Positions 1 to 20,529 of a stretch of DNA of 20,529 bases are shown here, piece by piece. The notes below the pieces were generated by a model that saw nothing but the letters and a program-made list of their open reading frames with translations, was not told the DNA's origin and did no database searches. The DNA comes from a virus. The stretch is from the IMG/VR virus record IMGVR_UViG_3300023176_002289, positions 1 through 20,529 of that record, one strand, 5' to 3'. How positions within the stretch are numbered: position 1 is the first letter of the stretch; every line of letters starts with the position of its first letter. Position numbers and translations under genes: made by a program.

Positions 1-283
1 CACCAAAGATACCACCACCACCTAAACCACCAGAAGCATTACCGCCATAATATCCAGTTCCGCCGCCAAATCCACCTAATAAACCTTTATCACCTACACT
101 AGGGTCAACACCCATCATAGTGCCAACCATTGTTCCTCGTCTGACATCTGGGTCATCACTAAACATAGCAGATAAGTTTCTCATTCCTGAATATGCCATG
201 CCAATAGGGGATAAACTGAATGCAAAATCTAATAGACTTCCGCCTTTGCTTTGGTCACCCATTAGTGCATTAGTATCAATCAT
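1..283 (-). CDS. Partial glycine-rich phage protein, 3' end beyond the left edge
   Basis: I translated this by hand. The ATG at 283 overlaps the TGA stop of the preceding S74-domain gene in an ATGA arrangement, and the frame stays open to base 1 (94 codons). The visible N-terminus starts MIDTNALMGDQSKGG and later has short hydrophobic and Met-rich stretches (LSPIGMAYSGMRNL) followed by a Gly-rich tract with GGFGGGTGYYGG. The coupling to the preceding gene and its place at the end of the tail/ejection block suggest another virion-associated protein. Gly-rich low-complexity proteins are common there. I do not recognise the family and the C-terminus is missing, so no function is assigned. Confidence 0.7.
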   Translation of the reverse strand, partial: MIDTNALMGDQSKGGSLLDFAFSLSPIGMAYSGMRNLSAMFSDDPDVRRGTMVGTMMGVDPSVGDKGLLGGFGGGTGYYGGNASGGLGGGGIFG

Positions 284-1356
284 TTAATTTTGTCGTAATT
301 AACTACTAAATATCCGTTTTTGTCTGTTGTTACTGCTTGAGGGTGGCTTTCCCTTACCTCTTGTGCAATAACGCCTATTTCGGCAAATTTATCAGCACCA
401 ATCTCTTTTGCTTTAGCGTTCCATTCCCATCTATAAATGTTCACGCCTTTCCAATCACCGACTTTTTCTACATTAGTTTTAAGTCTAATATCAGAATACT
501 GCATCATTCTAGGTGCTACATTAGAAGCCATCGTTAGATAGTCATACAGTCCTGGTTGTCTAGTGACTTGTGAACTTTGTGGAATAGTACTTGCACCAAG
601 TGCTGTAGATACATAACCTAAACTTTGTGAAGGTGCTGCTGTGTATCCTGCGTATCTTTGTGCTGCTAAATCCATTAATTGTTGTTGCATTGCTTGTTGT
701 TGTGCACCTTGTTGCATCAGATTTTGATTTATAGTTTGACCTATACCAAAACCAAGGTTGCCTAATTGCCCTAGTTGGTTTGCTGCACCTAATCTAAACT
801 GTGCACCACTTAAACCTGCTTGTTGGTTTGCCAAATTCGCTTGCATTCTACTAGCAATATCTTGTTGTGCCATTTGTTGTGCTTGTTGAAAACCTGCTTG
901 TCTAAGACCTGCTGATTGTTGTCCTAGTGTTTCTGCAACACCTCTCCCAATCTCACCCATAGCGATACCATGTCTTGAACCACCGAAAGCACCTGCTCTT
1001 TGTGCTTGTGTGCCTAATTGGTTTAATCCTAGTTGTGCATTTCTTAATACATCTTGTGCTTGTGCATCAATAACTTGTTGAGTGTATGGATTTTGATATT
1101 GTGCTAAATTAGTTGTTGCTAACTGACCTGCCTGAACTTGTTGTGGGTTATACCCCATTGCTTGACCAGTCCCTGCCATAGCACCTGCTATTGACCTTGC
1201 TGATGCTGTATTTATATCACCACCACCAAATTGATTTGGAGATGATGCAGGTTTAGGAACATTTGCAGGAACAATACCACCAGTTGGTGCTGCCCCCGTC
1301 ATGCCCATCATTCTTTGTAGTGGAACTGCTGTTTGTTGTCCTGATGCCCCTGCCAT
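280..1356 (-). CDS. Gln-rich helical virion protein with C-terminal peptidase S74 (intramolecular chaperone) domain
   Basis: The 358-residue protein has two parts. Residues 1-270 are Gln/Ala-rich and mostly helical, with an AFGGSRHGIA segment and long QQ-containing helices, as in phage proteins annotated as ejection or internal virion proteins. Residues 288-358 match the S74 chaperone-of-endosialidase domain: SDIRLKTNVEKVGDW at the start, YRWEWN, GVIAQEV, and a closing NGYLVVNY. In that family the Ser of SDxRLK (here S288) is the nucleophile of self-cleavage after trimerisation. The start has a spaced AGGTGA upstream and the stop overlaps the next ATG. The S74 domain is clear. The helical part could instead be a fibre shaft; its role is inferred from composition. 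Confidence 0.85.
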   Translation of the reverse strand: MAGASGQQTAVPLQRMMGMTGAAPTGGIVPANVPKPASSPNQFGGGDINTASARSIAGAMAGTGQAMGYNPQQVQAGQLATTNLAQYQNPYTQQVIDAQAQDVLRNAQLGLNQLGTQAQRAGAFGGSRHGIAMGEIGRGVAETLGQQSAGLRQAGFQQAQQMAQQDIASRMQANLANQQAGLSGAQFRLGAANQLGQLGNLGFGIGQTINQNLMQQGAQQQAMQQQLMDLAAQRYAGYTAAPSQSLGYVSTALGASTIPQSSQVTRQPGLYDYLTMASNVAPRMMQYSDIRLKTNVEKVGDWKGVNIYRWEWNAKAKEIGADKFAEIGVIAQEVRESHPQAVTTDKNGYLVVNYDKIK

Positions 1357-1364
1357 AATATCAC

Positions 1365-1745
1365 CTATTTGTATAATTCTTTATATCGCTCAGCAAAAGT
1401 TGGTTCTTTTTTCGCAATTTCTGCTACTGCTTGTTCATAAAGTGGTGCTGCGGAATAACCACTTACCATTTGACCCCCACCTAAATCATATTGTTGTGCT
1501 TGTGGCATTCCTGCCATAGCGTCCATACCTTGTGGAGCAAGACCAAATGCTTGTGCTGCACCTATGTTAGTTTGCATTGCTTGTTGTTGCATTGGATTGA
1601 ATGCTGCAATATCGGGACCATAATATGGCATATATCCGATTTTTTGAACATCTTCTGCTCTTTGTATGTTTCTTATCGTTGGCTCTTTAGCCCAATCTGG
1701 TATTGTTGTTTGTGTTGTTTTACCGCCACCTTTTCCGCCACTCAT
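1365..1745 (-). CDS. Gly/Gln-rich conserved phage virion protein, function unknown
   Basis: The 126-residue protein begins MSGGKGGGKTTQTTIPDWAK, continues with a Met/Gln/Ala-rich middle (FNPMQQQAMQTN, then MDAMAGMPQAQQ), and ends in a charged helix (FAERYKELYK). The N-terminal Gly-Lys tract followed by a TTIPDWAK-type motif is typical of short phage proteins lying directly upstream of Gln-rich ejection-like proteins. An AAAGGAG ribosome site sits 7 bases before the ATG, and the start lies 2 bases after the stop of the GNAT-like gene. It is probably a structural or ejection component acting with the 280-1356 product. No catalytic motif is visible and the function is an inference from position. 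Confidence 0.75.
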   Translation of the reverse strand: MSGGKGGGKTTQTTIPDWAKEPTIRNIQRAEDVQKIGYMPYYGPDIAAFNPMQQQAMQTNIGAAQAFGLAPQGMDAMAGMPQAQQYDLGGGQMVSGYSAAPLYEQAVAEIAKKEPTFAERYKELYK

Positions 1746-1746
1746 T

Positions 1747-2109
1747 TCAAAACTCCTTTGCTAATACTGTTTGATGAGGTTGCCATCCTCTGCTCATTAG
1801 TGCTTTAGTCCATCCCTTGCGTCCTGAGAGCGTCATACCTGAACAACCTTGTGCTTTTGCCCACTCTATAGAATTATCGTGTAAATCAAGCACTTTGTCC
1901 AGTTTTCCACCTGCTAAAAACACATGAAATACTTTTTTATTAGGATACACTACTATCTCTGTTATTGCACACGCTTTTTCATTAGACCATAATTGCATGT
2001 GACCGCTTAAAACACCTTGGCAAATATCTATAAAGTCATGAGTGTTACCACCCTTGTTTAAAGCATCTTCAATCCACTTTTGACAACGCAATAATTCTTC
2101 TTTAATCAT
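1747..2109 (-). CDS. Small GNAT-like protein of the tail module
   Basis: The 120-residue protein has the order expected of a compact GCN5-related acetyltransferase fold: an N-terminal helix (residues 1-30), a central strand pair with ITEIVVYPNKKVFHVFLAGG (residues 46-68), a helix with DNSIEWAKAQGC, and C-terminal GRKGWTKALMSRGWQ. A canonical acetyl-CoA loop (Q/RxxGxG/A) is not obvious, so activity is doubtful. Proteins of this kind are common in the tail or late module of many tailed phages, where their role is not established. Its ATG overlaps the stop of the C1q-like fibre gene (ATGA), which indicates translational coupling. Confidence 0.6.
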   Translation of the reverse strand: MIKEELLRCQKWIEDALNKGGNTHDFIDICQGVLSGHMQLWSNEKACAITEIVVYPNKKVFHVFLAGGKLDKVLDLHDNSIEWAKAQGCSGMTLSGRKGWTKALMSRGWQPHQTVLAKEF

Positions 2110-2786
2110 GATGTTGTTATTTCGTTTATTGTCATTGTTACACTAGGTGTTGCAGGTGAAAACGCTGTTGCTGATTCAGGTGCTATGTATAAATCTGTAT
2201 CATCTACTCCCCACATTGCTTGTAGATAATCCCCTGCACTAAAACTAAATATTCCGTTTCTAGTTACTACTTTTCTTTGTCCGTTTTCGTGGACTGTGCT
2301 AATAATTCCTGAGTTTGATACATCTACACCATTAACTCTTGGAAAAAAGTAGACTGTTTTTGTTGATGCACTTGTAGATTCCATCGTAGCAGTAAATGTA
2401 ATTAGATACTTTCCTGCTTTTGCAAAATCAATTCTTGATGAATCACCACTATTAATACTAATATTATTAGTCAAAGCACTATTATTAAATGTAACAGCGT
2501 ATGCAGTATTTATAGCAGTTGCTGTTTGTGTAGTAGTATCATAAAACAAACCATGACTACCTTCGTTAATACCACCGCCTTCTGAAAGTGGATGCCATGC
2601 ACCATCATAAGATACAATGACCTTATCATCACTTCTTCTCCACATCATTAGACCATCTTGGTATGCAGAATCGCCAGACTTGTAATTAGTTATTTTGTCT
2701 CTGGTTGCAATTAACCATTTATTAATAGACTCACCCCAGACTTTCCAACGCTCACCTAATGGTGGTGGTGGATTAAATGAACTCAT
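2106..2786 (-). CDS. Tail fibre or receptor-binding-type protein with C1q/TNF-like C-terminal domain
   Basis: The protein is 226 residues. Residues 1-75 form an N-terminal part that probably anchors it to the virion (PPPPLGERWKVWGESINKWL, then a DGLMMWRRSDDKVIVSYDGAWHPL segment). Residues 80-226 are beta-rich with the alternation of a C1q/TNF-type jelly roll: ATAINTAYAVTFNNS, then FAKAGKYLITFTATM, then FFPRVNGVDV, then GIFSFSAGDYLQAMWGV. In phage fibres and spikes such domains trimerise and can bind receptors. The ATG overlaps the upstream TGA (ATGA), so it is coupled to the gp10-like gene. The jelly-roll assignment rests on strand pattern and the Gly/Phe positions, so it is good but not proven. 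Confidence 0.7.
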   Translation of the reverse strand: MSSFNPPPPLGERWKVWGESINKWLIATRDKITNYKSGDSAYQDGLMMWRRSDDKVIVSYDGAWHPLSEGGGINEGSHGLFYDTTTQTATAINTAYAVTFNNSALTNNISINSGDSSRIDFAKAGKYLITFTATMESTSASTKTVYFFPRVNGVDVSNSGIISTVHENGQRKVVTRNGIFSFSAGDYLQAMWGVDDTDLYIAPESATAFSPATPSVTMTINEITTS

Positions 2787-4291
2787 CTACGCCCACCTGC
2801 CTTTGCTTCAATACGCATTGTTCCGACACGCCAGTTATTGTTTCCATTGCCTTCTATTCGCATACGAATTTGACGACCAGTAAAGCGTGTGGATACTGGA
2901 TTACCCATAGTTAATAGGTCATGTGTAGTTTCTGTATCATTAGGATAATTTCGGGTCTTAAATCTTATTTTTACTTGACCTTGTGTTAATTCATCAGGTA
3001 TTAATTGATTAACTTTCATCACTTGGTCACCATTGCCGATTGATATAGGTGCTGACTCTACAAAAGGTGTTTCGCTGCCATGTGTGTAACCATCTTCATG
3101 ATTGTATAAGTTATTAGATGCGTCAATCCATATAGGATGTCTAAATACACCACTATCAATACCACTTGTACGCTCTAATTCTCCGATTTCCCAATGGTTT
3201 TCTTTGTAATCAAAGGCAACATACTTGTCGCACTCATTTGACCCACCAGAAGGATAGAACCACCATACTTCCCCATATTGTGAATTATGTACTGCGAATG
3301 ATTTTGTTATTTGGTCTTGGTTAATATCATCAAATACATAATCTGATACTTCGCAAGGTAATTCTTTTGCTACTGAACCATCAAACATAAAAAATGCTTT
3401 TTTACCCATCCAGAATGCACCTTCATCAATCGCTACTAATGTCTTTCTTGATGCTACACCACATGCCGTGCCTACTCTTTCAAAACCATAAACAAATGGT
3501 GCACCTTGATATGTCGCAGTATGAGCATCATTATCTGTCAAAATTAATGACCTGCCTTTCATTCTACAACCACACATTATCTGTCCAGTTGTTTGTAATT
3601 CAAAATCACCTGCTTGATTTACATCTGATGCAGTCCAGTCAGTATTATCTTCTTGGTTACACCATTGCACTTTTCTTGGGTTGCCACCTGCACCTAATAA
3701 AAATACAAATCTTTCTTCTGTAACAAACATTGCTCTGTTGTCTGTGGGAGCATTACTAACTGTTTGTGCTACTGTTCCAGTGTTAAGTTGCCACTCATAT
3801 AATTTTCCATCATCAGCAGTCATGCCTAATAAGTATTCACCCCAGTTATCCAATGACCAAGTTGTTACTTCTTGAAATACACCACTTGAAGGTTGTGAAT
3901 TGCCATATAAACTGTCTTCATCTAAACTTGATGTAGTGCCACCATAGTATCCACCACCATATCCAGTATTTGTTGATGCAGTTGCACTACCACTTGTAAA
4001 ACCAGTTGGGGTTATGTCATAACTTGTACCACCATCTGATATGTAATATAAATTTGATTCTGTTCCGACTGCTAAGTTTGAGTTGTCTGAATTATCAACC
4101 CACGCAATCATTCCTCTAGTAACGCCAGTTATTGCGTCACCACCTACAACTCTTTGTGTCCATCCACCGATAGGTCTTAATGATTGGTTGTGCCACCTAA
4201 CTAAATTAGCATCACGCCATCTGCCTTGATTTTCATAATCTGTTCCGTTTCTCGATATTCCTGCAGGTAATTTTAAAGGTATTAAACTCAT
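2783..4291 (-). CDS. P22 gp10-like packaged-DNA stabilisation / tail hub protein
   Basis: The chosen start gives 502 residues beginning MSLIPLKLPAGISRNGTDYE, followed by GRWRDANLVRWHNQSLRPIGGW. This N-terminal pattern is characteristic of proteins annotated as phage stabilisation or gp10-like hubs that plug the portal vertex after packaging in podoviruses. The body is beta-rich with repeated W/G blocks (YLLGMTADDGKLYEWQ, DEGAFWMGKKAFFMFDGS, YVAFDYKENHWEIGELE), fitting a propeller-like fold. A longer start at 4309 exists, but the ATG at 4291 forms an ATGA overlap with the preceding stop, as elsewhere in this operon, and gives the usual N-terminus. Coupling to a C1q-type fibre gene downstream fits a tail-hub role. 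Confidence 0.75.
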   Translation of the reverse strand: MSLIPLKLPAGISRNGTDYENQGRWRDANLVRWHNQSLRPIGGWTQRVVGGDAITGVTRGMIAWVDNSDNSNLAVGTESNLYYISDGGTSYDITPTGFTSGSATASTNTGYGGGYYGGTTSSLDEDSLYGNSQPSSGVFQEVTTWSLDNWGEYLLGMTADDGKLYEWQLNTGTVAQTVSNAPTDNRAMFVTEERFVFLLGAGGNPRKVQWCNQEDNTDWTASDVNQAGDFELQTTGQIMCGCRMKGRSLILTDNDAHTATYQGAPFVYGFERVGTACGVASRKTLVAIDEGAFWMGKKAFFMFDGSVAKELPCEVSDYVFDDINQDQITKSFAVHNSQYGEVWWFYPSGGSNECDKYVAFDYKENHWEIGELERTSGIDSGVFRHPIWIDASNNLYNHEDGYTHGSETPFVESAPISIGNGDQVMKVNQLIPDELTQGQVKIRFKTRNYPNDTETTHDLLTMGNPVSTRFTGRQIRMRIEGNGNNNWRVGTMRIEAKAGGRR

Positions 4292-5205
4292 GCCGCTATT
4301 TGACTCCATGTAGTTGTTGCCCTAGCAATTCTCTCCCACTTTTCTCTGCCTACTACTGCTTTACTTGATGTAGAAGATATTGTTGCACCACTACTTCTTA
4401 CTCTTACATTATCTGCTATGACACTTGCAGTTGCTGTTGTAATAGATGATGCACTAGCAGTAACTCTACCTACTCCAGACCAACTAGATGTAGATGATAC
4501 TAATGCACCAGATTCTCTTATCCTACTACCATTTGCATTTGAGGTAGCAGTTGTTGTTGAACTTGCACTTACATCATCTGGGTCTGCATCTACTATTAAA
4601 TCACCACTTGCTGTTGTTGATGATGTGGCAGTTATTGTGTCTGGTGTGCCTTTCGCTGTAAATCTTCCGTTACAAGATACAGTTGCCGTAGATGAAGGGT
4701 TTGCATCTACTTCTCGGACTCTCGTTGCTTGAATGGTAGCAACGGCAGTTGCAGTTCCAGTAGCACTTCCATTAACACTAACCTTACCACTTGATGTGAT
4801 TGTTGAGTTTGATGAAATACTTGCTGAACCATATCTTGCTCTTTCTACTGAGATTGAAACAGTTGCACTAGCACTAACTGTCGCACTACCACCAACAGTA
4901 AAGTTTGCAGTTGCAGTAGTTGAAGATGTAACGCTTGATGTAGCACTAGCACCTCTAATTACTGAACCATTTGCAGTTGTGTTTACAGAAGTTGTGGAAA
5001 CACCATTAATGAGAGCAGAACCCTCTGGTACTCTTCTTGCATTACAAGTGATACTAGCACTAGCGTTTACTGTCGCTGATGTGCTTTGTTGTCTATTTGC
5101 AGTACAAGATGTAGAAGAACTAGCACTTGCTGTAGCAGAACCTTCAAGGACTGCACCAGTTGAGTACGCTAATCTTCCGTATTCGTAACTTCCGTAAACT
5201 GACAT
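4288..5205 (-). CDS. Ser/Thr/Ala-rich tandem-repeat virion protein
   Basis: The 305-residue protein begins MSVYGSYEYGRLAYSTGAVLEGSA and ends EKWERIARATTTWSQIAA. Between them lie about a dozen degenerate units of roughly 16-26 residues. Each is a run of alternating Ser/Thr/Ala with small or hydrophobic residues, often closed by an Arg-rich turn (VIRGASAT, VERARYGSASI, ATRVREVDA, SRIRESGALVSST, VRVRSSGATISST). Such a pattern suggests a stack of short beta strands, as in a beta-solenoid or fibrous shaft. Three Cys residues in the N-terminal third sit in equivalent TC/SC positions. It lies between a tail protein and the gp10-like hub, so it is probably a virion component. The family is not recognised beyond this. 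Confidence 0.75.
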   Translation of the reverse strand: MSVYGSYEYGRLAYSTGAVLEGSATASASSSTSCTANRQQSTSATVNASASITCNARRVPEGSALINGVSTTSVNTTANGSVIRGASATSSVTSSTTATANFTVGGSATVSASATVSISVERARYGSASISSNSTITSSGKVSVNGSATGTATAVATIQATRVREVDANPSSTATVSCNGRFTAKGTPDTITATSSTTASGDLIVDADPDDVSASSTTTATSNANGSRIRESGALVSSTSSWSGVGRVTASASSITTATASVIADNVRVRSSGATISSTSSKAVVGREKWERIARATTTWSQIAA

Positions 5206-5208
5206 TTA

Positions 5209-5589
5209 TTAGTCTAGTGTAATATCTAGGTCACCTGCAGGAACTCTAAATACATCACCAGTTTCAATAGTTTTGTCTGATGAAAGACCTGCGTATGCTA
5301 ATTGATTACCACCAGTTGAAGCATCCATAACTGCTACTGCTACTACTGTTCCGTAGTTTGCTGTTGCTGTTGGAAACTCGACATCTGCTGAATTAGATGC
5401 TGTGTTGCCAGATACAGTAAATGCTACTGTTTGTCTTGCATAAGCACCACCAGATACCTCAGTACCACCACCAGTATCTGTGTTGTCAGTTGTAAATAAT
5501 GCTAGATACAATGTAGCAGGTGCTGTATAAGCATTACCACCAAATACATGGTCTAGTATTTCTGTTTCTAAATAGTTTGAAAAACTCAT
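5209..5589 (-). CDS. Conserved phage tail/structural protein (Gp80-like 'tail fibre' family)
   Basis: The 126-residue protein has the signature of a widespread small phage structural family: SFSNYLETEILDHVFGG at the N-terminus, then APATLYLALFTTDNTD, GGTEVSGGAYARQTVAF, a FPTATANYGTVVAVAVMD strand, and AGDVFRVPAGDLDI-like strands at the end. It is all-beta and lacks a signal peptide. In many phages this family is annotated as tail fibre or head-tail structural protein; its exact place in the virion is not settled. An AAGGGG ribosome site precedes the ATG, which overlaps the adaptor stop (ATGA). Confidence 0.75.
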   Translation of the reverse strand: MSFSNYLETEILDHVFGGNAYTAPATLYLALFTTDNTDTGGGTEVSGGAYARQTVAFTVSGNTASNSADVEFPTATANYGTVVAVAVMDASTGGNQLAYAGLSSDKTIETGDVFRVPAGDLDITLD

Positions 5590-6215
5590 CCCATTCCCCT
5601 TATTTTAACTGTCAGTCCAGAACCACTTAATTGACTCTTTTCTGACATTTCATTTAATCGGGATACTGCTGCACCATACATCTGTGCCCAGACTCCCACC
5701 CTTTCATCTTCTGCTAAATATGGTGCTGAATGTACTAAAGCACCGTATAAATAAACATCAGGTGAATCTAATAATAGCCAGTTATCTGCATTACTTTCAG
5801 ATAAAGCATCTGTTTTCGCATAATACAATAATTCAACATTTGTAGTTTCGTTTGGAGTTGGATATAACTCGAACTGACTATCTGCATGTGTGTAGTATCT
5901 TGGCGTTCCGCTCATATTCTCGTTTCCTGCTCTTTTATCTTCAAGTGCCTTACGAGATATTAAATCTAGTGGTCTTGTGCCACCATCAGTGATATGGAAG
6001 CGTATAGTTTCTAACCAATCAGCAGGTATTTGCATGTAGGCATCTCCTGCACTTTGCTGTCCTGAAGCTCTTTTTTCCATCTTCCAATGACGAACATCAC
6101 GATTAATTTGTGATTCTGCTAATGCTATAAATGTTGGAATGACAGAGGTTAAATCATCTCTGTTTAAAAAATCTGCGATTGCTGACTTTAATTCTGTATA
6201 TGTTGTTATTGCCAT
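5586..6215 (-). CDS. Head-to-tail adaptor protein (SU10/gp6-type)
   Basis: The 209-residue protein starts MAITTYTELKSAIADFLNRD, followed by LTSVIPTFIALAESQINRDVRHW. This is the helical N-terminus of the adaptor family named after phage phiSU10, which forms the ring below the portal. Later blocks fit the same family: MQIPADWLETIRF, PRYYTHADSQFELYPTP, VELLYYAKTDALS, and a C-terminal helix around RVGVWAQMYGAAVSRLNEM. It starts 1 base after the terminase stop, so it is the next gene of the packaging operon. Finding the adaptor directly after TerL, with no portal or capsid between, is unusual and is noted separately. Confidence 0.8.
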   Translation of the reverse strand: MAITTYTELKSAIADFLNRDDLTSVIPTFIALAESQINRDVRHWKMEKRASGQQSAGDAYMQIPADWLETIRFHITDGGTRPLDLISRKALEDKRAGNENMSGTPRYYTHADSQFELYPTPNETTNVELLYYAKTDALSESNADNWLLLDSPDVYLYGALVHSAPYLAEDERVGVWAQMYGAAVSRLNEMSEKSQLSGSGLTVKIRGMG

Positions 6216-6216
6216 A

Positions 6217-7518
6217 TTAAACCACGCCTTGTAAGTTTCGTTTAATAGGCTCGCCCCAGTTTGTTGAGTTTGGACGATAACCTATTGCCAAATATCTAAA
6301 CGCATCTGCACCATGCGAATATAAATCATGCCGAGGTCTTAGTCTCCATGTTTTACCATTTTCGTCCCAATCTCTGCTATAGTTTACCAAACAATCAACA
6401 CCAAATTCAGTTTTTTCTTTATCAAACCAACATTTACCTAGCATTGACCTAACGGCTTGTATTCCATCATCTAGGTTTAACATAGGTGCTATCTCTACAT
6501 TTTTCATTCCTAAATTATCTAATGTTTCTAACCTAGACATGCCCGTTCCTAGTTCTCTAACTCTAACATCATGCGGTAATATGTGTTTGTCGTAAACATA
6601 ACCCTTATCTTGTAAGACTTTGACATAATGTTCTAATCCTACACCAGAACCCTCATAATAGTCAATTAAATGCACTTCTGTTCCTACAAATTGAGCAAAC
6701 CATATTGCTGTTGAATCGCCAACGCCTAAGTCCCATGCCGTAACAACTGCTGTGCTAGTATCATATCTTACGCTTGTTAATCGTTCTTCTTCCCTGATAA
6801 TACGCATTTCTCTACCATAATACGCACCCTCACTAAATGTTAAGAAGTCGCCTTCCCAGATATGTTCATAAACATCTGGTCTTTTCTCTTTATCTTCTAA
6901 TCTTTCTTTTTTTAATACATCTGGAAACCATGGATTATCTCGCCAGTTCATTTCAACCATCTTAGCACCAGCAGGTGGGTTTATCCTAAACCTTTCATGA
7001 GTTGCTGAGTATTTGCTTTCTGGATTCCATGTGACCCAAATTTCAGACCCTTGTTCACGCACAGTTGGTATAAGTTTTTGCCACGCTGTATCAGAAACAT
7101 TTTCTGCTTCATCTACCCATGCTAATAATATTCTTGATTTTGATTTGATTGAATCAAGTGAGCGTCTTAACCCTACAAAAGTGTAAGATATATTGCCATC
7201 TCTGGAATGAATATACTTTTCACCTACATCATAATAGGCATTGAGCCATGGTATGTTGCGTATCGCTGCTTTTATTTCTTCAAGTGATGAGTCATTAAGC
7301 GAGTTCATAAATTCACGCCCACAGACTATTTGACCTTGTCTGCCTGACATACCCCAATGATAACCCCATACCGCAGTCATAAGAGCAAATGTAGTCGTCT
7401 TAGCACTACCTCTGCCACCGTAACTGCATCTATATCTGGCTTCCCCTTCGAATAATGCTTGTAATTTGTCAGGAACAGTTATTTGCTGTCTAACTTTCAC
7501 TATGTTTAGGCTTGACAC
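6217..7518 (-). CDS. terL: Terminase large subunit (packaging ATPase and nuclease)
   Basis: The 433-residue length is typical. The N-terminal ATPase has a Walker A at about residues 33-41 (YGGRGSAKTT) and a Walker B with catalytic Glu at about 131-140 (ILLAWVDEAE); the VTWNPES segment that follows resembles motif III. The RNase H-like nuclease contributes AWDLGVGDSTAIW near 261-273, HDVRVRELGTG near 316-326, and a final HDLYSHGADAFRYLAIG. It cuts concatemeric DNA and pumps it into the procapsid. The start is uncertain: a GTG at 7518 overlaps TerS by 29 bases, and another GTG at 7500 overlaps it less. Neither has a strong ribosome site, so coupling to TerS is likely. Belonging to the Terminase_3-like group is inferred from the motif spacing. 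Confidence 0.95.
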   Translation of the reverse strand: MSSLNIVKVRQQITVPDKLQALFEGEARYRCSYGGRGSAKTTTFALMTAVWGYHWGMSGRQGQIVCGREFMNSLNDSSLEEIKAAIRNIPWLNAYYDVGEKYIHSRDGNISYTFVGLRRSLDSIKSKSRILLAWVDEAENVSDTAWQKLIPTVREQGSEIWVTWNPESKYSATHERFRINPPAGAKMVEMNWRDNPWFPDVLKKERLEDKEKRPDVYEHIWEGDFLTFSEGAYYGREMRIIREEERLTSVRYDTSTAVVTAWDLGVGDSTAIWFAQFVGTEVHLIDYYEGSGVGLEHYVKVLQDKGYVYDKHILPHDVRVRELGTGMSRLETLDNLGMKNVEIAPMLNLDDGIQAVRSMLGKCWFDKEKTEFGVDCLVNYSRDWDENGKTWRLRPRHDLYSHGADAFRYLAIGYRPNSTNWGEPIKRNLQGVV

Positions 7519-7849
7519 CTACAATCTCAATAATCTGAGGTTGCATTGTCCCATCGCTAGATGACATATCAAATTCTTGTTTCTCGATATACCCACGAAC
7601 TTTACCTTTAGTTTTTAGATAGAAGATTGTTGCACTATTATTGCCCTCATTGATTTGTTTATGTAGTTGGCTTTCTGCAAAGTCAAGTGCTACATTATCT
7701 AAATCTTTTACGGCTTTAGCGTATTCATCATCTTCTTTCAACCAACGATAATGTGTATCACGAGAGATGTCCACATTCTTACAAGCAGGAGTCACTACAC
7801 CGAGTGATTTTTCCAACGCTTGAATCATTAATTGTTTTCTTTTGTCCAT
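7490..7849 (-). CDS. terS: Terminase small subunit
   Basis: The chosen start gives 119 residues. The N-terminal half is a helix-turn-helix (MDKRKQLMIQALEKSLGVVT, then ACKNVDISRDTHYRWLKEDD) that would bind the packaging site. It is followed by a helical segment (YAKAVKDLDNVALDFAESQL) expected to form the ring, and a C-terminal tail. The RDTHYRWLKED block is common in small terminases. The frame is open further upstream to a TTG at 7891, but the ATG at 7849, 7 bases after the previous stop and preceded by AAAAAAGG, gives the usual N-terminus. It lies directly upstream of TerL and overlaps it, as expected for a packaging pair. Confidence 0.85.
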   Translation of the reverse strand: MDKRKQLMIQALEKSLGVVTPACKNVDISRDTHYRWLKEDDEYAKAVKDLDNVALDFAESQLHKQINEGNNSATIFYLKTKGKVRGYIEKQEFDMSSSDGTMQPQIIEIVGVKPKHSES

Positions 7850-7856
7850 ACCTTTT

Positions 7857-8690
7857 TTATGTGTCAGATTCTGTCTTATCCTTTTTACCAAAACCCATCA
7901 GCGGATAAAAGACTAATGAGTTTCTATATCCCCCTTCATGGGTAGGAATAATGGGTGTTACTCCATGAACATTCCGCCATGCAGGATAAACTAGCATTGA
8001 GTTATTACAACTATCAACAGTTGCCCCATAATCAGGGACTGTTGTGCAACCACCCTTGCTGTTTTTTCTCTTTGTTATTATTACATTAACACACTCTTTA
8101 ATGTTTTGTCTGTCAATGTGAAATGGTGCAGCGATATTAAAGTTGCTAATAGAACTCGTAAATAACTCACCAAATCTCCACTCTTTAGGAACATTCTTTT
8201 CTACTGCTTTCTTTTGTGCAGTATAAATACTTGGTGCTAATTTCTTAATTAATTGTTCGCTTTCTTTACAAGCAAGTAGCATTGCTTTAATAAATGTTTG
8301 TGCTGACTCTACTGCATGAACACTACTTCTACTAGGATAAGGTCGTTTCATGTGAGGTCTAGGTGGAATACTGCCTAAGATAGTTGAGTATTGTGCAACT
8401 GATAGTGCTATGGCTTGTTTACGAGTAATGCCTAGTTTCTTTTGTGTATCCCATACATCACTTCTTTCCATTAAAGATTTAGGCACTCTGTCTGATAATA
8501 ATTCATTGTTAGCCACAGTTATAAGTTTTTGTAGTTTCTCGCTGTGTTGCCCAATATTGCGAATGTAAAACCCTACTACTTCGCCATCTTCTACAAATAA
8601 ACAATCTTCTGTGACATTTGGTTCAATATATGGACATTTATCACCGATTCTCGTTTCGTGTTCAACTTTCTTAAGAATATGTGTTTTCAT
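7857..8690 (-). CDS. TET/JBP-type Fe(II)/2-oxoglutarate DNA-base dioxygenase
   Basis: The 277-residue protein has a helical N-terminal region with GSIPPRPHMKRPY and AQTFIKAMLLACKESE, seen in phage TET-like enzymes, and a C-terminal double-stranded beta-helix. The metal triad reads H191-x-D193 (FHIDRQN) and H242 (NVHGVTP), and R256 (GGYRNSLVFY) is the expected 2-oxoglutarate-binding Arg. A GG at 213-214 followed by TVPDYGATV matches the TET/JBP strand-turn motif. The family oxidises the methyl group of 5-methylcytosine or thymine in DNA, so the predicted product is 5-hydroxymethylcytosine or 5-hydroxymethyluracil. Its ATG overlaps the glycosyltransferase stop (ATGA). The family call is confident; the substrate base cannot be read from sequence. 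Confidence 0.85.
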   Translation of the reverse strand: MKTHILKKVEHETRIGDKCPYIEPNVTEDCLFVEDGEVVGFYIRNIGQHSEKLQKLITVANNELLSDRVPKSLMERSDVWDTQKKLGITRKQAIALSVAQYSTILGSIPPRPHMKRPYPSRSSVHAVESAQTFIKAMLLACKESEQLIKKLAPSIYTAQKKAVEKNVPKEWRFGELFTSSISNFNIAAPFHIDRQNIKECVNVIITKRKNSKGGCTTVPDYGATVDSCNNSMLVYPAWRNVHGVTPIIPTHEGGYRNSLVFYPLMGFGKKDKTESDT

Positions 8691-9418
8691 TTAACTTGCT
8701 TCCCATACTTTTTGGCAATGCCTTCTAAATCTATCTTAACCTCATATCGGTCTTTAAATTTCTTTAATTTAGCAAAACCATTATATTTCATCAACAATAT
8801 TTTATTGGCTTCTTGGTCTAATCCTGCTTCATAACTTTCATGCAGACCGCCTTTATTACTACCCATAGCAGGTGCTGAGAAATACATTTGATTAAACTTA
8901 ACTATGCCATTACCCTTGATAATACAATCAACTAGCATTTTATAATCTTCTTTCATGCCGTTGTCATAATCCCATGTTATCTTCTTAGTATTAAGCAACA
9001 TAACTGAGGCAAATAATTTTTTGTTAATGCTGTATGGTTTAGTTTCTGACCATGAGTATGGTGCATAACTAACTCCGTATGCTTCAAATGGAAGTTTCTT
9101 GGCTTTTTCTAATATCTTTAACCAGATACTGGCATCTTTGTTGCTTTTGTTTCTGCCATTAACAACAACGCCGAAGTCACTAATATCATCATCACACATA
9201 ACAATCCACTCATGACCTCTTTCCCTAGCATACTTCATCATAAAGTTTCTAACATAGGGAACGCCTTGGTCGGTAGCACCAATGTTTACTTTACATGGCA
9301 CATCATATAAATCCATCTCTTGTGGCTCAATGAAGTGGATAACCTGAATGCCGACTTTTTCAAATAACTTGTGAGTCTTTGTATTAGGTCGGCTTTTTGT
9401 AGGAATATAACAAATCAC
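8687..9418 (-). CDS. GT-A glycosyltransferase of the TET-associated type
   Basis: The 243-residue protein begins MICYIPTKSRPNTKTHKLFE, where the SR at 9-10 is a typical nucleotide-sugar contact. It has GVPYVRNFMMKYARERG and a clear acidic motif WIVMCDDDIS (D76-D78), the metal and nucleotide-sugar-binding DxD of GT-A enzymes. A second acidic pair (KEDYKM, E157-D158) and GLHESYEAGLDQE follow. This layout resembles the glycosyltransferases encoded next to phage TET enzymes, which add sugars to 5-hydroxymethyl bases. It begins with a GTG that overlaps the ParB-like stop (GTGA), and its own stop overlaps the dioxygenase start, so the three proteins are probably made in ratio. The sugar is unknown. 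Confidence 0.75.
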   Translation of the reverse strand: MICYIPTKSRPNTKTHKLFEKVGIQVIHFIEPQEMDLYDVPCKVNIGATDQGVPYVRNFMMKYARERGHEWIVMCDDDISDFGVVVNGRNKSNKDASIWLKILEKAKKLPFEAYGVSYAPYSWSETKPYSINKKLFASVMLLNTKKITWDYDNGMKEDYKMLVDCIIKGNGIVKFNQMYFSAPAMGSNKGGLHESYEAGLDQEANKILLMKYNGFAKLKKFKDRYEVKIDLEGIAKKYGKQVK

Positions 9419-10005
9419 ATTCTTTCTTTTTCTTGTTTTAACTTATCAATTAACCATAAACCGATATACGCTTCTCTATCTCTCCAGAATTTAATTAACT
9501 CTTTTGCTTCCTCAAAATGCTCAGGGTTAAACTCAATCTGAATAGACTTCTTGACATTATCAATCATGCTTTCAAGTTCAGCATCAACATCATCAGCATC
9601 ATCAAGTATTGAATAATCAACATCTTCTGCTATGCCGAATAAATCTAAACCCCATTTCTCTAGCAGTTCAGTATCCCATTCATTGCCTAAAACATCCCAG
9701 TCCCAATCACCGAACCCGACATTATCTTTAATGACAAATTCTTTTTGTTGTTCTTCTGTTAAGTTTTTAACTTGAATGACTGGCACTTTCTTTAAACCTA
9801 GTTGACGACACGCTTTTAATCGCATGTTGCCACCTAGAACCACCATATCTTCATTAACTATCAGAGGTCTTAAATCTAACATCTGAGGAAAATTCTCAAT
9901 ACTGTTCACTAATTTAGCAAACTTTACTTCGCTGATATTTCTTGGATTGCTATCGTTCTCTATGACATTGTTAATGTCCACATACTTCATTTGTTCTTTT
10001 TGCAT
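9415..10005 (-). CDS. Stand-alone ParB/Srx-fold protein of the DNA-modification cassette
   Basis: The 196-residue protein has a ParB N-terminal domain: YVDINNVIENDSNPRNISE (NPR at 20-22), LRPLIVNEDMVVLGGNMRLK with the GGNMR motif at 58-62 where classical ParB has GHGR, and KKVPVIQVKNLTEEQ. The segment VIKDNVGFGDWDWDVL resembles the linker that in many phage proteins joins a ParB domain to a DNA methyltransferase. Here no methyltransferase follows; an acidic stretch (DDADDVDAELE) and a basic C-terminal helix end the protein. ParB-fold proteins are recurrent partners in predicted phage base-modification operons, as nucleases or NTP-dependent factors. An alternative start is the Met at residue 6. 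The precise role is unknown. Confidence 0.8.
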   Translation of the reverse strand: MQKEQMKYVDINNVIENDSNPRNISEVKFAKLVNSIENFPQMLDLRPLIVNEDMVVLGGNMRLKACRQLGLKKVPVIQVKNLTEEQQKEFVIKDNVGFGDWDWDVLGNEWDTELLEKWGLDLFGIAEDVDYSILDDADDVDAELESMIDNVKKSIQIEFNPEHFEEAKELIKFWRDREAYIGLWLIDKLKQEKERM

Positions 10006-10007
10006 AA

Positions 10008-10307
10008 CTAAAACGGTATTTCGTCTTCAGGGTCTTTTCTAAAATCTTGCACTTCTGCATCATGACTTGGTTGTGTGCCATATCTAGGGTTTTCTGTTGA
10101 TGGTTTATAATCATCAATACACATATAGTGCCTACCAGATTTAGCGACCTTTACTTCAACATTAATCCATTCACCTTGCTGAGTGTTTAACCAGTTGATA
10201 AATGATTGTTTATTAATACCAAACTTAGTTCTTACAAAGTCTGGGAAATTAGGTGTTTCTTTAGGGAAATTTAACCCTTGTGCAAATATAACTTCTTTTT
10301 CTTCCAT
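10008..10307 (-). CDS. Small protein with SSB-like acidic C-terminal tip
   Basis: The 99-residue protein has a compact part with FPDFVRTKFGINKQSFINWL, then a beta stretch WINVEVKVAKSGRHYMCIDD, then a disordered linker ending EDEIPF. That end closely resembles the DDDIPF tip by which bacterial single-stranded DNA-binding proteins recruit replication and repair partners. The upstream gene is a predicted annealing protein, which supports a role on single-stranded DNA. The body is short for an OB fold and I see no proof of one, so this may be an SSB-like mimic rather than a true SSB. An AAGGAG ribosome site stands 6 bases from the ATG, behind a structured leader. Confidence 0.7.
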   Translation of the reverse strand: MEEKEVIFAQGLNFPKETPNFPDFVRTKFGINKQSFINWLNTQQGEWINVEVKVAKSGRHYMCIDDYKPSTENPRYGTQPSHDAEVQDFRKDPEDEIPF

Positions 10308-10372
10308 TATTCTCTCCTTGTTATTTAATTAGAGAGTGGGTTACGCCCACAACTCGGACTGTTTTTTTTAAC

Positions 10373-10439
10373 CTGACGAGGACGGGGAGAACACAAGAAG
10401 TTTGTATTGATACCGCCCCCGATTAACATTGGTAGTCAG
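10373..10439 (-). ncRNA. Structured intergenic RNA element upstream of the SSB-like gene
   Basis: Read on the minus strand, nested complementary segments pair: 10435-10439 (CTGAC) with 10373-10377, 10417-10421 (CGGGG) with 10383-10387, and an apical hairpin AATACAA/TTGTGTT (10402-10408 with 10390-10396). One position of the apical stem is a U-G wobble on the minus strand but would be a C-A mismatch on the plus strand, which supports minus-strand transcription. A further hairpin (GTGGG/CCCAC, 10336-10350) lies between it and the ribosome site. It starts 5 bases after the annealing-protein stop. It matches no riboswitch or RNA I know; a cis-regulatory leader or processing signal is possible. 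Confidence 0.4.
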
Positions 10440-10444
10440 CCCTG

Positions 10445-11005
10445 CTAATCTGTTTTAATTTCCATTGCCCACTCTGGGTAATGTTTAATTAATTCGTCAA
10501 TAATAATTGTTCTACCAGTTGCTTCAATCATTGGGTCATTTATTCTTTTGAACAATGCCCTTGCTTTTTTCTTTGAAGCGTCTAGTTTGCTTTCCTCTTT
10601 GCTATCTTCAACACATTTAGCAATAATATCTAGTGAAGCATTAATTTGTTGTTTGCTTAATTTTCTAGGCTCTTGGTTTAATATAGCGTTCTGCACTTCA
10701 TCTGCTGATGCAACTGAACCCGTCAGCCCCACGCCAAGATTTGCCAACGCTCTACCCCACGCACTTGTTTCACAGTTCTCGATATAACTTGTCTTGTTAA
10801 TAAAAGTGCTTCCCTCTTTCTCATAAGCATGACCAGTCGCCACTACTTTATCATTTAAAAATATAGTTGCCTTAAATACACAAACGCCATCTTCATTGCT
10901 GATTAATTCGCTGATAAGTGAAGCGTCAGGGTAATTAGCACGAAAGTGTTTAAGTCTTTCATCTACTGTGACATACTCTTTGCCTTTAATGTTGATTGTT
11001 TCCAT
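10445..11005 (-). CDS. Single-strand annealing protein, Rad52/Sak3-like
   Basis: The chosen start gives 186 residues. The core motifs fit the phage Sak3/Rad52-like annealing proteins: KEYVTVDERLKHFRANYPDA at the N-terminus, ISNEDGVCVFKATIFLNDKVVATGHAYE (two beta strands), and NKTSYIENCETSAWGRALANLG, the helix typical of the family, followed by a helical C-terminal half rich in Lys. Such proteins anneal complementary single strands during phage recombination. An AGGAG lies only 2 bases before the ATG at 11011 but 7 bases before the ATG at 11005, so the latter is preferred. The SSB-like protein and a Ref-like HNH nuclease nearby complete a plausible recombination set. Confidence 0.65.
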   Translation of the reverse strand: METINIKGKEYVTVDERLKHFRANYPDASLISELISNEDGVCVFKATIFLNDKVVATGHAYEKEGSTFINKTSYIENCETSAWGRALANLGVGLTGSVASADEVQNAILNQEPRKLSKQQINASLDIIAKCVEDSKEESKLDASKKKARALFKRINDPMIEATGRTIIIDELIKHYPEWAMEIKTD

Positions 11006-11129
11006 CTTCATTCTCCTTTGTTTTTAGTCTATATTCTCTCTCTTGTTTTTTAGTATCTTCTAACAGTTGAAAGAATTCCCACATTGTCCACAAAACTACA
11101 CCTGCAAACAATACTTCTATTAAGTCCAT
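10986..11129 (-). CDS. 47-residue small membrane protein
   Basis: I translated this by hand; it begins MDLIEVLFAGVVLWTMWEFF. Residues 3-23 form one hydrophobic segment, followed by a highly charged tail rich in Lys and Glu, so a single-pass inner-membrane protein is likely. An AAGG stands 6 bases before the ATG and overlaps the stop of the previous micro-ORF. The gene overlaps the annealing-protein start by 20 bases, and its 3' end contains that gene's ribosome site. Small proteins of this type in phage early regions are sometimes inhibitors or superinfection-exclusion factors, but nothing here identifies a function. Confidence 0.5.
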   Translation of the reverse strand: MDLIEVLFAGVVLWTMWEFFQLLEDTKKQEREYRLKTKENEDGNNQH

Positions 11130-11137
11130 ATTATACC

Positions 11138-11230
11138 TTACTTACGAATTAGTTTCGCTTTTAATTCGTTAATAAAGCGTTCTAATGACTCATTTAAAAG
11201 TTTCATTTTTTCTAAAAATTCACGCATCAT
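11138..11230 (-). CDS. 30-residue charged micro-protein
   Basis: Hand translation gives MMREFLEKMKLLNESLERF and a basic end KAKLIRK. It is predicted to be one amphipathic helix with alternating Glu and Lys and regularly spaced Leu, so it could be a coiled-coil micro-protein. The start lies inside the last codons of the HTH protein gene (overlap of 11 bases), and the stop is just upstream of the next small gene. Its place in an unbroken chain of coupled ORFs argues that it is translated, but its size keeps confidence low. Confidence 0.4.
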   Translation of the reverse strand: MMREFLEKMKLLNESLERFINELKAKLIRK

Positions 11231-11447
11231 TTGGTAACATCTCCAGTTTATATTTAGCATACCTAGATACATTTCCCGTATAAGGATTAACACTTTCTGT
11301 TTCAATAGAAGCAATAATCCAACCCTTTTCTCTTAACTTACAAATAATTGATGCTAGTCTTGATATGCCGTATTCTTCGTTGGCTGTTTTATGACTAATC
11401 AATCTTCCTTTTTTAAGTTGCACTTTAACCCAATCAATCTGACTCAT
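11220..11447 (-). CDS. Small winged-helix/HTH DNA-binding protein
   Basis: The 75-residue protein contains a predicted helix-turn-helix: LISHKTANEEYGISRLASII as the first helices and KLREKGWIIAS as the recognition helix and wing, then a short hairpin SRYAKYKLEM. The arrangement resembles the small HTH_39-type domains common in phage early regions, which may regulate genes or help replication proteins. An AAAGGAG stands 6 bases before the ATG. The function is inferred from the fold only. Confidence 0.65.
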   Translation of the reverse strand: MSQIDWVKVQLKKGRLISHKTANEEYGISRLASIICKLREKGWIIASIETESVNPYTGNVSRYAKYKLEMLPNDA

Positions 11448-11458
11448 TTTTCTCTCCT

Positions 11459-11656
11459 TTAAAAAATCGTATCGTATTTTGCTTGATACATGCTATCTTT
11501 ATCTGCTTCCAGTTGCTCTAGTTCTTCCTCTGTGCATAGTCTATCTGCTTTAATGTTATAAGCACTCTCTATATAACCATCACAAAAATCTGGATAGTCG
11601 TTCATATCTATACCGCTTATCTCTACATCTACTACATCTTCCCAACTGATACTCAT
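11459..11656 (-). CDS. Small acidic conserved phage protein
   Basis: The 65-residue protein is strongly acidic. It has VVDVEISGIDMNDYPDFCDG followed by YIESAYNIKADRL and a C-terminal helix rich in Glu. The DYPDFCDxYI pattern recurs in short hypothetical proteins of many phages and bacteria, without a known function. A GGGGAG is 8 bases before the ATG, and this ribosome site lies inside the tiny upstream ORF. An acidic surface could mimic DNA, but nothing shows this. Confidence 0.65.
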   Translation of the reverse strand: MSISWEDVVDVEISGIDMNDYPDFCDGYIESAYNIKADRLCTEEELEQLEADKDSMYQAKYDTIF

Positions 11657-11709
11657 TTCAATATCTCCCCTAATATTACGATAATCGTATTAATTACTCC
11701 TAAATCCAT
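11653..11709 (-). CDS. 18-codon ORF, possible leader peptide
   Basis: The ORF reads MDLGVINTIIVILGEILK, a short hydrophobic peptide. Its TGA overlaps the ATG of the acidic-protein gene (ATGA), and it contains that gene's ribosome site, so it could act as a coupling leader. It has no clear ribosome site of its own and is short enough to arise by chance. Confidence 0.2.
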   Translation of the reverse strand: MDLGVINTIIVILGEILK

Positions 11710-11813
11710 ACTATTGCCCCCGTCATAAATAACATTAAAACAACGAAACCGCTCATAACAATCAATGGGTAAATAAATTCCTCAATGATATATTCTCTAT
11801 CTTTTTTGCTCAC
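11700..11813 (-). CDS. 37-residue membrane micro-protein with GTG start
   Basis: Hand translation gives MSKKDREYIIEEFIYPLIV, then MSGFVVLMLFMTGAIVWI. Residues 13-37 are a single hydrophobic segment ending the protein, after a charged N-terminus. The GTG start is chosen because an AGGAG lies 7 bases upstream, inside the end of the previous gene. This resembles phage micro-proteins that insert in the inner membrane. No family is recognised. Confidence 0.45.
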   Translation of the reverse strand: MSKKDREYIIEEFIYPLIVMSGFVVLMLFMTGAIVWI

Positions 11814-11967
11814 TTTTATTCTCCTTATATTTAGTCTTTAAAAAATTTCTATTTTGTTTGTAGTATTTAACATAACTACCATACTTACACTTTAACTTCC
11901 ACCAACGGCACTCGTCCTTGTGTTTCATAAACATATCTTGAACGAATGCCTTAAAGTGTTTATCCAT
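11797..11967 (-). CDS. Small basic protein, unknown
   Basis: The 56-residue product is rich in Lys, Tyr and Trp: MDKHFKAFVQDMFMKHKDEC, then RWWKLKCKYGSYVKYYKQNR. The frame is open upstream to 12060, but that would lie within the preceding gene; the ATG at 11967 overlaps its TAA within ATGGATAA and is the better start. The basic, aromatic composition would suit nucleic-acid binding, but no motif supports it. The function is unknown. Confidence 0.55.
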   Translation of the reverse strand: MDKHFKAFVQDMFMKHKDECRWWKLKCKYGSYVKYYKQNRNFLKTKYKENKSEQKR

Positions 11968-12148
11968 TGTCCAACCAATCATTAATTTCTTGTTGAACTT
12001 CTGGCTTTGCATACTGCACTTCTGCGTATGTTTTGTTGCCGTTAAGTATAGCGTTAGCATCTTCTACACTAATGTAGCCTTTACCAATATCTTCCGCTAA
12101 TGAACTTGCAAAGTCTCCTCTATGTGTTGTGGTGCTTATAAATTCCAT
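11960..12148 (-). CDS. Small acidic protein, unknown
   Basis: The 62-residue protein has an N-terminal MEFISTTTHRGDFASSLAED followed by IGKGYISVEDANAILNGN and ends with a helix (PEVQQEINDWLDNG). The pattern is helical and soluble. An AGAAGGAG stands 7 bases before the ATG, which overlaps the upstream stop as TAATG. It is part of a coupled run of small early genes. I do not recognise a family. Confidence 0.6.
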   Translation of the reverse strand: MEFISTTTHRGDFASSLAEDIGKGYISVEDANAILNGNKTYAEVQYAKPEVQQEINDWLDNG

Positions 12149-12483
12149 TATTTCTCTCCTTCTGGGTAAAAGTCTAAATCGTTTAAAACTTGCTCTGAAA
12201 ACTTATTAATAAGAGTTTTATCTACTAACTGTTTAAACTCTGACCAACCGAATGTGCCTGAATAGATATAGATAGTTTTTATGCTATCTTGACAAAATTC
12301 ATAATTACTTATAGTTTCGTAATCACCGTCATAATCTTTCGGTATGTTATGCTCAAAGGTTAAGCAAACAGTTTCGATAAAGTCTAGTAGTTTTTCTTTA
12401 TCGTTTTGGTAATTAACATCTGGTGAGTCAAACTCAGGATGTCTAACATAACTAATCTCGTTTGTTCTGCTAGGTGTGTTCAT
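12148..12483 (-). CDS. Hypothetical early protein, first gene after promoter copy A
   Basis: The 111-residue acidic protein contains YVRHPEFDSPDVNYQNDKEK, a LLDFIETVCLTF helix and an aromatic segment IYIYSGTFGWSEFKQLVDKT. There is no signal peptide or catalytic motif. It starts about 50 bases downstream of a TATAAT element shared with three other places in the window, so it heads the transcript of the small-gene block at 10986-12483. An AGAGAG weakly serves as ribosome site. The function is unknown. Confidence 0.65.
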   Translation of the reverse strand: MNTPSRTNEISYVRHPEFDSPDVNYQNDKEKLLDFIETVCLTFEHNIPKDYDGDYETISNYEFCQDSIKTIYIYSGTFGWSEFKQLVDKTLINKFSEQVLNDLDFYPEGEK

Positions 12484-12535
12484 AATATTCTCTCTGTTAT
12501 TTGGTTAAAAATATAAGTTTTATCAACTTACTAAC

Positions 12536-12557
12536 ATATTATAACGCCTTTTTAACG
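12536..12557 (-). promoter_or_regulatory. Repeated promoter element, copy A
   Basis: On the minus strand this reads GTTAAAAAGGCGTTATAATA within a 22-bp block identical in copies B and C. The TATAAT (12538-12543) is a perfect -10 box facing the gene that starts at 12483, leaving a leader near 48 bases. A weak -35 (TTAACC) sits 17 bases upstream. Confidence 0.65.
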
Positions 12558-12836
12558 CTAGGTTAAACTTTTTTTTAAAAAATTTTCTACTTTTTCTAAA
12601 TGATATTCTTGTGTGCCGTATGTATCTTCCCATACTCTCATGCCTAACTGGTGTATTCCCTGATGACCTCTATGATGTTCAACACATAAACCAATCGTAT
12701 AAATATCGTCTGCTTTCATGCCCATGCCTTTGTATTTATGACCGATTAAATGATGTATCTCTGCAGGTCTTTTACACACACAGCAACCCATCTGCGATAT
12801 TAAATCAAATCTTTTACGCCTTTCGGCTTGTGTCAT
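12558..12836 (-). CDS. Ref-like HNH endonuclease (RecA-dependent nuclease family)
   Basis: The product is 92 residues. It has a zinc-bound HNH core: GCCVCKR, EIHHLIGHKY, TIGLCVEHHRG and HQGIHQLG, followed by WEDTYGTQEY. The spacing of the Cys pair, HH, Cys and HH is that of the P1 Ref family, in which RecA-coated single-stranded DNA directs cutting of the matching duplex. The start at 12836 is chosen because it overlaps the previous stop (ATGA) and gives the usual short N-terminus; a longer form could begin at 12857. Together with the annealing protein it suggests recombination-linked processing. RecA dependence is inferred from the family. Confidence 0.75.
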   Translation of the reverse strand: MTQAERRKRFDLISQMGCCVCKRPAEIHHLIGHKYKGMGMKADDIYTIGLCVEHHRGHQGIHQLGMRVWEDTYGTQEYHLEKVENFLKKSLT

Positions 12837-13012
12837 TGTAGAGTTTCGTTTTGACATTCTTCTTCTATTTCAAATAATTCAGGATTATCTATGATTGCTT
12901 CTATATGGTCATCAAAGTTTGATGGGGTAGCGTGGCTTGTTTCTGCTACATGATTTGTTATATCTGATAGCATCTGTAACGCTATTTCGTATTTTTGTTC
13001 TATTGTTGCCAT
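12833..13012 (-). CDS. 59-residue acidic small protein
   Basis: Hand translation gives MATIEQKYEIALQMLSDITN at the start and an acidic end (FEIEEECQNETLQ). The protein is helical with net negative charge. The start overlaps the DUF1367 stop as TAATG and the stop overlaps the HNH start as ATGA, so it fills the gap between two real genes exactly. That placement is the main evidence that it is translated. No family is recognised. Confidence 0.55.
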   Translation of the reverse strand: MATIEQKYEIALQMLSDITNHVAETSHATPSNFDDHIEAIIDNPELFEIEEECQNETLQ

Positions 13013-13479
13013 TAGTAAAATTCCTCTAATTGCTCAACTACTTTATCTAAATCTTCTCTGCTGTAGTTTGTTAATATCTTTTTTAGTATGACATTTATTG
13101 TAGCATCATAAAGTTCAGCAAAGGTTTCTTCGTTCATTTTGTTAAACGCTATTGATTTGGCTTCTATCCTGACAGAGCCATCAACTCTGTAAACCGCATC
13201 ATAATGTCCACTTAGTATGATTAAGTCTTTCCTAAATCTATTGAATGATTTTTCAGGAATAACATTATCCCATTTAGCATCTTGTAATGCTTCTGGTTCC
13301 CAGTTCTCATAAGCAAAGTTTAACAATGCAAAATACTTTTTGTGAAATTTGTAGTTTCTCGGCTTTTTAAACTCAGCAGTAATAACTTCGTTAATCTTTA
13401 GTTTATCTATAAAATCTGCTGATTCTTTGTCCTCTGGGACTATAGTAACACCAGTCACCTTTTTAAGATTTAATCTCAT
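13012..13479 (-). CDS. DUF1367-family phage protein
   Basis: The 155-residue protein contains KPRNYKFHKKYFALLNFAYE near residues 39-58, the hallmark of DUF1367, a family found in the recombination and replication regions of lambdoid and related phages. Further blocks are FNRFRKDLIILSGHYDAVYR and a C-terminal helix LDKVVEQLEEFY. The biochemical role of the family is not established. The ATG overlaps the stop of the loader-like gene (ATGA), placing it in the replication operon. Confidence 0.75.
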   Translation of the reverse strand: MRLNLKKVTGVTIVPEDKESADFIDKLKINEVITAEFKKPRNYKFHKKYFALLNFAYENWEPEALQDAKWDNVIPEKSFNRFRKDLIILSGHYDAVYRVDGSVRIEAKSIAFNKMNEETFAELYDATINVILKKILTNYSREDLDKVVEQLEEFY

Positions 13480-14060
13480 CTCGTTTGAAAGTATTTAATA
13501 ATCTTTTCTTGTCTTTCTTGAGTTAGTTCCCTCATTTGTTTGTAGGCTTCTTGAGGGTTATCTTCACTAGGTGTTATCCACTTTGGACAATAATGAAAAC
13601 TCATCATGTATTTAGATTCCCAACGCTTCCAACCTCTGTGCTTCATATTGTAATCATGAAATAAATTTTCAATATAAGAAGGAACATCAATAAATCTGTT
13701 TGTAATATAAAATTTAAACTTCGCTTTATCATCAGCACTTTCCCACTTACGCATCCAATCAATCTGAGTATCGACTTCTATCACCGGAAGTGCAGGTCTA
13801 GTTTGTTGAGCAATGCTTTTAATTACTTTGATAATTTCAGGAACAGTAGGTGGGTGTTGTCTGCCTTCCTCTGCTATTTGGTTTAATGCTTCCTGCCAAC
13901 ATAAAACCTCATGGTCATGTAATCTTTCTAACTGTTCAGCAAGAAACCTAATCATTTGTGGTTTATCTACGCCTTTAGCAGAAGCGTATTTATATTCCAT
14001 CTCTAATCGCTCTAGTATAGATTGAGCGACTTCAATATAATCAATGTTTGGTGTGTACAT
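13476..14060 (-). CDS. Putative replication accessory protein (lambda P-like helicase loader)
   Basis: The 194-residue protein is helical. Its central block ALNQIAEEGRQHPPTVPEII resembles the PPSVPEF motif of phage P-type loaders, and the C-terminal half has FIDVPSYIENLFHDYNMKHR and KRWESKYMM. No Walker motifs are visible, as expected for P-type proteins that load host DnaB without their own ATPase. It starts inside the initiator gene, with AAGGAG 8 bases upstream, in the classical initiator-then-loader order. The loader call rests on this order and one weak motif, so it is moderate. Confidence 0.45.
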   Translation of the reverse strand: MYTPNIDYIEVAQSILERLEMEYKYASAKGVDKPQMIRFLAEQLERLHDHEVLCWQEALNQIAEEGRQHPPTVPEIIKVIKSIAQQTRPALPVIEVDTQIDWMRKWESADDKAKFKFYITNRFIDVPSYIENLFHDYNMKHRGWKRWESKYMMSFHYCPKWITPSEDNPQEAYKQMRELTQERQEKIIKYFQTR

Positions 14061-14742
14061 CTTGTATTCTCCTTTGGTTTAATTCATTTTGACGCAGTTC
14101 TTTTATCTCATCAAGCGTTAAAACTTTCTTTTGGTTAATTTGTTCGTTTCTAACAATTTTGCCTATTTCTGCATACGACATTTGACTTTTTTCAGTTTTT
14201 GTTTGGTCTGCTTGTCTGCTCATCCAACTGTTAATAAATCTTGGCATACCTCTGTTAGTTTTTAATTTACTAACATTTGACTTGAGCCACATATTCATTT
14301 TGTTAAATTCCTCAGCACAATTAACAAACTGATAAGTATGTTGTAATTCCTCGAAGTGTTGTTCAGTCACAATGTATGTTCCGTCTTTTGTTAATAATTT
14401 ATATTTAACATTTACATTATCATTTACATTTACATTAACTGCTTTTTTTGGTTCTGAAAAAACCTTTTGCTTTTTTTGGTTATCTTTGGTTTTTTTAGGT
14501 CTGCCACCTTTTGAGCCGTTTGCTCTCAGGGTTTCAACCCGTTTTTCATATTTATCATTATCTAAATCAAACTGATTTTTATAGAACATAAATGCCATAT
14601 TTATGCTACTTTCTAGTTCTGGTATTTGACCCGTTATTTGATATTGAAAAATTGCTCTGAATAGTTTTCCGAGTTCATCATCTGATAGATGTTTGACTGG
14701 CTCGTAAAATGATTTATAAATTAAAAATGATTGTTTGTCCAT
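14041..14742 (-). CDS. Replication initiator-type protein (DUF6291-like N-terminus)
   Basis: The 233-residue protein starts MDKQSFLIYKSFYEPVKHLS followed by DDELGKLFRAIFQYQITGQ, the DUF6291 pattern seen in phage initiator or replisome-organiser proteins. A basic GGRPKK hook (79-84) and a low-complexity NVNVNDNVNV tract (102-111) come next, then a C-terminal domain with PRFINSWMSRQ, shared with phage replication proteins. The NVN tract is encoded by a 6-base repeat that could be the origin. It is followed directly by the loader-like gene. With no polymerase in the window, replication may recruit the host replisome, as phage lambda does. Confidence 0.65.
   Translation of the reverse strand: MDKQSFLIYKSFYEPVKHLSDDELGKLFRAIFQYQITGQIPELESSINMAFMFYKNQFDLDNDKYEKRVETLRANGSKGGRPKKTKDNQKKQKVFSEPKKAVNVNVNDNVNVKYKLLTKDGTYIVTEQHFEELQHTYQFVNCAEEFNKMNMWLKSNVSKLKTNRGMPRFINSWMSRQADQTKTEKSQMSYAEIGKIVRNEQINQKKVLTLDEIKELRQNELNQRRIQDVHTKH
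14406..14439 (-). repeat. Iteron-like ATGTAA repeats within the initiator gene, candidate origin
   Basis: On the minus strand the tract is a run of 6-base units of the form ATGTAA with two variants (ATGATA and ATGTTA). It encodes the Asn-Val repeat of the initiator. It is the only such tract in the window, is very AT-rich, and has the position of the lambda origin inside gene O. Confidence 0.4.
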
Positions 14743-14775
14743 TTAACCCCCGTATGATTAACCCTTGCTTGATGT

Positions 14776-14798
14776 GGGGTGGGTAATTAATCCACCCC
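14776..14798 (-). other. GC-rich hairpin before the initiator gene
   Basis: The seven-base stem GGGGTGG/CCACCCC encloses a loop containing the palindrome ATTAAT. It lies 34-56 bases upstream of the initiator ATG in a 112-base gap. No U-run follows on the minus strand, so it is not a standard terminator. A similar hairpin occurs at 16137-16154. Confidence 0.4.
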
Positions 14799-14854
14799 TG
14801 AAAATTTTTAATGTAATTTTCAACCATACAAGGAAATTATTATTTTACCTGATA

Positions 14855-15046
14855 TTAAGGCGTGTTTTTACCTAAATCATAATTAATTAAATAATCAAGA
14901 TAAAGTTGTTTACATGGATAACCCTGCTCATATTTTTGCCATTGACGAGTTCCTACGCCAATAATTTCTGCACATTGTTTTTGTGTTAGTCCTAGTTCAT
15001 GTCGCAGACTTTTAATTTCTGCCCCAGTCATTGATGCTTTTTTCAT
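14855..15046 (-). CDS. XRE-family HTH regulator
   Basis: The 63-residue protein is a minimal Cro/C1-type domain: TGAEIKSLRHELGLTQKQCA forms helices 1-2, and EIIGVGTRQWQKYEQGYP gives the recognition helix. A short C-terminal helix follows (LYLDYLINYDL). AGGAG stands 6 bases before the ATG. It is the only clear XRE repressor-like protein here and precedes the initiator gene after a gap with a GC-rich hairpin, so it may regulate replication genes or the promoter family of this window. Its targets are unknown. Confidence 0.75.
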   Translation of the reverse strand: MKKASMTGAEIKSLRHELGLTQKQCAEIIGVGTRQWQKYEQGYPCKQLYLDYLINYDLGKNTP

Positions 15047-15055
15047 TATTTTCTC

Positions 15056-15232
15056 CTATAGGCTTTTATATTCATCATTCATATTGGCAAAATGAAACCT
15101 TATCGCTTTATCAAATTCTTTATTTTCTTGAGATAATCTCCAGATAATAGTTCCTATCCATTGAATAGACATTCTTCTTGGTAAGTTATCTACTAAATCT
15201 CTTGCGACTCTTTCGCTATCTTCCATGTTCAT
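15056..15232 (-). CDS. 58-residue helical protein, unknown
   Basis: Hand translation gives MNMEDSERVARDLVDNLPRR then MSIQWIGTIIWRLSQENKEF and an end MNDEYKSL. It is helical with a Trp-containing amphipathic middle. AGGA stands 6 bases before the ATG, and the ATG overlaps the stop of the previous ORF (ATGA). Its stop codon is followed at once by the ribosome site of the HTH gene. No family is recognised. Confidence 0.6.
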   Translation of the reverse strand: MNMEDSERVARDLVDNLPRRMSIQWIGTIIWRLSQENKEFDKAIRFHFANMNDEYKSL

Positions 15233-15378
15233 TCTTCTTCCTCTATTTTTTCAATTCTCATAGATTCAACGACTGCATAGTCATAGTCAGAAGTAAGCAA
15301 TTTTGTTCTTGCATCATCCTCAGAATCAGCAATCACATCATAAACAATTTTTTCAGTTGTAGTTACTTTGTAAATCAT
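15229..15378 (-). CDS. 49-residue small protein, unknown
   Basis: Hand translation gives MIYKVTTTEKIVYDVIADSE then DDARTKLLTSDYDYAVVESM and an acidic end with four Glu. The strand-helix-strand pattern (YKVTT, DDARTKLL, DYAVVES) resembles small ferredoxin-like or YcfA-type folds, but nothing specific can be shown. A GGGAG precedes the ATG by 6 bases and the stop overlaps the next start. Confidence 0.6.
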   Translation of the reverse strand: MIYKVTTTEKIVYDVIADSEDDARTKLLTSDYDYAVVESMRIEKIEEEE

Positions 15379-15391
15379 CTCTCTCTCCCAG

Positions 15392-15598
15392 TTATAATTC
15401 ATTAAGTTTGGTATCTGTTTCTTTTATTCCCATAGAATTAGCGTTTTCTATAAGAGTATTGTATAAATCCTTGTCGTGCTTTGCTAGGTTATCATACAGC
15501 CACACCACTTCATCAATAGCGGTATCTACATCCCAATCACAAACGACCATTTCTGCTAATCTGTATAGCATATATTCAGTTAATTTTTTTTCTGCCAT
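15392..15598 (-). CDS. 68-residue acidic helical protein, unknown
   Basis: The product begins MAEKKLTEYMLYRLAEMVVC and continues DWDVDTAIDEVVWLYDNLAK. It is helical and acidic, without signal peptide or catalytic motifs. The ATG overlaps the preceding TAA (TAATG), with GAGGG upstream. It belongs to the small-gene operon behind promoter copy B. The function is unknown. Confidence 0.65.
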   Translation of the reverse strand: MAEKKLTEYMLYRLAEMVVCDWDVDTAIDEVVWLYDNLAKHDKDLYNTLIENANSMGIKETDTKLNEL

Positions 15599-15912
15599 TA
15601 GAATTCCCTCACTAAATATGTATTATCTTTACACTTAATTACGAGTGTTTCGTTTTCTATAGTTTCCATATTTGCTACTTCATCTTCATGAAATAGAAAC
15701 CTATAGCGGTCAAAAAGATGTTGTTTTGTTTTATATGCTGACCACTCTGAACGCACTTCAACTTTATTAAATTCCCAATGATAGTTTTCGCCACCACATT
15801 GTTGTTCATAGTAATCTGCTAGTGCTTCTGCTTGTTCGTAAGTCCAACCTGCATATTTATCTTGCATTAATCTGTCAATAACATCAGTCATGTTTAAAGT
15901 ATCAACTATCAT
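15598..15912 (-). CDS. Hypothetical small early protein
   Basis: The chosen start gives 104 residues. The protein contains MTDVIDRLMQDKYAGWTYEQ, then AEALADYYEQQCGGENYHWE, then the WSAYKTKQHLFDRYRFLFHE block, and ends VIKCKDNTYLVREF. Although the frame is open to 15936, the ATG at 15912 overlaps the previous stop as TAATG and has GAGGAG 8 bases upstream, so it is the likely start. No function is recognised. Confidence 0.65.
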   Translation of the reverse strand: MIVDTLNMTDVIDRLMQDKYAGWTYEQAEALADYYEQQCGGENYHWEFNKVEVRSEWSAYKTKQHLFDRYRFLFHEDEVANMETIENETLVIKCKDNTYLVREF

Positions 15913-16079
15913 TACACTCTCTCCTCGTTTTCCCATAAAACTTCTGTAACGGCTTCTTGTGAATCAAAAGCATCAAAGCCGTCTTGTATTAATTGAGCAA
16001 CAATATATCTAGCGTTGTCGCCTTGTTTGACTTGTTCTCTAACTCTTTCTAATAAAATTTGTGAAACATGATTTTTCAT
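15912..16079 (-). CDS. 55-residue helical protein, first gene after promoter copy B
   Basis: Hand translation gives MKNHVSQILLERVREQVKQG then DNARYIVAQLIQDGFDAFDS, ending in an acidic helix. A clear AGGAG lies 5 bases before the ATG. The predicted transcription start from promoter copy B is about 27 bases upstream, so this gene heads the transcript. The stop overlaps the next start as TAATG. The family is not recognised. Confidence 0.6.
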   Translation of the reverse strand: MKNHVSQILLERVREQVKQGDNARYIVAQLIQDGFDAFDSQEAVTEVLWENEERV

Positions 16080-16110
16080 TTGTTCTCCTTGCGGTTTGGT
16101 TAATGTAGGG

Positions 16111-16132
16111 ATATTATAACGCCTTTTTAACG
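16111..16132 (-). promoter_or_regulatory. Repeated promoter element, copy B
   Basis: It is identical over 22 bp to copies A and C, with TATAAT at 16113-16118 on the minus strand. No -35-like hexamer lies 16-18 bases upstream: a C-rich stretch is there instead. It faces the gene starting at 16079. Confidence 0.65.
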
Positions 16133-16136
16133 GGTA

Positions 16137-16158
16137 GGGGGAAATTAATCCCCCTTTT
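16137..16158. terminator. GC-rich hairpin after the 16161-16547 gene
   Basis: The five-base stem GGGGG/CCCCC has an AAATTAAT loop at 16137-16154. A TTTT run follows on the plus strand only, while the gene that ends just before it is on the minus strand. It may be a weak terminator or an RNA-stabilising hairpin. It sits directly upstream of promoter copy B. Confidence 0.4.
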
Positions 16159-16160
16159 AA

Positions 16161-16547
16161 TTAAAAATCTGGAAACGGGTCTGCTTCCCTGATTGATACC
16201 ATTTCGGTATTATCATCAGTAAGCGTATAAAGTTCAGGATAACAAACTTCTGCTTCCTTCTCGTGTCTATCAATAAAGTCGTCCATGCTTTCGTCATCAC
16301 TTAAAAGATATTTAGCACCGCTATACTTGGTGTTATAGTTTGCACAAAAGTCTGCAACCCTAGCATATATGTTTGCTAAGTTGTCATCCCAGAAAACCAA
16401 AGACTCGCCACCTTTCCATCTAAATGAAGGGTTTTCACTATCGCCGTAATTTTCTAACCACTGTAAGTGAATAACAAAACACTTAGTGTGAAAGTCCTCA
16501 CCGAAGTTATATTTAATATCTAAGATTGATGGTTTAGTTGTGTTCAT
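16161..16547 (-). CDS. Hypothetical early protein behind promoter copy C
   Basis: The 128-residue acidic protein contains ILDIKYNFGEDFHTKCFVIH, RWKGGESLVFWDDNLANIYA, a helix VADFCANYNTKY, and an acidic DDESMDDFIDRHEKEAEVCY. It ends DPFPDF. No enzyme motif is visible. AAGGAG stands 7 bases before the ATG, and the predicted start of transcription from promoter copy C is about 23 bases upstream. It is monocistronic, with a hairpin after the stop. The function is unknown. Confidence 0.65.
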   Translation of the reverse strand: MNTTKPSILDIKYNFGEDFHTKCFVIHLQWLENYGDSENPSFRWKGGESLVFWDDNLANIYARVADFCANYNTKYSGAKYLLSDDESMDDFIDRHEKEAEVCYPELYTLTDDNTEMVSIREADPFPDF

Positions 16548-16576
16548 AACTTTCTCCTTTTTTTTTAGTTATGAGC

Positions 16577-16608
16577 ATATTATAACGCCTTTTTAACGCC
16601 TTTTTAAC
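16577..16608 (-). promoter_or_regulatory. Repeated promoter element, copy C, with tandem box
   Basis: It is identical to copies A and B over 22 bp, and the upstream box GTTAAAAAGGC is repeated once more in tandem. TATAAT lies at 16579-16584 on the minus strand, facing the gene that starts at 16547. The tandem box comes within 5 bases of the -35 of the divergent plus-strand promoter, so one factor could affect both directions. Confidence 0.65.
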
Positions 16609-16612
16609 TTTT

Positions 16613-16649
16613 TTTACATTTTTTTTATTTTTTTATATAAGATACTGCC
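16613..16649 (+). promoter_or_regulatory. Sigma70-type promoter for a leaderless mRNA
   Basis: TTTACA at 16613-16618 (one mismatch to TTGACA) lies 17 bases from TATAAG at 16636-16641. The expected transcription start 7-9 bases later falls at or next to the ATG at 16650, and no ribosome site is visible, so the mRNA is probably leaderless. Confidence 0.55.
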
Positions 16650-16808
16650 ATGGATAAACAACAAGAAGTAATTAGCAAAGCATTAGATATTAAATTAGTT
16701 ATCGGTCAAATTCAGCGTTGTGTTGATGACCAAACTAAAGATAGTCTTTGTGAGCATATTGAAGATTTGTGTGAGGACATTCTTGAATTATTAGATGCAA
16801 GAAGTTGA
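16650..16808 (+). CDS. 52-residue acidic protein, partner ORF of the VRR-NUC gene
   Basis: Hand translation gives MDKQQEVISKALDIKLVIGQ then IQRCVDDQTKDSLCEHIEDL and a final acidic helix. It is fully helical, with regularly spaced hydrophobic positions that suit a coiled coil or four-helix dimer. There is no Shine-Dalgarno; a good promoter sits just upstream (leaderless). It overlaps the nuclease start by 14 bases, so both are coupled. It might control or bind the nuclease; this is an inference from coupling alone. Confidence 0.55.
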   Translation: MDKQQEVISKALDIKLVIGQIQRCVDDQTKDSLCEHIEDLCEDILELLDARS

Positions 16809-17139
16809 ACACAAAATACAAAAAGCAATAGTTCAATATCTTGAAATAAGACGCATTTGTTTTTGGTCAGTCCCTAATGGCGGTCACAGAAATATAGGGG
16901 TAGCCCGTAAGTTAAAATCCGAAGGCGTAAAAGCAGGTGTTCCAGATATAACCATAATTCATGATGGTAAATATTATGGCATTGAAGTTAAAAAACCAAA
17001 AACCCAAACCCCTAAGGGAACGCTCTCATCTATTCAAAGGGTGCGTATAAAACAAATCGAAGAAGCAGGTGGTCAAGTTGGCGTTGCTTACTCTGTTGAA
17101 GATGTCTATCAACTCCTTGAAGATTGGAAAATTAAATAA
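16795..17139 (+). CDS. VRR-NUC domain nuclease
   Basis: The 114-residue protein is a single VRR-NUC domain of the PD-(D/E)xK superfamily. It has FWSVPNGGHRNIGVARKLKS at 23-42, GVPDITI with D51, YYGIEVKKPK with E64 and K66 as the catalytic ExK, and a QxxRI helix with Q81. A final strand-helix segment GQVGVAYSVEDVYQLL completes the fold. Such domains act as Holliday-junction or flap nucleases in phages and in FAN1. It is on the minority plus strand, translated from an overlap with the acidic ORF. The resolvase role fits the recombination genes nearby; its exact substrate is not shown. Confidence 0.85.
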   Translation: MQEVEHKIQKAIVQYLEIRRICFWSVPNGGHRNIGVARKLKSEGVKAGVPDITIIHDGKYYGIEVKKPKTQTPKGTLSSIQRVRIKQIEEAGGQVGVAYSVEDVYQLLEDWKIK

Positions 17140-17167
17140 TACCCTTACTCAAAACATGGTTACTACC

Positions 17168-17188
17168 CGTCAAAAAGGCGTATAATAT
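17168..17188 (+). promoter_or_regulatory. Repeated promoter element, copy D (plus strand)
   Basis: CGTCAAAAAGGCGTATAATA matches copies A-C with one substitution and one missing base, in the opposite orientation. TATAAT is at 17181-17186 and the gene starts at 17314, leaving a leader of about 120 bases. Confidence 0.6.
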
Positions 17189-17192
17189 TCAT

Positions 17193-17313
17193 ATTAACCT
17201 TGAGGTGACAGTGATAGGTTGCTCTCTAAAAATCTAAAAAAATTTGAATCTTGTAAAGATGAATCTTCAAGTATCTTAATATTTTATTTAACTAAATATA
17301 AGGAGAAATACTT
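17193..17313 (+). promoter_or_regulatory. Long leader of the 17314 gene
   Basis: The leader carries two TGAATCTT copies near 17250 and 17264. They can join alternative short stems, for example AAGA/TCTT within CTTG/CAAG. A good AGGAG stands 8 bases before the ATG. No upstream ORF of useful length is visible. Confidence 0.35.
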
Positions 17314-17538
17314 ATGAAAGATTTAACTGGTAAAACATTCAAAATTGAAGATAAAGAATTTGAAATCTTAGCCGATGGTAGAAAAGGCGAAGGTTACATT
17401 GGATTCGGTTTAGTAATGTTTAAAGAAATAGGCAAACCACTTCCAGAAGATGGTAGTTGCTATTCAGAAAGTGGTTATTATTTCTCAGACAACCCACCAT
17501 ACTTTGATGAAGCAGGTTGGTTAAAAAGAAATTCATAA
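17314..17538 (+). CDS. Small hypothetical protein, monocistronic
   Basis: The 74-residue protein is beta-rich: MKDLTGKTFKIEDKEFEILA, then GEGYIGFGLVMFKEIGKPLP, then ESGYYFSDNPPYFDEAGWL. Early beta hairpins and a Gly/Tyr-rich end suggest a compact fold. It has its own copy of the repeated promoter element, a long leader, a strong ribosome site and a strong terminator, so it is an independent transcription unit, possibly a regulated early gene. The family is not recognised. Confidence 0.7.
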   Translation: MKDLTGKTFKIEDKEFEILADGRKGEGYIGFGLVMFKEIGKPLPEDGSCYSESGYYFSDNPPYFDEAGWLKRNS

Positions 17539-17547
17539 AATAACATT

Positions 17548-17575
17548 AGGGGTTGGCTTAGGTCAGCCCCTTTTT
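17548..17575 (+). terminator. Intrinsic terminator of the plus-strand gene
   Basis: A ten-base stem AGGGGTTGGC/GTCAGCCCCT with two G-U pairs closes a TTAG loop and is followed by TTTTT. It lies 10 bases after the stop of the 17314 gene. Confidence 0.85.
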
Positions 17576-17599
17576 GTTTCTAGAATCTAAAATTTGGAA

Positions 17600-17685
17600 T
17601 CCGTTTTGGTGTCCATAACCACATTAGGTAACTAAATTTAATAACACCCATATATATGGTTTAAAAAAACTAATGCGGAAACGGA
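17600..17685. repeat. Nested inverted repeats in the convergent junction
   Basis: TCCGTTT (17600-17606) pairs with AAACGGA (17679-17685), CATTAG (17622-17627) pairs with CTAATG (17670-17675), and a perfect palindrome CCATATATATGG lies inside (17648-17659). No ORF is visible. It could be a protein-binding, packaging or RNA-structure site. Confidence 0.45.
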
Positions 17686-17695
17686 CATAAAAAGT

Positions 17696-17754
17696 GGGCA
17701 GGTGCAGAGTGCTTTGAGGAACACTTACAAGTCATTGTTGGAGAGAACCTGCCC
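17696..17754 (-). ncRNA. Three-way-junction RNA candidate at the end of the minus operon
   Basis: On the minus strand GGGCAGGT (17747-17754) pairs with ACCTGCCC (17696-17703). Inside, ACAA/TTGT with a TGAC loop and AGTGTT/AGCACT with a CCTCAA loop form two hairpins. One pair of the second hairpin is U-G on the minus strand but C-A on the plus strand, so minus is the likely transcribed strand. ACTTTTT follows directly, as at an RNA 3' end. It could be a small RNA or a branched terminator of the secreted-protein operon. Confidence 0.5.
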
Positions 17755-17774
17755 GATAGTTAAGATACCATCAT

Positions 17775-18104
17775 TTATTTATTACAACAATCTTTTTTAC
17801 TGCCAGTATCAAATAATTTGTCGGCTAATTTATAAACAAGGTTTCTCATTCCGAATACAACCAATACTAAAATAGTTAGTATCGTTGTGTACCACTCTGG
17901 TGCTTCCTTCAAATTAAGCCAAGCATCCTTCATTGTCATTTCGCTAAACAACGGCATGACAAAATTAATAACAACGGGTAAAGAAAAAACTATAACGATT
18001 AGTTCATCTTTCCAACTGTTCTCCATAGATTCTTCTTCTATCTTTTTAATTTCTAATTCTGTATCGCTCATAAAATTATCTAAATTTCCTCTATTGTATT
18101 TCAT
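17775..18104 (-). CDS. Holin-like two-helix membrane protein
   Basis: The 109-residue protein has a charged N-terminus (SDTELEIKKIEEESMENSW), a first hydrophobic segment DELIVIVFSLPVVINFVMPL (about 34-53), a short loop with LKEAPEWY, and a second segment TTILTILVLVVFGMRNLV (about 74-91) with a basic, Cys-containing tail. The aP-W-Y...FGxR layout resembles holins of the 3TM/GTA type. Holins open the inner membrane for lysis. No endolysin is in view, so this is tentative. The start overlaps the previous stop (TAATG); a Met at residue 12 is an alternative. Confidence 0.5.
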   Translation of the reverse strand: MKYNRGNLDNFMSDTELEIKKIEEESMENSWKDELIVIVFSLPVVINFVMPLFSEMTMKDAWLNLKEAPEWYTTILTILVLVVFGMRNLVYKLADKLFDTGSKKDCCNK

Positions 18105-18550
18105 TAATCTGCTAATGGGTTTGATAATGCCTTATCTAACTTATCCGTAATTCTATCTTCTAATTCTTTCATGTCTTTACGGAAACCTCTTAACTCATCA
18201 TTTAAATCTTTATTTACTTCTTTCACAAATCTGTATGAATCATCAGCAGTATCTTCGGCTCTTTTAATATCTGCTTTCAAATCTATCTTAATTGAATCTG
18301 TGTTTTGATTAATTGCTGTAACTTGCTGTTCAATCATATCCATTCTAGTTTGAAACGCCTCAATATCAAGTCCTGCTATTGCTTCTACTTTTTGATACAT
18401 AACAAAACCACCATAGAGAGTAGCGATAACAGAAGATAATATACCGAAACCAAGTCCAAGTTGAGTTGGAGAAAAATCCCAACCAAAAAGCGAGAGTTTA
18501 GCATTTGCTATCTTTTCCTGAGTTGCTTCTATATCAATCTTTTTTGTCAT
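18104..18550 (-). CDS. Membrane-anchored coiled-coil protein next to the holin
   Basis: The 148-residue protein has an N-terminal helix, one membrane segment around residues 28-52 (SPTQLGLGFGILSSVIATLY) and then a long charged coiled coil to the end (VEAIAGLDIEAFQTRMDMIE, DIKRAEDTADDSYRFVKEVN). Its C-terminal part would lie on one face of the inner membrane as a rod. Such proteins sit beside holins in many phage lysis regions and may be antiholin or spanin-like, but neither is shown. Its ATG lies inside the previous gene (17-base overlap). Confidence 0.65.
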   Translation of the reverse strand: MTKKIDIEATQEKIANAKLSLFGWDFSPTQLGLGFGILSSVIATLYGGFVMYQKVEAIAGLDIEAFQTRMDMIEQQVTAINQNTDSIKIDLKADIKRAEDTADDSYRFVKEVNKDLNDELRGFRKDMKELEDRITDKLDKALSNPLAD

Positions 18551-18962
18551 TATTAATAAACTGTAAGTCTTTTAATTTTTTAAGTTCTGCTTCTAGTTTC
18601 ATTACCTCTAATCGTTTTTTGTGTAATTCTAACTTATACAAAGTGTTGCAGTTAATTCTTTCTTTAGGTGCATTTAGCGGTATGTTAATTCTGGCGTATA
18701 ACCCGACATCTTTTGTTTCATCAGCGTTTGATTCAAAAATATTACTAGCGTTATTAACGATACCCGTCATACCCATTTCAAAATTAATTGAACCCCCTAT
18801 GGCATTCTTACACGACATATTATCAGTCGTTCTAACTTCATCATAGGAATAATTGTTATACGGACTAGGTAATTGCAGATTAAGTGAATTGTTTGCTTTT
18901 ACCCCTAGCGTTATCATGACTAAGAAAAAAAAACGCCTTAAAACGGAAATTTGGAAGCCCAT
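18534..18962 (-). CDS. Exported protein with C-terminal coiled coil, unknown
   Basis: The 142-residue protein has a Sec signal (MGFQISVLRRFFFLVMITLG, probable cleavage after VKA at residue 23). A mature part has LNLQLPSPYNNYSYDEVRTT, NMSCKNAIGGSINFEMGMTG and VGLYARINIPLNAPKERINC, with two Cys that could form a disulfide, and then a Leu/Lys heptad coiled coil (LHKKRLEVMKLEAELKKLKD). The compact beta domain with GIVNN and YARINIPL looks like a small outer-membrane or periplasmic protein. It is coupled to neighbours on both sides. The function is not recognised. Confidence 0.65.
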   Translation of the reverse strand: MGFQISVLRRFFFLVMITLGVKANNSLNLQLPSPYNNYSYDEVRTTDNMSCKNAIGGSINFEMGMTGIVNNASNIFESNADETKDVGLYARINIPLNAPKERINCNTLYKLELHKKRLEVMKLEAELKKLKDLQFINNDKKD

Positions 18963-19324
18963 TATTTAAACTTTGAGCATATTTTAGATGCAACGCCACT
19001 AGATTTGACTTCGGTCAGCATTGACTCTGTGCAAACATAAACGGCATCTTTTTTATATTTATCGTTTATAAAAATATCAAAAGTAGCGTATTGATTAAAA
19101 TTTACCCCTCTTAAATGATATTGCGTCACAAAAGGTATTGGCTTCATGTCTTTATCAAAAACGCCTACTTCATAATATTTGACATCTTCACGCTTATTAA
19201 ACAATCTAACACGAGTATTAGATATGCCGTCTAAATAACTAGCCGACCATTCTGGGTAAGTTGGCGACATCTGATGTGCATTAACATTACCAACTAACAA
19301 TAAAAATATTAGATAGCGATACAT
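18962..19324 (-). CDS. Exported small Ig-like protein, possible periplasmic chaperone
   Basis: The 120-residue protein has a signal peptide (MYRYLIFLLLVGNVNA). The mature chain is beta-rich: MSPTYPEWSASYLDGISNTR, RLFNKREDVKYYEVGVFDKD, VTQYHLRGVNFNQYATFDIF, VYVCTESML and a final disulfide-capable Cys. The strand order and the position just after a pilin-like gene recall the N-terminal domain of PapD-type chaperones, but it is about half their length and the hallmark residues are not clearly present. Its start overlaps the pilin-like gene by 16 bases. The chaperone idea is tentative. Confidence 0.55.
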   Translation of the reverse strand: MYRYLIFLLLVGNVNAHQMSPTYPEWSASYLDGISNTRVRLFNKREDVKYYEVGVFDKDMKPIPFVTQYHLRGVNFNQYATFDIFINDKYKKDAVYVCTESMLTEVKSSGVASKICSKFK

Positions 19325-19824
19325 TCTGCTGTCACATAGGCTGTGTAATTACCGCTAGGGAACGCTCTGTCACCACCATTGTTAGCAGTAGATGAGTGTT
19401 TAAACCATGTTGAACCAGTAGCACTTAAAGTATATTCGTCACTCATATCGACTTCAACTTTGTCTGTTTCATAATCTGCCATGTTAGTTGCGTCTGATAC
19501 GGCACTAACTTCTGTGTCGCCAGTAAATGTAACTACATCATTTAAAACGGGTGATGAACTAAAACTATCTGGTGCTGTAAATTTAACTTTATAAGCACTT
19601 GCCAGAGTTACATCAACACGAGTAATTGGCATTTGACCACCATCAGCAGGTGCAGTTGATAACTTATAAGCATTTGGTTGTCCGTATGTTCCGTTGTTTT
19701 CAACACTAATTACACAAGAACCCGTTACTGATGCTGATATAGGAACATCAAGTGCGAACGCTGATTTGCTTCCGCCATAACTCATAATTCCTACTATTCC
19801 TATTAATGCTATTTCTTTAACCAT
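19309..19824 (-). CDS. Exported pilin-like beta protein (SCPU/DUF4402-like)
   Basis: The 171-residue protein has a signal peptide ending SAFA (cleavage after residue 24). The mature chain begins LDVPISASVTGSCVISVENN, with C37, and ends PSGNYTAYVTAECIAI with C168, which could form one disulfide. An alternating strand pattern (YKLSTAPADGGQMPITRVDV, YKVKFTAPDSF, DVVTFTGDTEVSAV, VEVDMSDEYTLSATG) fits Csu-type or DUF4402-type fimbrial subunits, whose final strand has GxYxxxVxV. AGGAG stands 7 bases from the ATG. It could decorate the host envelope or virions; the family match is by pattern only. Confidence 0.5.
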   Translation of the reverse strand: MVKEIALIGIVGIMSYGGSKSAFALDVPISASVTGSCVISVENNGTYGQPNAYKLSTAPADGGQMPITRVDVTLASAYKVKFTAPDSFSSSPVLNDVVTFTGDTEVSAVSDATNMADYETDKVEVDMSDEYTLSATGSTWFKHSSTANNGGDRAFPSGNYTAYVTAECIAI

Positions 19825-19826
19825 GT

Positions 19827-20529
19827 TTATTCTCCTCGGTTATATTGCATATCTACCATTTTATCATGGAGTATTTGAGTTGCTAAACCCATCCTAGCAC
19901 CACGCTTGTTATCTGGTAATTTTTTATCTTTTAATACAATGGTTTCTTTATAAACACCGCCATTAATAGTTTGTTGATAATAACTATTCATGTTGATAGC
20001 ATTGTTCATTTGGCTTAATAATTGATTCTGAATTAAATTATTACCAAACTTTAAAATATCTTTGTTAATGGCTAATGCTCTTTCTATTTCTTCTTCTTTG
20101 TTTTGCTCGTTTTCTTTTTTGTTTTCTTCTTCATATTCCACATCAGATTTTTCCTCCTTAATGTTTTCATCTTCTAAAGCGTTATAAATTTCTATGACAG
20201 TTGATTCAGGCACTAAATTTAAAACTGCATCTGCATATCCGTCGCAAGTAGGACTATCAAGAGGTGTGGTGCATGAGTTATCATATCTGTAAGAATAAAC
20301 GACTCTGGCGTTTTCTACACTTCCCGTTCCTTCTACATCTATACTACCATTACCCCATAATTCTTTAGGTATATATTCAAGACCGATTGTTTTTACTATC
20401 GGTATGCCACCGCTTTTCCCTGACCAATCATCAGTTTGTCTAAATATATATCCGCCATTTGGGTTTTCGTTTTGAACATGCACTTTCATAGCGTCTGCTC
20501 GTTCTTTTATAGGCGTATATGTATAAAAT
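19827..20529 (-). CDS. Partial large surface-type protein, 5' end beyond the right edge
   Basis: The frame is open from the stop at 19827 to the end of the window, so an internal Met at 20489 is probably not the start. The visible part has GYIFRQTDDWSGKSGGIPIV, LEYIPKELWGNGSIDVEGTG, VENARVVYSYRYDNSCTTPL (with a second Cys in PTCDGYADA), then a charged K/E-rich linker (DVEYEEENKKENEQNKEEEI) and a helical Asn-rich end. The first part resembles a beta-domain of secreted or adhesin-like proteins. It precedes the pilin-like gene in the same operon with 2 bases between stop and ATG. The N-terminus, and so any signal peptide, is not visible. Confidence 0.65.
   Translation of the reverse strand, partial: FYTYTPIKERADAMKVHVQNENPNGGYIFRQTDDWSGKSGGIPIVKTIGLEYIPKELWGNGSIDVEGTGSVENARVVYSYRYDNSCTTPLDSPTCDGYADAVLNLVPESTVIEIYNALEDENIKEEKSDVEYEEENKKENEQNKEEEIERALAINKDILKFGNNLIQNQLLSQMNNAINMNSYYQQTINGGVYKETIVLKDKKLPDNKRGARMGLATQILHDKMVDMQYNRGE

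Follow-up and report, generated by a model that had tools for sequence, protein, structure and literature searches.

Which base does a phage TET/JBP dioxygenase modify when a glycosyltransferase stands beside it and no cytosine C5-methyltransferase does? The window analyzed here, by which we mean the whole 20,529-nt stretch, a linear and incomplete 20.5-kb record, raises this question with a minus-strand gene run that the ORF list and Pfam resolve into a ParB-like protein, a TET-associated glycosyltransferase (TAGT), a TET/JBP dioxygenase (hereafter TET), and the small (TerS) and large (TerL) terminase subunits (Table 1). The original prediction offered three answers: a methyltransferase encoded elsewhere in the phage genome, methylation by the host, or thymine as the target.

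Table 1. Genes of the modification cassette and its immediate neighbors in the window
Feature	Position	Strand	Support
99 aa protein, C-terminus DEIPF	10008..10307	-	ORF; 2 bases upstream of ParB
ParB-like protein, ParB_N domain	9415..10005	-	196 aa; Pfam ParB_N 1.1e-6, PHROG ParB-like families
TET-associated glycosyltransferase (TAGT), GT-A fold, swappable decorator slot	8687..9418	-	243 aa; PF20691 7e-14
TET/JBP-family 2OG-Fe(II) dioxygenase	7857..8690	-	277 aa; PF12851 1.4e-8
Terminase small subunit-like	7490..7891 (ATG start at 7849 likely)	-	PHROG terminase small subunit 4.3e-9
Terminase large subunit (TerL)	6217..7518	-	Terminase_3 4e-24

The cassette and its enzymes

The overlaps proposed to couple the three modification genes are exact, GTGA at 9415-9418 and ATGA at 8687-8690. 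The further claim that the run continues into TerS and TerL holds for gene order, but the overlap between TerS and TET depends on the start codon chosen: the listed ORF begins with TTG and overlaps TET by 35 bases, and translation could at least equally well begin past the TET stop, at an in-frame ATG (7849). The ParB-like protein scores 29.0 bits against a cut-off of 26.3 for ParB_N (PF02195) and by this match belongs to that family, with a putative nuclease or CTPase activity. The 99 aa protein upstream has no family match in a Pfam search, is also encoded in the near-identical contigs L006 and L007, and is probably on the same transcript as ParB and outside the modification chemistry; by eye, its DEIPF end resembles the acidic tail of SSB. 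Between 18534 and 20489, at the window's upstream end, several secreted or membrane-type proteins follow one another; their starts are signal peptide-like, and none has a Pfam match. Exact end-pattern scans found no overlapping viral contig to extend the window, L006 and L007 being short, and there was no relative of the TET among 84,980 bacterial and archaeal genomes, so that no prophage or host was identified.

The dioxygenase scores 34.6 bits with Tet_JBP (PF12851), 0.3 under the 34.9-bit cut-off, and was therefore checked further with a family profile and an AlphaFold model. The profile reached human TET2 at 1.8e-7 rather than landing outside the TET/JBP family, one of the outcomes that the original prediction had named as refuting it, and the 25 best PDB matches (Foldseek) of the model (pLDDT 86.6) are TET2, CcTet, CMD1, and NgTet1. 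His191, Asp193, His242, and Arg256, which had been proposed as the active site, are intact and invariant across the 96 closest relatives. With a 2OG-Fe(II) core, an HxD...H motif, and a C-terminal Arg, the protein is a predicted TET/JBP enzyme. Public records wrongly label such dioxygenases “queuine tRNA-ribosyltransferase” (phrog_6059) or “SNF2 DNA repair protein” (L002 17129-17914, L003 12347-13132, and L131 11354-12682, for example), and the wrong label propagates across many phage records, hiding the system.

The glycosyltransferase had been recognized correctly, with its DDD motif (76-78) intact; more exactly, it is a TAGT (PF20691, 52.6 bits against a cut-off of 27.5), and the invariant pair is D77-D78, with D158 a further invariant acidic residue. 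Profile, predicted structure (AF2 model, pLDDT 91, matching GT-A folds), and acidic metal-binding motif all place the putative enzyme in this family.

One gene order, interchangeable decorators

Scanning IMG/VR yielded 464 relatives, from which 80 close loci were drawn, and the order ParB-X-TET-TerS-TerL, where X is a variable slot, recurs in about 96 related loci; relatives in culture include P12024L, Klevey, P-HS2, HTVC112P, and Tonitrus. In the window's clade, 91/95 loci have ParB no more than five genes upstream of TET, and 68/72 have TerL downstream of it. From this physical link to the terminases it had been suggested that modification is timed just before packaging, a claim left without support by the methyltransferase-free sister clades, where the TerL neighborhood is missing (1/31 and 0/16 loci). 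Terminase adjacency is thus no property of the chemistry, and we dropped packaging-timed modification, gene order by itself being uninformative on timing.

By clustering and Pfam, slot X holds a TAGT (two groups), an FkbM methyltransferase, or a kinase/amidotransferase/ADDT module, or else is empty, in which case glycosyltransferases may directly precede ParB (L010, L056). The ADDT module comprises a P-loop kinase, a GATase_6 protein, and an amino acid:DNA transferase (ADDT), and its L057 variant bears a GNAT. FkbM and TAGT are equally common beside TET in the window's clade (31/96 loci each), and the FkbM slot also occurs in cyanophages P-HS2 and MED4-117, suggesting an O-methylated hydroxymethylpyrimidine. 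Examples of the FkbM gene lie at L002 16431-17132, L014 8967-9659, and L091 5992-6690.

The content of the slot has changed at least 24 times on a TET tree of 68 sequences, on which the window falls in an all-TAGT subclade (support 96). The strongest single datum for the base question is a clean switch of decorator between 2 sister phages, L123 with a TAGT and L122 with an ADDT and kinase: their TETs are 99.65% identical (one residue of 288 different), and they share 92% nucleotide identity over 3.66 kb, stopping exactly at the swap point. Within the window's own clade, the TETs of L067 and L084 (TAGT) are 92-93% identical to that of L075 (ADDT), and those of L028 (FkbM) and L057 (ADDT) are 96.6% identical; in the HTVC112P clade, L163 (TAGT) and L165 (ADDT) show a switch between common flanks. 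On sequence grounds, the simplest account would be one product, 5-hydroxymethyluracil (5hmU), feeding different finishing enzymes.

Other genes accompany TET and TAGT in some relatives. In Arthrobacter phage Klevey (L134, 3643-6168), a PIG-L deacetylase gene comes after ParB-TET-TAGT, which hints that a GlcNAc-type sugar on DNA is deacetylated to an amino sugar. Nucleotidyltransferase or sugar-isomerase genes (CTP_transf_like, MannoseP_isomer, phosphoheptose isomerase) accompany TET-TAGT at L163 6894-8427, L166 6897-9106, and L173 5207-7921, suggesting that some phages produce their own nucleotide-sugar donor. In P12024L (L092, 6749-7384), a 211 aa DNA methyltransferase with a DPPYG motif lies right after TAGT; by eye, it is of the N6A/N4C type and not a C5 enzyme.

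The absent C5-methyltransferase

As predicted, the 20.5-kb window contains no METHYLTRANSFERASE gene (PF00145). If the TET nevertheless oxidized 5-methylcytosine (5mC), made by a C5-methyltransferase whose gene lies outside the sequenced record, TAGT would produce glycosylated 5hmC, and the incompleteness of the record and the presence of TAGT in methyltransferase-linked clusters as well (10/68 loci) both speak for such a source. Against it, PF00145 is absent from all 12 relatives recorded as complete (P-HS2, MED4-117, Tonitrus, LilMcDreamy, HTVC112P, P12024L, Cr30, Kharcho, Klevey, Margaery, LittleMunchkin, and S-CBWM1), from 20/23 related contigs of at least 25 kb, and from the four contigs of 31-35 kb in the TAGT clade to which the window belongs, those nearest to it (G026, G028, G031, and G036).

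The same search served as its own control in Methylophilales phage Melnitz, where TET overlaps an M.HhaI-like methyltransferase (PF00145, 7e-55). In a methyltransferase-linked clade built from 71 relatives of the Melnitz TET, 61/63 loci with an upstream gene have the C5-methyltransferase one or two genes upstream of TET, while on the window's side of the tree it adjoins TET in 0/150, and the 2 sets of TETs form separate clades (support 99). The pattern is all-or-none, although its Fisher p of 1e-51 overstates the contrast because the loci are related and the counts not independent. Melnitz was chosen for its adjacent methyltransferase, and the link persists to 48% identity. The window shows neither mark of a 5mC-coupled cluster, having no C5-methyltransferase in its TET run and a TET outside the methyltransferase-linked clade. 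The missing methyltransferase is a true trait of a phage TET class.

A phage-encoded source of 5mC draws some further support from 11/96 loci of the window's clade that have a C5-methyltransferase at a distance, mostly with an empty slot (L019-L027, L071, L038, L039, and L056 among them). The gene is patchy where found, however, since L020 has one, its sister L023 none, and L017 a remnant, which we read as a recent gain or loss unconnected to TET. The L017 remnant (6048-6689) matches model positions 1-79 only; the genes of sisters L019-L027 are mostly full-length. A methyltransferase elsewhere is thus an unlikely answer for the class, and a phage-encoded 5mC substrate an unlikely one for the window.

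If the TET acted on 5mC placed on phage DNA by the host, no phage methyltransferase would be required, and glycosylation would occur at host-methylated sites only. This could apply to the window phage, but phages with such a TET infect hosts as diverse as Prochlorococcus, Pelagibacter, flavobacteria, and actinobacteria, and PF00145 is found in only 1/12 Prochlorococcus genomes (MED4 itself outside those 12), making host methylation improbable for the cyanophage relatives, and for that branch only. The sparse modification to be expected would, in addition, fit poorly with the repeated gain of elaborate decorators. For the window, we regard a host-made substrate as quite improbable, more so than a phage-encoded one.

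Which base is modified

The distribution of ADDT is base-informative, unlike those of TAGT and the kinase. ADDT occurs in 23/155 window-side loci, spread over all five groups, and in 0/68 methyltransferase-linked loci, with none in the window's immediate TAGT clade. The window cassette has neither a 5hmdU kinase nor an amino acid or aGPT-type transferase; relatives carry both in the same slot. The ADDT match of LittleMunchkin reaches 1.3e-27, and the ADDT of L030 (Pfam 2.8e-20) matches proteins of ViI-type Ackermannviridae, phages whose DNA contains 5hmdU-derived bases (PMC6449724; PMC10458263). A comparable gene set in Tonitrus has been termed a thymidine hypermodification system (PMC11955845). 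By homology only, ADDT would use 5hmU rather than 5hmC.

Other candidate indicators were rejected. TAGT cannot fix the base, since it is present in both TET classes, beside a C5-methyltransferase and TET as well, and the T6 TAGT works on glucosylated hydroxymethylcytosine (PMC13216743). The P-loop kinase is likewise found beside C5-methyltransferase-TET pairs and was set aside as proof of thymine for that reason. A dCMP/dUMP hydroxymethylase as the supplier of the base was dropped, because neither the window nor 13 relatives have a thymidylate-synthase family protein (PF00303) that passes the cut-off, and there is thus no sign of hydroxymethylation at the free-nucleotide level.

In the active site, position 264 aligns with TET2 His1904, a 5mC contact. 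The window's clade has Leu there (95/96), the sister clades have Arg, and TETs of the methyltransferase-linked clade mostly have Asp (64/67). The letter tracks gene context, yet each clade is one lineage, and we offer it as a hypothesis rather than a proof. Asn196, three residues after HxD, aligns with TET2 N1387, and since TET2 is a 5mC enzyme, the pocket is no guide to the base; reading the base from Asn or Asp at this place was rejected, TET2 having Asn and both letters co-occurring with ADDT. On balance, the comparative evidence (ADDT swaps and no C5-methyltransferase) favors the thymine alternative of the original prediction over 5mC, with the substrate itself inferred.

Proposed mechanism and its significance

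We consider it probable, from gene content and homology, that thymine is oxidized in DNA to 5hmU and then glycosylated, which would make this cassette a post-replicative phage counterpart of base J. The TET, with Fe(II) and 2-oxoglutarate, would act after replication on thymine in phage DNA, hydroxylating its methyl group, and TAGT would move a sugar from a nucleotide-sugar donor onto the hydroxyl of the resulting 5hmU, giving a glycosylated base like J. ParB probably binds DNA and may direct, load, or position the modification enzymes on phage DNA. The sugar-bearing DNA would resist nucleases, those of restriction as well as of other DNA-targeting defenses.

It could also be that virion DNA carries no bulk modification and that the dioxygenase is dispensable or acts on RNA, protein, or a free nucleotide, a reading compatible with the literature covered here, which reports no measured chemistry for this clade. 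The TET fold, the invariant catalytic residues, and the constant pairing of TET with ParB and DNA-base decorators (TAGT, ADDT) across distant phages argue against it, and we rank it as the least probable of the readings considered.

Returning to thymine oxidation, the odds tilt slightly toward a broader form of it: a widespread class of marine and actinobacterial phages in which a methyltransferase-free TET would form 5hmU in place and a plug-in enzyme would finish it with a sugar, an FkbM O-methyl group, or a kinase- and ADDT-dependent amino acid adduct, swapped between sisters with near-identical TETs. To our knowledge, 5-methoxymethyluracil, which FkbM would produce in such a scheme, is not known as a natural DNA base.

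The TET, TAGT, and ADDT families were already known, as were ParB-TET neighborhoods in actinophages (PMC11955845). As far as the literature covered shows, what is new is a class without the methyltransferase and with a swappable slot, how it contrasts with the methyltransferase-linked one, the exchange of decorators between near-identical TETs, and FkbM as one of these decorators. If thymine is the substrate, then a prokaryotic virus has a counterpart of base J, and phage TET/JBP enzymes act on 2 bases, with the C5-methyltransferase neighborhood predicting which. The plug-in slot is also a natural experiment, pitting modification chemistry against restriction in sister phages that share nearly the same oxidase and differ in their final bases.

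Comparison with known systems

Burke et al. in 2021 reportedly described phage C5-methyltransferase-TET-glycosyltransferase clusters that carry out cytosine hypermodification. Like these Melnitz-type clusters, the window has a TET/JBP dioxygenase and TAGT, and its class other decorators, in a single gene run. Unlike them, the window's class has no adjacent C5-methyltransferase, ParB upstream, the terminase downstream, a separate TET clade with Leu or Arg rather than Asp at position 264, and ADDT modules.

With ViI, M6, and phiW-14 (PMC6449724), the class shares a proposed 5hmU intermediate and relatives of the ADDT/aGPT-Pplase and P-loop kinase proteins; in those phages, however, 5hmdU enters as a nucleotide, whereas the window's class, without PF00303, would form 5hmU in DNA by TET. 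The likeness to kinetoplastid base J (JBP1/2 and the J glucosyltransferase) would lie in the order of steps, thymine first becoming 5hmU within DNA and then receiving a sugar; the window system differs in being phage-borne, with no J-binding domain seen.

Iyer et al. in 2013 are said to have made the wider prediction of thymidine hypermodification genes and to have noted ParB-TET neighborhoods in actinophages. The actinophage genes of this kind, as in Tonitrus, run ParB-TET-aGPT-Pplase/ADDT-kinase (PMC11955845). The window shares with that set a ParB gene first, TET next, a terminase nearby, no C5-methyltransferase, and a TET from a sister clade, and differs in having TAGT in place of ADDT and kinase. 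Its closest analogue among actinophages is Klevey, in which the order is ParB, TET, TAGT, and PIG-L deacetylase.

Follow-up and report, generated by a model that had tools for sequence, protein, structure and literature searches.

A promoter-spacer box matching the Aca10 operator in an uncultured phage and its relatives, and a small HTH protein as its probable reader

What protein reads a box that is repeated, almost letter for letter, inside several promoters of one phage? The window analysed here is the whole 20,529-nucleotide stretch of IMG/VR record IMGVR_UViG_3300023176_002289 (positions 1-20,529), from an uncultured, probably marine phage. A preliminary description had listed three exact minus-strand copies of a 22-bp block, CGTTAAAAAGGCGTTATAATAT, and one near copy on the plus strand, each with a TATAAT directed at a gene, and had proposed an activator, an XRE-type repressor or a sigma-like factor as the reader. 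The three exact copies, A (12536-12557), B (16111-16132) and C (16577-16598), the near copy D (17168-17188) and the orientation of TATAAT in all four were borne out, and all four copies are intergenic.

On the minus strand, the -10 of promoter A, which follows a CG-N9-CG box, lies at 12538-12543, 55 nt before the next same-strand gene (12148-12483), that of B at 16113-16118, 34 nt before the gene at 15912-16079, and that of C at 16579-16584, 32 nt before the gene at 16161-16547. Promoter D has its -10 at 17181-17186 on the plus strand, 128 nt before the gene at 17314-17538. All four -10s fall outside ORFs. Pfam and PHROG searches with the first genes behind promoters A and C gave no match. Copy D differs from A-C by a T->C change in its left part and by the absence of one T before TATAAT. 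Within the window, a 20-mer core with up to 3 mismatches has 4 matches vs. 0.01 expected, and none of 100 shuffles reached 4; the fourth match is not copy D, because of its deletion, but a second, tandem core of promoter C, GTTAAAAAGGCGTTAAAAAG, 11 bp upstream and in phase (16589-16608, minus strand). The motif originally singled out, AAAAAGGCG, covers no more than the right-hand portion of the element. Strong matches are almost all intergenic; an equal abundance in coding DNA, which the preliminary description had named as counting against its reading, was thus not seen.

All four window copies place TATAAT at a set distance before genes, as in sigma-70 promoters. Promoters A and C carry TTAACC and TTAAAA, respectively, each at 17 nt and each with 10 of 12 consensus matches; at B and D, a -35 was looked for and none was seen. 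A TTGACA-like -35 at 16-18 nt is found at no window copy but in several relatives, where TTGACA lies 16-17 nt from the -10 with the box filling the spacer between. Hence, the earlier statement that there is no standard -35 holds within the window but not for the family: since the box promoters of relatives often have TTGACA, the missing -35 is a local trait of this phage and some relatives. A T7-type promoter was also considered and dropped, no polymerase having been found; single-subunit RNA polymerase PF00940 had 0 hits in 12 records, a search in which the control was silent and the records are possibly fragments. No support emerged here for a sigma-like factor or a phage polymerase as the reader.

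The box recurs in related phages. With a leave-one-genome-out profile of the 14 spacer columns only, 31 sites in 13 phage records score at least 14, and 27 of these are directly followed by TAnnnT (background 3.5%), vs. 1 of 44 at that score when the profile columns were permuted (ten permutations), the cut-offs having been picked once the scores were known. The consensus across relatives is a palindrome, ATACG-N9-CGTAT, and full-strength sites read (TTGAC)A-ATACG-N9-CGTAT-AAT. With column -7 taken as the centre, the arms at 5-9 bp agree at 3.17 of 5 positions among 35 sites, whereas the other tested centres give no more than 2.09; the left half-site agrees with ATACG at 4 or 5 of 5 positions in 19 of the 35 (1.5% of random 5-mers). 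This table leaves out G005 34699, G007 3790, G008 12468 (identical to G004), G004 27521 and G010 1529, and 11 of its sites, in L loci, were chosen by eye or motif; therefore, its per-column counts are biased toward the motif. For one locus comparison, L001-L005 and redundant loci were removed beforehand (116 reduced to 77). The palindrome is only partly present in the window itself, where the left half-sites are degenerate (TAGCG, TACCCG, GGCG) and copies A-C have an extra T (CGTTAT), and the left half-site is mostly gone in G005, G007 and G010.

The same palindrome is known from a characterized repressor. Aca10, the anti-CRISPR repressor of the Pseudomonas citronellolis acrIC7-acrIC6-aca10 operon, has a 19-bp operator, IR2, and the minimal operator tested by EMSA is described as ATACGCTCATTGAGCGTAT within TTGCAA-N16-TATTCT (PMC9410881). 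IR2 and the box in relatives share their half-sites and N9 spacing (ATACG-N9-CGTAT, 19 bp), and in both systems the site overlaps the spacer and the start of the -10 (PMC9410881). By reconstruction, the register equals that of the Aca10 operator, as in G003 (TTGACA-ATACGAATTAAAGGCG-TATACT), which has a site ATACGAATTAAAGGCGTAT. Because the window left halves are degenerate and A-C carry the extra T, the best Aca10-like sites are those of the relatives. Of the three kinds of reader first proposed, it is the XRE-type repressor that this match supports well.

The window encodes a suitable candidate at 14855-15046 on the minus strand, about 1.07 kb downstream of promoter B, a 63-aa single-domain XRE/HTH_31 protein (27.5 bits against a cut-off of 27.0) that we propose, from its profile, fold, residues and co-occurrence with the box, as an Aca10-like reader. 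Aca10 itself is listed as a 65-aa HTH_31 protein. The HTH profile retrieves Aca10 (7xi5) at E 1.8e-4 over residues 9-43, and Foldseek places it at rank 2 (TMq 0.79, E 0.016), with all Foldseek E-values above 0.001. The DNA-reading residues described as important in Aca10 are Q22, R34 and Q37, with R44 the most critical residue (PMC9410881). Q22, R34 and Q37 are present in the HTH proteins of 13 of 13 relatives; R44 is missing, and the window protein has the loop Q-G-Y-P-C-K (Y43 P44 C45 K46), in which K46 may stand in for it. In the alpha3-alpha4 loop, the seat of R44 in Aca10, 4 of 13 records have one additional residue, and in these records the left half-site C occurs in 1 of 12 sites vs. 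22 of 28 in the 9 records without the insertion. This correlation may reflect only one or two evolutionary events, since G005, G007 and G010 form one clade and the branch of G002 has no firm placement.

Box and HTH gene also travel together. The gene lies downstream of a same-strand box (385-1941 nt) in 11 of 13 relatives, and the remaining two contigs stop 1356 and 1284 nt upstream of it, too short to judge. Relatives retrieved by the HTH protein alone (L252, L253, L257, L258 and L259) all have the box, even where the -10 is poor (TAGACT, TAAGAT). Among 18 NinB-found contigs, 3 boxes occur in each of the two that encode the HTH protein (both of one phage lineage), and all 16 without the gene lack a strict box (one has a loose match). 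Unmasked tblastn found the gene in 7 of 7 relatives holding the region, including the G002 and G007 copies that BLASTP had missed; the first scan with the protein gave one distant relative only. In isolate phages, the HTH protein retrieved distant relatives only, the window had no DNA match, and the 37-nt consensus promoter gave chance-level matches only (E 6).

We consider it likely, therefore, that the box is the operator of an Aca10-like repressor (14855-15046) that controls 3-5 promoters in each phage, those of structural genes among them (e.g., the boxes at G005 12432 and G006 16881). Such structural-gene boxes would be odd for a repressor made early, and they count against this reading to that extent. 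Alternatively, the HTH protein, or a winged-helix HTH_39 protein encoded at 11220-11447 on the minus strand, could bind the box as an activator and help polymerase at promoters without a -35, as spacer-binding activators do. The HTH_39 protein, the chief rival candidate for the reader, occurs in 11 of 12 records, a co-occurrence about as good as that of the HTH protein, and the box is intact even though the -35 is poor in the window, G006 and L252+633, and the -10 also in L252 and L259. However, many box promoters have both TTGACA and TATAAT and should not need help, a dimer at the box would mask polymerase contacts, and the measured homologous operator in the same register is described as a repressor site (PMC9410881); we regard activation as unlikely.

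It is less probable still that host sigma-70 polymerase itself reads the box as the preferred spacer of strong promoters in the host group. The box does accompany 11 of the 15 intergenic -35/-10 pairs that are strong in 8 records, and the E. coli secE promoter contains GGGCGTATAAT; a table of that promoter was also the only related item, by title, in a plain-text literature search for the motif. Nevertheless, 4 of the 15 strong pairs lack the box (two of them serve a small, divergently oriented gene that in G005 is HTH-like), and when ~85,000 species genomes were scanned for TTGACA-N6..9-AAAARGGCGTATAAT, 64 stretches turned up, at most about two per genome and, going by their titles, mostly from Clostridia, while one-mismatch counts in 4 of these genomes were similar in magnitude to a reversed-pattern control. 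By title, none of the 64 came from a marine proteobacterium, and the palindrome and Aca10 match would be left without explanation; we rejected host habit as the main reading, although it keeps a small probability. Least probable, and to us hardly credible, is that promoter-leader units spread by recombination and are alike through recent copying, with no regulatory role. Copies A, B and C are indeed identical across 22 bp, and a D-type leader precedes different genes in the window and in G002, but beyond the box the sequences flanking these three copies are unrelated, and even phages with only 25-93% identity to the window in their shared proteins have kept it.

The transcript leaders share a further feature, a hairpin predicted at the mRNA 5' end in 27 of 35 box promoters. 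In the window, a predicted hairpin of 7 pairs starts 7 nt past the -10 of promoter A (12513-12531, minus strand), and another, opening transcript C (16544-16574, minus strand), would cover the start codon with its 3' arm. The leader of D (17196-17231, plus strand) has a possible AACCT/AGGTT hairpin (17196-17220), which differs from the minimum-energy fold, and a boxA-like TGCTCTCTAAAA (17220-17231) that resembles antitermination boxA. We considered AACCT..AGGTT as an MqsA-like site, and a sequence-specific operator formed by the RNA hairpins, and dropped both; the stem sequences vary between promoters. Directly upstream of promoter B lies a G-rich stem-loop, AGGGGGAAATTAATCCCCCT (16136-16155), flagged as terminator-like on the plus strand only. 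An Rfam search of the window gave no match.

If the box is an Aca10-like operator, an HTH dimer would lie on the ATACG/CGTAT palindrome, over the spacer and the first three -10 bases, and shut out host RNA polymerase. On incoming phage DNA all box promoters would fire together and, as the regulator builds up, would be damped jointly, because the HTH gene sits in a box-driven operon. A bolder version, which we put forward only tentatively, is that an Aca10-like autorepressor has become a whole-genome master regulator in a non-integrating, probably marine lineage (integrase PF00589 was found in 0 of 12 records, with the control positive in 14 of 14), with its operator in early, replication and structural core promoters and with 5' hairpins that would protect mRNA after shut-off; neither a phage polymerase nor a classical late activator was found that would share in such a fire-once-then-hold scheme. 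Aca proteins are so far known as keepers of anti-CRISPR operons. An Aca10-like genome-wide regulon in uncultured phages, if true, would give the family a role wider than anti-CRISPR control, and phage metagenomes could then be searched with the operator as a tag for genes that are regulated and possibly act against defence systems.

Elements of this arrangement have counterparts in other phages. Mycobacteriophage stoperators and start-associated sequences are likewise repeated genome-wide and read by a phage repressor, but these sites are asymmetric and not tied to one position within the promoter. In T4-type promoter early stem-loop cassettes, a promoter and a stem-loop are also repeated as a unit, but they are not known to have a regulator palindrome, whereas in the window phage the stem-loop opens the mRNA. 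In archaeal viruses with Aca8, the published account describes one promoter-overlapping sequence on many viral genes and proposes a viral HTH repressor, although with TATA/BRE promoters and for early genes only (PMC11065993). Aca1-Aca9, whose autorepression was assayed with E. coli reporters, similarly have an inverted repeat inside the core promoter, but the repeat sequences are different and are described for acr-aca operons (PMC9410906). Among the matches listed for Aca10 and marine phages, titles and abstract openings contained no Aca regulon across a phage genome. Aca10 remains the closest parallel: beyond the operator, both systems have the regulator gene within the operon and a small HTH protein with Q22, R34 and Q37, with a possible profile and fold similarity. 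Aca10 is partnered by acr genes, whereas no anti-CRISPR gene is known from the phage here; R44 is absent, the sites are asymmetric with a strong right half (AAGGGCGTAT), the mRNAs begin with hairpins, and the box sits on 3-5 promoters in each phage, including those of structural genes.

The box promoters form a genuine family. In the window (35.9% G+C over 20,529 bases of an uncultured virus record, with the tailed-phage genes terminase, NinB, HNH and VRR-NUC, and no isolate phage close by DNA comparison), the 22-bp block occurs as three identical minus-strand copies (A, 12536-12557; B, 16111-16132; C, 16577-16598) and one altered plus-strand copy (D, 17168-17188), all immediately 5' of a gene, vs. 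0.01 matches expected by chance. Copy C has an extra core 11 bp upstream, and copy A is retained in L006, a contig almost identical to the window. Viral contigs searched with the VRR-NUC protein yielded 11 loci; we retained as relatives G002-G008 and G010, contigs sharing further proteins with the window (some reached via the box pattern), and excluded G011 and G012, with at most one protein in common with the group. In the relatives' promoters AAAAGG(G)CG abuts TATAAT. Over a set of 77 non-redundant loci, GGCG precedes 13 of 629 TATAATs vs. ~1.3 predicted by hand from base composition. Hence, the box of the preliminary description is real and conserved, but the missing -35, described there as part of the same pattern, is not a general trait, since several box promoters of these relatives have TTGACA at 16-17 nt.

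The box also emerged independently of the promoter hexamers. In a scan that ignored -35 and -10 and excluded the scanned genome from training, TAnnnT directly followed 27 of 31 strong sites, the others being window 11156, G004 30832, G006 4887 and G010 508. The site at window ~11156 (minus strand; ACGAATTAAAAGCG; score 16.8, which is high) has no adjacent -10 and is adjoined by an inverted copy, TTCGTAA, with TATAAT further down. Profile searching with the small HTH protein (63 aa; window 14855-15046) retrieved 23 viral loci, five of which (L252, L253, L257, L258 and L259) were reached without the box and yet contain it, as TACGAA-N2-AARRGCG-TAnnnT; no convincing box was seen in six weaker relatives (L267, L269-L273). 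The E. coli secE promoter (L285) contains GAGGGCGTATAAT, and its 47-nt query has matches in 5272 of 5426 E. coli genomes. In L160, a Selenomonadales MAG, a box-like promoter (2281-2308) divergent to an XRE-like gene (2331-2691) may be a coincidence.

A hairpin of at least 5 pairs starts 5-8 nt past the -10, and thus at about +1, in 27 of 35 box promoters, vs. 4-12 of 35 when the same windows are moved 12-30 nt in either direction, and 52 of 188 non-box TATAATs. Since the stems differ in sequence between promoters, structure rather than stem sequence seems to be what the leaders keep; a base-paired 5' terminus is described as slowing RppH and RNase E (PMC3997798). Among the window leaders, A has a 5' hairpin, that of C takes in the start codon, and B has none; a strong stem-loop (AGGGGGAAATTAATCCCCCT, 16136-16155) lies directly upstream of promoter B.

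In D-type leaders of five distinct phages (window 17196-17231, plus strand; G002 4981; G004 14745 and G008 12505; G005 31551; G007 1595), the hairpin is followed by a boxA-like element, that is, a TGCTCTYTAAAA-like sequence 33-54 nt past the -10; for boxA itself, the consensus is given as GYTCTTTAANA (PMC5725501). The 14 such matches elsewhere are around shuffle level (shuffled totals 5-16). The leader looks like an rrn/nut-type antitermination leader, and its sequence suggests that the D transcript may undergo Nus-dependent antitermination. In the window, the D promoter-leader unit (17168-17538) points against the prevailing orientation of the genes, and in G002 (4921-5481) it precedes another gene than here, as if the leader moved as a cassette. 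Divergent from the D-type promoter, G005 has a small gene (31222-31416, minus strand; possibly a Cro-like HTH by weak Pfam matches), with a corresponding place in G007 (promoter -10 at 1468) and none in the window. This gene has its own boxless TTGACT/TATACT promoter 7-8 nt before the start codon, and its mRNA is possibly leaderless, a parallel to the leaderless mRNA of lambda cI. Elsewhere in the window, two genes adjoining a ParB/methyltransferase-like gene match PHROG families annotated queuine tRNA-ribosyltransferase (7857-8690) and glucosyltransferase (8687-9418), and are possible DNA modification genes.

Structure prediction for the HTH protein, at a mean pLDDT of 87.5, gives a compact domain made of helices. 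The protein's profile matches PezA, Aca2, Aca10 and MqsA chains; in Foldseek the top rank goes to a restriction-modification controller protein and the next to Aca10, every E-value being at least 0.001. Of the activator, XRE-type repressor and sigma-like factor offered earlier as readers of the box, a repressor is the best option given the Aca10-operator match, with binding and sign predicted by analogy. Most likely, a dimer would cover -27 to -11 and block polymerase; as the HTH gene sits inside a box-driven operon, this would create an autoregulatory loop, whose timing we infer. Simple early shut-off fails to account for the box on structural promoters (G005 12432, G006 16881), where it may serve general damping, or activation.

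The repressor reading draws on Aca10 at both the protein and the DNA level. Aca10 residues Q22, R34 and Q37 are present in 13 of 13 HTH proteins, but R44 is not retained, and the comparison covered regulator and operator rather than an anti-CRISPR partner; therefore, we do not file the protein as an Aca family member. In four records, the loop that bears R44 in Aca10 is longer by one residue; these have the left half-site C in 1 of 12 sites, vs. 22 of 28 in records without the extra residue, a hint rather than proof, given shared ancestry, that the residue is tied to loss of this C. Across the 35 box sites, arms ATACG and CGTAT flank 9 bases with a distinct symmetry centre (3.17 of 5 pairs vs. 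2.09 for the runner-up), a palindrome derived before the operator comparison. The minimal EMSA-bound Aca10 site is reported as ATACGCTCATTGAGCGTAT, spanning promoter TTGCAA-N16-TATTCT (PMC9410881). The operator-promoter string TTGCAA-ATACGCTCATTGAGCG-TATTCT, our reconstruction from two strings published there, shares half-sites, spacing and (by that reconstruction) register with the G003 promoter, TTGACA-ATACGAATTAAAGGCG-TATACT. By this analogy, the box and HTH protein would work like Aca10 control.
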